Virus record (IMG/VR): IMGVR_UViG_3300029267_003445
Coordinates: 1 to 62,107 of that record
Length of the DNA: 62,107 nucleotides
Origin: a virus
Direction: 5' to 3' (one strand)
Part shown: piece after piece, positions 1 to 62,107 of the stretch
How the letters are laid out: the number at the start of each line of letters is the position of its first letter
Numbering within the stretch: the first letter of the stretch is position 1
Notes under the pieces: generated by a model
Told to the model about the DNA's origin: nothing
The model's input: the letters and a program-made list of their open reading frames with translations, nothing else
Databases searched by the model: none
Position numbers and translations under genes: made by a program

Positions 1-3
1 GCT

Positions 4-336
4 GTGATTTCGGTCATGGTGCGTGTTGCGGACGCGCAAAAGGCGAAGACGCAGTTGGACGCCGTGCGCCCGACGGATGTGGAGGAGTGTAGTAGAATTA
101 TTGCTCTACAGCGACAGGCCACCTATTTTCGGGAACGCCTTAAAACGTTGGAGGAGGCAATGAAGGAGGCGGCGGGTGAAAAGTTCACGGGGTTCCAAGC
201 AAAATACGATCAGGCGCAGACGCTACTCTCGGCGGAGTATTTGAAGAGGCAACGGGTGTTCGACGAGCATGGAATTTCTTTGCGGGAGCTGTTGCCGTGT
301 TTGGATGAATACCTACCCTTTAAGGAGGAGGATTAG
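4..336 (+). CDS. Hypothetical protein, possibly 5'-truncated
   Basis: A 110-residue charged, largely helical protein of unknown function; residues about 30-70 are rich in Arg, Glu and Lys and could form a coiled coil. I start at the GTG at position 4, but the frame is open to the window edge, so the true start may lie outside; an ATG at 16 is another choice. Its last codons overlap the strong AAGGAGGAGG ribosome-binding site of the csrA gene that follows one base later, suggesting coupled translation. I do not recognise a family. Confidence 0.6.
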   Translation: MISVMVRVADAQKAKTQLDAVRPTDVEECSRIIALQRQATYFRERLKTLEEAMKEAAGEKFTGFQAKYDQAQTLLSAEYLKRQRVFDEHGISLRELLPCLDEYLPFKEED

Positions 337-337
337 C

Positions 338-514
338 ATGTTGGTCTTGTCACGAAAAAAGGATGAGGAGATTGTCATTGGGGATTGCGAAATTGTGATT
401 CGAGTAGTAGCGGTCCGCGGAGATAAAGTTCGCATCGGTATCGCGGCGGATAAGTCAGTCCCCGTACATCGTCGGGAGGTGTACGAGGCTATACAGCGCA
501 GGGGCAAGGAATGA
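338..514 (+). CDS. csrA: CsrA/RsmA-family translational regulator
   Basis: A 58-residue protein matching CsrA over its whole length: it begins MLVLSRKKDEEIVIGD, has the central VRIGIAAD strand and ends with VHRREVYEAI. CsrA dimers bind GGA motifs in mRNA leaders and repress or stabilise host transcripts. The RNA-binding residues of the family (Leu4 near the N terminus and the Arg of VHR) are present, so it looks functional. The ATG at 338 follows AAGGAGGAGG (322-331). The stop overlaps the next small ORF by ATGA. On a phage it may redirect host translation or regulate phage mRNAs; that role is inferred. Confidence 0.93.
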   Translation: MLVLSRKKDEEIVIGDCEIVIRVVAVRGDKVRIGIAADKSVPVHRREVYEAIQRRGKE

Positions 515-672
515 AAATTTTGTGGTTGTGTTTAGGCGTCTTGCAATTTCTTTGCGAGGCCGTATCTTTTTTGTGTGACCACGCTGCGAAACGATTGGCG
601 GCGGGGCGAGAACGATTAATGAAAGGACATGGAAATGAGCGAGGTAAAGATTCCAACCCGGGAGCAAGTTGA
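511..672 (+). CDS. Small hypothetical protein with hydrophobic N terminus
   Basis: A 53-codon reading frame starting MKILWLCLGVLQFLCEAV, translationally coupled to csrA through an ATGA overlap at 511-514. The first 20 residues are hydrophobic and could be a membrane segment or signal anchor; the rest is Arg, Lys and Gly rich. It overlaps the start of the next gene by about 38 bases. No family is recognised. The overlap with csrA and membrane-like N terminus make it plausible, but it could be fortuitous. Confidence 0.45.
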   Translation: MKILWLCLGVLQFLCEAVSFLCDHAAKRLAAGRERLMKGHGNERGKDSNPGAS

Positions 673-1051
673 AGCCAAGGTGGCGGAGCTGGGAAAGGAC
701 CGGGACGCGAAGCTGGTTGACATCAATAACGCACTGCGCGCCGCACGGGCGGAAGCTAAAAACGCGGCGGCGGTTGCTCTGCAAGAGACGAGGCGGAAAT
801 TGGGTGCCGCGGCGGCCGCGGACCGGGAAGAGGTGCGGAAGCAGTACCGGGCGGCGGTTGCTCGGTGGAACACGCTGCTCCGTGCGTTGGCGGCAGAGGC
901 CCCGGCAGAACCGGCAGAGGCCCCGGCCCCGGCAGAGGCCCCGGCCCCGGCAGAGGCCCCGGCCCCGGCAGAGGGTGCCGCGCCTCAAGAGCCGGGGGGT
1001 GAGCCCGGCAAGCGGGACGCGGCTGCGGATGCAATTGCGGCGGCGAAATAG
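635..1051 (+). CDS. Ala/Glu-rich hypothetical protein with EAPAPA repeats
   Basis: A 138-residue protein, MSEVKIPTREQ at the N terminus, with a probable coiled coil (residues about 10-85, Ala, Arg and Glu rich) followed by a Pro/Ala/Glu linker containing three exact copies of the hexapeptide EAPAPA. I choose the ATG at 635 because AAAGGA at 622-627 is seven bases upstream; an in-frame ATG at 629 is less well spaced. Such Ala-Pro-Glu linkers are usually flexible spacers. Function is unknown. Confidence 0.65.
   Translation: MSEVKIPTREQVEAKVAELGKDRDAKLVDINNALRAARAEAKNAAAVALQETRRKLGAAAAADREEVRKQYRAAVARWNTLLRALAAEAPAEPAEAPAPAEAPAPAEAPAPAEGAAPQEPGGEPGKRDAAADAIAAAK
917..970 (+). repeat. 18-bp minisatellite inside coding sequence
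   Basis: Three tandem, exact 18-bp units gaggccccggccccggca in the reading frame of the preceding gene, each coding EAPAPA. Flanking partial units suggest slippage expansion. Confidence 0.9.
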
Positions 1052-1077
1052 GGGATCGGCCCCATGGGAGCCCGTGT

Positions 1078-1096
1078 GCCCCCGTATGCCGGGGGC
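1078..1096 (+). other. GC-rich hairpin
   Basis: GCCCCCG and CGGGGGC flank a five-base loop TATGC in the 153-base gap before the next gene. There is no adjacent T run, so it may be an inefficient terminator or an mRNA-processing structure rather than a canonical rho-independent terminator. Confidence 0.5.
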
Positions 1097-1204
1097 GCGG
1101 GTTTTGGGCCAGATTGGAGCTGATCGGGCTCATACGGGCCGATCTGCGAGGATTTCGGGCGATTTGGCGGCAATCGAAGCTAAAGACGGTAAAAGGAGCT
1201 AAAA

Positions 1205-1582
1205 ATGCACGATATTTGGGATGCGGCGGCGGTTCAGGAGGCAACCCGGGGATTGACGGCGGCCCTACAAGAGGCGGAGCCAGATTTGCAATTGGCAGTC
1301 GGCCCCGGGGGCGCGGTGCACCCCCAATCGCTCGCGGAAAACTTGGTCGCAATCCGGGGGCGACTGATGGCGCAACAGCGGACCATCTTTGTCTTGATGG
1401 CAGTGGTGGACTCGCTGTTTCAACAGAGCGGCGCGGATGCGGATGCGGATGCGCCCGTGGCTGCGGCCGCGATTGAAGAGTTTGCGGAGGGCGTGCGTCA
1501 GGCGTCGGCGCAACGACCCAAAAAGTCACAAATTGTTGTTCCTACGGGTGCGCAGGTGCCGAAGGATATTCGTGGTGGTTGA
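1205..1582 (+). CDS. Hypothetical protein
   Basis: A 125-residue acidic protein (MHDIWDAAAVQEATRGLT) of unknown function. The start is supported by AAAGGAGCT eleven bases upstream. A middle helix (QQRTIFVLMAVVDSLF) is amphipathic or hydrophobic, and an Asp-Ala repeat DADADAP follows. Its end overlaps the proposed GTG start of the next gene by eleven bases, so the two are probably cotranslated. Confidence 0.7.
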   Translation: MHDIWDAAAVQEATRGLTAALQEAEPDLQLAVGPGGAVHPQSLAENLVAIRGRLMAQQRTIFVLMAVVDSLFQQSGADADADAPVAAAAIEEFAEGVRQASAQRPKKSQIVVPTGAQVPKDIRGG

Positions 1583-2174
1583 TAGTCCTTTTGACATTGC
1601 GTTTGCAGAGAAGAGGCGGGTTGCCGTGCATAGTAAAAATATAGTCGTACTGGACGCATCTTCCCACCTTGGAGGTGACGTGGTGAGCACCTTGCGAGGG
1701 GGCGGGCATAGTGTGCATGCGGTTCAGCCCGAGCCTTGCCGGGTTGCGGGTGTCACGTGGTACCCCGCACGTCTGGAGGAGCCACATCATGCGACGGCTG
1801 CGATTGCGGAGTGGGTGGGAGATGGCCTCCTATTTGATGGAGTGTGCGCTTGTCCTACTTTTCAGGCCGCGGGCAGTCCCACGAAACTGACGTTTGCCGA
1901 TCTATCCACGCATGTGACCGCAAACGTGCTCACCCCCCTGTTGATGGTGTTGCATCTTGCGGAGTTTGAACTTCTCTATGAGGATGCGCGGGTCGTCTTT
2001 TGCGTGCCCCCTGATGAGGGTCCGGCTGTCTGCCGGGTATCCCGTGGAATGGTTGAACCGGCTGTACGGATTGCGATGGAGGCCATATCTTTTCCGTACG
2101 AGTGTCGGTTCTTCTCGGAGGTTGCACGCGCGTGCAAGTGCTTGACAGCGAATCTCGGGTGTGATAAAGTATGA
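1572..2174 (+). CDS. Degenerate short-chain dehydrogenase/Rossmann-like protein
   Basis: About 200 residues with the overall rhythm of a short-chain dehydrogenase: an early strand and loop (IVVLDASSHLGGDVVSTL, compare the SDR TGASxGIG loop), a middle segment DGLLFDGVCACPT, a helix ANVLTPLLMVLHLAEF like the SDR helix 5 region, and a strand ARVVFCVPPDEG. I do not see the catalytic Tyr-x-x-x-Lys, so enzymatic activity is doubtful. Start chosen at GTG 1572 after AAGGA at 1562-1566; GTG 1575 and GTG 1626 are alternatives. The 3' end contains a 16-bp palindrome and the -35 box of the next promoter. The family assignment is tentative. Confidence 0.5.
   Translation: MVVDSPFDIAFAEKRRVAVHSKNIVVLDASSHLGGDVVSTLRGGGHSVHAVQPEPCRVAGVTWYPARLEEPHHATAAIAEWVGDGLLFDGVCACPTFQAAGSPTKLTFADLSTHVTANVLTPLLMVLHLAEFELLYEDARVVFCVPPDEGPAVCRVSRGMVEPAVRIAMEAISFPYECRFFSEVARACKCLTANLGCDKV
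2122..2137. promoter_or_regulatory. 16-bp palindrome, site 1
   Basis: Perfect palindrome TTGCACGCGCGTGCAA ending four bases before the -35 box of the terminase promoter. It is one of nine copies in the window and probably a binding site for a dimeric regulator. Confidence 0.75.
2142..2170 (+). promoter_or_regulatory. Sigma70-type promoter for the packaging operon
   Basis: TTGACA (2142-2147), 17-bp spacer, TAAAGT (2165-2170), about 35 bases before the terminase small-subunit start. The -35 box is perfect consensus and the -10 matches 4 of 6. It lies in the 3' end of the previous gene, directly downstream of palindrome site 1, which would place a bound regulator next to RNA polymerase. Confidence 0.75.
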
Positions 2175-2204
2175 GAATCATTTGCACCTTTACGAGATGT
2201 CCTT

Positions 2205-2879
2205 ATGTCAAAAAAAGACAAGCCATTGATGCCCCCCGTTCTCGCGGATATTCTCAAGGCGGCTGCGGAGGAGGAGAAAGAAGAGAAGGCGGCCCCGGCT
2301 GCGTGGCTGGAGGACCCCGCCGAAGACGTTTCGGTGGAGGAGCTTAAAAGGCGCGCTCGTATCTTGCACGCTCGGGGGCATTCTGTTTCTACGCTGTCGC
2401 GGGAGTTTAGCCGTTCCCAGGCTACCATCTATCGTTGGCTCCGGGAGGACCGTGAGGAGCTTGAGAAATTCATGGGCGGGGAGTCTCGTTTTTCCATCGC
2501 CATAGAGCGGTACTCTGCATTGATTCAGGAGATTGAATTTCTTACGCAGCAGATTGAGCTGATAAAGCCCGACGGGGTAATTCGATTCCGGGATGCCCGT
2601 GGAGAAAAAGAAGTGACGGCAAATAGTCCAGAGAAGTTTCTGGACTTGAAGGCGAAGCTGATAGAGTGCCGCCGTCGTTGTAAAGTGGACGCGATCAATT
2701 TGCTTATCAAGCTGGGAATCATTACGGACGACTCGGCACGGCAACGAGCGCCCGCGGGTGGGGAGCAGGGTACGGCGAAAGAACGCAAAGGGCCTCGTCG
2801 AACTAAGGAAGAAATCAGGGCAGAGATGAAGCGGTTGCAGGAGCAGATTCCCGGGCTGGAGGACGAAGACGATGAGTAA
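2205..2879 (+). CDS. Terminase small subunit-like DNA-binding protein
   Basis: A 224-residue protein with a helix-turn-helix at about residues 45-80 (ARGHSVSTLSREFSRSQATI then YRWLRED), followed by long charged helices and an acidic tail. It lies directly upstream of, and overlaps by eight bases, the large terminase, the normal position of the small subunit that recognises the phage packaging site. The N-terminal 30 residues are acidic and low complexity. The assignment rests on the HTH and gene order, not on a diagnostic signature. Confidence 0.7.
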   Translation: MSKKDKPLMPPVLADILKAAAEEEKEEKAAPAAWLEDPAEDVSVEELKRRARILHARGHSVSTLSREFSRSQATIYRWLREDREELEKFMGGESRFSIAIERYSALIQEIEFLTQQIELIKPDGVIRFRDARGEKEVTANSPEKFLDLKAKLIECRRRCKVDAINLLIKLGIITDDSARQRAPAGGEQGTAKERKGPRRTKEEIRAEMKRLQEQIPGLEDEDDE

Positions 2880-4530
2880 GTGGGCAAGCGACGCGGAGAT
2901 GGTTGGGGTGAAGTTGCTGGAGGTGAAGAGCCAGCGATTAGATTTTGCTCGCAATGACCATATCAACACGCACGGGGATCGGTTGGACTTTTCTCGGTTT
3001 CCGCACATCAAGTCGCTTTACAGCTCCACCGCCCCGGTCATTGTTGTCCAGGGATCAACGCAGTGTCTAAAGTCGGAGTGGATGATTGTCGATCACTTGG
3101 CGATGGCGTACTCTGGCCTGTCGCTGTTTTTCGTTTTGCCGAAGTTTGAGCATCGCGGCACGTATGTCCAAAATAGAATCAATCGGTGCGTCCAGTCTGT
3201 GCCCCGGTACAAGACGGTCGTTGATGCGGGGTTCTTTGATAGCGTTGTGCTCAAGTCCTTTGGGCGCGGCGTAATTAAATATGTGGGCTCTAACGTGCTT
3301 GCCGATTTTCGGGAGCACCCGGCGGACGTGCTGTACGTGGACGAAGTGGACGAGTGCGATCAGGGAAACTTGATGTACGCTATTGACCGTCTGGGCGCTT
3401 CTCTCTACAAGTTCCAGCGATATATTGGAAATCCTACCCTGCCAAACAAGGGCATCAACGCACTTTTGAAGAAGTCGGACGGCCGGGAGTGGAACGTGCC
3501 GTGTCAGGATTGCGGGGAGGTGGCAGAGCTGGATTGGTTCCGTGTGGTAGTGGAAGACGTTACAGACGATGAGGGCACGGTTGTGTCCTATCAGTTGCGG
3601 GACAGCGAATGGGAGCCCGGATGCCGCCGCGATATTCGGTGCGTGTGTCCGCGGTGTGGAGGTACGTTGGTGAGGGATAGTCGGGATGGCGTGTGGATTG
3701 CGGCACGCCCGGAAGTGACTACGAGTGAGGGGTATCATATTTCAAAGCTATGTGCCACCATCAACCCGATTGCGGATATGTGGGTGAATTTCCAAGCGGC
3801 GCAGTCGGACCCCGGATTGCTTCAGCACTTTTTTACTTCGGAGTTGGGGCTCCCGTTTGCGGCGGTCGGTAACCGGGTGAACGAGCAGCTCTTGGATAGA
3901 TGTGTTGAGGATGGGTATAACGTTAAGATTCAACCCGACTGCGCGTTTATTGCTGCGGACCGTTCCAAGGAAGACTGTTCGATGGGCGTGGACGTGGGGG
4001 CTTCTTTTGACGTGCGTATTAGTCAGCCGGTTCGGGGTCGCCGTCGGATGCTCTTTGTCGGTAAAGTGCCCCCTCACTTGGACGCGTTGTGTGAGCTGGT
4101 AGAGCGATATAATGTGCAGAAGTGCGTCATTGACTCGATGCCCGAGACAATGGTTTCGCGGGAGTTCCAGGAGCTTGCCGGATGTGATGTGTGGATGTGT
4201 CGGTACCGCGGGGAGGGTACGGATAGGCGGCAGACGTACGATTTGAAAGACCGCATTATCAACGTAGACAGAACGGAGGCTATGGATCGCGCTTTCGCCC
4301 AATTGCGGAGGAAGAAAAATATACTGCCCGAGAACTATGCGAGCATTTTGAGCGGGCAGTGGGTGAAGGAGATGTGCGTCCCCGTTCGGCAGATTGTGGA
4401 GGATACGCGCGGGAATAGTAGGTACGAGTGGACGAAGGGTACGGACCACGCACGACATGCTGACCTATATGACATGTTGGCGGCGGATTTAATGGAAGAG
4501 TCGCTATTGGACGGTATTACAATCGCATGA
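2872..4530 (+). CDS. terL: Terminase large subunit (packaging ATPase-nuclease)
   Basis: A 552-residue packaging motor. The ATPase half has a Walker A-like GSTQCLKSEW around residue 60 and a Walker B VLYVDEVDE around residue 150. A zinc ribbon (CQDCGE ... CVCPRCGG) sits between ATPase and nuclease, as in GpA-type large terminases. The nuclease half shows MGVDVGA, CVIDSMPE and a late HADLYDML acidic motif, consistent with an RNase H-like fold. It translocates DNA into the prohead and cuts it. The start ATG overlaps the end of the small subunit gene. Confidence 0.93.
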   Translation: MSKWASDAEMVGVKLLEVKSQRLDFARNDHINTHGDRLDFSRFPHIKSLYSSTAPVIVVQGSTQCLKSEWMIVDHLAMAYSGLSLFFVLPKFEHRGTYVQNRINRCVQSVPRYKTVVDAGFFDSVVLKSFGRGVIKYVGSNVLADFREHPADVLYVDEVDECDQGNLMYAIDRLGASLYKFQRYIGNPTLPNKGINALLKKSDGREWNVPCQDCGEVAELDWFRVVVEDVTDDEGTVVSYQLRDSEWEPGCRRDIRCVCPRCGGTLVRDSRDGVWIAARPEVTTSEGYHISKLCATINPIADMWVNFQAAQSDPGLLQHFFTSELGLPFAAVGNRVNEQLLDRCVEDGYNVKIQPDCAFIAADRSKEDCSMGVDVGASFDVRISQPVRGRRRMLFVGKVPPHLDALCELVERYNVQKCVIDSMPETMVSREFQELAGCDVWMCRYRGEGTDRRQTYDLKDRIINVDRTEAMDRAFAQLRRKKNILPENYASILSGQWVKEMCVPVRQIVEDTRGNSRYEWTKGTDHARHADLYDMLAADLMEESLLDGITIA

Positions 4531-4549
4531 TTTTTTGAGGGAGTTGGTG

Positions 4550-6493
4550 ATGTCTCCTTTCGCAGGATACCCGGATTTTGACGCGTGTGTTGCTGACCAG
4601 AAACAGAAGGGCAAGAGTGACACGGCTGCCCGAAAGATTTGTGGGGCGCTTCAGGCGCGTGTGGAAAAGAGTGCGGAGGACGAGGAGGTACTAACGACCG
4701 GCCCCCTTGCGGACGCGCTGCGGGAGAGTGCCGTGCTCGACGGGGGCGAGGTGGTCATTTCGGAGGCGTTTATCACAGACGAGAATAAAGTGGTCAGCGC
4801 GGACGACGTGGTGCGGGCGGTGATGAAAAAATCGATGCGGGGCATCCCCTCGGATCGCGTTCATAAGGAGGCGAAGAATCTGGGGACGCTGGACGTTGCC
4901 AAAATGGTTGAAGGGTCTACGCAGAGCAAGGCGGAAATCGGTCGAAACGATTTGAAGCTGCACGAGGCGGAGTTTGTGGAGCCCCCGTACCCGCCTGAGT
5001 TGCTGAGCATGTTTTTGGAGGTGGACGAGACACATTATCGGGCATGCAAGGTCAAGGCAACGGACGCGGTAGGTCGCCCGTACACGCTGGAGCCTTCGGA
5101 GGCACCGGACGGCGGGGAATATGATCCGGCAAAGGCGGACGACAAGACGCGGAAGCTCGTGGCGGCTGAGACAAAAGTGATTCGGACATTCATTGAGGAG
5201 TGTAATGGAATCATCGGGTTTGAGGGGACATTAGCACGGGCTGCGATGGATAACGAGGCTGTCGGGTGGGCGGCGCTTGAGGTAATCCGAAATAAGAACA
5301 TGGTCGTGACGAAATTGGCACATATCCCCGCGGTACGCGTGCGCACGTTGCGGGGGTTTGTGGGGTGGGTTGAACTGGTCGGGCCGGAGAGGTACATCTA
5401 CTATCAGCCATTCGGTCACAAGGTACTGAGCAATCGAGACGCTACTCCCGGGCACAAAGACTATTACAATCCGCGGGAGGACGGGCCGTTGGATGCGAAG
5501 AAGTTGACGTGGAACATGGTGGACCGGGAAACAGGCAAGCCGACGCGGAATTTTGGTCGGGCTGCGAATGAAATTGTTTGGGTGCCCCGCCATCATGCGA
5601 ATACGATTTACTATGGTATGACGGACGCACTCCCGGCGATGGGGGACCTGCTGACAAAGGTGCACATCCGAGATTATATCCTACAATATTTTGAACATAA
5701 TACGGTTCCCCGGTACGTCGTGGTGATTGAGGGTGCTAAGCTGTCTGACTCAGTGAAGAAATTGATTTCGGAATATTTCCACACGCATGTGAAAGGCCGC
5801 GCGCACAAGACGCTGGTTGTGCCCATCCCGTCGATGAAGGGGGAGGTGAAGGTTCGGTTTGAAAAACTGGACGCGGAGCTAGAAACGTCTTCATACATGG
5901 CGACGCGGGAAACGAGCAGGGATGGAATTTTGACGGCGCACGGGGTCAGTCCCGCCATCTTGGGTATTGCTGAGAGCAGTGAGCTAGGGAGCGGCAAGGG
6001 GTTGTCGCAAGCTGAAATATACAAGGACCGTATCGTGGAGCCTTCTCAGAGGAGGTGGGCTGACGCGCTCAACCGACTATTTCGGTTGGGGCTTGGCGTG
6101 CGGGTTGTTTCGTTGAAGTTCGATCCCCTGGATATTCGGGATAGAAATATGGAGATGCTGACTCACGTTGGATACGTGGAGCATGCTATTGAAACGCTCA
6201 ACGAGGCGAGACGGGCTCTCGGCTTGGACCCGTATGAGGAGGGCGGGGACCGCGCGTTTATGCTGACCTCTTCGGGACCCATTTTTGTGGACGAGCTTAC
6301 GAAGGAGGCCAGTGCAGAGCGGCAGTCGTTGGAGGATGAAATTGACACGTTGCGTCGGGAGCAGGCGCAGTCCCGGTTGAACAGTATGCGACCCGCGGAT
6401 GCAAGTGGTAAACTACCGAAGACGCCCAAGACGCCCGCCAATCCGGTGACGCAGAAACAGACCCCCGGAAAGAAACAAGGGAAACAACAATGA
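4550..6493 (+). CDS. Portal protein
   Basis: A 647-residue portal of the SPP1/HK97-like superfamily, the dodecameric ring at the capsid vertex through which DNA passes. Supporting features are its position after terL, the sequences NEIVWVPRHHANTIYYGMTDALPAMGD and YYGMTDALPA typical of portals, and GSGKGLSQAEIYKDRIVEP before a helical C terminus. An N-terminal extension (FAGYPDFDACVADQ ... AARKICGAL) resembles a small domain seen on several phage head proteins. I choose ATG 4550 after GAGGGAG; an upstream start at 4535 lacks a site. The C terminus is Lys, Pro and Gln rich. It overlaps the next gene by ATGA. Confidence 0.88.
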   Translation: MSPFAGYPDFDACVADQKQKGKSDTAARKICGALQARVEKSAEDEEVLTTGPLADALRESAVLDGGEVVISEAFITDENKVVSADDVVRAVMKKSMRGIPSDRVHKEAKNLGTLDVAKMVEGSTQSKAEIGRNDLKLHEAEFVEPPYPPELLSMFLEVDETHYRACKVKATDAVGRPYTLEPSEAPDGGEYDPAKADDKTRKLVAAETKVIRTFIEECNGIIGFEGTLARAAMDNEAVGWAALEVIRNKNMVVTKLAHIPAVRVRTLRGFVGWVELVGPERYIYYQPFGHKVLSNRDATPGHKDYYNPREDGPLDAKKLTWNMVDRETGKPTRNFGRAANEIVWVPRHHANTIYYGMTDALPAMGDLLTKVHIRDYILQYFEHNTVPRYVVVIEGAKLSDSVKKLISEYFHTHVKGRAHKTLVVPIPSMKGEVKVRFEKLDAELETSSYMATRETSRDGILTAHGVSPAILGIAESSELGSGKGLSQAEIYKDRIVEPSQRRWADALNRLFRLGLGVRVVSLKFDPLDIRDRNMEMLTHVGYVEHAIETLNEARRALGLDPYEEGGDRAFMLTSSGPIFVDELTKEASAERQSLEDEIDTLRREQAQSRLNSMRPADASGKLPKTPKTPANPVTQKQTPGKKQGKQQ

Positions 6494-7074
6494 AAGATAC
6501 AAGAAGAGAAGTAGTGGACACGGTGTTGCGTCTGGACACGTTGAAGGAGTTGCCCGGCAACGCAAATTTGCACAACGCAAGAAACAAGGCGGCAATCCGG
6601 TTCTCGCTCGAAAAGTTCGGACAGGTGGAGCCGCTCGTGGTGCAAAAGAGCACGCAACACGTTATCGGCGGCAACGGGCGTCTCGCGGTGATGCGCGAAA
6701 TGGGGTGGATCGACGCGGAGTGCAAGATTATCGACGTAGACGACGCCACGGCGCAGGCGCTAGCGCTGGCTCTAAATCGGACTAGTGAGCTGTCCGTGTG
6801 GGATAACGAACTGCTGAGCGAGACTATGTTTTCCTTGCGGGACGAGGGGTGGGACCTGACCGCGCTTGGCTGGGAGGAGCATGAGTACGAGCCTCTTTTG
6901 GCGGCGGAATGGTCCCCGCCCGAGATTGAGCCGTTGCCGGAGGCGGTGTCGGCCCCGACGAAACACGTGGTAGAGTTCACCCCGGAGCAATGGGCTGTCG
7001 TGGATTCCTATTTGCCGGGCACGGGCTCGGACGCGGAGCGAATCGTTGCCTTCTTTGGGGAGGGCGATAAGTGA
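6490..7074 (+). CDS. ParB/sulfiredoxin-like nuclease domain protein
   Basis: A 194-residue protein whose first 100 residues fit the ParB-like domain: GQVEPLVVQ, then HVIGGNGRLAVMREMGW (the GxxR box) and ALALNRTSEL. ParB-like phage proteins bind or nick DNA and are often next to DNA-modification or packaging genes. The C-terminal half is acidic and carries HVVEFTPEQWAVV. It is coupled to portal (ATGA) and to the DpdA-like gene (GTGA overlap at 7071), so it probably works with the modification cassette. The exact role is unknown. Confidence 0.75.
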   Translation: MKDTRREVVDTVLRLDTLKELPGNANLHNARNKAAIRFSLEKFGQVEPLVVQKSTQHVIGGNGRLAVMREMGWIDAECKIIDVDDATAQALALALNRTSELSVWDNELLSETMFSLRDEGWDLTALGWEEHEYEPLLAAEWSPPEIEPLPEAVSAPTKHVVEFTPEQWAVVDSYLPGTGSDAERIVAFFGEGDK

Positions 7075-7802
7075 CCTCCATTCGTTTAGCGTACGGCGGA
7101 CCGCCCGAGGCGCTGGCGAAGGGGTTGACAGGAACACCTGAGCCCTCTTTGCTGGTGTCCTACGTTTATCTGGACATGTTTTTGAAGCAGAGGCATCGTT
7201 ATAATTTTCGTGATTGGGTGATGGACTCGGGTGCGTTCTCTGCGTTCAATAGTGGTACGGAAATCAAATTGCAAGACTATATTGACGTATGCAAGAAGTT
7301 GAAGGCCACGGACCCGAAGCTCACCCATGTTTTCAGCTTGGACGTGATTGGGGATTGGCGGGGCACGCTAAAGAATACGGAGGAGATGTGGCGACAGGGG
7401 GTGGAGGCGATTCCCACGTTTCATTTCGGAACCCCGGAAAAAGAGCTGTATAGTTTAGCGCGCGACTACCCTCGGATTGCGCTCGGCGGCATTTCTGGAA
7501 AGCACGGCAAGGAGTGGTATCGTTTTGTCGGGCAATGTTTCGCCCGGGTCTGGCCGAAGTGGATACACGGGTTCGGCGTTGGGGGAGAAAAGGAAGTCTT
7601 TTTCGTGCCCTGGTCTTCGGTGGATGCGACGAATTGGGAGTTGGGGCCGTGCAAGTTCGGCCGTTGGAAAACGTTTGGCGGGTTGTCGGTGCGCGGGGGC
7701 AAGCACAATCTTCGCGTGGAGGTGGAGTGGTGGTTGGACTTTGAGCGACGTGCTCAATACCGATGGCGTCGGGAAATGGAAACCGTGAGGAAACTGAAAT
7801 GA
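7071..7802 (+). CDS. dpdA: DpdA-like DNA guanine transglycosylase
   Basis: A 243-residue protein related to tRNA-guanine transglycosylase and to the DpdA enzymes that swap guanine for a 7-deazaguanine base in DNA. Visible signatures: VMDSGAFSAF (Asp52, the substrate-binding Asp of TGT), FSLDVIGD, RIALGGISG (the TGT GG loop), IHGFGVGGE and SSVDATNW (Asp185, candidate nucleophile). It is shorter than tRNA TGTs and is followed directly by preQ0 synthesis genes, arguing for DNA as substrate. GTG start overlapping the previous stop. It most likely inserts preQ0 or a derivative into the phage genome. Confidence 0.85.
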   Translation: MTSIRLAYGGPPEALAKGLTGTPEPSLLVSYVYLDMFLKQRHRYNFRDWVMDSGAFSAFNSGTEIKLQDYIDVCKKLKATDPKLTHVFSLDVIGDWRGTLKNTEEMWRQGVEAIPTFHFGTPEKELYSLARDYPRIALGGISGKHGKEWYRFVGQCFARVWPKWIHGFGVGGEKEVFFVPWSSVDATNWELGPCKFGRWKTFGGLSVRGGKHNLRVEVEWWLDFERRAQYRWRREMETVRKLK

Positions 7803-8695
7803 CGATTGACCTAAATACACTCCCTTCGGGGGAGCGGTACGCGGATGAATACGGTGCGTGGCTGGAGGTCTGGCGGCAGATCGCTGAGGAACCCGGTGTT
7901 GTGGTGAAGAGCCCTCCGCATAGCTGGATTCCACTGGCGCGTTATTTGGGAGCAACCGTGCGGGGGAGCTTTGCGCATTTTTTGCAAGACTCGTACTATC
8001 GCAACGCGAACGAGATGTACGACCATGCGAAGGCCTACGGCCGTCAGCGGGAGTATGTGGAATCGGTGTGCACGGCTCGGCCGGAGCTGGTTGACGCGTT
8101 GTGGAAGAGCGACGTGCAATGGCAGACGGTTGATCGGGACCATACGTGGCAGCGGGAGTTCGTGTTGACGAACTATAACGGGTATTATCGACCCGAGATT
8201 TTGGAGTATATGAAAAAGCTAGAGGAGTACGTACCTCCCGCACGCGTGCGAAATTGCGTTGTGACCAGTTGTTCCGCGGATAAGCCATATCCGGCGGACG
8301 TGCATCGGGCGGTACTCGATATTCTGCCGGACGAGTCGTGGCATCTTGTTATCGCCACGGGCGTGCTCGGTGTCGTGCCTCAAGAACTCTGGGGTGTGAT
8401 GCCGTTGTACGATGCGGGCATCCCAAATAATTGGAGATGCTTTCAAAAGTGGTGTCGGTACGCGCAGCGGATAAAGTACGATAGGATTGTTGTGTACGCA
8501 GATTTTTATGCTCCCGCGGTGCACGCGGCGCTCTCCTCTGTACTGGCGGATACTGCGGTGTCCTATCCTTTACCCGTGGGCGGGCGGGCGGATTATTTGG
8601 ACCTTGCGGACGAGAGGTGGCTAAATCATTTACGGCGCGCGTTGGAGTGTAGTCCTGCGGATGCCGGTTCTTTTAAGTCGGGGATACTATTATGA
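7799..8695 (+). CDS. ArcS/DUF5591-like deazaguanine-modifying protein
   Basis: A 298-residue protein. Residues about 150-270 resemble the DUF5591 domain of archaeosine synthase Arc[20 protein letters not shown], then [11 protein letters not shown], then a Tyr/Asp-containing segment and [16 protein letters not shown]. In archaea ArcS converts the nitrile of preQ0 in tRNA toward archaeosine. The N-terminal 150 residues are unfamiliar. It is sandwiched with ATGA overlaps between the DpdA-like gene and queC, so it probably alters the deazaguanine side chain in DNA or its precursor. It could instead be an accessory DNA-binding subunit. The domain call is from pattern recall only. Confidence 0.68.
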
Positions 8696-9348
8696 AAATT
8701 GTGCTCATCTATTCCGGGGGGCTGGACTCCACGGTGTTGCTCTATTCCTATCTAGCTCAGGAGGCCGAAGTGAAGGCGCTGAGCATCAATTACGGGCAGC
8801 GACATCAGAAGGAGTTGCGCGCCGCGGGTCGCATTTGCCGGGACAACGGAGTGCCCTTTTCCATCGTGGACATTGGCGCTGTTGGCGCGTTATTGCAGTC
8901 AAGTTTGACGGATAGAAAAATAGATGTTCCCGACGGGCACTACGCGGAAGAGTCTATGAAACAGACTGTTGTGCCTAACAGAAATATGATTATGCTTTCG
9001 CTTGCAATCGGGCACGCGTGTTCTTTGAAGTACGATGCGGTCGCATACGCGGCGCACGCTGGGGATCACACAATATACCCCGATTGTCGCCCCGCATTCG
9101 TGGACGCGATGGCAGAGGCGGCGCGGTTGTGTGATTGGCACCCCGTTGAAATCGCCCGCCCGTTTATCACCAAGACAAAGGCAGACATTGCGGCGCTTGG
9201 ACATGCGCTGGACGTGCCCTTTGCGGATACGTGGTCTTGCTATAAAGGCGGGGAGCGTCATTGCGGCACGTGCGGCACGTGCGTGGAACGACGAGAGGCG
9301 TTTGAGTTGGCAAAAGTACCAGACCCAACGGAGTATGAAAATGAATAG
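8692..9348 (+). CDS. queC: QueC, 7-cyano-7-deazaguanine (preQ0) synthase
   Basis: A 218-residue ATP-dependent enzyme converting 7-carboxy-7-deazaguanine to preQ0. It has the PP-loop [12 protein letters not shown] near the N terminus, the [10 protein letters not shown] helix, PNRNMIML and [16 protein letters not shown] substrate loops, and a C-terminal zinc site [20 protein letters not shown]. Length and all motifs are normal, so it should be active. There is no amidotransferase fusion as seen in some phages. The start overlaps the upstream stop by ATGA; the end overlaps queD by eight bases. Confidence 0.95.
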
Positions 9349-9766
9349 CGTGACAGTGACAAAGCGTTTTGAGTTTGACGCGGCTCATCGATTGTATCAG
9401 CACGAGGGGGCGTGTCGGCACGTGCACGGGCATCACTACGTCGTGGAGGTAGAGGTGGCGGGGCCGTCGTTGAATTATCTTGGCATGCTCATTGATTTTG
9501 GGGAGTTGAAGCAGCGGGTGGGCGATTGGATACAAGAGCACTGGGACCACGCGACGCTTCTCAATAATGCGGACACGGTATTATTTGAGGCTTTGGAAGA
9601 GATGAATAGTACGCTTTATCTGTTTGATGGGAACCCCACGGCCGAGAAGATGGCGGTTGAGCTGTTTACACAAGTACGCGAATTGTTGAAACATACTCCC
9701 GTGGTCCCCCGGCGGGTGCGCGTGTGGGAGACACCGGACAGTTTCGCGGAGTATCGGGAGGGATAA
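9341..9766 (+). CDS. queD: QueD, 6-carboxytetrahydropterin synthase
   Basis: A 141-residue member of the PTPS family that makes 6-carboxy-tetrahydropterin from dihydroneopterin triphosphate. The zinc histidines are in FDAAHRL and GHHYVVEV, the catalytic Cys in [10 protein letters not shown], and the C-terminal [13 protein letters not shown] is diagnostic. ATG 9341 is preferred over ATG 9335 because the ACGGAG site (9328-9333) is seven bases upstream of it. It overlaps queC by eight bases. Confidence 0.94.
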
Positions 9767-9768
9767 TA

Positions 9769-10374
9769 GTGTCTAAAAAGTACGCCATCAGCGAGATTTT
9801 CTATTCCCTTCAGGGGGAGGGCGTACGCGCGGGAACTGCCTCGGTGTTTGTACGCTTCTCTGGATGCAATTTGCGATGTACCGTTGCGACGGAGGGGTTT
9901 GATTGTGATACGGACCACTCATGCAACCATGTCATGTCGGGGCGGGAAATTGCGGCCGAGTGCGCGAAATACATGTCGGAAGAGACGCCTCGGTGGGTGG
10001 TGTTCACGGGCGGGGAGCCTGCGATGCAGTTGGACGCGGACCTTGTTCATATCTTCCGCGCCCGGGGGTGGCATCTTGCCGTGGAAACGAATGGCTCGCT
10101 TCCGTTGCCGGAGGGGTTGGATTGGATCACCGTGAGCCCGCGGCGGCAAGCGATTCAAGTGCTCTCGGGGGTGAGTGAGGTGAAGTGCGTTGTGGGGGCG
10201 GAAGGGACACTGCCGGATGTTGGTAGATTGCGCCCGGGGTATCGTCTAATCAGTCCCGCATTCAACGGCCCGGACCCGGACCCGGCTGCGATTGCTCGAT
10301 GCGTTCAGTTAGTAAAGGAGAATCCAAAATGGCGGCTGTCAATACAGCTCCACAAGTTTCTTCACATCCAGTGA
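9769..10374 (+). CDS. queE: QueE, 7-carboxy-7-deazaguanine synthase (radical SAM)
   Basis: A 201-residue radical SAM enzyme forming the deazapurine ring. Signatures: IFYSLQGEG, FVRFSGCNLRC followed by GFDCDTD (iron-sulfur cysteines spaced CX3CX8C rather than the usual CX3CX2C, a known kind of QueE variation), VVFTGGEPAMQ and VETNGS. GTG start at 9769 follows CGGGAGGG. The C terminus SIQLHKFLHIQ matches QueE ends. Its last 46 bases overlap the folE fusion gene. Confidence 0.93.
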   Translation: MSKKYAISEIFYSLQGEGVRAGTASVFVRFSGCNLRCTVATEGFDCDTDHSCNHVMSGREIAAECAKYMSEETPRWVVFTGGEPAMQLDADLVHIFRARGWHLAVETNGSLPLPEGLDWITVSPRRQAIQVLSGVSEVKCVVGAEGTLPDVGRLRPGYRLISPAFNGPDPDPAAIARCVQLVKENPKWRLSIQLHKFLHIQ

Positions 10375-11252
10375 GGAGAATTACGTGGGCGGAGTTTACT
10401 AGAGACTGCGGTGGGCTGGTAGAGGAGATTCGCCGCGCCGGTTTGCGTGTTTCTGGTGTTTTTGGCGTACCGAGTGGGGGTTGTCACGTGGCGCAAATAG
10501 TTGCGCATGCTTTGGAGGTGCCCGTACTGGACGAGCCTGAGCGGGATTGTGTGGTAGTGGACGATTTGATTGATAGCGGGAAGACGATACAATCCTACTC
10601 GGCGCGCGGGCACATGTGCTTGACCTTATATCGCAAGCCGCATAGTCCGCCGGGTTATGGTATCCGTACGCTTTCGGGGTGGCTTCAGTTTCCATGGGAG
10701 CATTCGGGACGCCCGGAGGACGCGGTGACTCGATTGTTGGAGTTTATTGGGGAGGACCCCACCCGGGACGGTTTGATAAAGACGCCCGAACGTGTGTGCC
10801 GCGCGTTCGCGGAAATGACGGCCGGTTATGCGCAGACTGCGAAGGACATATTGGGTACGGTTTTCGAGACGGAGTATGACCAAGTTATCATGCTTCGGGA
10901 CATCCAGTTTTCAAGTCTGTGTGAGCATCACATGCTACCGTTCAGCGGGCTTGCGACGGTTGCCTATCTGCCGGGGACGGGTAAAGTGGTCGGTATTTCT
11001 AAACTCGCTCGGCTCGTGCAGATGCATGCGAAGCGGTTGCAGATACAGGAGCGTATGACTTCGGACATCGCGGATGACGTAATGAATATTTTGTCTGCGA
11101 AGGGCGCGGCCGTGATTATACGTGCAAAACATCTTTGCATGGGATGCCGGGGCATCAAAGACCCCGTTGCGAGCATGGTGACAAGTGAAATGCGTGGGCT
11201 GTTTCGGGAAGACGCAACGGCACGCGCTGAGCTTTTTTCTCTTGAGAAGTAA
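10329..11252 (+). CDS. folE: Phosphoribosyltransferase-GTP cyclohydrolase I fusion
   Basis: A 307-residue two-domain protein. Residues about 20-110 look like a xanthine-guanine phosphoribosyltransferase: ITWAEFTRDCGGL, FGVPSGGCHVAQIVAHAL, and the PRPP loop CVVVDDLIDSGKT around residues 73-86. Residues about 127-307 are a complete FolE: GEDPTRDGLIKTPERV, SLCEHHMLPF (Cys198), GISKLARLVQMHAKRLQIQE and AKHLCMGCRGI. FolE makes dihydroneopterin triphosphate, the first step of preQ0 synthesis. The N-terminal domain might recycle guanine or xanthine to feed the GTP pool (inference). ATG 10329 is supported by AAAGGAG at 10315-10321; no frameshift separates the domains. Confidence 0.9.
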   Translation: MAAVNTAPQVSSHPVRRITWAEFTRDCGGLVEEIRRAGLRVSGVFGVPSGGCHVAQIVAHALEVPVLDEPERDCVVVDDLIDSGKTIQSYSARGHMCLTLYRKPHSPPGYGIRTLSGWLQFPWEHSGRPEDAVTRLLEFIGEDPTRDGLIKTPERVCRAFAEMTAGYAQTAKDILGTVFETEYDQVIMLRDIQFSSLCEHHMLPFSGLATVAYLPGTGKVVGISKLARLVQMHAKRLQIQERMTSDIADDVMNILSAKGAAVIIRAKHLCMGCRGIKDPVASMVTSEMRGLFREDATARAELFSLEK

Positions 11253-11253
11253 T

Positions 11254-13131
11254 GTGGTCGCAATCCAAGACAAGCTAGAGCGTTCTTTCGCCCATGACGT
11301 GACGCGTTTTCTGCGGGCGCGTTTTGAGGAGATGGCGACGAAGTTGCGCCCCTATTTGCGGCGTGTGCGGCGGGATCGCCTCTCCGTTGTGGCGGGGTAT
11401 TCTCGCGGAGTAGATAGGCGGCGGGCTGCGGACGCTTACCTTTTCGATCTGTTGGCACCGCTTGCAGATACTTTGATTAGCGACGAGGCGCAAACGGTCT
11501 TTGAGTTGCTTATTTTTCGGCATTTGCGGGCGGCATACGAGGCCGGGGCGGTGGATGCGCTTCACCGCATGGGATTTGAGGCGTCCGTTGTCGATAATCG
11601 CCGCCGAACGGTTGCGAAAGCGGCTGCGGACCCCATTATTTTCGAGCTGTCGGACCCCGAAATTATTGCCGCACTTGAGGAGCGTGCTCGTATTGTAGGG
11701 GCGGGCCTCACTCCGGCAATGTTAGGCGACGCGCGGCGGCTTGTTCGGGATAAAATGGTGTTCGGGGACCTCGGTGCACACCAGACAGCGACGCAGATTG
11801 CGGCCGGGGCTGGGATTCCGCACTGGAGAGGCTTGAAAATCGCTAGAACGGAGGCCGGACAGGCGTTTAACGGCGCGACTTTCGAGCAGTATTATCGGTC
11901 CGGGGTAAGGATGAAGGCGTGGCACACCGTTGGGGATAACCGTGTGCGGGACGATCACACTATGAACGCGGCGGAGGGCTATATTCCAATCGGAAACGCC
12001 TTTGGAAATGGTGAAATGTATCCCGGGAGCGGCTCTATCAATTGCCGGTGCGCTTTGCTGGCAGATATGCGGGACCCGAAGCTGGTTTTAACCCCGTGGT
12101 CGGGTAACGCAGGGGCGTATCTCGGCCCGACGTTGCCGATAGCCCCGCTGCCCGCGCCGACAGCGAGCGGCATTTCTCCTCAAATGCTTGCGCGCTTGCG
12201 GGCGGTTTCGTCGCCCGTGTCTAAGCCGAAGTTTCTCGGGCCTCTCGGTAAGAAGGTGGGAACAATACAATCGCAAATTGATTTGATTAGGGATAAGCTG
12301 AAGGAGCACGCCGACGATGTGGCATATACTTCGCATCTAAAACGGCGGCTCACTAAGCTGGAAAAACGATTGGTAGATGTGCAACAGGGCACTCTGCCGG
12401 GCAAGGTCAAAGCGATTGAGCTTATCGAAATCAAAGGTAAGAGTCCCGTTTCCCCCGAGTTCAAGGCGAGAGTCGTGAAGCATTTAGACTCGTTGCCGCA
12501 GAAGGACTTGGCACGCATAAAGAAAGCCGGGATCAAAGTACGCCTCGGTCATCACATGGATGAGGCGTTGCCGCGGGTGAAGGGTATGACACCCCGGGGC
12601 TATCCAGCGGGGACTAAGTTTAACGAAATCGAGGGGTTGTTTTCGCCTACGGAGAATCGGATTGTCTTGACGGAGTATAAACAGGATTGGGCGTCTACGC
12701 GGCTCACGAAGGCATATCTAAGCCCCGGTCGGCTCTCTACCACGGTACGACATGAGGTAGGTCATGCAATAGATAAGGCGCTGACAATACGGCCGGAGGG
12801 CGGCGGTAGAATTATTGCTTCGCAGCAAGCGAAGTATTCGGCGCAGTATCGTCAGGAGTTCGTCAAAATCATAAAGGAGACTGGATCGGAGCTGACGGAG
12901 ACGGGGTATACGTTGCACGGCTCTGCGCGTATAATTTCTTATGAGCTTCAGCCAAATCCATCCGCGCTTAAGTGGGGCGGTTCGGGAGCGACAGACGCCG
13001 GTGCGTCTGAGATGTTTGCGGAGTTATATGCGCATCTCCGCGGTGGCGCAGCGAATCGAAGTGGGGGGCCTATTTACGCGGGCCGTTTTTCCAAGACGTT
13101 GGCAGTGGTGAAGGACATGATAGGGGGTTAA
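11254..13131 (+). CDS. MuF-like minor head protein with C-terminal zincin domain
   Basis: A 625-residue protein. Residues about 170-290 are the Mu gpF/SPP1 gp7 domain (IARTEAGQAFNGATFEQYY, KAWHTVGDNRVRDDHTMNA, PGSGSINCRCALL), a minor capsid protein often injected with DNA. After a linker and coiled coil, residues about 420-625 hold a predicted metallopeptidase: GLFSPTENRIVLTEY, HEVGH at 500-504 and a later EMFAELYAHL supplying a third ligand, resembling the lethal-factor-like zincin fold. GTG 11254, one base after the folE stop, is the likely start; the site is weak. The zincin may act in the host after injection or in head maturation. Confidence 0.82.
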   Translation: MVAIQDKLERSFAHDVTRFLRARFEEMATKLRPYLRRVRRDRLSVVAGYSRGVDRRRAADAYLFDLLAPLADTLISDEAQTVFELLIFRHLRAAYEAGAVDALHRMGFEASVVDNRRRTVAKAAADPIIFELSDPEIIAALEERARIVGAGLTPAMLGDARRLVRDKMVFGDLGAHQTATQIAAGAGIPHWRGLKIARTEAGQAFNGATFEQYYRSGVRMKAWHTVGDNRVRDDHTMNAAEGYIPIGNAFGNGEMYPGSGSINCRCALLADMRDPKLVLTPWSGNAGAYLGPTLPIAPLPAPTASGISPQMLARLRAVSSPVSKPKFLGPLGKKVGTIQSQIDLIRDKLKEHADDVAYTSHLKRRLTKLEKRLVDVQQGTLPGKVKAIELIEIKGKSPVSPEFKARVVKHLDSLPQKDLARIKKAGIKVRLGHHMDEALPRVKGMTPRGYPAGTKFNEIEGLFSPTENRIVLTEYKQDWASTRLTKAYLSPGRLSTTVRHEVGHAIDKALTIRPEGGGRIIASQQAKYSAQYRQEFVKIIKETGSELTETGYTLHGSARIISYELQPNPSALKWGGSGATDAGASEMFAELYAHLRGGAANRSGGPIYAGRFSKTLAVVKDMIGG

Positions 13132-13137
13132 AGGACA

Positions 13138-13317
13138 ATGACATTATTTATTTCGCTTTATGAGAATATGGTGGGCGTGCGTTGTCCCAGTCCTGGTCCC
13201 ATCAAAGCGGACACGGAGTATGAGGTCCACCCGACGCAAGTTTTCCATGGGTACTCGTACGAAGAGCTGCGAGCAATGGGCGAAGGCATGTTTGAAGTAC
13301 CCGTGAGGGAGGGCTGA
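13138..13317 (+). CDS. Small hypothetical protein
   Basis: A 59-residue frame, MTLFISLYENMVGVRCPSPG, preceded by AAAGGACA at 13130-13137 and ending two bases before the next small ORF. The pattern (short beta-rich segment, then VHPTQVFHGYSYEELRAMG) resembles small phage proteins found among head genes, but I know no function. Confidence 0.6.
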   Translation: MTLFISLYENMVGVRCPSPGPIKADTEYEVHPTQVFHGYSYEELRAMGEGMFEVPVREG

Positions 13318-13318
13318 T

Positions 13319-13444
13319 ATGTTTGACGGTATTGGGCGAGCAATGACCGCGCTCATGTGGATATGTGCTCTTGGCGTTCCGTTGGGATTGTGGAAGCTCG
13401 TTGAATTGATTATGTGGTGCTTTTCTCACATTCGCGTGGTCTAG
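13319..13444 (+). CDS. Small single-span membrane protein
   Basis: A 41-residue ORF (MFDGIGRAMTALMWICALGV onward) with one long hydrophobic helix. It could be a holin-like or antiholin-like peptide or a membrane anchor; position among head genes gives no clear clue. The start lies one base after the preceding stop, with GAGGGAGGGC as ribosome-binding site. Confidence 0.5.
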   Translation: MFDGIGRAMTALMWICALGVPLGLWKLVELIMWCFSHIRVV

Positions 13445-13481
13445 TTCTGGCAAGCCACGCCTCCGCCTCCACTCTGGGGGG

Positions 13482-13497
13482 TTGCACGCGCGTGCAG
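13482..13497. promoter_or_regulatory. 16-bp palindrome, site 2
   Basis: TTGCACGCGCGTGCAG, 15 of 16 bases of the perfect palindrome, 12 bp upstream of the -35 box of the capsid-operon promoter in the 121-bp gap before the protease gene. Confidence 0.75.
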
Positions 13498-13509
13498 ATG
13501 GTTCGCCTC

Positions 13510-13538
13510 TTGACACGATTTTTTGTAGGTGCGATAAT
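13510..13538 (+). promoter_or_regulatory. Sigma70-type promoter for the capsid operon
   Basis: TTGACA (13510-13515), 17-bp spacer, GATAAT (13533-13538), about 27 bases before the protease start. This is the closest match to consensus in the window. Together with palindrome site 2 it mirrors the terminase promoter arrangement. Confidence 0.8.
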
Positions 13539-13565
13539 ACGTAGGATTCCGATAGGAGGGTTATG

Positions 13566-15128
13566 ATGGCGACCGCTTTAGATAAAAACGTGCGAGAGCT
13601 TCTGTCTCTAGTGTCCCCGGTCTATGCCGTGGTGGGACAAAGCGATGAAACCACGGTATCTATCAAGGGGTTTGCGAGTGTGGAAGTGATGGACCGCTCC
13701 GACGACGTTGTGCCCCCGGAGGAGTTTGACCTCGATCAGTTCATGGCGGCACCGACTCTGCTGGTCAATCACGATTACTGGACCGACACGATGGGGAATA
13801 AAGTGGCGGCCGGTCGCCCGGAAGAGGTGTACGTGGCGAAGCTGGTCCGCATCGAGGGGGATAAAGAAAATTGGGGCGTGTACGACGTAAAGAGGAAAGA
13901 AGTACGCAACACATACCCCCGCAATCGTGTACCTAATTTGAAGGCGGGCACACGGGGCCTCTTTATGGTCGCCAAAGTCACGCAACCCGAAGTCAAGCGC
14001 ATGGTTGAGACGGGAGAGCTTGCGGCCTTCAGTTGGCGGGGTCAAACACACGTTCATTATCGGGTGGCTCCCGACGGCACGACGGAGCGGGTCTTTAAGG
14101 GAATCGATCTCTGGGAAATCAGTCTCGTAAACGTGCCGGACCAGCCGGGTTCCACGTTTATCATCGGTAAAACGGCGGCGGGACAGCCGTTTGCGATGGA
14201 CGTGCCGAGCAACTCGCTATCGGTGCACCTTGTTCGATTGGACGGGGCACTGTTCTCGGGTACGTCCCAAGTATGCGAGACGCTCGAAAAATACAAAATG
14301 AAAAGTGACTCTTTGCGGCAGGAGGGGGACACGTACTTCGCCCTCCAAAGCAAAGGCGTCAATTTCGACTTGGATAATCTCGTAACCGTGCAGATTGCTC
14401 CGGGAGTGTCTGTCATTGCGGGGCCTGAAAAGGCCACTACGAGAAAGACTACTCTGGCTTGTGAGGCGTCCGCGCCAAGAGCCAAGGCGGCAGTCCCTAC
14501 GTCGGGGATTGCTTCGATTTTAGCACCGTTTCAATCAATGGAGACACGCAAGATGTCTGAAGAGAAAACGCCGGACGCCGGGGACAAGTCCGAAGAGGTT
14601 AAGGATGTGAACAAGGCCGCTGCGGAGGCCCTGAGTAAGCAAGTCGCCGTCGCGGTTGCGGCCGAGATGAAGCCCGTTATGGAAGGCATCTCGGAGACGC
14701 TGAAGACCGTGGGCGAGGGTTTTGCTCAAATTGCTGAAAAGGCCGCAACGGACGAAGCCGCTGAAAAAGAAAAGGCCGAGAAGGAAGCCGCCGAAAAGGC
14801 CGCAAAGGAAGCCGCTGAAAAAGAGGCCGCGGAGAAGGCCGCCGCTGAAAAAGAGGCTGCCGAAAAGGCCGCCGCTGAAAAAGAAGAGAAAGAGAAAGAC
14901 GCAGATTCGGAAGACGGAGACGGACCCGCGGAGAAAGCGGGCTTGGAAGAGGTGAAGAAGACGTTGGCAAGCTTGACCGATCAAATGGTTGCGGTTGCCA
15001 AGAGTGTCGAGGTTCTCGGGGAGGTTACTCCGCTGGAAACCGTGCGGGATGAGAAAGTCACCGCGAAAAAGGATGCTGACGCCGATCCGAATGAGTGTCT
15101 CGACACCTTGTTTCCCTTCACCGACTAG
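13566..15128 (+). CDS. HK97-type prohead protease fused to scaffold
   Basis: A 520-residue fusion. Residues about 1-215 are the prohead serine protease: KGFASVEVMDRSDDVV, the catalytic His69 in LLVNHDYW and Ser156 in AAFSWRG, then IDLWEISLVNVPDQPGS. From about residue 330 the chain is a scaffold-like coiled coil with Lys-Glu-Ala repeats (EKAAAEKEAAEKAAAEK). The protease trims scaffold and itself during capsid maturation. ATG 13566 is six bases after AGGAGG; ATG 13563 is too close. An in-frame ATG at 14553, preceded by GGAGA, could produce free scaffold. Confidence 0.9.
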   Translation: MATALDKNVRELLSLVSPVYAVVGQSDETTVSIKGFASVEVMDRSDDVVPPEEFDLDQFMAAPTLLVNHDYWTDTMGNKVAAGRPEEVYVAKLVRIEGDKENWGVYDVKRKEVRNTYPRNRVPNLKAGTRGLFMVAKVTQPEVKRMVETGELAAFSWRGQTHVHYRVAPDGTTERVFKGIDLWEISLVNVPDQPGSTFIIGKTAAGQPFAMDVPSNSLSVHLVRLDGALFSGTSQVCETLEKYKMKSDSLRQEGDTYFALQSKGVNFDLDNLVTVQIAPGVSVIAGPEKATTRKTTLACEASAPRAKAAVPTSGIASILAPFQSMETRKMSEEKTPDAGDKSEEVKDVNKAAAEALSKQVAVAVAAEMKPVMEGISETLKTVGEGFAQIAEKAATDEAAEKEKAEKEAAEKAAKEAAEKEAAEKAAAEKEAAEKAAAEKEEKEKDADSEDGDGPAEKAGLEEVKKTLASLTDQMVAVAKSVEVLGEVTPLETVRDEKVTAKKDADADPNECLDTLFPFTD

Positions 15129-15160
15129 TTAGGAGCCGCGCGTTGCGGTGTTTCCGTTTT

Positions 15161-15174
15161 TTCGTTTTTCGTTT
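15161..15174 (+). promoter_or_regulatory. U-rich leader of the capsid gene
   Basis: TTCGTTTTTCGTTT in the 63-base gap before the major capsid gene, repeated exactly before the 26227 gene. It may enhance ribosome recruitment by ribosomal protein S1; this is inference. Confidence 0.45.
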
Positions 15175-15191
15175 CCTAAAAGGAGAGTATT

Positions 15192-16223
15192 GTGTCTCAG
15201 CACGTTGAAATCAAGCTTCCGATTGAGAAGCTTATCCAAAGCAAGAGCGCGATTGATTCGAGTTCTCTTCCCAACAGCGTTTTGAATCGGCAGCAGAGCG
15301 ACCGTTTCATTGATCTGGTTATCAATGAGTCGGTATTGCTGAAGCACTGTCGGGTCCAGCGCACTAACGCCAACAAAGGCGAGATCAATAAGCTTGATCT
15401 CGGTACCATCGTCACCGAAGGGGCGCATACCACGTCCATCGCTTCGACGCGGGTGCCGACCGAGAGCGTTGTCACGTATGACAACGAGAAGTATCGGTCC
15501 GCCTTTGACCTCAAAACCGACTTCCTGGAAGATAACCTGGAAGGCAAAGGCATCCGCGACACGCTGCTGACCATGTTCAGCAAGCGTATCAGTATCGATA
15601 CGGAGATGGCGGCAATCGAGGGCGACGACAGTCTGCCCACGGGCGACACGCAATCCGTGACGAACAACCTGCTCGGCGTTAACGATGGCTGGAGTGTTAT
15701 CCTCCAGGCGAACGTCCCCGCCGCTCAGCAGATCGACGCGGCCGGAGCAGCGCCGTCAAAGAAGCTGTATTACGACATGAAGCGTGCCATCCCGTCCCGG
15801 TACCGGGCCGCGAAGCCCGACTACGTGTGGATTGTTCCGTCGGGGCCGTCGGACAAGTGGCAGCTCGATTGGAGCGACCGGGAAACCTCGGGCGGCGACA
15901 ATCAACTCGGCACCGCGAACAGCCTGAAGTTCTGGGGCATGACGCGCCCGGGGCCGTGGGGTATCCCGATGCTTGAAGTTCCGCTGATGCCGGAAGACCT
16001 GACGTGGGGAACCGCGGGTACAGACGGTTCGGAAATCTGGCTCACCCCGTTGAAGAACCTTATCTACTTCGTCCAGCGCGACATCACGATTGAGTGGGAC
16101 CGTCGGCCGCGTCAGGACGTGTGGGAGGTGACCATCCACTTCCGCGTGGACTTCGAGGTGGAGAATTGCAACATGGTTGTTCTCGCGGAGAATGTGGCCA
16201 TGTCCGGCTCGGACTACACCTAG
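15192..16223 (+). CDS. Major capsid protein
   Basis: A 343-residue protein in the canonical place after protease-scaffold. It resembles HK97-fold capsid proteins: an N-terminal helical part cleaved or used in assembly (IEKLIQSKSAIDSSSL), an extended-loop region (EGAHTTSIASTRVPTESV), and C-terminal P and A domain strands (RDITIEWDRRPRQDVWEVTI, DFEVENCNMVVLAENV). Codon usage is richer in C-ending codons than in neighbouring genes, as expected for the most highly expressed protein. It starts at GTG with AAAAGGAGAG upstream and is followed by a strong terminator. Confidence 0.88.
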   Translation: MSQHVEIKLPIEKLIQSKSAIDSSSLPNSVLNRQQSDRFIDLVINESVLLKHCRVQRTNANKGEINKLDLGTIVTEGAHTTSIASTRVPTESVVTYDNEKYRSAFDLKTDFLEDNLEGKGIRDTLLTMFSKRISIDTEMAAIEGDDSLPTGDTQSVTNNLLGVNDGWSVILQANVPAAQQIDAAGAAPSKKLYYDMKRAIPSRYRAAKPDYVWIVPSGPSDKWQLDWSDRETSGGDNQLGTANSLKFWGMTRPGPWGIPMLEVPLMPEDLTWGTAGTDGSEIWLTPLKNLIYFVQRDITIEWDRRPRQDVWEVTIHFRVDFEVENCNMVVLAENVAMSGSDYT

Positions 16224-16253
16224 TCCTTGCGGCGCTGGTGATTTGGGTTCATA

Positions 16254-16294
16254 GCCGCCCTATCCCGGATTGGACCCGGATAGGGTGGCTTTTT
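16254..16294 (+). terminator. Rho-independent terminator after the capsid gene
   Basis: GCCGCCCTATCC (16254-16265) pairs with GGATAGGGTGGC (16278-16289) as a 12-bp stem with one G-U pair, a 12-base loop, then TTTTT. It ends the capsid transcript, giving a way to set capsid expression apart from the genes downstream. Confidence 0.92.
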
Positions 16295-16310
16295 CCTTTG
16301 GAGGTGCCTC

Positions 16311-17474
16311 GTGGACGGATTTGAAGTGTTGGACGGGCTTGAAACTGCGGAGCCCTCGCTTGTTTTGCCCGAGGATTGGGAGGGGGCGCGGATATGCCTC
16401 CGGTTTTCTGGGGGCGTCGGGGACGTTGTGGTTGCGATAGGCGGCACGGCCGCGGCACTTGCTGCGAAGCAGTGTCATATCACGGCTGCGTCTTTGCCTC
16501 ATCAAATGCCTCTGCTGCGGCAAATGGTGGGGGTAGACGCGGCATGTTCGTCCACGGCTCTGAACGACCCAGCAAATCGGCTGAAATACGATGTACTATT
16601 GGAGTTTTCGCAGGTCTTTAACCGTTCCCGCACGTTGCGGCCGGGGAGCTATTACGGGCACGTCACAAAGAGGGTAGGTATCCCCGTTTCTCCCGGGCGG
16701 TTTCTGTTTGCCGGGTCGGTGCCCCCGGTTCCGAAGTTGGCGGTTGTCCACACGGGTTCGTCTAACCCTAATCGGAGATGGGCAGAGGCGAAATGGCGGG
16801 CGGTCATCACTGGTTTGTCGGCACACGGATACGCGGTGCGCTGTCTGGGCACGAAAGACGAGTGGGGAATACACGCGCCCGGGGACAATATTGAAAAGCT
16901 AAGTGAGCTGTCTGACGATCTGTTGTGGCAAGCGGAGCAGTGCGCGGCGGCGGAGTTATTTGTGGGTACGGACTCGGGGTTCGCTCATATTTGTGGCGTG
17001 TTGGGGGTACCGGGGGCGGTTGTGTTTACGAATACAGAACCGGCGGACGTGATTGGGGAGTACCCGTCATTGAAGGCCGTTCACGCCTATGATAGACTAG
17101 GAGTAAGACCGACCCGAAGCTTGCGCAAGGACGATCCTGACGCGATTACGTGTGGGGCGGCAATAGAACCCGAAGATGTGTTTGAGGTGTTGCGGTTGTC
17201 GAAGCCCGAGGTGGAGCCCGTGGCGGAGCAACCGATTACACGCCCCCGCATTCTCGTTCCCTCGGGGCGAGGCACGGCGGCGATACGAACAATTGAACGA
17301 ATGTGCGATGTGAGCTACGTTGGTCGAGAGGCCGAGTTTGATGCGGTTGTTTTTGTCTACAATAAAGGGACCCGGGCCGTTCGTACGGCGAGCCCGCCGC
17401 GCCTTTTGTTGGCATCTTGCACGGACCCGGATCAGGCGATGCGAGCGTTGCGTGAAATTCTAGCGGCGAGGTAA
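16311..17474 (+). CDS. Glycosyltransferase family 9-like (heptosyltransferase fold)
   Basis: A 387-residue GT-B protein. The N-terminal half contains LRFSGGVGDVVVAIGG, and the nucleotide-sugar half contains VVHTGSSNPNRRWAEAKW, GYAVRCLGTKDEW, ELSDDLLWQAEQCAAAELFVG and GTDSGFAHICGVLGVPGAVVF, the typical GT9 (ADP-heptose:LPS heptosyltransferase) pattern. About 80 C-terminal residues form an extra domain. It sits between the capsid terminator and structural genes, suggesting glycosylation of a virion protein, although a role in altering host surface glycans is possible. GTG start after GGAGGTG. Confidence 0.85.
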   Translation: MDGFEVLDGLETAEPSLVLPEDWEGARICLRFSGGVGDVVVAIGGTAAALAAKQCHITAASLPHQMPLLRQMVGVDAACSSTALNDPANRLKYDVLLEFSQVFNRSRTLRPGSYYGHVTKRVGIPVSPGRFLFAGSVPPVPKLAVVHTGSSNPNRRWAEAKWRAVITGLSAHGYAVRCLGTKDEWGIHAPGDNIEKLSELSDDLLWQAEQCAAAELFVGTDSGFAHICGVLGVPGAVVFTNTEPADVIGEYPSLKAVHAYDRLGVRPTRSLRKDDPDAITCGAAIEPEDVFEVLRLSKPEVEPVAEQPITRPRILVPSGRGTAAIRTIERMCDVSYVGREAEFDAVVFVYNKGTRAVRTASPPRLLLASCTDPDQAMRALREILAAR

Positions 17475-17478
17475 TACG

Positions 17479-19569
17479 ATGCCCATTCTTGGTGGATTTT
17501 GGGGAAACCCGATAGACACGACCGGGATTAATTTCCTCGGCACGTGGGACGCAAATGCAAACACCCCAACGATTGTGAGCAGCACTCATAGCGGGGACCC
17601 GGGGGATTTCTATATTGTTGGGACTGCCGGAACGACCAACATTGACGGAGAGGCAAGTTGGGCGGTTGGGGACTGGATTATCTGGGACGGAACGAAATGG
17701 AGGAAGCTGGACAATACGGACCTCGTGACCAGTGTGAACACTCAGACGGGTGCCGTTGTGCTCGGGGCCGGTGATGTGGGTGCGGACCCCGCGGGTACGG
17801 CGGCGGCGGGCGACGCTGCGCATCTTGCGGCATTCAATCACTCCCTAATTGCCACGGCGGTCCAGGCGAGCGTGCTTGAGGACCAGAAGGACCCGACCGG
17901 GTTCGTGAACCGTACGGACTCGTCGATTTCGTGGTCGGATGCCGGGCCGGGATACACGTTTACGATTGACAAGACGGGGGCGGGTTGGACGTTTTATATT
18001 GCGGGCGTCGCTTACACAAAGACGGCGGCTGAGTCGGTCCAGCTCAACCCGGCGTCAGAGGGTCTGCACTATATCTATTATGATGATTCTGGCGTGTTGC
18101 AAGAGACGAACGCGTGGTCCGATGCGTTGATTACGGATTATGCTCTTGTGGCGATGGTGTACTGGGATGCCACGAATAGTCTGGGCGAATTGATGGAGGA
18201 GCGGCATGGATGTAACATGTCGGGAACGACACATCATTATTTACATGACCAGATCGGAGCGGTGTGGGAAAGTGGCCTAGCTCTTGGCGATATATCGGCA
18301 GACCAGGATGGCAGCAATAACGCGCATGCGCAATTCTCCGTCGCCACGGGTGAGATTTACGATGAGGACGTGCCGCACACAATAAACGCAATTGCGTCTA
18401 ATGTAGGACTTGAAATTTGGTACTTGGACGGTGCTAATTGGCGAAAGACCACGAATGCCGGGTACTCTTTCATTACGGATGGCGTGACAAGTCGCATTGC
18501 CTATAACAACGCAGGGGCACAGACGGCTGTTGGGGATGGGAAGTATGTGCTCGTGCACGTATTTGCGACGAACTTCGCAGACGGTAATCCGATTGCAATT
18601 CAAGGGCAAGCACAATATGACAATATTTTAGCGGCTAGGGACGGGGCTGAAACGGAAATTGCGGCTCTTAATTTGAGCGGGTTGCCAAGTCCTGAGATGA
18701 AGGCGATTGGTACGGTTATCTTTCAAACGAAAGATTCTTATACTAACGCGGTGAATGCCCGCATCCGTTCCACGGACGGCGGTGACGACTATGTGGATTT
18801 CCGTGTCAACGCGGCGGGCCGTGGTGCTCCTGCGACGGACCATGGTTCTTTGGGCGGGCTTGCGGACAACGACCACCCGCAATATGTGATTCAGGGGTTG
18901 GACACTAACGACTATTCGATTCGGCCGACCGTAGATGGTGCAACTGCTGGTAATGCTCGGGGCGAGAGTTCAGTGGACTTGCAAACGTCGCGGACGGCTG
19001 CGACAATGGTTGCCTCTGGTGCGAACAGTGTTATCGTCGGCGGGGCTAACAATACGAACGACGTTGCGTACGGACAAATTCTTGGCGGCCTCGGCGCTAC
19101 CGTGTTGCGATACGGGGAGCGTGCGCAGGCAAGTGGACAGTTTGCGGCGGCGGGGGACGTACAGAACGGAGAGGCGTCGCTTCGGCGGTCTACAACGCAT
19201 AGTGATACGACGTGGTACACGCTTAATCCCGATGGGACGGCTGCGACAAATCTGATTACCATTCCCGAAGACTCAGTAATGGTTTTCGATGCATTGATTA
19301 GTGGTATTACGGCGGGCGCAGCGGAGTCTTTTGGATTCCAAATCCGGGGCGTGATCGAAAACGACGGGGGTACTACCTCGATGAAAGGCACGCCGGTCAT
19401 TGATATTTTGGACAGGGCGGACGACACGGATTTTGAAGTCCAGGCGATTGCCAGCGATGCGAATGACGCGCTGCTGATCCAAGTTCGGGATTCCGCGGGA
19501 GACTCTGGCCTGACCGTTCGTTGGGGCTGTAATGTTCGATGGCAGGCCACGATTTATCCGGCACCTTAA
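17479..19569 (+). CDS. Virion fibre or appendage protein
   Basis: A 696-residue, Gly, Ala, Asp and Thr-rich beta protein. Near residue 90 it has VNTQTGAVVLGAGDVGA, a motif common in phage tail fibres, preceded by GTWDANANTPTIVSSTHSGD and DWIIWDGTKWRKLDN, a carbohydrate-module-like segment seen in fibres. The middle is repeated beta structure; the C-terminal 150 residues (SVMVFDALISGITAGAAESF) resemble a fibre head. Probably receptor binding or head decoration. Position between capsid and neck genes hints at a head fibre. Confidence 0.7.
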   Translation: MPILGGFWGNPIDTTGINFLGTWDANANTPTIVSSTHSGDPGDFYIVGTAGTTNIDGEASWAVGDWIIWDGTKWRKLDNTDLVTSVNTQTGAVVLGAGDVGADPAGTAAAGDAAHLAAFNHSLIATAVQASVLEDQKDPTGFVNRTDSSISWSDAGPGYTFTIDKTGAGWTFYIAGVAYTKTAAESVQLNPASEGLHYIYYDDSGVLQETNAWSDALITDYALVAMVYWDATNSLGELMEERHGCNMSGTTHHYLHDQIGAVWESGLALGDISADQDGSNNAHAQFSVATGEIYDEDVPHTINAIASNVGLEIWYLDGANWRKTTNAGYSFITDGVTSRIAYNNAGAQTAVGDGKYVLVHVFATNFADGNPIAIQGQAQYDNILAARDGAETEIAALNLSGLPSPEMKAIGTVIFQTKDSYTNAVNARIRSTDGGDDYVDFRVNAAGRGAPATDHGSLGGLADNDHPQYVIQGLDTNDYSIRPTVDGATAGNARGESSVDLQTSRTAATMVASGANSVIVGGANNTNDVAYGQILGGLGATVLRYGERAQASGQFAAAGDVQNGEASLRRSTTHSDTTWYTLNPDGTAATNLITIPEDSVMVFDALISGITAGAAESFGFQIRGVIENDGGTTSMKGTPVIDILDRADDTDFEVQAIASDANDALLIQVRDSAGDSGLTVRWGCNVRWQATIYPAP

Positions 19570-19585
19570 AATCGGGAGTTTGAAA

Positions 19586-19981
19586 ATGCAATTTGACCAC
19601 TCTGCGAAACTAATCGGTGAGGGTCTACTCAGCTCTTTGGTTGTGTTGTTTGACGGCGGCGGCAGTGCCATCACAACAGGGGTGAAGAGTTTTATCCAGA
19701 TGCCCTTCGCGTGTACTATCACAAAGGCCGTCCTCTTGGCGGACCAAAGCGGTAGTATCGTGATCGATATTTGGAACGATACGTACGCCAATCATCCACC
19801 CACGGACGCGGATTCAATCACGGCTTCAGCGCCGCCCACGTTGAGCACTGCGGTTAAGTCTTCGGACAGCACGTTGACCGGCTGGACAACGGCAATAGCG
19901 GTGGACGACATTCTGGCGTTTAATGTGGACTCGGCAACCACGGTCACGCTTGTGACCCTCATCCTTTCCCTGGAGCGATAA
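19586..19981 (+). CDS. Hypothetical virion protein
   Basis: A 131-residue beta-rich protein. The segment ITKAVLLADQSGSIVIDIWNDTYANHPP and the end AFNVDSATTVTLVTLILSLE resemble small fibre-tip or capsid-decoration domains that often follow large fibre genes. ATG 19586 follows GGGAG by seven bases. The stop overlaps the next start. Function is inferred only from context and composition. Confidence 0.6.
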   Translation: MQFDHSAKLIGEGLLSSLVVLFDGGGSAITTGVKSFIQMPFACTITKAVLLADQSGSIVIDIWNDTYANHPPTDADSITASAPPTLSTAVKSSDSTLTGWTTAIAVDDILAFNVDSATTVTLVTLILSLER

Positions 19982-21075
19982 TGAGCGCGTTGGCAGACGC
20001 GGTTGCCTACCGCGAAAAATTAAGAGTCTTTCATAACGAGTCGTTGCCGAGCGGGGAAATCCGCGGTGCCGACAAGGAGTGGCGTCGTGATATTTGGCGT
20101 GAGAGTCAGCGTATGGCGACGCAGCAACTTCGGGAGGCTCGTAAGGTAATCAAGGCCAGAAAAGTAGACGCAGACCTTGAAAGTATTGTCGGCCTGGACA
20201 AGATGAAGTGGCCTGTCCATTGCAGTTCGTGGGAGGATCGGCTAGAGCGTATTTGCATGTTGCGAAACGTGTATCCCGAAGGGTACGAAAAACACGGTGT
20301 CGTGGATAATGAATACGTAAAGCTCAAGCAGTCGCCAGATGCTAAGCACCTCAGTAAGAGTGTGCCGTTGATCTGGAGAAAAGACCCGCCCCCGCCGGAC
20401 CCCTACGAGGACATTTATAACGATTACTCGCTCACGAATGTTGGCGTCTCCTATACGATAGACACTACGGATGGTCTATGGGTAAATGTCAGCAATCAAA
20501 ACAGAGCCGATGATTGGGTTATTTGGAAGGACCGTAACCCCGATTCGTTTTCTAATTTTGAGCACTTGTTCAAGTTCACGCCCGGCATTTCTGGGTCCGC
20601 AGATTGGGCAAGCTGTACGGCGTGGGGCGTGGTGAATACGTCTCCCGCAAAACACCGTCGAGACGGGTATGCTTGGATAGACAACAACGATGACGCTATG
20701 TTCGGTCGCCCGTATTCGAGCAATACCGGGCCGACGAATAAATACTATCTGTATTGTTGTTATGGGGCGGGAACCGACAACGATAACGGTGACCAGACAG
20801 AGGGCACTGCGTACTATCACACCGTCGAGCGTATCGGTGTTGATTTGCAGATGGAATATCGTACCGGAAGTCATTCGGGAACACTAATTGATACTCTGTC
20901 CGCAACGAATGACAGTGCGGTAACGACCTACAGATACAACGTTGCAGTCGCCGGATGGGACGAGGCGAATAGCTGTTGTGCAATGAGCTATAAATTTGAG
21001 GACTTTGATGTTCAGTGGGGGTACACTCCGGGCGGCGGAGGCCCTCGAACCTCGGCAGTGATTATGAGCCTATAA
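19981..21075 (+). CDS. Hypothetical virion-associated protein
   Basis: A 364-residue protein with two parts: about 120 helical, Arg/Lys/Glu-rich N-terminal residues (adaptor-like), and a beta-rich C-terminal domain with SFSNFEHLFKFTPGISGSAD and AGWDEANSCCAMSYKFEDFDV, suggestive of a carbohydrate-binding or jelly-roll fold. It overlaps the preceding stop by one base. I place it with head or tail decoration proteins; no family is recognised. Confidence 0.6.
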   Translation: MSALADAVAYREKLRVFHNESLPSGEIRGADKEWRRDIWRESQRMATQQLREARKVIKARKVDADLESIVGLDKMKWPVHCSSWEDRLERICMLRNVYPEGYEKHGVVDNEYVKLKQSPDAKHLSKSVPLIWRKDPPPPDPYEDIYNDYSLTNVGVSYTIDTTDGLWVNVSNQNRADDWVIWKDRNPDSFSNFEHLFKFTPGISGSADWASCTAWGVVNTSPAKHRRDGYAWIDNNDDAMFGRPYSSNTGPTNKYYLYCCYGAGTDNDNGDQTEGTAYYHTVERIGVDLQMEYRTGSHSGTLIDTLSATNDSAVTTYRYNVAVAGWDEANSCCAMSYKFEDFDVQWGYTPGGGGPRTSAVIMSL

Positions 21076-21096
21076 CGTTTTTGAGAGGAGATAGAA

Positions 21097-21393
21097 ATGG
21101 CGTCAGCCGCATCAAACCAGACCATCACGGCCGCGGAAACGGTACTGTTCAATCAGGCTGCGGACGGGGGTCACTGCAATGAGTTCTTCGTGGGTGTTCG
21201 TTCTACCGCGGCGAACCCGTTGCAAGTGCACGTAGATGGATTGCACAAATCCGGGGAGTTCGTTGGCATGCCCGCGGGTTCGTCTTTGAGTTTCAAACAC
21301 AACATGCACGGTATCGGCAAGGTCCTCGCAAAAGGGGAAGGCGGGAACTGCGCCGGTGTTGACTATTGTGTAATCAGTCGCGTCGGTTTCTAA
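21097..21393 (+). CDS. Small hypothetical virion protein
   Basis: A 98-residue beta-rich protein, start ATG after AGAGGAGATAG. The composition (MASAASNQTITAAETVLFNQ, then SGEFVGMPAGSSLSFKHNMH) is similar to small capsid decoration proteins. Its codon choice resembles that of the capsid gene, hinting at high expression. Function not established. Confidence 0.55.
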   Translation: MASAASNQTITAAETVLFNQAADGGHCNEFFVGVRSTAANPLQVHVDGLHKSGEFVGMPAGSSLSFKHNMHGIGKVLAKGEGGNCAGVDYCVISRVGF

Positions 21394-21403
21394 GGGGAAA
21401 GAA

Positions 21404-22048
21404 ATGTCCTACACGCCTCCCGGCGGCCCGGGTGCCGCTTACCAGATGGTTCGATTGTTCACGGTGTTTGATACCGCGGAACGTCGTAACCTATTGAACA
21501 ACAATCTAACGTCGATTGCGGATGCAATTACTTCGGACGCGGCGGACATTGCTGCGAATACCGTGGCCATCGCTGCGAATACCTCGGCCATCGGTGTGAA
21601 CACGCTGGCTATCGCTGCGAACGTGGCTGACATTGCCACTAACACGGCTGACATTGCCACTAACACGGGCGACATCGCTACTAACGCGTCCGGCATTTCC
21701 GATAACGTGACTGCGATAACTGCTTTACAGTTTCCCGCGCAGACAATCATTACCGATGCGTCCTATAACGTTGTGGTCGGGGATAACGCAACGGTGTTGA
21801 ACGCAAATCACGCCGTCGGCTGCGCGATTACAATACCCGCGGCGCTTGTTCCTACGGCGGGTTTTCAAGTATTGATTCGGCAGGTCGGCGCGGGCGCAAC
21901 TACTGTCTCGACTGGCGCGGGTGCGGACTTGAACGGGGTGGACGGTGGCACGTGCACCATTTCCGCGCAGTGGAAGTCTGTTTCTGTAACGTACGTCTCG
22001 GCCGCGATTGGTTGGGTCGTAGAGGGAGCCCACGGTGGAGTCGCCTAA
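21404..22048 (+). CDS. Trimeric fibre protein with heptad repeats
   Basis: A 214-residue protein. Residues about 40-105 consist of seven-residue repeats of the type IAANTxA and IATNTAD, a classic trimeric coiled-coil shaft. The C-terminal 110 residues (NVVVGDNATVLNANHAVGCA onward) look like a beta-structured fibre tip found in many phage fibres. Likely a head or tail fibre. The DNA of the shaft is a degenerate 21-bp tandem repeat. ATG start after AAGGGGAAAG; the stop overlaps the next ATG. Confidence 0.75.
   Translation: MSYTPPGGPGAAYQMVRLFTVFDTAERRNLLNNNLTSIADAITSDAADIAANTVAIAANTSAIGVNTLAIAANVADIATNTADIATNTGDIATNASGISDNVTAITALQFPAQTIITDASYNVVVGDNATVLNANHAVGCAITIPAALVPTAGFQVLIRQVGAGATTVSTGAGADLNGVDGGTCTISAQWKSVSVTYVSAAIGWVVEGAHGGVA
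21541..21711 (+). repeat. 21-bp degenerate tandem repeats coding a coiled-coil shaft
   Basis: About eight copies of a unit like gacattgccactaacacggct in frame, coding heptads such as ADIATNT. Units diverge at third positions but stay in phase. Confidence 0.8.
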
Positions 22049-23052
22049 TGACTATTCGATTAAATACTATTGCGATGAATCAACAAGGTCTGACAGAGCC
22101 GGATTTTGCTACGGATGCATTGATCTGGCTGACGGAGGGCGGTCTAAATTTTGACGGCGGTTCGGGTGCTCTGACCTCTTGGGACAATAGCGGCAATGGT
22201 GGGTCGAATTATGATTTGGACACTGTAGGGGTTCCACTTGGTACTTCCGAGGTTACTAGAGAAGGACATTCTGGATTATTGATACAAGGAGGCAGCGACA
22301 TAACACCTTCTGCGGGGTATCAAGTATTACCGAATTTTAACGGTGATATTTTCATGGTGTTGAAGCCGGTTTCGGCCAATACTCAAATTTATTTGCCAGA
22401 TGCTTTCCCCGCCCCCACAACACCTCCGCCTTATCATTCGGCTGGTTTTCAGTTGAATTATGGTGCTTCCCCGACCTATATCCTGGGTCTAATTTGGATT
22501 GATACAACGTTGTACGCACAACCCTTCACTGGAGCGGCGAACAAGTACGCAGACTGTTCTATCTTTAACCCGAATGAAGGTATTTATACTCTCGCGGGCA
22601 CACACAACGGAGAGTCATATTGGTCAGGGGCGGGGGGTTATCATATTTGGTATAACGGGGGCGGGTTGTGGTACATGTCAACCACTGTTGGGGTTCCTCC
22701 TGCGACTGCGTGGTACGAGAAGTCCGGTAGTTCCGATCCAGATGGTGACTATGCGCCGAAAGGAATTGCGAGCGGTACGTTTACTGTCACAAGTGGTGTA
22801 GACCCGGCCCCGAATACTGCGTTCCTAGTGCACCTCAAGAAAAGCGATGTAAGTGGGAAACTGGAGTGGGAGATGGGTACGCTATCCGGCGATGAAAACA
22901 TGGGGGCGTCTAATTTTAGCTGGGCAAAGATAGGTAAGAATACTAACGCGGGGGACCTTGAGCTGTATGAGGTCGCCGTGTTCAATTCTGTGTTGTCGGA
23001 CAGCGATGAACAAGCCGTTATAGATTGGTTTGAATACAAGTGGAATCTTTAA
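22048..23052 (+). CDS. LamG/concanavalin-like virion protein
   Basis: A 334-residue protein with a lectin-like jelly-roll: FATDALIWLTEGGLNFDGGS, DIFMVLKPVSANTQIY, a Gly/Tyr-rich middle, and the end LELYEVAVFNSVLSDSDEQA then VIDWFEYKW, the closing motif of LamG-type domains. These bind polysaccharide. Probable receptor- or cell-wall-binding component. It overlaps the previous stop by one base. Confidence 0.7.
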   Translation: MTIRLNTIAMNQQGLTEPDFATDALIWLTEGGLNFDGGSGALTSWDNSGNGGSNYDLDTVGVPLGTSEVTREGHSGLLIQGGSDITPSAGYQVLPNFNGDIFMVLKPVSANTQIYLPDAFPAPTTPPPYHSAGFQLNYGASPTYILGLIWIDTTLYAQPFTGAANKYADCSIFNPNEGIYTLAGTHNGESYWSGAGGYHIWYNGGGLWYMSTTVGVPPATAWYEKSGSSDPDGDYAPKGIASGTFTVTSGVDPAPNTAFLVHLKKSDVSGKLEWEMGTLSGDENMGASNFSWAKIGKNTNAGDLELYEVAVFNSVLSDSDEQAVIDWFEYKWNL

Positions 23053-23065
23053 CGCGGGAAGTACG

Positions 23066-23764
23066 ATGGGAAATTACACAACGACCGCCGCGGTTCGGGC
23101 ATTCAAGATCAACGGCGCAGTGGTGGACCTATCCGCCTACACAAACGATGAAATCGATGCAGAGATCACACTTGCGGAGGCGGCGATTGAGGCTATCTGC
23201 GGTGACATTTTCTACACGAAGGCGGAAACCAATCTGTTTGATGGCAACGGGCTCAGCACACTGTTCTTTCAGCCGGACCCGCCGTACCCTTTGCTCTCTA
23301 TTACCACGTGCAAGAACTTGGATATTGACGGAACAACCGTTCTGGATACGTATGTGGAAGGCGATGATTATGTTGCCTATGATTACTATATCCAAGTCGC
23401 GTTTGGGTGGAGTGATGATAGTCCGCGCAGGCGGATTGGACGTGGCGGCGTGTGGCCGAGAGGGCAGCAAAATATTCAGATTGTCGGGACGTGGGGCCGT
23501 GCAAGCACTCCGGCGGAGATCACGCGGGCTGCGATTCTAATGGTGTTGGAGCGGTTGAAGCCTGGAAGCACAAAAATGATTCTTGCGGGCGTGCAGAAGG
23601 TGACGTGGGATGATTTCGCCATAGAGTACGACGCGGGTTTTAAGTTTGGGCAACAGACCGGCATTCCCCTGGTCGATCAAATGCTCAGCCGGTACTTGAA
23701 CTTCAGTAGCATGTTTCAAGCGGTGCCGGATAAGAAGCAGACGTTTGACAATCCCCGCTGGTAG
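23066..23764 (+). CDS. Head-tail connector (gp6-like adaptor)
   Basis: A 232-residue protein with the head-tail adaptor pattern: a short AEITLAEAAIEAICGD helix pair after YTNDEID, a beta insertion, then TPAEITRAAILMVLERLKPG and a C-terminal SRYLNFSSMF. Such adaptors form a 12- or 13-mer ring under the portal. ATG 23066 is chosen as the start (CGGGAAG upstream); an upstream ATG at 23030 would overlap the previous gene heavily. It opens the neck-tail assembly block. Confidence 0.75.
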   Translation: MGNYTTTAAVRAFKINGAVVDLSAYTNDEIDAEITLAEAAIEAICGDIFYTKAETNLFDGNGLSTLFFQPDPPYPLLSITTCKNLDIDGTTVLDTYVEGDDYVAYDYYIQVAFGWSDDSPRRRIGRGGVWPRGQQNIQIVGTWGRASTPAEITRAAILMVLERLKPGSTKMILAGVQKVTWDDFAIEYDAGFKFGQQTGIPLVDQMLSRYLNFSSMFQAVPDKKQTFDNPRW

Positions 23765-23767
23765 GAG

Positions 23768-23783
23768 TTGCACGCACGTGCAA
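23768..23783. promoter_or_regulatory. 16-bp palindrome, site 3
   Basis: TTGCACGCACGTGCAA in the 26-base gap between two neck genes, starting four bases after a stop codon. There is no clear promoter beside it. Confidence 0.7.
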
Positions 23784-23790
23784 GGGTACG

Positions 23791-24420
23791 ATGTCTCATC
23801 CTTTGCTTGGATTAGTACACACCGTTGATATTATTCGCAAGGCGGACGCGGATGACGGCGCGGGCGGCATCACGCCCGGGGGCGCTGAGACGGAGGTGTA
23901 CGCGTCGCGGGCGTGCCGATTGACGGTTGCCTCTATTGAGGAGCGGATACAGCGGTTCGGACAGGCGGGCAAGCGCGGGTGGAGCGTGCTCTTGGAGTAC
24001 TCCCCCAACATTGCAGAGGGCGATTTTGTGCGGGTGACGTACGGGGACCCCCCGAACAACACTCCGCCTATCCCGGCAACGTTGCCCACGTGGGGCACGG
24101 TTATGACCCCGGCAGACGTACAGACGCTAGACTCCGACCTAGCGACCCCTCCCACGTACACGGACGGCACGTATACGCTCGCTTTCGGGGGTCAATGGGT
24201 GTTTACATACCCCGGGGGCACCATTGCTCTAGGCGGCTCCGCAACGGATAATCCGTGGGCGCTGTCTGGGTGGCCAGACGCGGGGGACGCGGCGGGGTAT
24301 TGGGAGGTCACCTACGGGTGGGGGACTAAGGATTTTCGGGTACTGAGTGCTCGGGACCAGATTGATGAGGTGGGCGCGTACCACCACACATCCGTGATTA
24401 CGGAGTACGAGGGGGTCTAA
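23791..24420 (+). CDS. Head closure protein (putative)
   Basis: A 209-residue beta-rich protein starting MSHPLLGLVHTVDIIRKADA, which resembles head-closure/stopper proteins that begin with a VDI/R strand and contain RLTVASIEERIQRFGQAG, then EGDFVRVTYG. It ends with KDFRVLSARDQIDEVGAYHH, like the stopper C terminus. A 70-residue insertion in the middle is atypical. Position between adaptor and gp10-like gene supports the call. Confidence 0.65.
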   Translation: MSHPLLGLVHTVDIIRKADADDGAGGITPGGAETEVYASRACRLTVASIEERIQRFGQAGKRGWSVLLEYSPNIAEGDFVRVTYGDPPNNTPPIPATLPTWGTVMTPADVQTLDSDLATPPTYTDGTYTLAFGGQWVFTYPGGTIALGGSATDNPWALSGWPDAGDAAGYWEVTYGWGTKDFRVLSARDQIDEVGAYHHTSVITEYEGV

Positions 24421-24421
24421 G

Positions 24422-24943
24422 ATGCATGTGGTCATGAGGCTGGAGGGAATGGAAAAAGTGCGGGCGCGGCTTGCGGGCGCAGCAAGCAAAATGCCCGCCG
24501 AAGCCGCGGCGGCGATGTACACGTCGGCGCAGCACATTCTTGTCCCCGCGATGCGTATGAAGCTGACTAAAAATCGCAGTATTTTTCGCGGGCAGCTCTT
24601 TCAGCGAATGGGTACGCGTTTCTCGGAGGGCGGTGTTTCCATCGAGGTGGGGGCGTTGGGGGTGCCCTACGGCTACCACGTGGAGCGCGGATGGAAGCCG
24701 GGCGAGGAGACGGTGGATTTTGGAAAGATTTTGCAGTACGTAAAGAAGAAGATGTTTGGAGGTCGCCGTATTGGCAAGAGCGGGCGGGCAAGCGCGGAGT
24801 CGCTTGCGTGGGCGATTTATGATACACTGGAAGAGAAGGGGGCGAAGCCGCATCCATTTGTCATTCCGGCGTGGGAAGAGCGTCAAGACGAGTGGTCGCT
24901 GGACGTGGTTCGGCGGTTGAAGACCCGGTTGGGAAAGATATAA
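24422..24943 (+). CDS. HK97 gp10-like neck/tail protein
   Basis: A 173-residue protein: MHVVMRLEGMEKVRARLAGA, two helices, then a beta part GGVSIEVGALGVPYGYHVERG and KPHPFVIPAWEER, the pattern of gp10-like tail completion proteins. It lies one base after the preceding gene and is coupled to the tail terminator by TAATG. Confidence 0.75.
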   Translation: MHVVMRLEGMEKVRARLAGAASKMPAEAAAAMYTSAQHILVPAMRMKLTKNRSIFRGQLFQRMGTRFSEGGVSIEVGALGVPYGYHVERGWKPGEETVDFGKILQYVKKKMFGGRRIGKSGRASAESLAWAIYDTLEEKGAKPHPFVIPAWEERQDEWSLDVVRRLKTRLGKI

Positions 24944-25413
24944 TGGCGTGGGTGGGACAAGAAAAACTGAACAAGGCAATCGTCGCTGAGCTGGTATCGG
25001 ATGCTTCGTTGGTGACGTTGACGGAACATAGTGCGACCGTGTTGCACATAGGACGCGATACCCCGCTGGTGAAGGGTCGAACGCCCTTCCTCGGGGTGCG
25101 TGTGGCCTCCTCTGTTCCGCTGGTGGGTGTAGAGGTGACAAAGCTCCAGAATGCGACGGTGGAGTTTCGCGCTATTGGTGAGGGGGCGGCCGGGGAATTG
25201 ACAGCGATTAAAATAGCTGATAGACTTGAGGAGTTGCTCCACGCTGCGGACAATAATAGGAGCTATTGGGACCCGAGTGATACGGCTGTACGCTGTTATG
25301 GTTCCCGGTTTCTATCCCGCGCCGGACAGATGTATGATGAAGATACGGATACTTGGGAAGTGCTGGTCAGGGCGGCTTTGATTTGGATTGGGGTCCCCTG
25401 CCCGGTAGCATAG
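24943..25413 (+). CDS. Tail terminator protein (putative)
   Basis: A 156-residue protein in the slot between gp10-like and tube genes. It has the terminator-like pattern of an N-terminal helix (LNKAIVAELVSDASLV), TPFLGVRVASSVPLVGVEV, a helix IADRLEELLHAA and strands ending DTWEVLVRAALIWI. It would form a hexamer capping the tail tube. ATG overlaps the upstream stop (TAATG). Confidence 0.72.
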   Translation: MAWVGQEKLNKAIVAELVSDASLVTLTEHSATVLHIGRDTPLVKGRTPFLGVRVASSVPLVGVEVTKLQNATVEFRAIGEGAAGELTAIKIADRLEELLHAADNNRSYWDPSDTAVRCYGSRFLSRAGQMYDEDTDTWEVLVRAALIWIGVPCPVA

Positions 25414-25432
25414 TTTACGAGGTGCGGAAGAA

Positions 25433-25912
25433 ATGGCTAGTTCCGACAACATTCTTATCGGCGCTGCGCAAATTTCGCTCGACGGTGTAGACCTTGGATA
25501 TACGAAGGGCGGAACGATGCTTCGTTACGAGCCCACGTTTGTCGAGGTCGAAGCGGATCAAGCCGTTGGCGTGGTCAAACGAGGCCGCGCGAACGAACGG
25601 TTTTACATTGTGACGACCCTGTTGGAAATCACCTTGGAGAACCTCCGTATCGCGTTCATGCTTCCCTCCGCAAGTCTTAGCGGCTCAACGCTCACGCTCG
25701 GATATAACGATTCGTGTTGGGTTGATGAGCATGCCCTGGTCTTGGTAGGGGAGGCTCCTAGTTGTGCGACGAGGACGGTCACCATCACAAAGGCGATCAC
25801 GTTCAACAACAAAGAGTATAACATGCAACGCGATGAAGAGAGCGGAATCGAAGTCGAGTTCGAGTGTTTGAAAGACTCGAACGGCGAGTTCGGCACAATC
25901 GTTGACACCTAA
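25433..25912 (+). CDS. Major tail tube protein
   Basis: A 159-residue protein with a tube-protein layout: NILIGAAQISLDGVDLGYTK, EPTFVEVEADQAVG (long loop), TTLLEITLENLRIAFMLPS and a C-terminal EYNMQRDEESGIEVEFECL strand pair. Codon usage is C-rich like the capsid gene, matching a major virion protein. With a tape measure and no sheath gene this indicates a long non-contractile tail. Confidence 0.82.
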   Translation: MASSDNILIGAAQISLDGVDLGYTKGGTMLRYEPTFVEVEADQAVGVVKRGRANERFYIVTTLLEITLENLRIAFMLPSASLSGSTLTLGYNDSCWVDEHALVLVGEAPSCATRTVTITKAITFNNKEYNMQRDEESGIEVEFECLKDSNGEFGTIVDT

Positions 25913-25928
25913 TCCGGGAGGTTTTGCA

Positions 25929-26171
25929 ATGGCTTCAAGTGAACTCGGAAGCTACGTGGACACTACTCTTACGGCGCAGGGTATCAACACGGCCCCGGAG
26001 GTCAAGAACTTTCGGGTGCCGGGGGAGAGGCGAAACAACGCATACTCTCCCACGGCGGGTCAAATGTTCACGGCGCTTGCGGCAATCAATACCGCAAGAG
26101 GTACGCAGTGGACGAGCAGGAAGCGCGTGCGGCACGACGCGCTCCGACTGTTGCAAGAGGGTGCTCTATAG
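25929..26171 (+). CDS. Small hypothetical protein
   Basis: An 80-residue protein, MASSELGSYVDTTLTAQGIN, start supported by CGGGAGGTTT upstream. The C-terminal half is basic (TQWTSRKRVRHDALRLLQEG). Location between the tube gene and another structural gene suggests a virion or assembly role, otherwise unknown. Confidence 0.55.
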   Translation: MASSELGSYVDTTLTAQGINTAPEVKNFRVPGERRNNAYSPTAGQMFTALAAINTARGTQWTSRKRVRHDALRLLQEGAL

Positions 26172-26189
26172 AACGCGTGGTGTAGCGTG

Positions 26190-26203
26190 TTCGTTTTTCG
26201 TTT
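26190..26203 (+). promoter_or_regulatory. U-rich leader, second copy
   Basis: TTCGTTTTTCGTTT, identical over 14 bp to the capsid leader at 15161, placed 23 bases before the ATG at 26227. Confidence 0.45.
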
Positions 26204-26226
26204 TTTTAGAATAAGGAGATGGCCAG

Positions 26227-26601
26227 ATGGGTCATAGCTATGTTCAAGGGGGTGCGAGCAATAACATGGGCGACTTCACCGTTGTGAAGTCCAACCCTTC
26301 TGGCACGACGGTACGTTTCACGGTCACCGACACTGCCTATAAGCTCACGACCTCCAAAATGATTCGCATGGTGATTGGAGATGCGATTGACCAGTTTATC
26401 GCCGCGGAGCGCAGCGACCTGGACACGAACGGGGACACCGACGTGAAGGGTTCTGGCGACTACGAGGGCGTGGGCGACGGTTTCAAAAACGTCGTTTGGA
26501 ACTTCGCTGGGAAGTACGCTGAGCTAACGCTCACTTCGCTGACCAACATCGCCGCGACTGGTAACATCACCGTCAGCATTCCGTATGCCGACGTGATCTA
26601 A
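26227..26601 (+). CDS. Probable virion protein, highly expressed
   Basis: A 124-residue beta-rich protein (SGTTVRFTVTDTAYKLTTSK ... NIAATGNITVSIPYADVI) with C-ending codon preference and the same U-rich leader as the capsid gene. These signs point to an abundant protein, perhaps a second tube or decoration component. AATAAGGAGAT upstream gives a good ribosome site. No family recognised. Confidence 0.6.
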   Translation: MGHSYVQGGASNNMGDFTVVKSNPSGTTVRFTVTDTAYKLTTSKMIRMVIGDAIDQFIAAERSDLDTNGDTDVKGSGDYEGVGDGFKNVVWNFAGKYAELTLTSLTNIAATGNITVSIPYADVI

Positions 26602-26602
26602 A

Positions 26603-26629
26603 GCAATCGCCCCCGCCCGGGGGCGTTGC
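26603..26629 (+). other. Strong intergenic hairpin
   Basis: GCAA-T-CGCCCCC pairs with GGGGGCG-TTGC around a short GCCC loop directly after a stop codon. No T run follows, so it is not a canonical terminator; it may protect the upstream mRNA from 3' exonucleases. Confidence 0.6.
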
Positions 26630-26642
26630 GGGAGATGAGTAG

Positions 26643-26990
26643 ATGCAAGACAGTGAATGTAAAAGTCGCAGCGCCCCGTTCGGTACAAAAGACCTGAACG
26701 AGGCTGCGTTTTTGTGGTGTCAGGAAGGTGTGAACTTGCTGCGCGTGGAGGCGGCCGGGGAGGGCCGGGGCATCACAATCTTCTTTGTTTTTTCTGTTGA
26801 TGCCACCGAGGAAGCACTACGACAGCTCATGTTCGACTATCGGAACGGGGCAACGACCGTAGAGCCTCAGCGATATGTGCAACAGCAGAACAATCTTCGG
26901 GATATGCTTCATAGTAGTTTGGCACGGACCAAACGGAAGCGACCCCACACCTACGAGACGATGAAAGATAAAGACAATGACACCGACTGA
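26643..26990 (+). CDS. Hypothetical protein (DUF5659-like)
   Basis: A 115-residue protein with FGTKDLNEAAFLWCQEGVNL followed by ITIFFVFSVDATEEALRQLM then FDYRNGATTVEP. This DLxLAAFLxxxGxxL...FxF pattern recalls DUF5659, a small domain of unknown function in phages. The basic tail overlaps the chaperone gene by 14 bases. Confidence 0.55.
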   Translation: MQDSECKSRSAPFGTKDLNEAAFLWCQEGVNLLRVEAAGEGRGITIFFVFSVDATEEALRQLMFDYRNGATTVEPQRYVQQQNNLRDMLHSSLARTKRKRPHTYETMKDKDNDTD

Positions 26991-27396
26991 ACGACTGGTG
27001 AACGTAGGCGTTCCTATTACGTTGAAAGCGATTGGGGACGTGCGTGTTCGGGAGCTGACCCTGGAGCAGATTGTTACCATTGCCGGAGACTTGGCAGTGG
27101 TGTTGAAAGGGTTGCCCTCCCTCGCGGATGAGACGGCTGACAAGGAGGCTGCGATAGCGTGGCTGTTGGAGGCCGTAAAGAGGCCGGAAGTATTGGCTGC
27201 GTTGCGACAGGTCGCCGCTTCGACGTGTGGCACGACGCCTACGATGTTTGAGAACATTGGAATTTCGGATTGGGTCAAGTGGTTGAACGCGGCGAAAAAG
27301 GCAGTTGATTGGGAGGAACTGCGCGACCTTTTTTCGGAGATGATCCCGCCGGGGATTTTGACCCCGAGCGAGCCGCCGATGACATCAGCGACTTGA
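26977..27396 (+). CDS. Tail assembly chaperone, short form (gpG-like)
   Basis: A 139-residue helical protein before the tape-measure gene, where tail assembly chaperones normally lie. It begins TERLVNVGVPITLKAIGDV and contains LEQIVTIAGDLAVVLKGLP. The frame overlaps a second frame (27309-27650) in the -1 phase. CTTTTTT at 27328-27334 in the overlap is the likely slippery site, giving a longer G-T fusion. Chaperones coat the tape measure during tail assembly and are absent from virions. Confidence 0.78.
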   Translation: MTPTERLVNVGVPITLKAIGDVRVRELTLEQIVTIAGDLAVVLKGLPSLADETADKEAAIAWLLEAVKRPEVLAALRQVAASTCGTTPTMFENIGISDWVKWLNAAKKAVDWEELRDLFSEMIPPGILTPSEPPMTSAT

Positions 27397-27650
27397 TTGA
27401 CCAGTTCGCTTCGGAGTACGGGTGGGGAGATAGAGACACGTTGAAACACACGCTGTTTCAGCTTGAAAGCTATTCCGATTCCATTAGCATACGACGGGCG
27501 GAAGCTCGTGTAGAACTCGCGGAGACAATTCGAGCCGCGCAAGCCGAGGCCGGTGCGTACCGCCGATGGGTGACTCAGGTAGTCGGAGACAGCGGCGATG
27601 AGGACGGGGAGAGGCCGAGAGGGTTCGCGTATCAGAAAGAGGGTGACTGA
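27309..27650 (+). CDS. Tail assembly chaperone extension (gpT-like), via -1 frameshift
   Basis: An open frame of about 113 codons in the -1 phase relative to the preceding gene, without a convincing start or ribosome site. It codes DPERAADDISDLIDQFASEY then GWGDRDTLKHTLFQLESYSD. A ribosome slipping back one base on the T6 run at 27329-27334 would read F-G-D-D and continue to the TGA overlapping the tape-measure ATG. Independent initiation at TTG 27309 is less likely. Confidence 0.75.
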   Translation: MGGTARPFFGDDPAGDFDPERAADDISDLIDQFASEYGWGDRDTLKHTLFQLESYSDSISIRRAEARVELAETIRAAQAEAGAYRRWVTQVVGDSGDEDGERPRGFAYQKEGD

Positions 27651-30600
27651 TGAACCTTGGAGAGGCTGTTCTACGTATTAGCGCTCACGCGGGTGGTTTC
27701 ACAGCGACGACCAATAAGGTCATCACTAAACTGCGAACAATCGGCAAAACCGCGCAAGCCGTTGGCATGAAAATGCGAACGATGGGCATGCAAGCGAGTT
27801 TCATGGGCGCTGCAATTGTTGCTGCCCTTACTCCCGCAATCGTGGCGGGGGCCTCTTTTGAGAAGCAGATGTCCTCGGTTGTGGCCGTGGTGGACGAGCT
27901 GCGACCGTCTGCCGCGGGTGCCGCGGAGGCATTCGCTGGTTTTACGGAGCAGGTGCTTCACTTGGGAGCCACTACGGAATGGACGGCCCGGCAAGTGGCG
28001 GAGGCTGCGCATTTCTTGGGATTAGCGGGCTTCTCCTTGCAAGAGATACAAGAGGCTCTCCCTGCGACCCTTCAACTTGCCACGGCGGGCTCCCTTGATC
28101 TTGGACGGGCCGCGGAAATTGCGGCGGACACGCTGCGCGCTTTTGGGCTAGAGGCGCACGAGTTGGGTCGGGTGGTTGATGCTCTTGCGAAGGCTGCGAC
28201 CACGACGAATACAACCGTAGAAAAGCTCGGGGAGTCCATGCGATATGCCGCTCCCCTCTCAGCTTCTCTAGGGCAGACCGTGGAGCAGACGGCCGCGGCG
28301 CTCGGTCTGTTGGCAAATGCGGGCATCAAGGCGAGCCGGGGTGGTACCGTGCTCGCAAATATGCAAGCAATGCTAGTCAAGAATACGGAGAAGGCCGACA
28401 AAATAATGCGTCGGCACGGTATGACATTTCGGGACATTAATCCCGAGGTGCAAAAGCTCGCAACGGTGATTTTGAATTTGAAGGAGGCCAATCTTTCCGC
28501 GCTGGAGGTGCTTGAGATTTTCCGCTTGCGTGCGGGGCGTGGCGTGCTCGCGTTTATGACGCAATCAGAGGAGAAGATTCGCCAAGTATTTGCCGGGTTG
28601 GAAGATGCGGCAGGGGTGGCGAAGGAGATGCAGGAAATAAAATTGGACAACATTACCGGCGCTTTTGTGCTGTTGAAGTCCATATTGGAAGGCGTTGCAA
28701 TTGATATTTTCAATGCAATGAAGACGGACCTCGAAGAGCTACTCACTAGCGCCCGGGAGTGGGTGGCGGAGTTGAAGACCTGGATAGGGGCAAACGAGGA
28801 GCTGGTTGCGTCAATTGGCAAGTTCGCCGCGGGGCTGGGACTCGTGCTCATTACGGTGGGACCGCTGTTGATGATGCTCGGTATGCTTACGAGTGCGGTC
28901 GGTGGGCTGTATACGGCTTTTGCCGGGCTGGTGGGATTGCTGGCGACGAACCCGATTGCGCTGGGGGCGATGCTGATGGCGTTGCCCGTGCTCCTCGTTT
29001 TGTTCAAGGATTTGAAGGCCGCGCTGCGCGGGGTAAATACCGAGATGAGGCATGCTCGACAGGCAAGCGATAAAAAGATACTGATGGACAATCAACACAT
29101 GCGGTCCCTGGAGGCGCTTGCTGAGAAGGAGCAGCTTACGAACGAGGAGATGAAGGAGGCGACGCGGCTGATAGAGGGGCTGGAGAAAGATTACGGGGAC
29201 CTCGGTATTGAGGTGGACGAAACTACTAAGAGCATCACGGGGCTCGCGGCTGGACAGGAGCGGTATAATGCGGCGGTTCGACAACGGCGAATAACGGCGC
29301 TAAATAAAGAAATCCGTGAGTTGCGGGAGAATCTAACCGCCTCTGTAGACGCTGCGAAGCTCGGGGCCGGGTGGTGGCGATCTTTTCTCAACAAGGTGGC
29401 CGCGGGGTTGGAGCTGAATGAGGACCTAACGGAGCAGCAAAATAAGGCGCTCCAAAAACACCACGACCTATTGAATCAACTAATTGACAGTCAGGCGGAG
29501 TTGAACGCGTTGCAAGCGGGAGAGAACGTGCCGATTGCGGGGGGCGGGGACCCGGAAGCAATGGCGCGGGAGGCTCGTCGGATTGAAATGCAGGCGCGCA
29601 TTCTTGAGCAGGAGGCGGAGTTTGAGAAGCAGTTGAAAAAGGTCGCAAAGATAGAGGCTGAGATTTTTGAGGACGACCACGAGGGCCGCGCTGGTGCTAT
29701 ACGGGAACTGGAACAACAGGCGGAGGTACGTCAGAAGGTGTTGCAAGATGCGATTGACCTCGCGGAGAAGGGGCGGGTTGCGGCACGTGCCCAAGAGGAG
29801 GCCGCGGCGGCAGAGGTGAGGATGCTCCAAGAAAAGGGACAACTCGGGAGCGAATTACTTGCGCAGAAGCAAGTGGAAGAACAATTAGCGCGGGGGGTAG
29901 CGGAAGCGCGGGAGCAGGAACTTCAACGGCTCCAACATCTACGAGAACAGAACACCATCTTCTTGGAACAGCAGACGCAAAAGGAGCTTCTGGAGGAGAA
30001 GGAAGACCGGCTGAAGTTCATGGAGGACATGCGGATTGCTGAGTCGCGGTACGGTAAAGACAAAATAGAAACCGCCCGGCTGGAGGCGGAACAGCGGTTG
30101 CGGATAAAGAAGAAGGAGATTGAGGAGACGTTTGCTCTGTCTAAGGAGCTTAGCGACAAGGAAAGAAAGCTTGCCGAGCAGCAAAAGGCAGAGGCGTTGA
30201 AGCTTGCCGAGGCAGCCGCAAGGGCGCACGTTAAAAAGGCAATGGATGAGGAGGCTGAGAAAAAGAAGAAGACGACTAATATTGCGAAGCGGGAACTGGA
30301 GTTGGAGCGTAGCATTTCCGGGCAGCTCGTTAGGCGGGTTCGCTCGTTGCGGGACATTTTAATGCTCTATCAGGCTATCGCAATCGTACGGCAGATTCAG
30401 GAGAACCGGGCGAGAATTGCAGCGGATCAGGCAATCTTGGCGGAGGAGAAGCTCTCGCGGTTGTATGAGCGGCGCGCCCGGATGAAAGACGACTCGGCCG
30501 CGGCTGAGAGGCTGGATTTGCTAATTCGCCGTACGAAGACGCAGGCGGAAATGAGTCAACAAATCGCGGGTAAGCGTGCCGAGGAAGCGCAATTGCCCGG

Positions 30601-31144
30601 GGCGTCGGAAGCGAGTGCAATGTTGGTCGAGAGATTGGCGGTCCTTCAGGACGACGTGTTGACGCTTCACCACGGCATCGCCGCGGCATTTCAAAGCATA
30701 GCTAACGATTTTCAGACCGCGCCGGTCTTGTGGGTGGATGCTTTTGTGGGGGCGTGGCAGATTGAGGCGCAACGCATGGTGGACGCGGTACAATTCACGA
30801 TGCAACAGATCAAGGTAGAGCTAGACCCCGCTACTACGCACTCCCCCTCCTTGCTTCAGGTGATGGATATGAACGTGGCGGCGGTTGCGGGCGGTGTTGG
30901 AAAGGTGGTGGGCTCTCTGGAGCAGGCGTTGCCGCGGCTGCGTAGCATGTCTATCTCTCGTGCACTGGCGTCGCCGCCCGCGGGGCGTGTGGATACAGGT
31001 GGGGCGTTACAGCCTATGACGCAGACTTTGAACGATAACCGGCGCGTGGAAATGCAAGTGAACAACAATCTGGACTTGGATAGTGTTGAGCGTCGTATTG
31101 GCAACGCGCTTCAGCGGTCCGGCATGCAAGGCGGGGGAATGTAA
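27650..31144 (+). CDS. Tail tape measure protein
   Basis: A 1164-residue protein. The N terminus (TNKVITKLRTIGKTAQAVG, then FEKQMSSVVAVVDE, LGATTEWTARQVAEAAHFLG, TTNTTVEKLGESMRYAAPL) matches the TP901-type tape-measure domain. Hydrophobic stretches lie near residues 380-450 (VLITVGPLLMMLGMLTSAVG) and a very long charged coiled coil covers about 640-900. It sets tail length and probably helps DNA cross the membrane. At about 1.5 angstrom per residue this would give a tail near 170 nm. Start overlaps the chaperone stop. Confidence 0.93.
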   Translation: MNLGEAVLRISAHAGGFTATTNKVITKLRTIGKTAQAVGMKMRTMGMQASFMGAAIVAALTPAIVAGASFEKQMSSVVAVVDELRPSAAGAAEAFAGFTEQVLHLGATTEWTARQVAEAAHFLGLAGFSLQEIQEALPATLQLATAGSLDLGRAAEIAADTLRAFGLEAHELGRVVDALAKAATTTNTTVEKLGESMRYAAPLSASLGQTVEQTAAALGLLANAGIKASRGGTVLANMQAMLVKNTEKADKIMRRHGMTFRDINPEVQKLATVILNLKEANLSALEVLEIFRLRAGRGVLAFMTQSEEKIRQVFAGLEDAAGVAKEMQEIKLDNITGAFVLLKSILEGVAIDIFNAMKTDLEELLTSAREWVAELKTWIGANEELVASIGKFAAGLGLVLITVGPLLMMLGMLTSAVGGLYTAFAGLVGLLATNPIALGAMLMALPVLLVLFKDLKAALRGVNTEMRHARQASDKKILMDNQHMRSLEALAEKEQLTNEEMKEATRLIEGLEKDYGDLGIEVDETTKSITGLAAGQERYNAAVRQRRITALNKEIRELRENLTASVDAAKLGAGWWRSFLNKVAAGLELNEDLTEQQNKALQKHHDLLNQLIDSQAELNALQAGENVPIAGGGDPEAMAREARRIEMQARILEQEAEFEKQLKKVAKIEAEIFEDDHEGRAGAIRELEQQAEVRQKVLQDAIDLAEKGRVAARAQEEAAAAEVRMLQEKGQLGSELLAQKQVEEQLARGVAEAREQELQRLQHLREQNTIFLEQQTQKELLEEKEDRLKFMEDMRIAESRYGKDKIETARLEAEQRLRIKKKEIEETFALSKELSDKERKLAEQQKAEALKLAEAAARAHVKKAMDEEAEKKKKTTNIAKRELELERSISGQLVRRVRSLRDILMLYQAIAIVRQIQENRARIAADQAILAEEKLSRLYERRARMKDDSAAAERLDLLIRRTKTQAEMSQQIAGKRAEEAQLPGASEASAMLVERLAVLQDDVLTLHHGIAAAFQSIANDFQTAPVLWVDAFVGAWQIEAQRMVDAVQFTMQQIKVELDPATTHSPSLLQVMDMNVAAVAGGVGKVVGSLEQALPRLRSMSISRALASPPAGRVDTGGALQPMTQTLNDNRRVEMQVNNNLDLDSVERRIGNALQRSGMQGGGM

Positions 31145-31542
31145 TGGCGTATCCACCTAGAGCCTCCTTGGCAGGGGTTGACTTGCCGGTTCAGTTTAGC
31201 TATACTCCGTATGTCCCTCGTAAGCGGACCAATACGAGGGCGACGGCGAATGCGGTCGTGCATCAGTACGCAAAACCGGCGCAGATTGTGCACGGGGACA
31301 GCGGCCTCCCTTGGACTTGTCCCAAATGCACGCCCGTTGAGTGGCAACAGTTCTATACGTGGTACGCGGTTGACGTATCTACACTGTACGCCTTTGTCGG
31401 GTATTGGGGGGAGACGCTGAGCGTGCGTTTCATTGAGTTGGATGAGCCCTCTGTTCGCGGTCGCATGTTTGACGTTTCAGGCATGTTTCAAGTAGTATGC
31501 GTGACAGTAGCGATGAACGCGGTCTGCGAGCCGGTCATTTGA
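31144..31542 (+). CDS. Minor tail protein
   Basis: A 132-residue protein after the tape measure (TAATG overlap). The sequence DLPVQFSYTPYVPRKRTNTR and later TLYAFVGYWGETLSVRFIEL, MFDVSGMFQVVCV is beta-rich, as in small distal-tail or tail-tip proteins. No precise family. Its stop is followed immediately by palindrome site 4. Confidence 0.6.
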   Translation: MAYPPRASLAGVDLPVQFSYTPYVPRKRTNTRATANAVVHQYAKPAQIVHGDSGLPWTCPKCTPVEWQQFYTWYAVDVSTLYAFVGYWGETLSVRFIELDEPSVRGRMFDVSGMFQVVCVTVAMNAVCEPVI

Positions 31543-31544
31543 CC

Positions 31545-31560
31545 TTGCACGCACGTGCAG
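31545..31560. promoter_or_regulatory. 16-bp palindrome, site 4
   Basis: TTGCACGCACGTGCAG two bases after the minor tail gene stop and 12 bases before the next ATG. Confidence 0.7.
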
Positions 31561-31572
31561 ACGGAGTAGGAT

Positions 31573-32097
31573 ATGACAAAATGGTACCACGACATTCGCC
31601 CTTCGGGCGAGCACGCCCCGATTCATAGCTTCAGCCGAGTCTACGCGGCTCTCCTTGACAGATTGTGCCCTCCGCCCGGGCAGTCCTGGTCTGTTTTTGA
31701 GTGGGGGCCGGGGCTGAGTACCGACCTTGCGATTTCTGCGGGAGCAGCGGTCGTTAGTGTTGAGCACGATAGGCAATGGTTGCACCCACACGCACCGGGG
31801 TTGCTCCAGCTCTACGTATCGCCGGGCAGTGCGCGGTACGCCCGACTTGCGTGTGATAGAAAACACGATGTTTATTTCGTGGACGGGCGTCGTCGGGTGG
31901 CTTGTCTGCTTGCCGCGAAAATAAGTATTGGTCGGGGCGGTGACGGGGTTGCCGTCTTACACGACGCGCAGCGGCCGAGGTATTTGGAGGGCTTAGAACT
32001 TTTTGAGTATGGGGTCGCCTTTCCCGATGGCGTGGCGGCGGTTTGCCGTAACGCGGTAACGTGGGGCGCGCTCTGTGCGGAGAGAGACATACTATGA
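31573..32097 (+). CDS. Class I SAM-dependent methyltransferase-like protein
   Basis: A 174-residue Rossmann-fold protein: SVFEWGPGLSTDLAISAGAA is the SAM-binding motif I, VVSVEHDRQW the acidic ribose-binding loop, DVYFVDGRRRVACLLAA motif IV-like. It lacks a recognisable target domain. It resembles methyltransferases in sugar or polysaccharide clusters and sits among tail tip and glycosyltransferase genes, so methylation of a glycan is plausible. Coupled to the next gene by ATGA. Confidence 0.68.
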   Translation: MTKWYHDIRPSGEHAPIHSFSRVYAALLDRLCPPPGQSWSVFEWGPGLSTDLAISAGAAVVSVEHDRQWLHPHAPGLLQLYVSPGSARYARLACDRKHDVYFVDGRRRVACLLAAKISIGRGGDGVAVLHDAQRPRYLEGLELFEYGVAFPDGVAAVCRNAVTWGALCAERDIL

Positions 32098-33686
32098 CGT
32101 GCGGGTATAACATATATCAGGGACTATACACGTATCCAGTATTTCCGCAATTGGATTGGAAGAGCGATGCGCACCTTGAGCCGCCCGTTCTCTTGTATCC
32201 AGGAGAGGGGCAGAACATCTGTACGGAGCCCTTCGACCAGGAGGGTAAAGAATACTTGGACGCGTCGGGGTGCAATCTACAGTGGGAGGCAGTGGACGGT
32301 GCCACACATTATATTGTTCAGTGGTGTAACGAATCGTCTTTTGCGGGACCCACGCTGCGCAGTTCGCAAACAACCGACACGAATTATCATCTTTTGTACC
32401 GCCGCGATATTCGTATGGGCGAGTCTCTGTATTGGCGGGTGATGGCGCACGACGGCGCGGGTGGTATCTCGCACAAGAGCGAGGCCCGAAGTTTCAAGTG
32501 GGACTGTCCCACGGGTCGCAAGGCCGAGCCGAAGTCCTCGGCGGGTACGAATGACGGGTATTGCGATCTCTTCAACGTGACCATGGAGTTGAACGGGCCG
32601 GGACCCCGGGTGCACTGTTGCACGCGGGAGCTATTCCATCTCAAGTTGACGTATGATTGTAAGGACGCGGACGGAAACGACTTGATTACGTTTGGCGGTA
32701 CGAGCTGGACTGTGATCCAAAATCCAGACGATGAGGGGGTGGTGATTGGGGGGAGCAATAACGGCTCTTGCATCGTGGACATTTTGTGCGAGGAGACAAG
32801 TCAGTTCTGGCTGTTGGCGTGTGCAAATTTCACCATCGTGGCAACGGGTGAGACGTTTCAGTGTTGCAAGGCGGAGGAGGTCACTATTGACTGCGACACT
32901 TCCTATCCGGGGTACTTGCCGGGCACGGGCGGCAAGCCGTGGTTGAAGATTGACCCCCGTGGGATGGGAGAGTCCACGTTTCTGTACCCCGACCCCGCAT
33001 ACCGTGGGACGGAGACGGCCGGGTACGCGGACCCCGGTAGCATTGCTGGAAAGGGTATTGTCGGAAAAGGGCGAATTGCCGTGGGGCCGGTTATTCAGAC
33101 ACGGCATGAGGTGTTGACAACGGCACCGCGGGAGGAGTGTAAAATCGACCCCGGGCGACCTATTTATACCGCTTGGGAGGCGCGGGTGCACTTGCCGGAG
33201 CGGTGGACTGCTGATGACATTTATTATGGGTACGGCCTCACCGCCTTCGGGAATTATTTGGGGGTCTACTACGGTTGCGGGCTTGCCCTGGACGATGTGG
33301 GGCGTCTCTATGTAGATTACGGCTGCGGACTTGTATGTGATGACGGCGTGCTCAGCGTGAATTACGGGGACGGCCTCCTATGCGAAGACGGTGAGCTGCG
33401 GGTGTACTATGGAGATTGTTTGGAGTTTGATGCGGGCAAGGTGCAAGTGAACACGGACGCGGAGTGCACGTTCCCGATATTTTCGGTGGACCCCGGCTCG
33501 GTATATTTATATACTGCAAACGCTCGCGTTTATTTTCAGATGTCCGGCACCCAATACGATTTCTCGAAAACGGAATGCGGCTTGTTGCTGGGGTCTTGCG
33601 ATGCGGCGGACACTTGGCAAGTTGCTTTGGATACTTTTGTGGGCCTCAGTTGCCACGATTGCCTGGAATACTATGGATTGATTTAG
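32094..33686 (+). CDS. Tail tip or fibre protein with Fn3-like domain and repeats
   Basis: A 530-residue protein. Residues about 55-140 look like a fibronectin type III domain (LQWEAVDGATHYIVQWCNES ... LYWRVMAHDGAGGISHKSEA). The middle is Cys-rich beta structure. Residues about 380-455 contain four to five repeats of about 17-20 residues such as VYYGCGLALDD, VDYGCGLVCDD, VNYGDGLLCED, VYYGDCLEFD, a fibre-like beta repeat. Probably a tail fibre or host-binding protein. Starts by ATGA overlap. Confidence 0.7.
   Translation: MTCGYNIYQGLYTYPVFPQLDWKSDAHLEPPVLLYPGEGQNICTEPFDQEGKEYLDASGCNLQWEAVDGATHYIVQWCNESSFAGPTLRSSQTTDTNYHLLYRRDIRMGESLYWRVMAHDGAGGISHKSEARSFKWDCPTGRKAEPKSSAGTNDGYCDLFNVTMELNGPGPRVHCCTRELFHLKLTYDCKDADGNDLITFGGTSWTVIQNPDDEGVVIGGSNNGSCIVDILCEETSQFWLLACANFTIVATGETFQCCKAEEVTIDCDTSYPGYLPGTGGKPWLKIDPRGMGESTFLYPDPAYRGTETAGYADPGSIAGKGIVGKGRIAVGPVIQTRHEVLTTAPREECKIDPGRPIYTAWEARVHLPERWTADDIYYGYGLTAFGNYLGVYYGCGLALDDVGRLYVDYGCGLVCDDGVLSVNYGDGLLCEDGELRVYYGDCLEFDAGKVQVNTDAECTFPIFSVDPGSVYLYTANARVYFQMSGTQYDFSKTECGLLLGSCDAADTWQVALDTFVGLSCHDCLEYYGLI
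33231..33453 (+). repeat. Divergent protein-level tandem repeats in the tail fibre gene
   Basis: Repeats coding YYG[Y/C/D]GL followed by an acidic pair and a Val-rich strand. DNA copies are diverged but the YG-GL spacing is regular. Confidence 0.7.
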
Positions 33687-33695
33687 GAGTAAGAT

Positions 33696-35126
33696 ATGTC
33701 AGAAACGTTGGACGAGCAGTGGGCGGAGGCAATCCAGAGGGAGCTTGCCACCTCCAGTCTTTATCGATATGCTCCGATGCGGAGTCAGCCCCGGGGCATG
33801 CGGTTGGAGGCGGAGGGGACCATTAGCATGGGTGGCTCTGCGGAGATGCGCAAGTGGCGCGTCGAGTTGAGGGAGGCCGGGCCGACTTTATTGTTGACCA
33901 ACGCAGAGGGGCATCCCACGGCGACGCTGACGCTGGACCCGGACGGGGTCTGGTGTGGGCGAGAAGCGAGCGGTGATAAGTGTCGGTTGACGTGTATCAG
34001 TAGCAGAAGGGGGAGCTGGAAGGCACTTGCCTCCCAGCGTACTTTTTCCAGGGCAGTCGCCATCGACCCCAACGACCCCGACTTCCGATACCTTGAACCG
34101 CTCGCCCGAGGACTCGATTGGTCCGCGCAGCGGTACGACATCTGCGAAACCGAAGCCTACCAAAAAGAAAGGATGCGGTTGCCGGAAGTGACGACGGCGG
34201 TTGCCGTTGTGGGGCACGACCGTCCGACCTATTTTTCGCAGACAGTGCGAGCCCTTGCCAAGAATGCTCGCATCCACGAACTGCCCGTCTTTGTGTTTTT
34301 GGACTATACTGAAAATCAAGACGCCACGGATGAGCAAGAGGAGTTGGCGAAGGACCTGTTGCCGGGGTGCGTGGTCACTCGGCGTCCTGTGAATTTTGGT
34401 TGCGGTCGAAATATCATCGACGCGCGGCGGCAGCTCTTTGATAATCTTGGGTACGCCCGGGTCTTTGTGTTTGAGGACGACATGGTACCGGGGTCGCAGT
34501 ATTTGTTCTTTTGTGAACGCCTCTTGGATTGGGCGATGCAGAATTACGCGAATGTTGGGGCGGTTCAGGGGTGGAATTTGTGTGTGATGGGACCCGCTAC
34601 GAAGCAGACTCATTTGGCAGAGGTGCGCGGGACGTTTGCGAACTGGTGGGGGTATTTGATGCATCGGCGGGCGTGGCGATCTTTTGCGCCGTGCTTATAC
34701 CGATACGAGGACCTGTTTCTTGGGGCGGTCCGCTACAACGACCGGCCCCATCGCTCTATTCTCGATTGGTTCAAGAGGCGGGACGCGGAACCACGTACCG
34801 AACGCAACCCCGGGTTTCCGGTGGACGCGGCGTGGCGGGCTTCTTTGGAGGCACACTGGAGAAGCCCCGCCACGGGACAAGACGCGGCGACCGAGCACCT
34901 ATTTCATGCCGCGGGGTGGGTGCGACTCGCCCCCGTTGTGAACCGCGGGTTGTATATTGGGCAACGCGGCATTCACATGTCGCCGCCTCAATTTGTGCGG
35001 GATGGGTTCAGTGCTATGCAGTTAGACGAGTTTGGGGAGACTCTCACGTTTGAGCCGGTTGAACCGGGAGGGTGCACGCACGTGCAACCCTCGCCCTATC
35101 CCGGATTTCGGTACGTGGAGGCGTAA
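33696..35126 (+). CDS. GT-A glycosyltransferase with N-terminal beta domain
   Basis: A 476-residue protein. Residues about 1-115 form a small fibre-like beta domain (MRKWRVELREAGPTLLLTNA). From residue about 165 it is a GT-A fold transferase: TTAVAVVGHDRPTYFSQTVRA, FVFLDYTEN, RVFVFEDDMVPG (a DxD-type metal site near residue 257) and WGYLMHRRAWRSF, reminiscent of GT13 (GnT I-like) enzymes. The N-terminal domain may tether it to the virion or to its substrate fibre. Palindrome site 5 lies near its 3' end. Confidence 0.75.
   Translation: MSETLDEQWAEAIQRELATSSLYRYAPMRSQPRGMRLEAEGTISMGGSAEMRKWRVELREAGPTLLLTNAEGHPTATLTLDPDGVWCGREASGDKCRLTCISSRRGSWKALASQRTFSRAVAIDPNDPDFRYLEPLARGLDWSAQRYDICETEAYQKERMRLPEVTTAVAVVGHDRPTYFSQTVRALAKNARIHELPVFVFLDYTENQDATDEQEELAKDLLPGCVVTRRPVNFGCGRNIIDARRQLFDNLGYARVFVFEDDMVPGSQYLFFCERLLDWAMQNYANVGAVQGWNLCVMGPATKQTHLAEVRGTFANWWGYLMHRRAWRSFAPCLYRYEDLFLGAVRYNDRPHRSILDWFKRRDAEPRTERNPGFPVDAAWRASLEAHWRSPATGQDAATEHLFHAAGWVRLAPVVNRGLYIGQRGIHMSPPQFVRDGFSAMQLDEFGETLTFEPVEPGGCTHVQPSPYPGFRYVEA
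35072..35087. promoter_or_regulatory. 16-bp palindrome, site 5 (intragenic)
   Basis: GTGCACGCACGTGCAA, 15 of 16 bases relative to site 3, 40 bases before the end of the glycosyltransferase gene. Confidence 0.6.
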
Positions 35127-35127
35127 T

Positions 35128-35403
35128 ATGTTTGTTAGTTTTGACTCGTTTACACGGACGCTCAACATGTTGCGGGCCGTGGTGTGTGGGGAGACGGTCA
35201 GTGAGGATCGGATGAAGGCGCGGCTCGTTATTTGTTCTACGTGCCCCCACGTCACGGAGTTGGGGGGCTCTATGAGTTGCGGGATTTGTGGGTGTAAGCT
35301 GAAGGGAGACAAGTCGCTCATTAATCTTGCAAAATACGAGGAGACGGCTGCGTACGGGTGCAAGGCTCCCGGGGGGTCAAAATGGAAAAAGATTGGAGTA
35401 TGA
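35128..35403 (+). CDS. Small zinc-ribbon protein
   Basis: A 91-residue protein with paired cysteines: CSTCPHV and SCGICGCKLK, then YGCK near the C terminus, probably one or two zinc sites. It follows the glycosyltransferase by one base. Small Cys-rich proteins of this type recur near phage glycosyltransferase genes, but the function is unknown. Confidence 0.65.
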   Translation: MFVSFDSFTRTLNMLRAVVCGETVSEDRMKARLVICSTCPHVTELGGSMSCGICGCKLKGDKSLINLAKYEETAAYGCKAPGGSKWKKIGV

Positions 35404-35404
35404 C

Positions 35405-35785
35405 ATGAGAATTGCCGTTGACTTTGACGGAACCATAGTGGAGCACAAATTTCCTGACATAGGCAAGCCCGTCCCGGGAGCGTTTGAGTGGATGCGCCGG
35501 TGGCAGGAGCACGGGGCCACCCTTATTCTCTGGACGATGCGGAGCGGTCTTTACTTAGATGCCGCCGTGGAATATTGTACCCGCGCGGGAATCCAGTTTG
35601 ATGCCGTCAACGAAGGCGTGGGGGACAGGGCATGGACGGAGAGCCCGAAAGCGTACGCAAACATCTATATTGATGACGCTGCGTTTGGGTGCCCTTTGAT
35701 CGAGTCCCAGGAAATGGGTGCCCGCAAGATGGTGGATTGGGACGTTGTGGGACCCTCGGTTTTGGGGCTATTAAAAGGAGTATGA
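35405..35785 (+). CDS. HAD-superfamily phosphatase
   Basis: A 126-residue small HAD hydrolase. Motif I is AVDFDGTIVEH (nucleophile Asp and acid/base Asp), motif II LILWTMRSG, and a C-terminal NIYIDDAAFGCPL provides motif IV Asp residues. A cap domain is absent. In this sugar-transfer neighbourhood it may dephosphorylate a sugar phosphate. It begins one base after the previous stop, with TGGAGTATGAC upstream. Confidence 0.78.
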   Translation: MRIAVDFDGTIVEHKFPDIGKPVPGAFEWMRRWQEHGATLILWTMRSGLYLDAAVEYCTRAGIQFDAVNEGVGDRAWTESPKAYANIYIDDAAFGCPLIESQEMGARKMVDWDVVGPSVLGLLKGV

Positions 35786-35786
35786 C

Positions 35787-37610
35787 ATGGCGAAAGTATT
35801 GTGGCTCTCGGAGTCTATGCAGATGCCGTCCGGGTTCGGGCAACAAACGAAACTCGTTTGCGAAGGATTGGCAAAGCAGGGGCATGATGTGACGGTAATA
35901 TGTCAGGCCGGGCCGAAGTTCAAGGGTAAGCTTCCGCCGAACTTGCGGGAGTGGCGTTTTGATTGTATCTATGACGTTGCACTTGTGGAGCGATTGGCGG
36001 AGAAGCTTCGCCCGGACGTAGTGGTGATTTTCTGGTGCCTGACCATCAATAACATGATGCTTCAAGTGCCGACCGTACCCGCGAACGCGGAATTGTGCGT
36101 GTGGATGCCGTGGGAAGGAACGTCCTTGCCCGAGGGGCACGAGGCGTTGAGTTGCGTGCCCCCTGGTCGGTTCGTGCACTTGTCTCAGTATTCGCAGAAG
36201 CTCTGGTCGCCGTCGGTGGAGTCGAATGTCATAATACCGCACGGGGTTGCGACGGATGAGTTTGAGTATATGTCACATAAACGGCGATCACAGGCGCGGA
36301 AAGAACTGAGAGCGGTGTGGGGACGCCGGTTGCGGCACTCTTTTTCGGAGAGCGATATAATCTTGTTGAACGTGGATCGTAACACCCATCACAAGATGTG
36401 GGACGCCACCTTTGACATCGCCCGCCGTGTAAAGCGGGAGGGACATGACGTGGTGCTAGTGGCACACACGCGCCGCGGGGCCGGGGCAACGATTGAGGGG
36501 CGTCGGTCAGGTGAGATTGGGTATGATTTACCCAAGATGGAGAAACTGTACGGCTTGGAGGGCGACGTATGCTACACCGATTTTGATTGGGGCAACGGCA
36601 TGACCCGCCGCGACCTCGCCGGGCTATACCACCTCTGTGATTTTCGCATCTCGACTTCGCTCGGGGAGGGTTTTGGCATTCCCACGGCGGAGGCGGCGGC
36701 GTGCGGTACCCCGCAGATTTTGAATGCCACCACCACCCTCCCCGAAGTGGTGGGCGACCCCGACTCCCCCTGGTTGGTGCCTCCGAGTACCCTAATCTCG
36801 CGGTCTAACGACCTTTGGGGCATGCCGGACGCGGCGGCAATGGCGCAGAGGCTCTTAGAGCTGGTAAATGCTCCGTCTCGCGTCGCTACGGCGGCTCAAA
36901 AGGCCAAGAGGCATTGTTGCGCCGAGTTTGCCGAGCCTCGCGTACAATCGCTCTGGGGGGCTTATATTCAAGAGCTGGCGAGCGGACGCGCCATCGGTAG
37001 GGCCGGGTTGGAGGGCAGCAAGAAAGGGTCCGACCTTTGGTACGCACATCGGCGGGGGTGGGGGTACCGGCAGAAGGCGCTCGCTACGTTGGCGGCGGCA
37101 GTGGAGACGGTGAAGCGGCTTGTGGGGCCGGGGACCGTGTTGGAGGTGGGGAGTTTCGACGGTGTGTTTTTGGAAATGGCGTTGGAGCACAATATCGACA
37201 TCACGGGCATCGAGCCTGATCCCCGGTCCCGGGAGCGTTGCACGGAGCGGGCGCGCACGTTTCTCGAATCTGCGTCAATCGGATATAATGATGTTTGGCC
37301 CGAGGCCGCTTGTGTTGTGGCGACGGATATTTGGGATTTGGTTACCTCTGCCGCGACTCAAAACGTGCTTGACCATATCGCAGCCTACGAGTGGGCGGTG
37401 TTGCGGTTTCAGCGGAGCGGCGTGTGGGGGCGGGGCCGGGTTTCGGCGGAGTTGTGTCGGGCGCGTTTGAAGGACCGCGGCATGACTCGTCGGGAAGACT
37501 TGGAGCGTATGATACGAAAGAATTTTGCCGAGCATTTAGAGCACGAAATTTGGATGCGCGGTTCCGATACATCTAATATCCCCGCTGGGGTACGCACGGG
37601 AGGAAAGTAA
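35787..37610 (+). CDS. GT4 glycosyltransferase-methyltransferase fusion
   Basis: A 607-residue protein with two catalytic domains. Residues about 1-400 are a GT-B enzyme of the GT4 type: LSESMQMPSGFGQQTKLVCE, IIPHGVATDEF, RNTHHKMWDATFDIARR and the donor motif STSLGEGFGIPTAEAAACGT. Residues about 420-607 form a SAM methyltransferase: WGYRQKALATLAAAVETV, GTVLEVGSFDGVFLEMAL, TGIEPDPRSRERC. A single polypeptide could transfer a sugar and methyl-cap it. The reading frame is continuous, so this is a real fusion. Confidence 0.8.
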   Translation: MAKVLWLSESMQMPSGFGQQTKLVCEGLAKQGHDVTVICQAGPKFKGKLPPNLREWRFDCIYDVALVERLAEKLRPDVVVIFWCLTINNMMLQVPTVPANAELCVWMPWEGTSLPEGHEALSCVPPGRFVHLSQYSQKLWSPSVESNVIIPHGVATDEFEYMSHKRRSQARKELRAVWGRRLRHSFSESDIILLNVDRNTHHKMWDATFDIARRVKREGHDVVLVAHTRRGAGATIEGRRSGEIGYDLPKMEKLYGLEGDVCYTDFDWGNGMTRRDLAGLYHLCDFRISTSLGEGFGIPTAEAAACGTPQILNATTTLPEVVGDPDSPWLVPPSTLISRSNDLWGMPDAAAMAQRLLELVNAPSRVATAAQKAKRHCCAEFAEPRVQSLWGAYIQELASGRAIGRAGLEGSKKGSDLWYAHRRGWGYRQKALATLAAAVETVKRLVGPGTVLEVGSFDGVFLEMALEHNIDITGIEPDPRSRERCTERARTFLESASIGYNDVWPEAACVVATDIWDLVTSAATQNVLDHIAAYEWAVLRFQRSGVWGRGRVSAELCRARLKDRGMTRREDLERMIRKNFAEHLEHEIWMRGSDTSNIPAGVRTGGK

Positions 37611-38200
37611 TGTCTACACGTGAGATTCTACAAGTCAATGGGACGCAACTGCTGTTCGCGGATGCTGTCGATTTTCCAAACGCGGGCGCGGGTCCACCGA
37701 CAACGGCGGCAAACGACATTCGCATCACATCTCCAGACACCCCCACGAAAGTTCAACTGGACTTGACGGGAATCGCGGCGGCTGCGGCGAGGCAGTCAAC
37801 GAAAACGGCGGACCTTGGTTCGGCGTGGGCGGCGGAGTGGCTGTTGGGGGCGTGCATTGAGTGGGAGGCGGCTCCAACGGCGGGTGGAACAGTTGACTTC
37901 TATTGGGCGGGCTCCCCGTCATCCACGGCTGCGACTGGTAACCCCGGCAACGCGTCGGGGGCGGATGCTGCGTTCACGGTAGCGGGGTTGACGCAATTGC
38001 TCCTCATCGGTTCTATGACCGTTCTCAATCAGGTGGTCAACATTGATACCGACATCGCGCGGTTTTGGATGCCGTACCGATACGGTTCCTTGGTTGTGGT
38101 AAACAGCACGGACGCAGCATTTCGATCTACGGCGACGGCAATGGACGAAACGCATATCACTCTTACACCACTCATCCCCGACATTCAGGCAGCGGCGTAA
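37610..38200 (+). CDS. Virion structural protein (putative)
   Basis: A 196-residue Ala/Thr-rich beta protein: LQVNGTQLLFADAVDFPNAG, KTADLGSAWAAEWLLGACIE and RFWMPYRYGSLVVVNSTDAA. It resembles small phage tail or decoration proteins that precede LamG-type fibres. TAATG overlap with the upstream gene, one base before the next. Function unproven. Confidence 0.6.
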   Translation: MSTREILQVNGTQLLFADAVDFPNAGAGPPTTAANDIRITSPDTPTKVQLDLTGIAAAAARQSTKTADLGSAWAAEWLLGACIEWEAAPTAGGTVDFYWAGSPSSTAATGNPGNASGADAAFTVAGLTQLLLIGSMTVLNQVVNIDTDIARFWMPYRYGSLVVVNSTDAAFRSTATAMDETHITLTPLIPDIQAAA

Positions 38201-38201
38201 G

Positions 38202-39755
38202 ATGAAACACGGTCTGGCGATACCTTCGTATAAAGGACGATTTGCGCCGCGGGACGGCTTGCCGCGGTATCCAAACCTCTGGCGAGGGCTTGTCGGGGCA
38301 TGGTATCCGACATTGGGACCGACCGGGTTGACATTGCGAGATTGGAGCGGGCGGGGCAATCACGGGACGCTGACAAATATGGCCCCGGCGACGGATTGGT
38401 TCGTCGGTCAGGTGGGCCACGGGCTCGACTTCGACGGTTCCGATGATCGCGTCAACTGCGGAAACAATACGCTTTTCAACTTTTCAGGTCCGTTTTCTTT
38501 TGTGGTATTGTTTGAGCACACCGAAGTCAACACCTTTGTTGGGCTTCTCTCAAAAGCGGACGCCGTAGACTGGGGCAACAATGCCGGGTGGCATTGTGGA
38601 ATAGGAGACGCGGGCGAGTGGTGGATGACACTAGGCGACGGCGCGGCTCGTAAGAAAATTGCGACGACCGCATGGGGATCGATGAGTGGCGAATTATGGT
38701 CTTATGCTGGGGTCTGGGACGGTCCCGGTCATAGCGGTCGGCTGTACCGCGACGGCGTTGAAGCGCCTACGTATAGCTACCAAGAAACATCCGCAAACCT
38801 CACAGCGGGGGCCGCCGACCTCATCATCGGTGGTTACTATGACCTAGCACCGCGGCGATGCATCGCTGCGAAAATATATGCCGTACTTCTTTATCCCCGG
38901 GTTCTCGCTCCCGCCGAGCTTCAACACCTCTACCGCGACCCGTTCGCACCGCTGCGATTAAGACAGCGGAGGTGGAGGGACCCGGACCGTATCTGGGGAG
39001 GAGGAACCGGCCCGGTCGATGGCTTGTTTGCGACGGGGATAAATTGGTCGGGGGACACTGCGCCGGGCGGGGATGACGAGGTGACTTTTGACGCTACGGA
39101 CGTGACCGATTGCGATGTAAACGCGGACGCCTCGGGTACCGCGGCGCTTGCAACGCTAGAGGCCGCGGCGGGGTACACGGGACACCTTGACGGTTCTTTG
39201 CATGACAAGGACGTGACCGTGTTAGGAGCTATGACGCTGGATTGTACGGAGTGGTCGGTGGGCGGCGGCGAGTGGAGAGTGGGCGGGGACTTTGACTGTG
39301 CTGACGTGGGCACGGTAAATCCCAATCGCGGAACAGTGACATTTGACGGGGCGGGAAATCAATCCGTTGATTTAGGTGCCCTCACATTGCCGAATCTTCG
39401 TAGTGAAAAAAGTGGCGGTGTCCTTACGTTCGTGGACGGGTGGACGGCGACGAGCTTTGTTGCCACGATAGGCGGCACGATAAATTTCAATCAACAGACC
39501 GTAGAGACAACCGGCCCGTTGTCCATTACACCTCCAGTACAAGTTTCGGGCGGGGGAGATTTAGACAGCGTGAGCATCACATGCGGTGGGTTGCTCACGC
39601 TTAAAGGGGCGGCGGGTGCTTTGCTCGATTTGGATGCGACGGGGACATGGACGCTAGATGCAAACGGTAGAACGGATGTAGCCTATGTAAGCGTGTCGGA
39701 GTGTGATGCGTCCGGTGGTAATACGATATACGCTCGCAACTCGGACAATAATTAG
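38202..39755 (+). CDS. LamG-domain tail fibre protein
   Basis: A 517-residue protein. Residues about 25-250 are a LamG/concanavalin-like lectin domain: LVGAWYPTLGPTGLTLRDWS, GHGLDFDGSDDRVNCGN, LYRDGVEAPTYSY, then YPRVLAPAELQHLYRDPFA. The C-terminal half is a beta-helix-like region with VDVT and CDV repeats. This lectin type with the YRDPFAP ending is common in fibres of uncultured phages, and I associate it with planctomycete-type sequences, only as a weak host hint. Likely host recognition. Confidence 0.75.
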   Translation: MKHGLAIPSYKGRFAPRDGLPRYPNLWRGLVGAWYPTLGPTGLTLRDWSGRGNHGTLTNMAPATDWFVGQVGHGLDFDGSDDRVNCGNNTLFNFSGPFSFVVLFEHTEVNTFVGLLSKADAVDWGNNAGWHCGIGDAGEWWMTLGDGAARKKIATTAWGSMSGELWSYAGVWDGPGHSGRLYRDGVEAPTYSYQETSANLTAGAADLIIGGYYDLAPRRCIAAKIYAVLLYPRVLAPAELQHLYRDPFAPLRLRQRRWRDPDRIWGGGTGPVDGLFATGINWSGDTAPGGDDEVTFDATDVTDCDVNADASGTAALATLEAAAGYTGHLDGSLHDKDVTVLGAMTLDCTEWSVGGGEWRVGGDFDCADVGTVNPNRGTVTFDGAGNQSVDLGALTLPNLRSEKSGGVLTFVDGWTATSFVATIGGTINFNQQTVETTGPLSITPPVQVSGGGDLDSVSITCGGLLTLKGAAGALLDLDATGTWTLDANGRTDVAYVSVSECDASGGNTIYARNSDNN

Positions 39756-39765
39756 GGACCCCACG

Positions 39766-41757
39766 ATGCCAAATGTGAATTGGAATTTCTATGCCGACAT
39801 GTACGCGGATTTGACCGAGTGGCAAGTTTCTTGCTTCTTGCGGTCTAGTTATAGTGCGACCGTGCATTTTACGGATGAGGGGGACCAGTGGACCGATGAT
39901 GCAGTGCTTGGCAAACCGATAGAGGTGTGGTTGGAAGCGTCGGCGGACCTGTTGGGGAACGTTCCCGCGGGGTGTTGGGAGGGGGATGTTCGATGGGTGT
40001 ACGGTCTGGTCAGCAATCGGGAAGACAATAATGTGGTGTCGGACCACACTGTTTCGCTGCGGGTTGTTTCGTTTGCGTCCCGGCTCAGCAATAAGCCAGC
40101 GAATACTGAGCGGCTGTCCGGCACGTGTAAGGAAGCGCTGGAGCTATTGGCCTCCCGGTACGGGGGCCTCCCGGCTGCGATGTACGACTTCACGGATTGC
40201 GGGGCGAACCCGATGCATGAAATTGTTGCGGGGAGCGACCTGTTGGGAGAGATGGGCCGAATTGCGGCGGCGGGGCGGTGTGATTTGTGTGTGCAACGAG
40301 ACGGGGTGTTGACCGCGGTCGCATGGAAAGATGCAAGTTCCGCCGTTGATACCGTAATCCCGCCGCAAGCCGTGGAGCAGGCGCGCCGGGTAAGTGCGGT
40401 TGAGGGGGCTGCGGGCGGCGTGCCGACGCGTATTCGTGTGCGGGGCAAGTACCGAACCGATTATGATTGCGGGGAGGTGGACTTTACCAAATCGCAACTC
40501 CCGTCAACGAGCACTCCGGCAGGGGGCGGGAACCAGCCTACGCGGGGCGCTGCGCAAAAGTGCATCATGACCGGCAAGGGCACCCCGGCAATCATTGCAA
40601 AACAGGCAGCGGACGGCAACGGGGAGGACATTGATAATTCCGATGTACAGACCTCGTGGGGGTCCGCGAAACTGGTTGGGGAGGGGGGAGAGAGTTCGCC
40701 GCCCGGGTTCTTTCAAACACAAATCACCGGCCCTGATGATTACGTCCCCGCGGGAGAGCAGTCTGTTACCGTTGAGAGGCAGGGCAGAAAGCACCCGATG
40801 GCGGAGATAGAGGCGGCGGTCGCAAAATACGAGAGGCTCGCACAAGAGCGGGAGGCAGAGGCGCAGGGGCAAGAGAGCATGACGCGGCGGCTGGGAGCCA
40901 AGCCGGGCGGGCGGGGCGTTGGCGGCGTCTCAGGCGGCTTCGCGGGGTTCGCTCCATGGGGCGGCGGTAGTCCCGATCACAACACGGACGAGCCCGAGGC
41001 AACGCAGATTGAGCTGGTATTGGAGGACCCCGATTTGATGGCGTTGTACGGGGTGATTGACGAGGATATTTGGAACCCGTACGTGAGCAATCTGGATACG
41101 CTGTTTGAGATAGCGGTTCGGCGTTTCCAAGAAGCAAAAATGCTTGAGGACCAGTGGGACGTGCGGTGTGCATACCTGCCTTGTCTGCAACTGGGGGACG
41201 TGGTGACCTTTACGGTACCGCAAACACTGGAAGAGATTACGGGCGCGGTAACCGGCATCCGTCTAGGCTACGAGCCTTCGCCAAGTGCAACGATGGATTT
41301 GACGGTGGAGGCACTCACTTCGCTGGGGACTACGGAGTACGTGTCACCGAATTTGCTGGAGTGCTCTATTTTCCAAGGCGCGGCCGTGTCCACCGAGAAC
41401 GCGGTGTGGACTAAATCAGACAAGTGGTGTTGTCGGTGTGGAGACGGTCGCTTGAAGCTAGATGCGTCGTGCACAAATCCGGCCGACGCGTACGCGTATC
41501 AGGATATTTATTTGGGGGCTGGTGATTACGAGGCTCGCATTTTCAACGATAACGCGGGCGGCGGTGCGGCTGCGAAACTGATTCTCTACGATAGTAGTCT
41601 GGTTGAGATTGACAACGTGGATTTGCTCGGCGGGGAGTCGGAGGAGAAGGTGGAGTTCACACTAGTCGCCGCGGACACCGTGCGGTTTGAGATACGTGCA
41701 ACAATTGGCATCTGGTGGGTATGGAGGCCGACACTGGTGAAAGTCAAAACCGCTTAG
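39766..41757 (+). CDS. Tail hub/tip-like protein
   Basis: A 663-residue protein at the end of the tail module. The first 220 residues resemble a hub domain with oligonucleotide-binding-like strands (EWQVSCFLRSSYSATVHF, DHTVSLRVVSFASRLSNKPA). A Gly/Pro-rich linker follows; then DIWNPYVSNLDTLFEIAVRR and YLPCLQLGDVVTFTVPQTLE ending DLTVEAL, frequent in tail-tip proteins. The last 130 residues are a jelly-roll (DAYAYQDIYLGAGDYEARIF). No peptidase motif seen. ATG 39766 chosen on spacing. Confidence 0.65.
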   Translation: MPNVNWNFYADMYADLTEWQVSCFLRSSYSATVHFTDEGDQWTDDAVLGKPIEVWLEASADLLGNVPAGCWEGDVRWVYGLVSNREDNNVVSDHTVSLRVVSFASRLSNKPANTERLSGTCKEALELLASRYGGLPAAMYDFTDCGANPMHEIVAGSDLLGEMGRIAAAGRCDLCVQRDGVLTAVAWKDASSAVDTVIPPQAVEQARRVSAVEGAAGGVPTRIRVRGKYRTDYDCGEVDFTKSQLPSTSTPAGGGNQPTRGAAQKCIMTGKGTPAIIAKQAADGNGEDIDNSDVQTSWGSAKLVGEGGESSPPGFFQTQITGPDDYVPAGEQSVTVERQGRKHPMAEIEAAVAKYERLAQEREAEAQGQESMTRRLGAKPGGRGVGGVSGGFAGFAPWGGGSPDHNTDEPEATQIELVLEDPDLMALYGVIDEDIWNPYVSNLDTLFEIAVRRFQEAKMLEDQWDVRCAYLPCLQLGDVVTFTVPQTLEEITGAVTGIRLGYEPSPSATMDLTVEALTSLGTTEYVSPNLLECSIFQGAAVSTENAVWTKSDKWCCRCGDGRLKLDASCTNPADAYAYQDIYLGAGDYEARIFNDNAGGGAAAKLILYDSSLVEIDNVDLLGGESEEKVEFTLVAADTVRFEIRATIGIWWVWRPTLVKVKTA

Positions 41758-41760
41758 CGC

Positions 41761-41789
41761 TTGCTCTTGGGCGAACCTTTTGCTATACT
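41761..41789 (+). promoter_or_regulatory. Putative promoter before 41826 gene
   Basis: TTGCTC (41761-41766), 17-bp spacer, TATACT (41784-41789) followed by TGG, in the 68-bp gap after the tail module. The -10 and following TTGG match the promoters at 56172 and 58917; the -35 matches consensus at only three bases. Confidence 0.55.
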
Positions 41790-41825
41790 TGGTGAAAAAT
41801 ATGCGCTTTTATCAAGGAGACTAAA

Positions 41826-42290
41826 ATGGATAACAGATGGCGGAGTGGTAACACAAATACAGTGGAGGTCGTTCCATCAGCGCCGATTGACCCCGGGACG
41901 CTCGTGTATTTATCTCGCGGTCAGGCGTGGCCGATGCAAGTGGACATGCAAGGGGCTCGCGGGGAGTGGGATTTGCAGAATGCGTGTCTTCTCACACATG
42001 AGCGGCTTCGGGCTTTCTTGGGGGTGGTAATGGCGACCACTCCCCGCAACATGCTTCGGGTGGCGACCACGGGCGTGTTCGAGTTCGATTGTATTGCCCT
42101 GAAGAAACGGCAAGCCGTGCGGGGCGGTGTGTTTGAGGTGGGGGATACTCTCGGTATAATTGGGGACCATACGTTGTGCTATTCGCCTCTTATTGAAACG
42201 GCGATTGCCCGGGTCGCGGTACGTTGCCCGTCACCGTCTCCCGCTGTTCACGCAAGTATTCGTAGTCGTGTCATGGGGTATTCCGTATGA
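41826..42290 (+). CDS. Hypothetical protein
   Basis: A 154-residue beta-rich protein, VEVVPSAPIDPGTLVYLSRG, with several short hydrophobic strands and ending in a basic tail. The PIDPGTLVYLSRGQAWPM region is reminiscent of small capsid-stabilising proteins, but the gene sits between tail and replication modules. It has a good AAGGAGACT site and overlaps the next gene by ATGA. Confidence 0.55.
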   Translation: MDNRWRSGNTNTVEVVPSAPIDPGTLVYLSRGQAWPMQVDMQGARGEWDLQNACLLTHERLRAFLGVVMATTPRNMLRVATTGVFEFDCIALKKRQAVRGGVFEVGDTLGIIGDHTLCYSPLIETAIARVAVRCPSPSPAVHASIRSRVMGYSV

Positions 42291-43123
42291 ACCGGGACCT
42301 TGCAAAAGTATTTCATAGCGAGCAGGCCAAATCCCTATCGCCTACCTCTATCCTCGTGTATTGCCTGATGCTCACAGATGTATTTGCGCAATACTCCCCC
42401 GGTGCACGTGCGTGCAAGGGCTCGGGAATGCTTATCTCCGATATTGGGCGGCGGGAGCTGGAGATGCGGTGTGGCGGCGGGGAAGGGACCAGGAGGTTAC
42501 CGTATGCCCTCCGCGCATTGATTGAGGCGGGGTGGATAAAAGAGGTTTCCGGGGGTCGGTATTCTTTGGGGGAGACGAAAGACGGGTTGCAATGGTATGC
42601 TCTGGGGGAGAAGAAAACACCGCGGACTGCCGGAGCCGAGAAGGTACTTGCGGCGGCTCGTCGGGGAGCGGAGAGGCTCGCTAAGGAGGCGAAAGAAGCG
42701 CGGAAGCGGCGAGCGGCGTGGCCGCGGCGGCGAGCGGCGCGGGAGGAGTTGAAAACCCCGGCCCTTTCCGTGTTTCTGAGTCATCGTTTCCGGGAGCTGT
42801 TCGGGGCAACGTTCAAAACAACTCCCAGCGACCTACCGACTCGCAAGATGCAGAATATTTACATGCATCAATTCTCAAAATACTTGGATGAAAACGAGGA
42901 GGAGTGCGAGGCGTTCCTTGTGTGGTTCTTCACGCGATGGGACGACATCTGTACGGCATGGGGGATAGTCGGGCATCGCCCCCGGATGCGATTGCTTGCG
43001 AGTAAAAGGATGGTTCAGCAATTGCAAAAGTGGCGAACGTCTGGTTTTAAGGCGCGGGAGTCCGTTGTGGCTGATCGGGCGGATGCGGAAAAGATTACGG
43101 CGGCAAAGGACAGGGGGTGGTGA
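42287..43123 (+). CDS. Replication initiator-like winged-helix protein
   Basis: A 278-residue protein. Residues about 20-95 look like a winged helix (SPTSILVYCLMLTDVFAQYS ... RRLPYALRALIEAGWIKEVSGGRYSL). A basic Ala/Arg/Lys-rich linker follows, then a helical C-terminal domain. Such proteins sit before helicase loader and helicase genes, as here, and open the origin or recruit the loader (like DnaD or lambda O). Palindrome site 6 is inside. Identity inferred from context and fold pattern. Confidence 0.6.
   Translation: MNRDLAKVFHSEQAKSLSPTSILVYCLMLTDVFAQYSPGARACKGSGMLISDIGRRELEMRCGGGEGTRRLPYALRALIEAGWIKEVSGGRYSLGETKDGLQWYALGEKKTPRTAGAEKVLAAARRGAERLAKEAKEARKRRAAWPRRRAAREELKTPALSVFLSHRFRELFGATFKTTPSDLPTRKMQNIYMHQFSKYLDENEEECEAFLVWFFTRWDDICTAWGIVGHRPRMRLLASKRMVQQLQKWRTSGFKARESVVADRADAEKITAAKDRGW
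42402..42417. promoter_or_regulatory. 16-bp palindrome, site 6 (intragenic)
   Basis: GTGCACGTGCGTGCAA inside the initiator-like gene. Phage origins are often in the initiator gene, so this copy could also act near an origin (speculation). Confidence 0.6.
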
Positions 43124-43851
43124 TGGCGGTATGGTATGCATCCCCTTATTTTTGTGAGGAGGCGCTAGTCCGGGCGCGGCATCTGTATCTAGGTGAGGCG
43201 GTGTCTGTTTTCGTGTGGGGCGAGAGTGACGTGACCACGCAAGGGGACCCAAATCCTTACCATTTTCCCGAGAGCGAAAAAGAAGCTAACGTGCTGACGT
43301 TGCGGGTGCCCCAAATCAGCGAGGACCCGCGGGAGCAGGAGGACCTGACATTTCAAACGTGGGCGACGTATGTTGCCGCGCAGTGTCAGGATGAGGACTT
43401 GATAATTTTATCGGACGCGGACGAGCTGATTCGCCGGGAGGCAATAACGCAAGCGAACGAGCAGTGCGTGACTTATTTGACCCTCCAACAATATTATTTT
43501 TGTTACCATCCCTCCTATCTACGGCAAGTGAGTTGGAGGTGCGCTAAAGTCTTTCGGGGCCGTTTTTTAAAATCGCTCCTCCGGCAGGGGGTTCTTCTGC
43601 ACGTGTTTCGACACCTGAAATACGAACACCCGTTGCGGGATGCGGGGTGGCACTTGACAAATTTCGGCGGCTCGGAAATGGTGGCGGTAAAGCATCGCAG
43701 TTTTCGGCACGCGAAGGAAAACCGGCTGTCCTATGAGGAGGGGATGCGCACGATGAAGACCCCGGCGGGGCATCCGCTTGTTCGTGTAAATCCGCTGGAT
43801 TATTTCCCCTCGAACCTATTAGACCTGTTGGAGGTGGGGTATGCTCACTGA
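43123..43851 (+). CDS. GT17-like glycosyltransferase
   Basis: A 242-residue protein of the GT17 (beta-1,4-mannosyl-glycoprotein N-acetylglucosaminyltransferase) type: YFCEEALVRARHLYLGEAVS, LIILSDADELIRREA (metal-binding acidic motif near residue 95), VSWRCAKVFRG and DAGWHLTNFGGSEMVAVK. Start ATG 43123 overlaps the initiator-like stop; two GTG codons just upstream are alternatives. It is embedded between the initiator-like gene and helicase loader, an odd place for a sugar transferase. DNA, protein or glycan could be the acceptor. Confidence 0.78.
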   Translation: MAVWYASPYFCEEALVRARHLYLGEAVSVFVWGESDVTTQGDPNPYHFPESEKEANVLTLRVPQISEDPREQEDLTFQTWATYVAAQCQDEDLIILSDADELIRREAITQANEQCVTYLTLQQYYFCYHPSYLRQVSWRCAKVFRGRFLKSLLRQGVLLHVFRHLKYEHPLRDAGWHLTNFGGSEMVAVKHRSFRHAKENRLSYEEGMRTMKTPAGHPLVRVNPLDYFPSNLLDLLEVGYAH

Positions 43852-44401
43852 GGCACATCTTCAGTATATGGGAATCCCTCAAGCGCACTGGCGTGCAACG
43901 TTGGCACAGATTCCTGTCCATTGTGCGCACGCGGACTTCTTTGCGGAGTACGTTGACAACATTGTAGCGAATGTGAAAAAGCCGCGGGGGTTGTATTTGT
44001 TTGGATTTTGCAGCATGGGAAAAAGCGCATGCGCGGCGATTGCGTTGAAGGCCGCGGCGGCGCATGAGGTGTATGGATTTTGGATAAACGCGAAGACTGT
44101 TGCCTCGCATGTTATTCAGGAAACGGAATGGCGGGATGGGCGTACGACATACGATTTCTGTTTGCAGTCCCCGTTACTGGTGATTGATGAGGTCCAATTG
44201 CGCGGGGACTCCCGTTTCACTGAAACTATTATTGAGGATTTGGTTCGGTCACGGGTGGACGATATGCTATGCACAATTATCACAAGTAATCATACGCCCG
44301 AAGTGCTGAAAGAAAGATATGCGTCGCTTGGCTCCGTTCTTATGGAGGCGGTCTTGCCGCTAAAAGTAGATGGGCACAATTTTCGGGAGGGCATGGTGTG
44401 A
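43841..44401 (+). CDS. DnaC-like helicase loader
   Basis: A 186-residue AAA+ ATPase: Walker A GFCSMGKSACAAI around residue 54, Walker B PLLVIDEVQLRGD around residue 111, sensor-1-like TIITSNHTPEVLKERYAS. It is short, lacking most of the N-terminal helicase-binding domain of DnaC, comparable to many phage loaders. It overlaps the GT17 gene by 11 bases and the helicase gene by four. Confidence 0.85.
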   Translation: MLTEAHLQYMGIPQAHWRATLAQIPVHCAHADFFAEYVDNIVANVKKPRGLYLFGFCSMGKSACAAIALKAAAAHEVYGFWINAKTVASHVIQETEWRDGRTTYDFCLQSPLLVIDEVQLRGDSRFTETIIEDLVRSRVDDMLCTIITSNHTPEVLKERYASLGSVLMEAVLPLKVDGHNFREGMV

Positions 44402-45678
44402 GTTCGCTTGGCAAAAGACTGGTCCGTTCGTTGCTGGAACACCGTACCCCCGAGGTGCTTGCGGAACACGGTATTTCTGCGATGGATTTGAAGGACGATG
44501 CGCGGGAAGCTTACTCGTGGGTGTTGGGGTATTATGAGGCACACGGGAGCTATCCGACCCCGAAAATGCTTGAGGAGAGCACGGGAATAGGGTTGCCCGA
44601 GGAACCCGACCCGCTCGCGTATATCTGCGATCACGTGCGGCGGCGCAGTCTTTCTATGTCCCTCGGGGAGATACTGCCGAAGGCGGCGGTAGCTCTGGAC
44701 GACAGCGACCCGGACACCGCCGTGCGATTGTTGCGGGAGCGGTTGGGTTCGTTGGCGGCCGTGGGAAAGAAAGGGCTGTTTAGCTTTCGGGAATCTGGCA
44801 AGGCGCGGACGGCATTTTATGCGGAAGTGAAAAAGACGGGCGGTTTGTTGGGGATGCGTACGCCGTGGCCGACACTTGACTCGCATATTCTTGGGTGGGT
44901 GAACGGTAGCCTCCATGTGGTTGCCGCGATGTTGAAGACGGGAAAGACTTGGTTTTCTTGCATCATTGCAGAGGATGCGTTGCGTCGGGGCCTCAAGGTA
45001 CTGTTCATCACGTTGGAGATGAGCGGGGAGCGAATTGGGCGGCGGGTTGCCTCGGTACGGTATAGGATACCGTGGCGGGAAATGGTCCGGGCGGAAATGG
45101 ATTCGTTATCGGAGGCGGCGTGGGCAAAGGCGGCGGAAGCGGATACGGAGGGGACGGGAGATATTGTAATCGCAGACAAGCATCGGGTGAGGACCGTGGC
45201 GGACGCGTTGGCACTGGCGCAATCGTTGAGCCCCGACATCGTTGTGGTGGACGGGGGCTACCGCTTTCAGCCGAGCGGGAAAACGGGCGGCAATTGGGAG
45301 AGCACGGTAGACATCGTGGCGGCGTTACAGCATGCGGCGGAGGCAACGGATGTTCCGTGGGTTGTGACGACGCAAATGGGGGACTCGAAGACCTCGGGCG
45401 GCGAGAAAAAGGAGGGCCGTAAGATGCGGGCGTGGGGCGTGCGGTACGGCAAGGAGTGGGTTATCAATCCTGACGTTGTGATTGGGCTCAGCCAAACGGA
45501 GCTAGAGCGTATGGATAAGGTGATGGAGGTGCATTTTATGGCCGAGCGGGACCCCGTGGGGGACCTGAGCAAGCCATTTTTCCGCCTAAATTGGAACTTT
45601 GAAACGATGGATTTTACGGAAAAAAAGGTAGAAGAGGAGGAGGGCGAAGAAAAAACGGAAATTGGGGTTGCCTTTTGA
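44398..45678 (+). CDS. Replicative DNA helicase (DnaB-like)
   Basis: A 426-residue SF4 helicase. The RecA-like core has the P-loop AAMLKTGKTWF (an Ala replaces the first Gly of Walker A), KVLFITLEMSGERIGRR and SPDIVVVDGGYRF for Walker B, and WVVTTQMGDSK. About 140 N-terminal residues are helical and shorter than in bacterial DnaB. It unwinds DNA at the fork with the loader and primase. GTG start coupled to the loader stop. The C terminus is acidic (EEEEGEEKTEIGVAF). Its last codons contain a 16-bp block shared with the 58.9 kb promoter. Confidence 0.85.
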   Translation: MSSLGKRLVRSLLEHRTPEVLAEHGISAMDLKDDAREAYSWVLGYYEAHGSYPTPKMLEESTGIGLPEEPDPLAYICDHVRRRSLSMSLGEILPKAAVALDDSDPDTAVRLLRERLGSLAAVGKKGLFSFRESGKARTAFYAEVKKTGGLLGMRTPWPTLDSHILGWVNGSLHVVAAMLKTGKTWFSCIIAEDALRRGLKVLFITLEMSGERIGRRVASVRYRIPWREMVRAEMDSLSEAAWAKAAEADTEGTGDIVIADKHRVRTVADALALAQSLSPDIVVVDGGYRFQPSGKTGGNWESTVDIVAALQHAAEATDVPWVVTTQMGDSKTSGGEKKEGRKMRAWGVRYGKEWVINPDVVIGLSQTELERMDKVMEVHFMAERDPVGDLSKPFFRLNWNFETMDFTEKKVEEEEGEEKTEIGVAF

Positions 45679-45696
45679 TTGGAAATGTGGTAGCGT
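45668..45696 (+). promoter_or_regulatory. Weak promoter-like element sharing the 58.9 kb -35 block
   Basis: CGGAAATTGGGGTTGC (45656-45671) is identical to 58883-58898. Here TTGCCT is followed by a 17-bp spacer and TAGCGT, a poor -10. The shared block also codes EIGVA at both places. Confidence 0.4.
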
Positions 45697-45738
45697 GTGC
45701 AAAATTCCAATGTCCCAACCTCTAAAAGGAGAAAAGCG

Positions 45739-46194
45739 ATGGACGCGATGGATTTGCTGGAACGAGTGAAGATGAAGATTGCGGAAGTAAAAACACCACG
45801 CCCCCGGCCGGTTCTCGATAAGTTCCGTGCCACCACGCCCCCGCCCGCTCAGGGCAACACGTTCGTCCCCTTTTCACAGGCGGCAGTTCGGGGCCGTTTC
45901 TATGTGGAGATGGCGGCGCGATTGGAGGCCGTTGAGGGGGAGGCTCCGGGCGAGGGGTTTGTGTTTGAGGGCGAGGAGTATACGTGGTCCCGCGCAATCA
46001 ATACGCTTGTTCGGCTGGACCGTCAGTTCGGTGACGATTTGCGGAGTCAATACCTTGCCGGGCGGCGGGCGTTTGACCGCGGCGTGCCGGAAAAGGACAA
46101 TCCGTGGAACGCGACGAAAGATTATTGGCAGAATTTACGCTGGTACGGCGGATGGCATTGGGGTCGCCGCGACAAGTACCGATTGGATGATTGA
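45739..46194 (+). CDS. Hypothetical replication-module protein
   Basis: A 151-residue protein (MDAMDLLERVKMKIAEVKTP) with AAAAGGAGAAA upstream. It contains a Pro-rich segment and then an aromatic C terminus (NPWNATKDYWQNLRWYGGWH). Position between helicase and primase suggests a replication accessory role. It overlaps the primase start. Confidence 0.6.
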   Translation: MDAMDLLERVKMKIAEVKTPRPRPVLDKFRATTPPPAQGNTFVPFSQAAVRGRFYVEMAARLEAVEGEAPGEGFVFEGEEYTWSRAINTLVRLDRQFGDDLRSQYLAGRRAFDRGVPEKDNPWNATKDYWQNLRWYGGWHWGRRDKYRLDD

Positions 46195-47195
46195 TGACGT
46201 GGGAACACCTTTGCTCTGTATTGACGGCCCTCGGGGTCGATACTTCCCATCTGGTCCCCTCGTCCAACGGGCGTGTCATGGTGCCGTGCCCCCTCGCTTC
46301 CCATTTTCACTCGGGGGGAGAGGACACACGGCCCTCGCTCTGCATCTGGTACGACGAGACGCCCGTTCGGTGGAAGTGCTATGCTTGCCATGAGAAGGGC
46401 CGGTTGTGGGAGCTGGCTCAATCGTACGCGGACCTGAATGATAGTGAGAGCGTGCGTCGGCTTGCCACACAATTAGTAGACGAAGATAAGCTCTCTTGCG
46501 CACAACAGGTCGAAGCACGTGTCCGCCGTGTAATGGATGCGGATAAGTGGTTCCGGGCTGCGGAGCCGTCGGGTGCGTCGTTGGCGGAGGACGCGATAGA
46601 GAGATACCCGCCCGTATGGGAGTCCGCCCGGGCCGTGCGGTACTTGCGGACCCGGGTTTCTTACCGGGAGACAATAGACCGTTTTGACTTGCGGTATGAT
46701 TCGGACCGGGACCGGGTGGTGTTCCCCGTGCGTCGGCCGGACGGGACGCTCGCGGGAGCCGTGGGACGCGTCTGCGTAAAGGAGCTGGACGCCGGTGTGT
46801 TGCCCTATTTGAATTACTACGGGTTCCAGGGGGTGACATGTTTGGGCGGGGCGAATCACATGGAGGCGGCGTCGTCGATTATTGTTGTGGAGGGATTTTG
46901 TGACATGCTGCGAATAGACAAGTGGGCACGGGACCGGAGCGCCGCGGTTGTGTGTACGTGGACCTCCCAACTCTCGGCTGAGCACGCGCATCAATTGGTG
47001 GCTCGGAATTTACGCGTGTCTATTTGGTACGATAATGACGACGCGGGGAATAAAGGATACTATGAGGCGCGGAAGCGTTTGAGTGGTCGGGTTGCACGCA
47101 TCACCCGGGGCGTGTTACAATACAAGAGTGATCCAGGGGACCTCACAGAAGGTCAGTTTGATCGAGTTTACTCTAATGCAATGAGGTGTTTGTGA
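46194..47195 (+). CDS. DnaG-like primase
   Basis: A 333-residue primase. The N-terminal zinc finger is visible as MVPCPLASHFHSGGEDTRPS followed by WKCYACHEKGR. A linker and RNAP-like basic region follow (RVVFPVRRPDGTLAGAVGRV), then the Toprim domain with IIVVEGFCDMLR around residue 232 and WYDNDDAGNKGYYEAR. It makes RNA primers for lagging-strand synthesis. It lacks a helicase-binding C-terminal domain. ATG 46194 is chosen over TTG 46191. It overlaps the SSB-like gene by one base. Confidence 0.88.
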   Translation: MTWEHLCSVLTALGVDTSHLVPSSNGRVMVPCPLASHFHSGGEDTRPSLCIWYDETPVRWKCYACHEKGRLWELAQSYADLNDSESVRRLATQLVDEDKLSCAQQVEARVRRVMDADKWFRAAEPSGASLAEDAIERYPPVWESARAVRYLRTRVSYRETIDRFDLRYDSDRDRVVFPVRRPDGTLAGAVGRVCVKELDAGVLPYLNYYGFQGVTCLGGANHMEAASSIIVVEGFCDMLRIDKWARDRSAAVVCTWTSQLSAEHAHQLVARNLRVSIWYDNDDAGNKGYYEARKRLSGRVARITRGVLQYKSDPGDLTEGQFDRVYSNAMRCL

Positions 47196-47872
47196 TGAGT
47201 GAGATACCTGAATGGGCTGTTGGAACTGGCGTAGACACGGACATGAAAGGCGACCCCCGGCCGGGGGCGCAGGCGGGGACTCGTTTTTGGATGCCCCGCG
47301 CGACCAGTAAAAAGATCGTTTTCCTCACGGAGGGCACCGAAGCCCTCGGGTTGTGGGAACATCAGTTTCGCATGGGTGGCAAGTATACGAACTGGCTCTC
47401 TTGCCTGGAGCCGATGCGGCTGAAGTGTCATTTGTGCGAGTGGGCGGCGGCTCACGAAGGGCAGTTTTCCCGCGGGAAAATTCTCGTCTTTTCCATTATC
47501 GACTGCGAAGAGTTTACAACCCGCGCTGGGGAGACGAAGGCTAACGTTGTCAAGCTCTTGTGCGCTAAGTCACAGACGGCAGAGCTTCTCAAACGAAAAT
47601 ACTTGTCTCAGCTTGAGGAAGGGCGGGGGCTGAAAGGCGCGATGTTCCAAGTGTATCGGAGTAACGAGCCCACGTCTCCGAGTGTGGGCAACGACTACGA
47701 ATACAAGAAACACGTTGACCTGGACACGTTCCCGGATGCCACGCCGTTGGACGCGGCGAAGCTCTTGGCTCCCGACCCGGATGCCGTGTTGGCAGCGATC
47801 CGCAGAATCGCCGCGGAGGCGGGTGAGGGTCCGGCTTCGGAGGCTTCCACGGACGTGGATGTGGACTACTAG
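47195..47872 (+). CDS. Single-stranded DNA-binding protein-like
   Basis: A 225-residue protein resembling phage SSB-type proteins: GTRFWMPRATSKKIVFLTEG, a zinc-like cluster CLEPMRLKCHLCEWAAAHEG, KILVFSIIDCEEFTT and ANVVKLLCAKSQTAELLKRK, ending in an acidic tail STDVDVDY typical of SSB C termini. It lies between primase and polymerase genes. The family was recognised by pattern only. A terminator follows. Confidence 0.65.
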   Translation: MSEIPEWAVGTGVDTDMKGDPRPGAQAGTRFWMPRATSKKIVFLTEGTEALGLWEHQFRMGGKYTNWLSCLEPMRLKCHLCEWAAAHEGQFSRGKILVFSIIDCEEFTTRAGETKANVVKLLCAKSQTAELLKRKYLSQLEEGRGLKGAMFQVYRSNEPTSPSVGNDYEYKKHVDLDTFPDATPLDAAKLLAPDPDAVLAAIRRIAAEAGEGPASEASTDVDVDY

Positions 47873-47896
47873 TACATCAAATGTCTCCTGATGTGG

Positions 47897-47936
47897 GGCG
47901 GTGTGCGTCGTATGGGGCGCACATCGCCTTTCTTTT
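47897..47936 (+). terminator. Rho-independent terminator
   Basis: GGCGGTGTGCG (47897-47907) pairs with CGCACATCGCC (47918-47928), 11 bp with one G-U pair and a ten-base loop, followed by TTTCTTTT. Palindrome site 7 begins directly after the T run. Confidence 0.88.
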
Positions 47937-47952
47937 CTGCAAGCGCGTGCAA
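47937..47952. promoter_or_regulatory. 16-bp palindrome variant, site 7
   Basis: CTGCAAGCGCGTGCAA, 14 of 16 bases of site 1, between the terminator T run and the methyltransferase ribosome site. It is identical to site 8. Confidence 0.65.
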
Positions 47953-47965
47953 CCCGGAGGATACC

Positions 47966-48766
47966 ATGTCTACGACGGTAGTGGTGGGTGATTTTAGAGA
48001 GAAGAAAGATCGGCTCGCTGATGGAGTGGCGCAGCTCGTATTCACGGACCCGCCCTTTAATATTGGGCACCCGTATGTCGGGTTCAGCGATGTTATGGAG
48101 GGGCGGGAATACCGTACTCTTATTTCAAACATCGTCCAGGAGGCGTGGCGATGTCTCACCCCGGGCGGGCGTTTTTGTATGCACGTGCCTGACGAGGTGG
48201 TGTTGCCCGTGTTGGAGGACGCACGTTTTTGGGGGATGTTGCCATCGGACTGGATTGTGTGGCACTATCGTTTCGGGCAGTGTGGAAAAACAAAATACAT
48301 CAACAGCAAGTGCCACCTCTTAACGTTCTTGAAACCGGGCGGTGTCCCCGTGTGGAACCCGGACGATGTGCTAGTGGCAAGTGACCGGGCCTCCACGTAT
48401 GAAGACCCGCGAACAAAAGAGACGGCGACCCCCGGCAAGCGCGTTCCGTTGGACGTTTGGGGGATTCCCAGCGACGGGCCGTATTGGGGCCGGGTTCAAG
48501 GTAACTCGAAGGAGCGTCGCAGCGTGAAAAACGGGGCTCTCGTCGATCACCCCAATCAGTTGCCCGAGGTGTACTTAGAGCGAGTGATACGGGGTTGGAC
48601 AAACCCCGGCGATTTGGTTGTGGACTTTTGCGGCGGTTCGGGAACGACGGCCGTGGTTGCCAAGGCTCTCGGGCGTGCATCTTGTACGTTTGAGATTTCT
48701 TCTGATAATGCGGCAAGTATTATGCAACGATTGGAAAAAGGAGCGGTCCGTGTCCCTAGTTACTGA
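47966..48766 (+). CDS. DNA adenine/cytosine methyltransferase, beta class
   Basis: A 266-residue amino-methyltransferase. Catalytic motif IV is VFTDPPFNIGHPYVGF at residue about 26, and the SAM motif FxGxG occurs later as VVDFCGGSGTTAVVAKALGR, the order of beta-class enzymes. It also has HPNQLPEVYLERVIRGW, typical of this group. It would methylate N6-adenine or N4-cytosine in phage DNA. No restriction partner is adjacent. ATG 47966 follows CGGAGGA; a longer upstream start would cross the terminator. The end overlaps the polymerase gene. Confidence 0.85.
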   Translation: MSTTVVVGDFREKKDRLADGVAQLVFTDPPFNIGHPYVGFSDVMEGREYRTLISNIVQEAWRCLTPGGRFCMHVPDEVVLPVLEDARFWGMLPSDWIVWHYRFGQCGKTKYINSKCHLLTFLKPGGVPVWNPDDVLVASDRASTYEDPRTKETATPGKRVPLDVWGIPSDGPYWGRVQGNSKERRSVKNGALVDHPNQLPEVYLERVIRGWTNPGDLVVDFCGGSGTTAVVAKALGRASCTFEISSDNAASIMQRLEKGAVRVPSY

Positions 48767-50624
48767 TTTCGCAAAGGCGGCAAAGGCGGCGGGGGGCTTT
48801 TCCTTTGATGTGGAAAATCCGCCGGAGTTGCGCCCCCATCAGCCCGATTTTCGATTGGCCGGATGTAATTTTGGCACAGACGATGATTTCAATATTTACT
48901 TGACGAACCGAGCGGAAGTGCGGGAGTTATGCGGCCTCTTGTTTGCCGAACCTTTGGACGCGGTTGCGTATAATGCGAAATACGATTTGCGGGTATTGCG
49001 AGCCGTTGACTGTTTGCCCACGGGGTACCCTGTTCGTCTTTGTGATCCGATGGTAGCGGTAAACTTGCTGGATGACAACAGGCGTCCCAATCAGCTCGGG
49101 TTGAAACAGGTCATGCGGGATTTGTTTGATGAGCGGATGGTGGACTTTATGGCGGCGTGGGCGTGTGGGGAGGATAGTGAGGAGTTTCGTAGGTATGCTC
49201 TCAACGATGCGCGGCAGGAATGGCGGTTGTGGCAGTGGGCGGCACCTCAACTTGAGAATGAGGGGCTCGCTAAGCTATTCCACAAGATTTTAATGCCGAT
49301 GACGCTGGTATTTGCGGACATGGAAGCTACGGGGTGTCGGTGGAGTTTGTCGCACGCGCGGCGATTACTGCGTTCATTTCAGACGGCGCGGCGGGAGCTG
49401 GAGGCGCAGATTAAATCAACAATAGGGACGCTGAACATAGGTAGCGATGCGCAGCTCGCCGCTCGTTTGTTTGATGAGCTGGGGTACTCTACCCGGGGGA
49501 TTGCGTGGCTAGAGAAGTCCGGCCGCTTCACCGTGGATCGGGCGGCGATGGATAAGCTTGCCAAGAAATACCCGGTGTGTGATTTGATTCGGCAGTACCG
49601 TACGGCCCGTAAAATGATTTCTACCTATTTAGAGCCGCTATCTCGACAGGCCATGGAGGACCCTGACAGCCGGGTGCACCCGACATTCTGGATTACATCT
49701 TCCACGGGACGAACGAGGTGCTCCAATCCCAATTTCCAAAACATCCCGGTCCTATTGCCCGGGCGGCTCAAAGACTTGCGGATACGGGACGGCATTGAGG
49801 CGCAACCCGGGTATAAGCTTATCGTGTTTGACCTCTCACAAATAGAACTTCGGATGTGTGCGCACGTGACCGGGGACGCTAAGTTCACCGCGGCATATAC
49901 CGATTGGGTATGCACCCTTTGCGGCAGTGCGGGCACGGAATCGCGGCACGTGTTGCGGGAGTGTCCCTCGTGCGGCTCGCCTGAGAACGAAGAGGCGTTG
50001 GCGAGAAAGGTTCCGGGGTTCTGGCACGGCAAAGATATTCACACAGAAACGAGCAACAATATCAAGGCGTTGGGAGGGGATAGGAAGAAAGGCAAAATCG
50101 CTAATTTTTCGTTGATCTACAATATCACCGCTTTTGAGTTGAACCGGCGGATGCCGGACTGGTCGAAAGCGAAGTGGCAAGCAGTCATTGATGAGTATTT
50201 TAACGAGGACAATTATATCGGCGTTCGTACGTGGCATCACCGTATGGAGCGACAGTTGTGGGAGACGGGAGAGGTTCGGGACGTGTTTGGGCGCAAGCGC
50301 CGTATTCGGCGGCGGGATTTGGAGAGAAGTCCAAAGCATGCGATGAATCAGTTTGTCAATTTTCCGATGCAGTGCGCGGCGTGTAATTTATTCATGCTCG
50401 GTCTGGGCAAATTGCGGACGCGTTTTATGGAGCGGGGCGAGTGGCTGAGGGAGGTGTTGCCCACTAACATGGTCCATGATGAGGGCGTGTTTGAGGTCCG
50501 AGAAGATAAGGTGGGAGAGGCTAAAGAAACAATTATTGACGTGATTGAAAACAGTGTTTCTTTTCGGGTGCCCATTCGGCTGGACGTGCTAGTGGTGGAT
50601 CGTTGGGGAGAGGCAAAGGCATGA
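48750..50624 (+). CDS. Family A DNA polymerase with zinc-ribbon insertion
   Basis: A 624-residue replicative polymerase. The 3'-5' exonuclease is complete: FSFDVENPPE, AYNAKYDLRVL and YALNDARQEW. The polymerase has ARKMISTYLEPL, STGRTRCSNPNFQNIPV, motif A IVFDLSQIELRM, the O helix DRKKGKIANFSLIYN (conserved Arg, Lys, Phe and Tyr) and motif C MVHDEG. Between motif A and the O helix a segment from residue about 388 has CTLCGS ... CPSCGS, an apparent zinc ribbon not found in usual Pol I. GTG 48750 follows AAAAAGGAG. It overlaps the SF2 helicase by ATGA. Confidence 0.92.
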   Translation: MSLVTDFAKAAKAAGGFSFDVENPPELRPHQPDFRLAGCNFGTDDDFNIYLTNRAEVRELCGLLFAEPLDAVAYNAKYDLRVLRAVDCLPTGYPVRLCDPMVAVNLLDDNRRPNQLGLKQVMRDLFDERMVDFMAAWACGEDSEEFRRYALNDARQEWRLWQWAAPQLENEGLAKLFHKILMPMTLVFADMEATGCRWSLSHARRLLRSFQTARRELEAQIKSTIGTLNIGSDAQLAARLFDELGYSTRGIAWLEKSGRFTVDRAAMDKLAKKYPVCDLIRQYRTARKMISTYLEPLSRQAMEDPDSRVHPTFWITSSTGRTRCSNPNFQNIPVLLPGRLKDLRIRDGIEAQPGYKLIVFDLSQIELRMCAHVTGDAKFTAAYTDWVCTLCGSAGTESRHVLRECPSCGSPENEEALARKVPGFWHGKDIHTETSNNIKALGGDRKKGKIANFSLIYNITAFELNRRMPDWSKAKWQAVIDEYFNEDNYIGVRTWHHRMERQLWETGEVRDVFGRKRRIRRRDLERSPKHAMNQFVNFPMQCAACNLFMLGLGKLRTRFMERGEWLREVLPTNMVHDEGVFEVREDKVGEAKETIIDVIENSVSFRVPIRLDVLVVDRWGEAKA

Positions 50625-51955
50625 GCGAATATAAAATGGATCGCTTGTTGTGGATGCCGAGGGAAGAGTGGTGCTCCGAGTATCAAGAGGCACTCACGCG
50701 GGTGGTGACGCCATACGTAGGGGAGCCGTACGAGGTGCGTTGCTGGGAGGAGGACGGGGAGTGGGTCGGCGTACCGCGGGTGTTCGGGAAGCTAGTGCCG
50801 CCGTGGTGGGCGTCGTCGGTGCCGGAGCCTGAGAAAATACCCGCGCCCCCTGTCACAATTTCGTGGCGGCGGGGGCAGAAGCCCGCTGTTGAGAAGATGC
50901 TCACTGCGTTTGCGTCGGGCGTGTCCGGGGTACGGCTGGAGGCACCCCCGGCGAGCGGAAAGACCTTGATGGCGCTTGCCGTGGCCTTTGATCGGGAGGC
51001 TCCGACGCTCGTGGTTGTGCACAAGACCGACCTCGCAAAGCAGTGGCAGGACACGGCCCGAAAGTTCTTTGGTGAGGAGGCCGGGCACGTGCAAGGAAGC
51101 AAGTGGGATTGGAAGGGGCGGCGATTTACGACGGCGCTGGCGCAGACGTTGTATTCGCGGCGGGATAAACTGCCGGAGGGGTTTCGAGAGGCGTTCGGTC
51201 TGGTGGTGTACGACGAAGGGCACCACTATCCGAGCGAGTCTTTTTCTACCGTGCTCAGCATGTTCCCGGCGCGTCGTTTGGCGGTGTCCGCGACATGGCG
51301 GCGAGCTGACGGGCTTGCCGATTTGTGGGAGTGGCATGTCGGGCGGACCGTGGTGGTGGCGGAGACAGAAAGACTGACAGGAGAGTTTGTCCATGTCCCG
51401 TGGCGGACGCCGTTCAACGATATGTGGTATACTCACGGAGGCCGGGTGAACCGTGCGCGGTTGTTGACGCTGATAGAAAAAAATGAGGCGTTTTCGACGT
51501 GGCTGGCGGAGCAATGTATCAAAGGGGTGAACGCGGGGCGGCGGGTGTTGCTGGTAAGTGATCGAATTGCGCAGCTCGCCGCGATTCATGGGCGGGCGGT
51601 GGAGCGGGGGCACTTGCCGGGTCTTTACTGTCGAAGTTTTCCGCAGAAGGGAGAAAAGAAACGGAGGCGTATCACCGAGGCGGAGTTGGCGGCCGCACGG
51701 GAACATCAAATCATACTGGCCACCTACACATTAATGATGGAGGGTACGGATGTTCCCGCATTAGATACGCTCATTTTTGGTACGCCTCGGGCGGATGTGG
51801 AGCAAGTGGTGGGGCGCATACAACGTCCATCCGCTGAGAAAAAATCACTCTTGGTCGTGGACCCCGTTTTTCAGACGCGGTACTGTAGAGCGCTTGCGGG
51901 GAAGCGGGAGGAGCAATTACTAAATCTGGGCTTTACGAAAAGGGTAAAAAGATGA
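50621..51955 (+). CDS. SF2 DNA helicase
   Basis: A 444-residue superfamily 2 helicase. Motifs: RLEAPPASGKTLMALAVA (Walker A near residue 109), TLVVVHKTDLAKQW, FGLVVYDEGHHYPS (DEGH in place of DEAH), LAVSATWRRADGL, then TYTLMMEGTDVPALDTLIFG and VEQVVGRIQRPS in the second RecA domain. It resembles T4 UvsW-like or RadD-like repair helicases. Coupled to polymerase upstream and the next gene downstream by ATGA overlaps. Confidence 0.88.
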   Translation: MSEYKMDRLLWMPREEWCSEYQEALTRVVTPYVGEPYEVRCWEEDGEWVGVPRVFGKLVPPWWASSVPEPEKIPAPPVTISWRRGQKPAVEKMLTAFASGVSGVRLEAPPASGKTLMALAVAFDREAPTLVVVHKTDLAKQWQDTARKFFGEEAGHVQGSKWDWKGRRFTTALAQTLYSRRDKLPEGFREAFGLVVYDEGHHYPSESFSTVLSMFPARRLAVSATWRRADGLADLWEWHVGRTVVVAETERLTGEFVHVPWRTPFNDMWYTHGGRVNRARLLTLIEKNEAFSTWLAEQCIKGVNAGRRVLLVSDRIAQLAAIHGRAVERGHLPGLYCRSFPQKGEKKRRRITEAELAAAREHQIILATYTLMMEGTDVPALDTLIFGTPRADVEQVVGRIQRPSAEKKSLLVVDPVFQTRYCRALAGKREEQLLNLGFTKRVKR

Positions 51956-52278
51956 GCGATACGAGTAAAGAATCTTCCGGGTGGTGTCAGGTTTCGCGGC
52001 TCTGGAAAGAGAGCGGCGTGGTTGCGCGGGAAGAGGCGGACGAGGAGTTGATTGAGGTTCCCATGGTGGTGGAGGGTGCAATGGTTGCAAACGTATCTTT
52101 CGGCAACCGCTTGACTCTCAATATGGGAAATTACGAGTCCTGTCAACTCTCGGTCGCCGTGACTATACCGTGCTATTTACCGGAACTGAATACGGCATAC
52201 AAAGCGGCAAAATCCTTTGTTGATATGAAGATGGCGGCGGAGTCCCGGGCGTTGAAAGAGTACCGTTCGTCGAAATAA
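51952..52278 (+). CDS. Hypothetical protein
   Basis: A 108-residue protein with a beta core GNRLTLNMGNYESCQLSVAV and a helical end (NTAYKAAKSFVDMKMAAESR). The GNYES segment is seen in small phage proteins of unknown function in replication modules. It is translationally coupled to the SF2 helicase and precedes recA. Confidence 0.6.
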   Translation: MSDTSKESSGWCQVSRLWKESGVVAREEADEELIEVPMVVEGAMVANVSFGNRLTLNMGNYESCQLSVAVTIPCYLPELNTAYKAAKSFVDMKMAAESRALKEYRSSK

Positions 52279-52300
52279 TTCCCCCTTTGAGGAGCCTATT

Positions 52301-53407
52301 ATGGCTGATGATGTCCTTCGAGAATTTATTGCGAAAATCAATGCCGCCTATAAAGGCGAGATCGTAGAAGTCGGGGGCCGGTTTGGCGCGTTGACGCTGG
52401 GACGCTTCTCGTCGGGCATCCTCTCCTTGGACTGCGCGCTCGGCGGGGGCTTTCCTTTTTCGCGGGTCATGGTGGTGGCTGGAAACGAGTCGTCTGGTAA
52501 GACTCTGATGGCGCTGAAGGCGGTGGAGCAGATCAAGAACTATGACCACCATACGCATCTTCATCGGGACTTTTGTGACCCGAAGACGTTTCTACCCGGG
52601 CGGTGTTTGTTTGTGGACTTGGAGGGTACGTTCGATCTGGCGTGGGCGAAGGCGGTTGCGAATTGGGATACAGAGTGGCACGCTGTCGCTCGACCGGAAT
52701 ACGCGGAGCAGGCGATTGATATTGTTGGGTCTGCCATGGAGGAAAACGTGTTTGACCTGATCGTGGTGGACAGTATTGCGCAGATGACGCCCACGAAAGA
52801 GATTGAATGTAGTGCCGAGGATTGGCAGCAAGGACTCGCCGCCCGGTTGATGAACAAGGCGATGCGAAAGTGGGTTGCCCGGTTAAATAAAATCAGTCAA
52901 GGTAACCCGGCGGGCGGTCCGGCGATCATGTGTTTGAATCAATTTCGTGTGACCATGGGTGTGATGTACGGCGACCCCCGGGTGATGCCGGGCGGCAAGG
53001 GACAGGTCTTTGCTAGTTCCATCATAATTTATAATCGGTCGCAAAAGGTGTCGGACGGGGCAGACAAGGAAACGTCTTCGGTGGAGCTGGGGGGCGTGAC
53101 AATGAAGAATAAGACGTACGTACCGAAGCTCAATTTCACTTACAATATGGGCCTTCGGGACGGGGAAAAACTGGCCAAAGGGGAGGTAGATAATCTAAAA
53201 CAGCTCTACACGTTGGGAAGCAAGTACGGCATTATCGAACACGCAAAGACGGGGGACGATTGGTACGTTGGCAAGCGGTCATGGAAGACAAAGAAAGCGC
53301 TGTTGGCGGATATGGAGGACGATACGGCACTGTACCGGCTCTTGTGGCGCAGCGTGGTAGCAGCGGCGACTGAAAAGGTGGAGGTGGCTGATGTCAGTGC
53401 CGAGTGA
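52301..53407 (+). CDS. recA: RecA/UvsX-type recombinase
   Basis: A 368-residue recombinase. LTLGRFSSGILSLDCALGGG and VMVVAGNESSGKTLMALKAV (Walker A near residue 65) match RecA; RCLFVDLEGTFDLAWAKAV supplies the catalytic Glu region, VFDLIVVDSIAQMTPTKEIE Walker B, and MCLNQFRVTMGVMYGDPRVM an L2-like loop. It is closer to UvsX-type phage RecA in length and end. It catalyses strand exchange in phage repair and replication. ATG after GAGGAG. Confidence 0.93.
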   Translation: MADDVLREFIAKINAAYKGEIVEVGGRFGALTLGRFSSGILSLDCALGGGFPFSRVMVVAGNESSGKTLMALKAVEQIKNYDHHTHLHRDFCDPKTFLPGRCLFVDLEGTFDLAWAKAVANWDTEWHAVARPEYAEQAIDIVGSAMEENVFDLIVVDSIAQMTPTKEIECSAEDWQQGLAARLMNKAMRKWVARLNKISQGNPAGGPAIMCLNQFRVTMGVMYGDPRVMPGGKGQVFASSIIIYNRSQKVSDGADKETSSVELGGVTMKNKTYVPKLNFTYNMGLRDGEKLAKGEVDNLKQLYTLGSKYGIIEHAKTGDDWYVGKRSWKTKKALLADMEDDTALYRLLWRSVVAAATEKVEVADVSAE

Positions 53408-53780
53408 GCCTAAGAAACCGGGCGGCACCCCGCTCGGTTCGCAAAAGACGAACAAGGAACGTATCAACAAGCACGAGCGTTCTATTGCGGAGCAATTGCC
53501 GGGAGGACAGGCGCAGCCGAACTCTGGGGCACCCCCTGGGAAGAAGGGCGATGTATTGCTTGAACATTTTTTATTGGATAGCAAAGAAACAAAAGGGGAG
53601 CACATTAGTGTCACCCGCCGTGATCTGACTAAAATCAATAGGGAGGCGGGGGAGGCCGGGCGTGTGCCGGGACTGGTGATTACGTTGAAGACTCCGCCCG
53701 TGGTGCCGTCGGAGTGGGTGGTGTTGCCGTTGGAGGTGTTTGCGCAAATGCTAGAAGCCGGGCAGGACAAGGAGATATAG
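53391..53780 (+). CDS. Recombination-module protein of unknown function
   Basis: A 129-residue protein overlapping the recA end by 17 bases. The first 50 residues are disordered and basic; the C-terminal 75 form a compact domain: DVLLEHFLLDSKETKGEHIS, VTRRDLTKINREAGEAGRVP, GLVITL, then EWVVLPLEVFAQML. Similar small proteins follow phage recA genes and have been suggested to be junction-binding or resolvase-like; I cannot confirm that from the sequence. Confidence 0.6.
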   Translation: MSVPSEPKKPGGTPLGSQKTNKERINKHERSIAEQLPGGQAQPNSGAPPGKKGDVLLEHFLLDSKETKGEHISVTRRDLTKINREAGEAGRVPGLVITLKTPPVVPSEWVVLPLEVFAQMLEAGQDKEI

Positions 53781-53782
53781 GG

Positions 53783-54700
53783 ATGGGATTGTTGGATGCT
53801 TTCTTAGAGGGTCGGGAGGAGGGGAAGAAGGAGGTTTCGCCACCGGACGCCGGGCGCAAGATGCGAAAGTTTATTGCGGACACCCCCGCGATGGGCGTGC
53901 ATTTCGCTACTTCTATCCGGGCAAGCGAGGCTCACTCTGTTTGTCCAAGACAATTTGTGCTGGATTACTGGTGCCCTGGTCCGGGCGGGTTGCCCGGGTT
54001 CAACTCCCTGTTGTATATGGGTGCCGGGCACTTCTTCCATGCTTTTCTTCAAGACGTGGTACTCGGTCCGATGCGGGTGTTGTGGGGCGATTGGGTGAAC
54101 ACTAATGACGGCTCCGTGGTAGAGGGTTTCCACCCGTGCCCGGAGTTGTCCTTGCGGGAGACTGCGAAAGAGCATCCGCTGACGTGGCGTTATCGGGAGC
54201 CGTCTTGTTGGAACGAGGAGTATCGTATTTCGGGGCATGCGGACGGGCGGGTAAACGTACGGTTGGTCCCTGAAGACCCTCCTGACGCAGTGTTGGAAAT
54301 AAAGTCAACAGGGGCGTACGGGTTCGGTAAAATTACGGACGCGGCTTCCATCAGCGAGGCGTATCGGACGCAAGCTACTCTGTATCAGTGGCTCCTTGGA
54401 TACTCGCAAACGGTATTCCTGTTTCTAAATCGCAATAATATGCAAGTAAAGACATTGATATATGCCGGAGAACCCGGTCTGTTGCGGGACGTGCAACATA
54501 AAGCGAAAAAAATCTGGAACGCCATTCGGTGTCGTACGCTTCCCGACGGTCTGTTACCATGCCGGGACCCGCGGGATACTCGGGCGAAGCAGTGCGGACA
54601 GCGGGAGCGGTGTTGGTCCACGCTACCCGCTTCTTTTGATGGGGCGGTGAACTTTGAAGAGTGGACGCACTTGTGTGAGGAGCGGAAAGATGCAACCTAA
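53783..54700 (+). CDS. Cas4/RecB-like PD-(D/E)XK exonuclease
   Basis: A 305-residue nuclease. Motifs: [24 protein letters not shown] (Asp), [13 protein letters not shown] (E-x-K), [20 protein letters not shown]. One Cys near the N terminus plus CGQRERCW and an earlier Cys near the C terminus resemble the 4Fe-4S cluster of Cas4 and AddB nucleases. It probably processes DNA ends for recA-mediated recombination. No CRISPR locus is present in the window. It overlaps the next gene by 11 bases. Confidence 0.82.
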
Positions 54701-54989
54701 TGATTTACCGAACGCCACTACATCGACCCGCGAATCGCAAAACAACCGTCGGCCGTCGACTACTTGCCGCCCCTCGACTTGTTGTCGAAAAAGTAGCGGG
54801 ACGCCGGGCGCGAACCGGACGGAGCCCTTTTGTCGGAACGGATTCCGCGCGATGGTAATCCCCCCGACGCAAAAGCAGTTAAAGCGGATGAAAGTGAAAC
54901 GGAACGACCCTTGCCCTTGTGGCAGCGGGAAAAAATTCAAGAAGTGCCACATGAGAGGCGCACAAAACACCGGACGACGGCAACGGTGA
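54690..54989 (+). CDS. SEC-C zinc motif protein
   Basis: A 99-residue protein with a C-terminal [18 protein letters not shown], an excellent SEC-C motif (the zinc-binding tail of SecA). The first 70 residues are low complexity with scattered Cys. SEC-C domains mediate ribosome or protein contacts, so it may be an adaptor. It overlaps the nuclease gene. Confidence 0.72.
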
Positions 54990-55001
54990 TGGAGGGAGCA
55001 A

Positions 55002-55214
55002 GTGAACCAACGAGAAGCAACCCGAATCGCTCACGGGATGGTGTATCAGGTAATCGACAATCTGCTAACCAATTGTGAGCGGGAAGACCTGCCGCCCGAC
55101 GATGTGGTCCGAATTGACCGAGCGCTGGACCGTATGGCCCAATCTCACTTTGAACTATCGAACCTGATCGAGCGCACACCGATCAGTTTATCCGGTAGTG
55201 GAGGGGAAGCATGA
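55002..55214 (+). CDS. Small hypothetical protein
   Basis: A 70-residue helical protein (MNQREATRIAHGMVYQVIDN) starting at GTG with GGAGGGAG upstream. It overlaps the next small ORF by ATGA. No family recognised. Confidence 0.55.
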   Translation: MNQREATRIAHGMVYQVIDNLLTNCEREDLPPDDVVRIDRALDRMAQSHFELSNLIERTPISLSGSGGEA

Positions 55215-55342
55215 AAAACCTCGATAACGACAACCGATTGTTTAGGCTGAAAGGTGCGCGCCTATCGCGTTGTGTTTTTGGCCGCGAACTTGTCGTCGCG
55301 CACTTTCATCCCGCCAACCCACGAAGGACCCCAGGCCCATGA
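55211..55342 (+). CDS. Small basic ORF
   Basis: A 43-codon frame, MKNLDNDNRLFRLKGARLSR, between two coupled genes, overlapping both by four bases (ATGA at 55211 and at 55339). The even spacing and GAGGGGAAGC ribosome site support it, though it is short and unrecognised. Confidence 0.42.
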   Translation: MKNLDNDNRLFRLKGARLSRCVFGRELVVAHFHPANPRRTPGP

Positions 55343-56076
55343 ACGACTACACAATCGAACCCGACTACGACCACCACGGCAACCCTGACGGTTTCGTTTT
55401 ACTGTCGCTACCGCGTTCCGGGACACACATGCTCCGCACGGCATTGAACGCGCACCCTCATGTCTGGTGTTGCCATGAGGTATTCAACCGTGATGTATAC
55501 GGCAAGTTGAAACGGCGGGGCGTGGGCGTGGGCGGCAGAGACGCGCCGTGGGATGGCGAGCCGGTTGCTGTCTATTTTCATAGATTGCAGCGCGTTGGTC
55601 AGGATCGCTTCGGCGTGTGCGTGCAACCCCATCATTTTCAAAAGCGCCGGGCCGGGTTTGAGGAAATGCTGGCGATGGAGTTGCCCACTATTTTGCTGTA
55701 TCGTCTCAATACGCTTCGCCAGTACGTGTCGAGGCTGCAAGCGCGTGCAAGGGGAAAATGGGAAGCGTATCAAGGGGACCCACCCCCGCAACCGATAAAA
55801 GTAGCGGTGGAGCATGCTGCGTACGAGCAGTTTCATTACGAGCAGCGGGAGGCCGTGGCAACCCTTGCGGCGAGGTGCCCGCGGCTGATTGCTCTCACCT
55901 ACGAGGAGCTGATAGCCGATTGGGCGGGCGGTATGCGGCGGGTGTTTGCGGGCATTGGAGTCGCTCCCTGTAAAGTGGCACCGCAGACGATTAAAGTGGG
56001 TGCCGGTTTCCTGGAAAATGCCGTAGATAATTGGGCGGAAGTGGTCAAATGGGCACAACCGGGCGAGAAAATCTAA
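55339..56076 (+). CDS. Sulfotransferase-like protein
   Basis: A 245-residue protein with the PAPS-binding loop VLLSLPRSGTHMLRTALNAH at residues 20-39 and the 3'-phosphate-binding segment ILLYRLNTLRQYVSRLQAR. A second acidic His-containing region (HPHVWCCHEVFN) matches bacterial sulfotransferases. It could add sulfate to a host or phage glycan. The gene starts in the previous stop. Palindrome site 8 lies in the middle. An AT-rich promoter region follows. Confidence 0.8.
   Translation: MNDYTIEPDYDHHGNPDGFVLLSLPRSGTHMLRTALNAHPHVWCCHEVFNRDVYGKLKRRGVGVGGRDAPWDGEPVAVYFHRLQRVGQDRFGVCVQPHHFQKRRAGFEEMLAMELPTILLYRLNTLRQYVSRLQARARGKWEAYQGDPPPQPIKVAVEHAAYEQFHYEQREAVATLAARCPRLIALTYEELIADWAGGMRRVFAGIGVAPCKVAPQTIKVGAGFLENAVDNWAEVVKWAQPGEKI
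55735..55750. promoter_or_regulatory. 16-bp palindrome variant, site 8 (intragenic)
   Basis: CTGCAAGCGCGTGCAA inside the sulfotransferase gene, identical to site 7. Confidence 0.55.
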
Positions 56077-56149
56077 AAAAATTCCCCTCCTATTTCCCGG
56101 GAAACTCGGGTCTTTTCGGATTATTTTTGAGAAATCTTTGGATTCGGGG

Positions 56150-56177
56150 TTGCGGCGGTGCCGAGATGGTGTATACT
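56150..56177 (+). promoter_or_regulatory. Promoter of the 56 kb operon
   Basis: TTGCGG (56150-56155), 16-bp spacer, TATACT (56172-56177) then TTGG, in the 145-base AT-richer gap after the sulfotransferase. Nearly the same arrangement occurs at 58895-58922. The leader then has repeated ACC triplets before the ribosome site at 56211. Confidence 0.75.
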
Positions 56178-56221
56178 TGGAACCATGCAAACCACCACCA
56201 CCACAACACAAGGAGCCAAAG

Positions 56222-56497
56222 ATGAGTATGCAACGCGAGTGTGGAATAGTTGAGTTGGAGCCCGGCCGTTGGTTTTGTTTGGTCGCTGATCGGGAGTACG
56301 GGGAGCTGGACGAGGGGTGCACCGCATACGGTCCCAAATCCACGGCGGAGGGTGCGTGGGAGGCCATGGCCGATTGCGAATCCAATCCCGGGGGGCACTG
56401 GACTTACACGTGGGACTCGATGGATGCGGCGACTCGGCGGGAGTATGCGGCCGTTGTCAAGGCCAATCGGGTTCGTCCTATGCATCGCCTTTGGTAA
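56222..56497 (+). CDS. Hypothetical protein
   Basis: A 91-residue protein (MSMQRECGIVELEPGRWFCL) with several Trp residues and WEAMADCESNPGGHWTYTWD. It is the first gene after the 56172 promoter, with AAGGAG ten bases upstream, so it is probably expressed early or independently. Unknown family. Confidence 0.6.
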   Translation: MSMQRECGIVELEPGRWFCLVADREYGELDEGCTAYGPKSTAEGAWEAMADCESNPGGHWTYTWDSMDAATRREYAAVVKANRVRPMHRLW

Positions 56498-56504
56498 AAA
56501 GGAG

Positions 56505-56641
56505 GAGAGGATTTACTGCCGCTTGACCGTCCGTGGCGGGCATAGCCGGTGGAACAAGCGAACGGGGATAAATAGCCGGAACAACCGGACCACCCCCAAA
56601 CGGTCGCAACCTCACACGAGGGGGCGGCAGTAAATCCTTTC
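56505..56641 (+). ncRNA. Putative structured RNA element
   Basis: A 137-base intergenic segment closed by a perfect 15-bp inverted repeat, AGGATTTACTGCCGC (56508-56522) with GCGGCAGTAAATCCT (56624-56638), extendable to 18 bp with one G-U pair. Inside are nested pairings GACCGT/ACGGTC (56525-56530 with 56600-56605), GGTGG/CCACC (56548-56552 with 56590-56594) and CCGG/CCGG around AACAA. There is no T run and no gene inside. It could be a riboregulator, an RNase-processed small RNA or a packaging or recombination site. Confidence 0.55.
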
Positions 56642-56677
56642 ACCTACCACAACCACCACAACACGCGAGGAGAAAAA

Positions 56678-57052
56678 ATGGCATACGCGACGAGGAAGAT
56701 TGCGGACTACGGGCGGCGATGTGTATTCGGGGCCGGGCCTCGCCGTGGGGCATCTCGGCAGTACGAGCTTCATTGCAACCGTTTGGGGCAATATTTGCTT
56801 GTCTCGGTACTTACCTCCCCCGAGGGTAAAGTACGCCGGGAGCCGTGCGATGGCGGGGACGTGTATACCGTCTTTACGAAAGACGCGAAGTGCGGCCGTG
56901 GGGAGTACGTAGAGGAGTTGGACATCCTAATCGGCCGCGATGTGCGGCACCCCCGGGCAATGGTTCGCAAGATTGCGGAGGCCGCAATCGCCGCAGAGTA
57001 CGAGGCCGGTTTGCGGGTGAGCAAAATGGTCGCCCGTTTTGGCCGTTTTTAG
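56678..57052 (+). CDS. Hypothetical protein
   Basis: A 124-residue basic protein, YELHCNRLGQYLLVSVLTSP then DVYTVFTKDAKCGRGEYVEE. The leader (ACCACCACAACAC) matches the leader of the 56222 gene, and GCGAGGAG gives the ribosome site. Function unknown. Confidence 0.6.
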   Translation: MAYATRKIADYGRRCVFGAGPRRGASRQYELHCNRLGQYLLVSVLTSPEGKVRREPCDGGDVYTVFTKDAKCGRGEYVEELDILIGRDVRHPRAMVRKIAEAAIAAEYEAGLRVSKMVARFGRF

Positions 57053-57126
57053 TCAACGAGTTTCAACAACCCTATCGCCCCAAATGGGGCACAACCCTAG
57101 ACGCCCCAACGGGCAAGGAGTTTCAG

Positions 57127-57996
57127 ATGGTAGACGTAGCGACAACAGCGGAGCCGGAGGTTATCCCGGGGGCGTTGGTGATCCCCGAGGGCCGTGCGTT
57201 GGATATGTGGTCGGGGGTGGACTCCACGTTCGTCCCGGCCTTGCAAAAGGAAATGACGCCCGATGAGAGGCGGGAGACGGTTCGCCGGGTTGCGGTTACC
57301 GCGCAGCTCGCTGACGATACCTTGGATTTGGTATTGGGCGAGCTGCTGTACGAGGTCAACCGCAACAATTACTGGACCGACTGGGACACGCCCGGCGAAG
57401 ACGGGCCTCGCAAGTACAAAGATTTCCACGAGTATGCGGAGCTGGAACTTGGCATGAAGCGGTCCACCGCTCGCTATCGCATCCAAGTGTACGAAAAGTT
57501 CGTCATTGAACTGGACTTGGACAAGGACATATTGCGGAGCCTGGACTGGTCCAAAGGCCGATTGTTGCTGCCCGTGATCGACAAGGCAAATGCCGACGGG
57601 TTGCTCAAGAAGCTGAAGGAAATGACCTACCGCGAGGTCGCGGCAATGGTGAAAGAGATGCGGGGCCTCTCCAAGGACACGGACAGCGATGGGCTCGCTA
57701 CGCTGGTTTTCAAACTGTACCCCGAGCAATTGGAGAACGTGGAGAACGCGATCAACATTGCGAAGGGGATGGCGAAGTCCGAGAAGCCCGGGCATGCTTT
57801 GGACATGATTTGCGCCGATTTTGTTGGGTCCGCCGTGGGCTCCACCCCGGACGGTGCCCTGGTCAGTCTCGGTGTGCTGATTAAGAACATCGAGCGGGCT
57901 TACGGGGTGTCGCTGGAGGTCAAGGCGGTGGACGAGGATCGTTACGCGGAAATGCGCGAAAAGGCCGAGGGAGAAGAGGAGGGAAAAGAGGAGTAG
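57127..57996 (+). CDS. Hypothetical DNA-binding-like protein
   Basis: A 289-residue protein. Residues about 95-170 (FHEYAELELGMKRSTARYRI, LLKKLKEMTYREVAAMVKEM) resemble helix-turn-helix regions of ParB-like or plasmid replication regulators. The C terminus is Glu-rich. ATG 57127 is preceded by AAGGAG at 57115-57120. A strong terminator follows, so it ends its transcript. A transcriptional role is a guess from the helical pattern. Confidence 0.55.
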   Translation: MVDVATTAEPEVIPGALVIPEGRALDMWSGVDSTFVPALQKEMTPDERRETVRRVAVTAQLADDTLDLVLGELLYEVNRNNYWTDWDTPGEDGPRKYKDFHEYAELELGMKRSTARYRIQVYEKFVIELDLDKDILRSLDWSKGRLLLPVIDKANADGLLKKLKEMTYREVAAMVKEMRGLSKDTDSDGLATLVFKLYPEQLENVENAINIAKGMAKSEKPGHALDMICADFVGSAVGSTPDGALVSLGVLIKNIERAYGVSLEVKAVDEDRYAEMREKAEGEEEGKEE

Positions 57997-58013
57997 GGGT
58001 GTTGGGGGTTGTG

Positions 58014-58045
58014 GGTCCGGGGGCTGCCCGCCCCCGGGCCTTTTT
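58014..58045 (+). terminator. Rho-independent terminator
   Basis: GGTCCGGGGGC (58014-58024) pairs with GCCCCCGGGCC (58030-58040), 11 bp with one G-U pair and loop TGCCC, then TTTTT. Palindrome site 9 overlaps the end of the T run. Confidence 0.93.
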
Positions 58046-58059
58046 GCACGCACGTGCAA
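58044..58059. promoter_or_regulatory. 16-bp palindrome, site 9
   Basis: TTGCACGCACGTGCAA, identical to site 3, beginning in the last bases of the terminator T run and ending 16 bases before the ATG at 58076. Confidence 0.75.
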
Positions 58060-58075
58060 CCATAGGAGAACGACG

Positions 58076-58405
58076 ATGAAACTCTTGGAGCGCAGATTTA
58101 CATATCGTCTAGACGCAGATTGCTGGCGCAATCGCAACCACCCGCCGCTCGTATCGCACTGGATGCGAGACGCTTGGGACATCCCACTATCCGCCCGAGA
58201 ACTATGGTTGTCGCTACACACCACGCCCGCTCGGAATCGAGTACGAGCCCGCATTGTGCGTGGTGATACGGATTATTACCCGGAAATCCAATGTGATGAT
58301 GAGGAGGTGTGTCCGGGTTGCGGTAGATACGGGAGTGTAGGGCTGGACAAGTACCTGGAAGAACTGATTGGCACAACCGTGTGGATCGAGGCGAGCTACC
58401 GATAA
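58076..58405 (+). CDS. Hypothetical Cys-containing protein
   Basis: A 109-residue protein (MKLLERRFTYRLDADCWRNR) with VCPGCGRYG, half of a possible zinc site. It follows terminator and palindrome, with ATAGGAGAA as ribosome site, and precedes the SWIM gene by 14 bases. Unknown function. Confidence 0.55.
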   Translation: MKLLERRFTYRLDADCWRNRNHPPLVSHWMRDAWDIPLSARELWLSLHTTPARNRVRARIVRGDTDYYPEIQCDDEEVCPGCGRYGSVGLDKYLEELIGTTVWIEASYR

Positions 58406-58419
58406 GGAGCGCTGCAAAA

Positions 58420-58911
58420 ATGCATGCGTATAGTACCATCAAAACAATTGGGCGGCTGGTAGGGTGGCCAGTGTACGCTCTTCATGGGAGGGAGTGGGTG
58501 GAGAAGCACACACGGCGCGGAGGGGCGTTCCGCTTCCTCTTGGGGCCGGGTCAGTGCACGTGTCTCGGTTGGATGCGGTTCGGGCAGTGCAAGCATCTTC
58601 AAATGGCGGCGGGTGACGCGGCGTGGGTGCCGGGCGAGGACGGTTGGAGCGGGGAAATGGTACGTGATTATATAGGTACGCTGGAGCCGTTGTGCCCCGG
58701 CGCGGTGGAACGGTGGACGGCGGCATGGACGGCGGGACAGCGATGCTACGGGGAGCACACTGTAAAACAGGTCACTCTAGCCGTACCGGAGGCGATGGCG
58801 GGTGAATATACCTTCTTAATCGCGGCTCGGGTGGAACGGAAACGAGGGCTATGTATACGCTTCAAAAAAATCGGAGAAAATTCGGAAATTGGGGTTGCGG
58901 CGTCGCCGTGA
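58420..58911 (+). CDS. SWIM zinc-finger protein
   Basis: A 163-residue protein with a SWIM signature CTCLGWMRFGQCKHLQM (C-x-C ... C-x-H) at residues about 47-63. SWIM domains bind nucleic acid or protein partners. It directly precedes a gene whose N terminus also has a SWIM domain, so they may be paralogues. The last codons overlap the promoter of the next gene. GATAAGGAGC is its ribosome site. Confidence 0.72.
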   Translation: MHAYSTIKTIGRLVGWPVYALHGREWVEKHTRRGGAFRFLLGPGQCTCLGWMRFGQCKHLQMAAGDAAWVPGEDGWSGEMVRDYIGTLEPLCPGAVERWTAAWTAGQRCYGEHTVKQVTLAVPEAMAGEYTFLIAARVERKRGLCIRFKKIGENSEIGVAASP

Positions 58912-58922
58912 TCTGGTATACT
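58895..58922 (+). promoter_or_regulatory. Promoter of the SWIM-MoxR operon
   Basis: TTGCGG (58895-58900), 16-bp spacer, TATACT (58917-58922) and TTGG, overlapping the end of the SWIM gene. It is nearly identical in layout to the promoter at 56150. Confidence 0.75.
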
Positions 58923-58935
58923 TGGAGAATGCGGG

Positions 58936-58948
58936 TTGCATAGTGCAA
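58936..58948. promoter_or_regulatory. Inverted repeat just downstream of the promoter
   Basis: TTGCATAGTGCAA: TTGCA and TGCAA around TAG, placed from about +7 of the presumed start. It shares the TTGCA...TGCAA arms of the 16-bp palindromes with shorter spacing, so it may be a different operator. Confidence 0.45.
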
Positions 58949-58981
58949 TCCGGGAGCCACCTAAATACGGAGGAGCCACCC

Positions 58982-60403
58982 ATGGCAGCGACGAAGATCA
59001 AAGAGATGCGGAACCCTGTCCAATTGGGGTTCAAGGTGGGCGCGGGCGAGTACCGCTTCTATCAAATTGTAGGCTGGAAGGCCCGGGCCGAGTATAAAGT
59101 TTCCCGCGGTGACGAAGGGCGGCTAGCATGCGATTGTGTTCGGTTCAAAATCGAAAGCAAGTGCGAGCATGCGACGGCGGTGCTGAAACGGGGCTTCAAG
59201 CGCAGCGACCTGACTCGTAGCGGCTCGTGGGGCGAGCCGCTCGAAAACGTGTACCTCGTCTCGGCGGCGGTGAGTGGCATGGTACGGCACGGCACGGGCG
59301 ACATTTCGCTCAGCCATCTTTGCGAGTTGTGTAACGGTGCCGAAACCCCCGAGGGCGAAGCCCCCGAGGGTGCCCTAAATCCCGCCCGCCTCTATGCGGA
59401 GTGCCAACTCAGTGAGGCTTCGCAGATTAGCGTTGACCACCCGGATGTGAGGGCCGCGGGCGAACGGGCGGCGGCGAAGTCGAAGGGGGCGGGGCCGTCC
59501 AAGCCGAAGGCGAAGGACAAGCCGAAGCCGAAGGAGAAGCCGAAGGTCAAGCCGAAGGCACCGTGGCAGACAGTCACTCCGCCCCCCGAGGACGAGTTTT
59601 ACATCGCCCCCGAAACGTGGGAGGCCATCCAGTACGGCATCGCCGCGGGCGAAAACGTGTTGCTCATTGGCCCTTCGGGCAGTGGAAAATCCGAGGTGGC
59701 GTACCTCGCAGCAAAGGCGGCAAGCGAGCCTATTGACGCCTTCAATTTCGGTGCCACTAGCGAGCCGCGGCTGACGCTAATTGGGGCAACGCACTTCAAC
59801 AAGGAAGAGGGCACTTGGTTTGCCGAGAGCCGCTTCGTAAAAGCCATTCGCCGCGACCATGGCGTTGTGTTGCTGGACGAGATTACCCGGGCGAGCTTGG
59901 ACGCCGGGAACATCTTGCTGCCCTTGTTGGATCGACAGGGGTATCTCCCCCTGGATGAGGGCGAGGGTTCGCCCGTAATCCACCGCGGGAAGAAATGTGC
60001 GATGCTTGCCACGGCGAACGTGGGCATGACGTACACGGGCACCACGGCGATGGACACGGCACTGAAACAGCGGTTCCAGACCATCATTGCCATGGATTAC
60101 CCGCCCCCGAAACAGGAGAAGGACATCTTGCTCGGGCGTTGCCAAGGACTCTCAAAGACCGCTGCCGATGGTCTGGTCAAGGTGGCCACTAATCAGCGGC
60201 AATTGGCTCGGGCGGATGAGCAGTTCCAGGAGGAGATTTCCACTCGGATGTTGCTCGCCGCGGGCGAGAAGATGGGAGCGGGGATGGATTACAAATTTGC
60301 ATGCCAGACAAGCATCGTCAATTTCTTCAGCAACGATGGCGGGGAGATGAGCGAGCGGGCGCAGGTGATGCAGATTTTGCAAAAGTACGACCTTTTTAAG
60401 TAG
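58982..60403 (+). CDS. SWIM-MoxR/CobS-like AAA+ ATPase
   Basis: A 473-residue fusion. Residues about 25-65 have the SWIM-like ACDCVRFKIESKCEHATAVL. A Lys/Pro-rich linker (residues about 165-200) leads to a MoxR/CobS AAA+ domain with Walker A LIGPSGSGKSEVAYLAAKAA near residue 229, Walker B GVVLLDEITRASLD near 299, sensor 1 LATANVGM and DTALKQRF. MoxR ATPases act as chaperones with VWA partners, here the next gene ten bases away. Promoter at 58895; ATG after GAGGAG. Confidence 0.85.
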   Translation: MAATKIKEMRNPVQLGFKVGAGEYRFYQIVGWKARAEYKVSRGDEGRLACDCVRFKIESKCEHATAVLKRGFKRSDLTRSGSWGEPLENVYLVSAAVSGMVRHGTGDISLSHLCELCNGAETPEGEAPEGALNPARLYAECQLSEASQISVDHPDVRAAGERAAAKSKGAGPSKPKAKDKPKPKEKPKVKPKAPWQTVTPPPEDEFYIAPETWEAIQYGIAAGENVLLIGPSGSGKSEVAYLAAKAASEPIDAFNFGATSEPRLTLIGATHFNKEEGTWFAESRFVKAIRRDHGVVLLDEITRASLDAGNILLPLLDRQGYLPLDEGEGSPVIHRGKKCAMLATANVGMTYTGTTAMDTALKQRFQTIIAMDYPPPKQEKDILLGRCQGLSKTAADGLVKVATNQRQLARADEQFQEEISTRMLLAAGEKMGAGMDYKFACQTSIVNFFSNDGGEMSERAQVMQILQKYDLFK

Positions 60404-60412
60404 GAGCCACAC

Positions 60413-62107
60413 ATGACCAAGAAAAGAAATTTACTGGAGCGCATGCCACGCACTTTTTCGGCAGTGCGAGGCCGGGATTATTTCGCGGAGACGGTGGGCA
60501 TGGTTGCCCGGGAGGACGCGGTTGCCCGGGGGAGCTGGATGAGTTCCATGTGGGCACCCTTTCGGACCAAGAAAGTGGAGGCGCAGGAGGTGGCGTGGGC
60601 ACTGATGCGGGTCCAGGGGTGCGTTCGCAATTTCCTTAGAATTCATGGGGTGCCAAAGAATACACAGATTTCGCTGGCGACCGTGGGTTGTGGTGCAAAG
60701 GGCGCTGCCGGATTCGGTAGCGTTGACCGAGGTAGTACCACCACCTTCAGCAAGCCGTATATCCTGCTGGACAAAAGTATCTACGAGGAGGCCAAAGAGG
60801 GTGAAATGCTGGACCTTTATCTGGGCGCAGCGTTGCACGAGGCCGGGCATCTGAACAACACGCGGTCGCTCTTTACTATGCTTGCACGTGGGGAGCTTCC
60901 AGAGAACTTGCGGATGTGGGTCAACTTGTTTGAGGACGAGCGGGTAGAGGATTTGGAAAAGAAGCGGTCGCCCGGGTACGCCCCCTATCTGCACGCGTTG
61001 AAGCGTGCCCTGTTCGAGAAGAAAGAGTTTGGATTTGCTTTGCAGAACTGGACAGAACTGCCGGACATGGATAAGGTGGCAATACTTGCATTCGCCTTTA
61101 TCCGGGCTCCCCACACGCTGACCCATGTCCACAAGGAGTGGAAGTCCGTTGGCGGTACGTGTGTCTTTGAGGAGCTGCGAAAGTGCGTGGGTGCCCGGGT
61201 AGTTACAGAGGCGGATGTGTTGCGGGCAGCGAAGGCCGTTGATTCCCTGCTCGCCCGAATCCGGCGGGAGTACCCAGAAGCCCCCGGCGCTCCGGGTGGC
61301 GGTGCGGGTGAGAGTGCGGACAAGAGCGACGGCAGCGCGGGTAAGAGTGCGGGCAAAGGGAAGGGCGGCGAGGAAGGTGCCGCGGGCGGCGAGGAAGGGG
61401 CAGAGGCCGGGGGAGAGGTGGCTGATCGCCGGGAGGCGCAAGCAAAAGCAGACGCCCGCGATGCGGCGGACAAGAAACGCCTCCGCTCCGCTGATGGTGA
61501 TGTTCGGCGGGCGGGTGAGTCGTTGACGGGTACGGGTAACGCAAAAGAAATGTCAACCACGATGGAGCGGGGTAGAGATGACAAGGCACTAGAAAAAGCG
61601 GCGGATGCCCTAGAGGATGCCCGGGCGGAGAGAGATAGTGTTTTTGACGACCGCAAAGGCCGATTTTCTCCGATGGATATGGAGCGTATGCTGGAGCGGC
61701 TCGGCGGGCTCAGCAAGCCGCTGGACCTGGAAGAGTCCAAGGAGTACGCAAAGGCCACGGAAGACAAGATTACGTTTGGTGACGAGTGGTGCGAAGGCAC
61801 GAGGAAAGGGCATATGGCCATAACGCGGCGTACGGTTATCATACACCCGAAGGGCACGCCCGCATCGAAGAGGCGGTACAAGCAGGCTTACAAATCCGTT
61901 CAGAAGATGATCGCCCGGACCCGTAGTTTGTTTCACTTCCGTCTGGGCAAGCGTACGTATGTCCAACGCGAGCGGACTGAAGGACGATTGGACCGGAGCC
62001 GCTTAGCGTCGGCCATGAGCACAGACCGCATCTTTCGCACGTCGTATACCCGGGAGGATAAAGGGATTGCGGTGTGCCTCCTGTTGGACGAAAGTGGGAG
62101 CATGGGG
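60413..62107 (+). CDS. CobT-like zincin-VWA protein, truncated at window end
   Basis: At least 565 residues in frame to the window edge. The N-terminal part has ALHEAGHLNNT (HExxH at residues 142-146) and NLFEDERVEDLEKK, the metallopeptidase-like pair of CobT-type VWA proteins. The middle is low complexity, Gly, Glu, Lys and Asp rich; the last visible residues LLLDESGSMG are the MIDAS motif of a von Willebrand A domain. It should partner with the MoxR ATPase upstream, as in CobS-CobT or MoxR-VWA pairs. Substrate unknown. The 3' end is missing. Confidence 0.85.
   Translation, partial: MTKKRNLLERMPRTFSAVRGRDYFAETVGMVAREDAVARGSWMSSMWAPFRTKKVEAQEVAWALMRVQGCVRNFLRIHGVPKNTQISLATVGCGAKGAAGFGSVDRGSTTTFSKPYILLDKSIYEEAKEGEMLDLYLGAALHEAGHLNNTRSLFTMLARGELPENLRMWVNLFEDERVEDLEKKRSPGYAPYLHALKRALFEKKEFGFALQNWTELPDMDKVAILAFAFIRAPHTLTHVHKEWKSVGGTCVFEELRKCVGARVVTEADVLRAAKAVDSLLARIRREYPEAPGAPGGGAGESADKSDGSAGKSAGKGKGGEEGAAGGEEGAEAGGEVADRREAQAKADARDAADKKRLRSADGDVRRAGESLTGTGNAKEMSTTMERGRDDKALEKAADALEDARAERDSVFDDRKGRFSPMDMERMLERLGGLSKPLDLEESKEYAKATEDKITFGDEWCEGTRKGHMAITRRTVIIHPKGTPASKRRYKQAYKSVQKMIARTRSLFHFRLGKRTYVQRERTEGRLDRSRLASAMSTDRIFRTSYTREDKGIAVCLLLDESGSMG

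Follow-up and report, generated by a model that had tools for sequence, protein, structure and literature searches.

Which base does a phage make in its DNA when its 7-deazaguanine genes are joined by a relative of archaeal ArcS, and how did such genes come to lie between two head genes? 7-Deazaguanine systems block many restriction enzymes, and the steps past preQ0 are just partly known. FolE, QueD, QueE and QueC produce preQ0, which DpdA puts into phage DNA, protecting it from restriction (PMC6884629). Cassettes without an amidotransferase yield dPreQ0, and those with Gat-QueC yield dG+ (PMC6884629). We analyzed a linear virus fragment of 62,107 bases, referred to in its entirety as the window, in which a cassette of this known kind has a compact, ArcS-bearing form. 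This form is a new variation, and the ArcS-like step is rarely seen.

A 7-deazaguanine cassette between portal and MuF

The cassette spans positions 6490–11252. From portal through MuF every gene lies on the + strand and overlaps its neighbor or is separated from it by 1–2 bases, with four-base overlaps at the portal/ParB, ParB/DpdA, DpdA/ArcS and ArcS/QueC junctions. The portal gene on the left flank (4535–6493; PF04860, 2e-12; phrog_2662, 1.9e-22) is followed by genes for a ParB-like protein of 194 residues (6490–7074; phrog_620, 4e-31; phrog_498, 9e-30), a DpdA-type DNA-guanine transglycosylase of 243 residues (7071–7802; phrog_887, 2e-28) and an ArcS-like (DUF5591) protein of 298 residues (7799–8695; NF040592, 4e-17; PF17884, 3.5e-8). 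The preQ0 genes come next: QueC, the 7-cyano-7-deazaguanine synthase (8692–9348; PF06508, 8e-65; TIGR00364, above cut-off), QueD, the 6-carboxytetrahydropterin synthase (9341–9766; PF01242, 4e-35; TIGR03367, above cut-off), QueE (9769–10374; TIGR04508, 4e-45, below cut-off; phrog_2076, 2e-28; alignment) and a phosphoribosyltransferase-like domain fused to FolE, the GTP cyclohydrolase I (10329–11252; PF01227, 2e-68; PF00156, 3e-5). A MuF-like head protein (11254–13131; PF04233, 4e-7; phrog_2468, 8e-18) forms the right flank. Since E-values reach 2e-68 and the motifs are intact, a chance origin of these matches is excluded.

Family searches and motifs bear out the position and gene content that the first-pass annotation gave for the cassette, including a complete route from GTP to preQ0 together with DpdA. 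Its named genes were all found, but it had missed the ArcS-like gene and the phosphoribosyltransferase-like domain on FolE. The window thus has both hallmarks of phage 7-deazaguanine DNA modification systems, the preQ0 gene set and a DpdA with conserved catalytic motifs. In an alignment with 12 other phage DpdA proteins, the motifs DSGAF, LDVIGD, HGFG and SSVDATNW are intact, and the window DpdA is 60% and 50% identical to those of contigs L009 and L010. QueC retains its PP-loop and zinc cysteines, and the N-terminal domain of the FolE fusion retains its PRPP loop (VVVDDLIDSGKT). This fusion is common among 7-deazaguanine phages and is therefore ordinary.

Several features of these enzymes vary between phages. 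In the window QueE (9769–10374) the cysteine spacing is C-x3-C-x8-C, as against C-x3-C-x2-C in the majority of the phage QueE proteins with which it was compared. Tandem pairs of DpdA paralogues lie within the preQ0 cassettes of L011 (6303–7795) and L012 (8001–9518). In L016 (13335–14672), an intein with an HNH endonuclease domain splits the FolE gene near the CEHH catalytic site.

We compared the cassette to actinophage preQ0 cassettes of the Quesadilla, Sonali, Bipper and Rosebush type, which share its overlapping genes and its gene order, headed by a ParB or DNA-binding gene. Mycobacterium phage Quesadilla shares the order ParB-DpdA-QueC-QueD-QueE-FolE with Arthrobacter phage Sonali; Bipper shows it too, though with gaps. 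Gene order thus shows the block to be a known module that was not assembled here and is not peculiar to this phage. The actinophage cassettes lie beside the terminase or at the genome end, whereas that of the window lies between portal and MuF. Unlike the window, Quesadilla, Sonali and Bipper lack an ArcS-like gene, and their FolE, judged by length and alignment, lacks the fused phosphoribosyltransferase domain.

The ArcS-like protein

The product of the gene lying between DpdA and QueC is a relative of archaeal ArcS, and its putative function is assigned from the following features. It has the DUF5591 core with the ArcS motif, here C158-x3-K162-P-Y...H169, in which the archaeal motif serine is replaced by alanine. 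Across 13 aligned members of the family, all of which match the ArcS model, the cysteine and KPY are invariant and the histidine is lost in one. The window protein scores 62 bits against an equivalog cut-off of 440 and matches positions 223–361 of 575 in NF040592; this low score arises because most of the long archaeal protein is absent. A weak match to TIGR00432 covers positions 321–437.

The family profile matches archaeal AF0587 (PDB 2q07) at 1e-5, with both motifs in register except for a one-residue gap. AF2 prediction of the window protein from the 13-sequence alignment gave a pLDDT of 85 and a pTM of 0.77, compared to a pLDDT of just 39 for the single-sequence fold. The sole significant PDB match to this model is again AF0587 (2q07; E 6e-4, probability 1.00, though with TM-scores of just 0.37–0.40). 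Two viral proteins also match significantly: A0A7S5T4B6, which has 320 residues and 39% identity to the window protein, and the DUF5591 protein of Vibrio phage nt-1 (probability 1.00). From its length and identity, A0A7S5T4B6 is probably the GR11A protein.

Comparison with archaeal ArcS, which works with RaSEA, reveals a common DUF5591 core, the C-x3-KPY motif and the preQ0 nitrile as presumed target. The window protein differs in that its target would be DNA and not tRNA, in its missing long flanking parts, and in that RaSEA was not found. Like the window, phage nt-1 carries preQ0 genes along with a gene for a DpdA-type enzyme, and its DUF5591 protein shares the fold. However, nt-1 uses DpdA2, and its DUF5591 protein, a distant relative of the window protein, no longer has the motif lysine and histidine (CTTTRPYENSRKW).

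Linkage of ArcS-like genes to QueC

Relatives of the ArcS-like protein were found in Vibrio phages GR11A and GR7B and in 15 IMG/VR contigs, at 31–53% identity, amounting to 15 non-identical phage records besides the window (L013 resembles L014 over most of its length, and L029 and L030 look like one phage). The family was not found in plasmids, nor, with the patterns tried, in bacterial or archaeal genome contigs. All 17 ArcS-like-encoding records searched, a small set in which two are apparently the same phage, also encode QueC. This linkage is not circular, because the ArcS protein query carries no QueC information. A phrog_887-type DpdA is present in 10 of the 17. The cassette of L028 starts in the identical order ParB-DpdA-ArcS, while in L014 and L016 the ArcS-like gene lies apart from a full-length DpdA. 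With DpdA and the ArcS-like gene as neighbors in the window, and QueC in all related records searched, the role of phage ArcS becomes directly testable.

The large phages GR11A and GR7B encode an ArcS-like protein approximately 40% identical to that of the window, adjoining QueC, and a profile search found no phrog_887 DpdA in them. Unlike the window cassette, their cluster also includes an acetyltransferase, together with a radical SAM gene of the KamA type.

KamA-type (lysine 2,3-aminomutase-like) genes lie beside ArcS-like genes in three records, L002 (14856–16476), L003 (14875–16508) and L031 (15037–16170), in each case within a phage cluster that holds ArcS-like and QueC genes. An acetyltransferase adjoins KamA in L002 and L003. 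These KamA genes are possibly linked to amino-acid decoration of the base. We considered them as evidence for a β-lysine adduct, but the link is only suggestive, since Pseudomonas phage Aura carries KamA and QueC without an ArcS-like gene.

We searched for the archaeal partner of ArcS with the specific RaSEA model (TIGR01210). By homology, RaSEA was not found in the window, in its overlapping sister contig or in any record searched, these records being incomplete; the ArcS-RaSEA pair of the archaeosine pathway is not seen in them. Three archaeal controls scored above the cut-off in the same search. A general radical SAM model run on the window missed the known QueE, and that search is therefore not counted as evidence of absence.

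Predicted pathway and product

We propose that the cassette is a DNA hypermodification operon, and place the probability of this reading at roughly 0.7. From their families and intact motifs, FolE, QueD, QueE and QueC would convert GTP to preQ0, which DpdA, by homology to proven DpdA enzymes, would exchange for guanines of the replicated phage DNA. The conserved cysteine of the ArcS-like protein would then attack the nitrile of preQ0, presumably within DNA, and transfer of an amine would give an amidine base. With no RaSEA partner found, two products are predicted. Ammonia or glutamine as donor would give plain dG+, whereas an enzyme acting as the lysine transferase that ArcS is known to be would leave an amine adduct, such as preQ0-lysine, in place. 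Lysine transfer to preQ0 has been shown for euryarchaeal ArcS, which accepts even the free nucleoside; RaSEA is required to convert the lysine adduct into G+, and the adduct also blocks reverse exchange (PMC11298593). Work cited in the same paper reports that Methanocaldococcus jannaschii ArcS uses NH4+, Asn or Gln directly. The cassette, translationally coupled to the portal gene in the head operon, would be expressed late, in keeping with a base exchange that follows replication. The likeliest benefit would be resistance to host restriction enzymes, and the protective role that the first-pass annotation ascribed to such systems is indeed established (PMC6884629).

The preQ0 route of that annotation stands, but the pathway would go further, as the ArcS-like gene had been overlooked. 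With that gene present, dPreQ0 alone is an unlikely end product. It would be the outcome, as in Rosebush and CAjan, if the ArcS-like protein were inactive or otherwise employed, and core cassettes without ArcS do occur in the close DpdA relatives L009–L012 and also in Quesadilla and Sonali, such core sets yielding dPreQ0 (PMC6884629). However, the retention of the cysteine, KPY and, save for one loss, the histidine in 13 diverse members, and of QueC in every searched record with an ArcS-like gene, argues against this. Less probable again is hydrolysis or amidation of the nitrile to dADG, in the manner of bacterial DpdC. Hutinet and colleagues proposed this for phage ArcS, and traces of dADG occur in nt-1 (PMC6884629), but the motif follows ArcS, and family searches recognized no DpdC-like gene in the cassette. 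Finally, the short DpdA, the overlap of its gene with the ArcS-like gene and the TIGR00432 match might suggest a non-catalytic helper taking the place of the domain located after the archaeal TGT catalytic core, a reading that we consider very improbable given the conserved putative catalytic motif and the full-length DpdA encoded away from this gene in L014 and L016.

Within the proposed amidine-forming pathway, we raise tentatively, and with the odds against it, that such phages contain a new DNA base, a 7-deazaguanine amidine bearing lysine or another amine and kept as such in the absence of RaSEA. The base predicted from the cassette has possibly been overlooked so far, as standard assays would not seek it, and an amine-bearing form would escape targeted mass spectrometry for known bases. 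It could also account for the composition of the ArcS phage nt-1, in which only traces of dPreQ0, dADG and dG+ are present and the known bases sum to ~0.16% of G (Table 2, PMC6884629). These low values would reflect a main product that was not looked for, a weak pathway or an inactive, divergent ArcS.

A probable insertion site

We compared the locus to three relatives with similar heads. L042, with a 71% identical major capsid protein, has no cassette and its portal gene overlaps MuF, which supports insertion of the cassette between head genes. In L037 (terminase 58%, capsid 73%) a protease gene directly follows the portal. In L041 (capsid 82% identical; portal beyond the contig end) a ParB-N6/N4 methylase fusion and a D12-type methylase lie just upstream of MuF, at 399–2872, and the ParB part of the fusion is 51% identical to the window ParB. 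This arrangement supports a site to the left of MuF that appears to take DNA-modification modules, with a ParB-like domain that would travel with varied modifying enzymes. The portal–MuF slot, with the methylase genes beside MuF in L041, thus hints at an exchange site for such modules.

The first-pass annotation regarded the block as late-acquired and tied to packaging. Acquisition agrees with the relative that lacks the cassette at this site, but composition gives no support for a recent date, since GC and third-position GC equal those of the neighboring genes. A tie to packaging agrees with the position and translational coupling, and goes no further than these two.

Sister contig L038 begins at window position 13236, just right of MuF and hence outside the cassette. 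Apart from approximately 670 bases of the window (54706–55379) that it lacks, sister contig L038/L044 is nearly identical to the window. The C-terminal domain of the window MuF protein (11254–13131) weakly matches the metallopeptidase family PF07737, below cut-off, and the MuF C-terminal domains of L042 (1495–5273) differ from it, as in MuF-type polymorphic proteins. Elsewhere, the phage encodes two glycosyltransferase-like proteins, a sulfotransferase-like protein and an N6/N4 DNA methylase (35787–37610, 43117–43851, 55270–56076 and 47891–48766).
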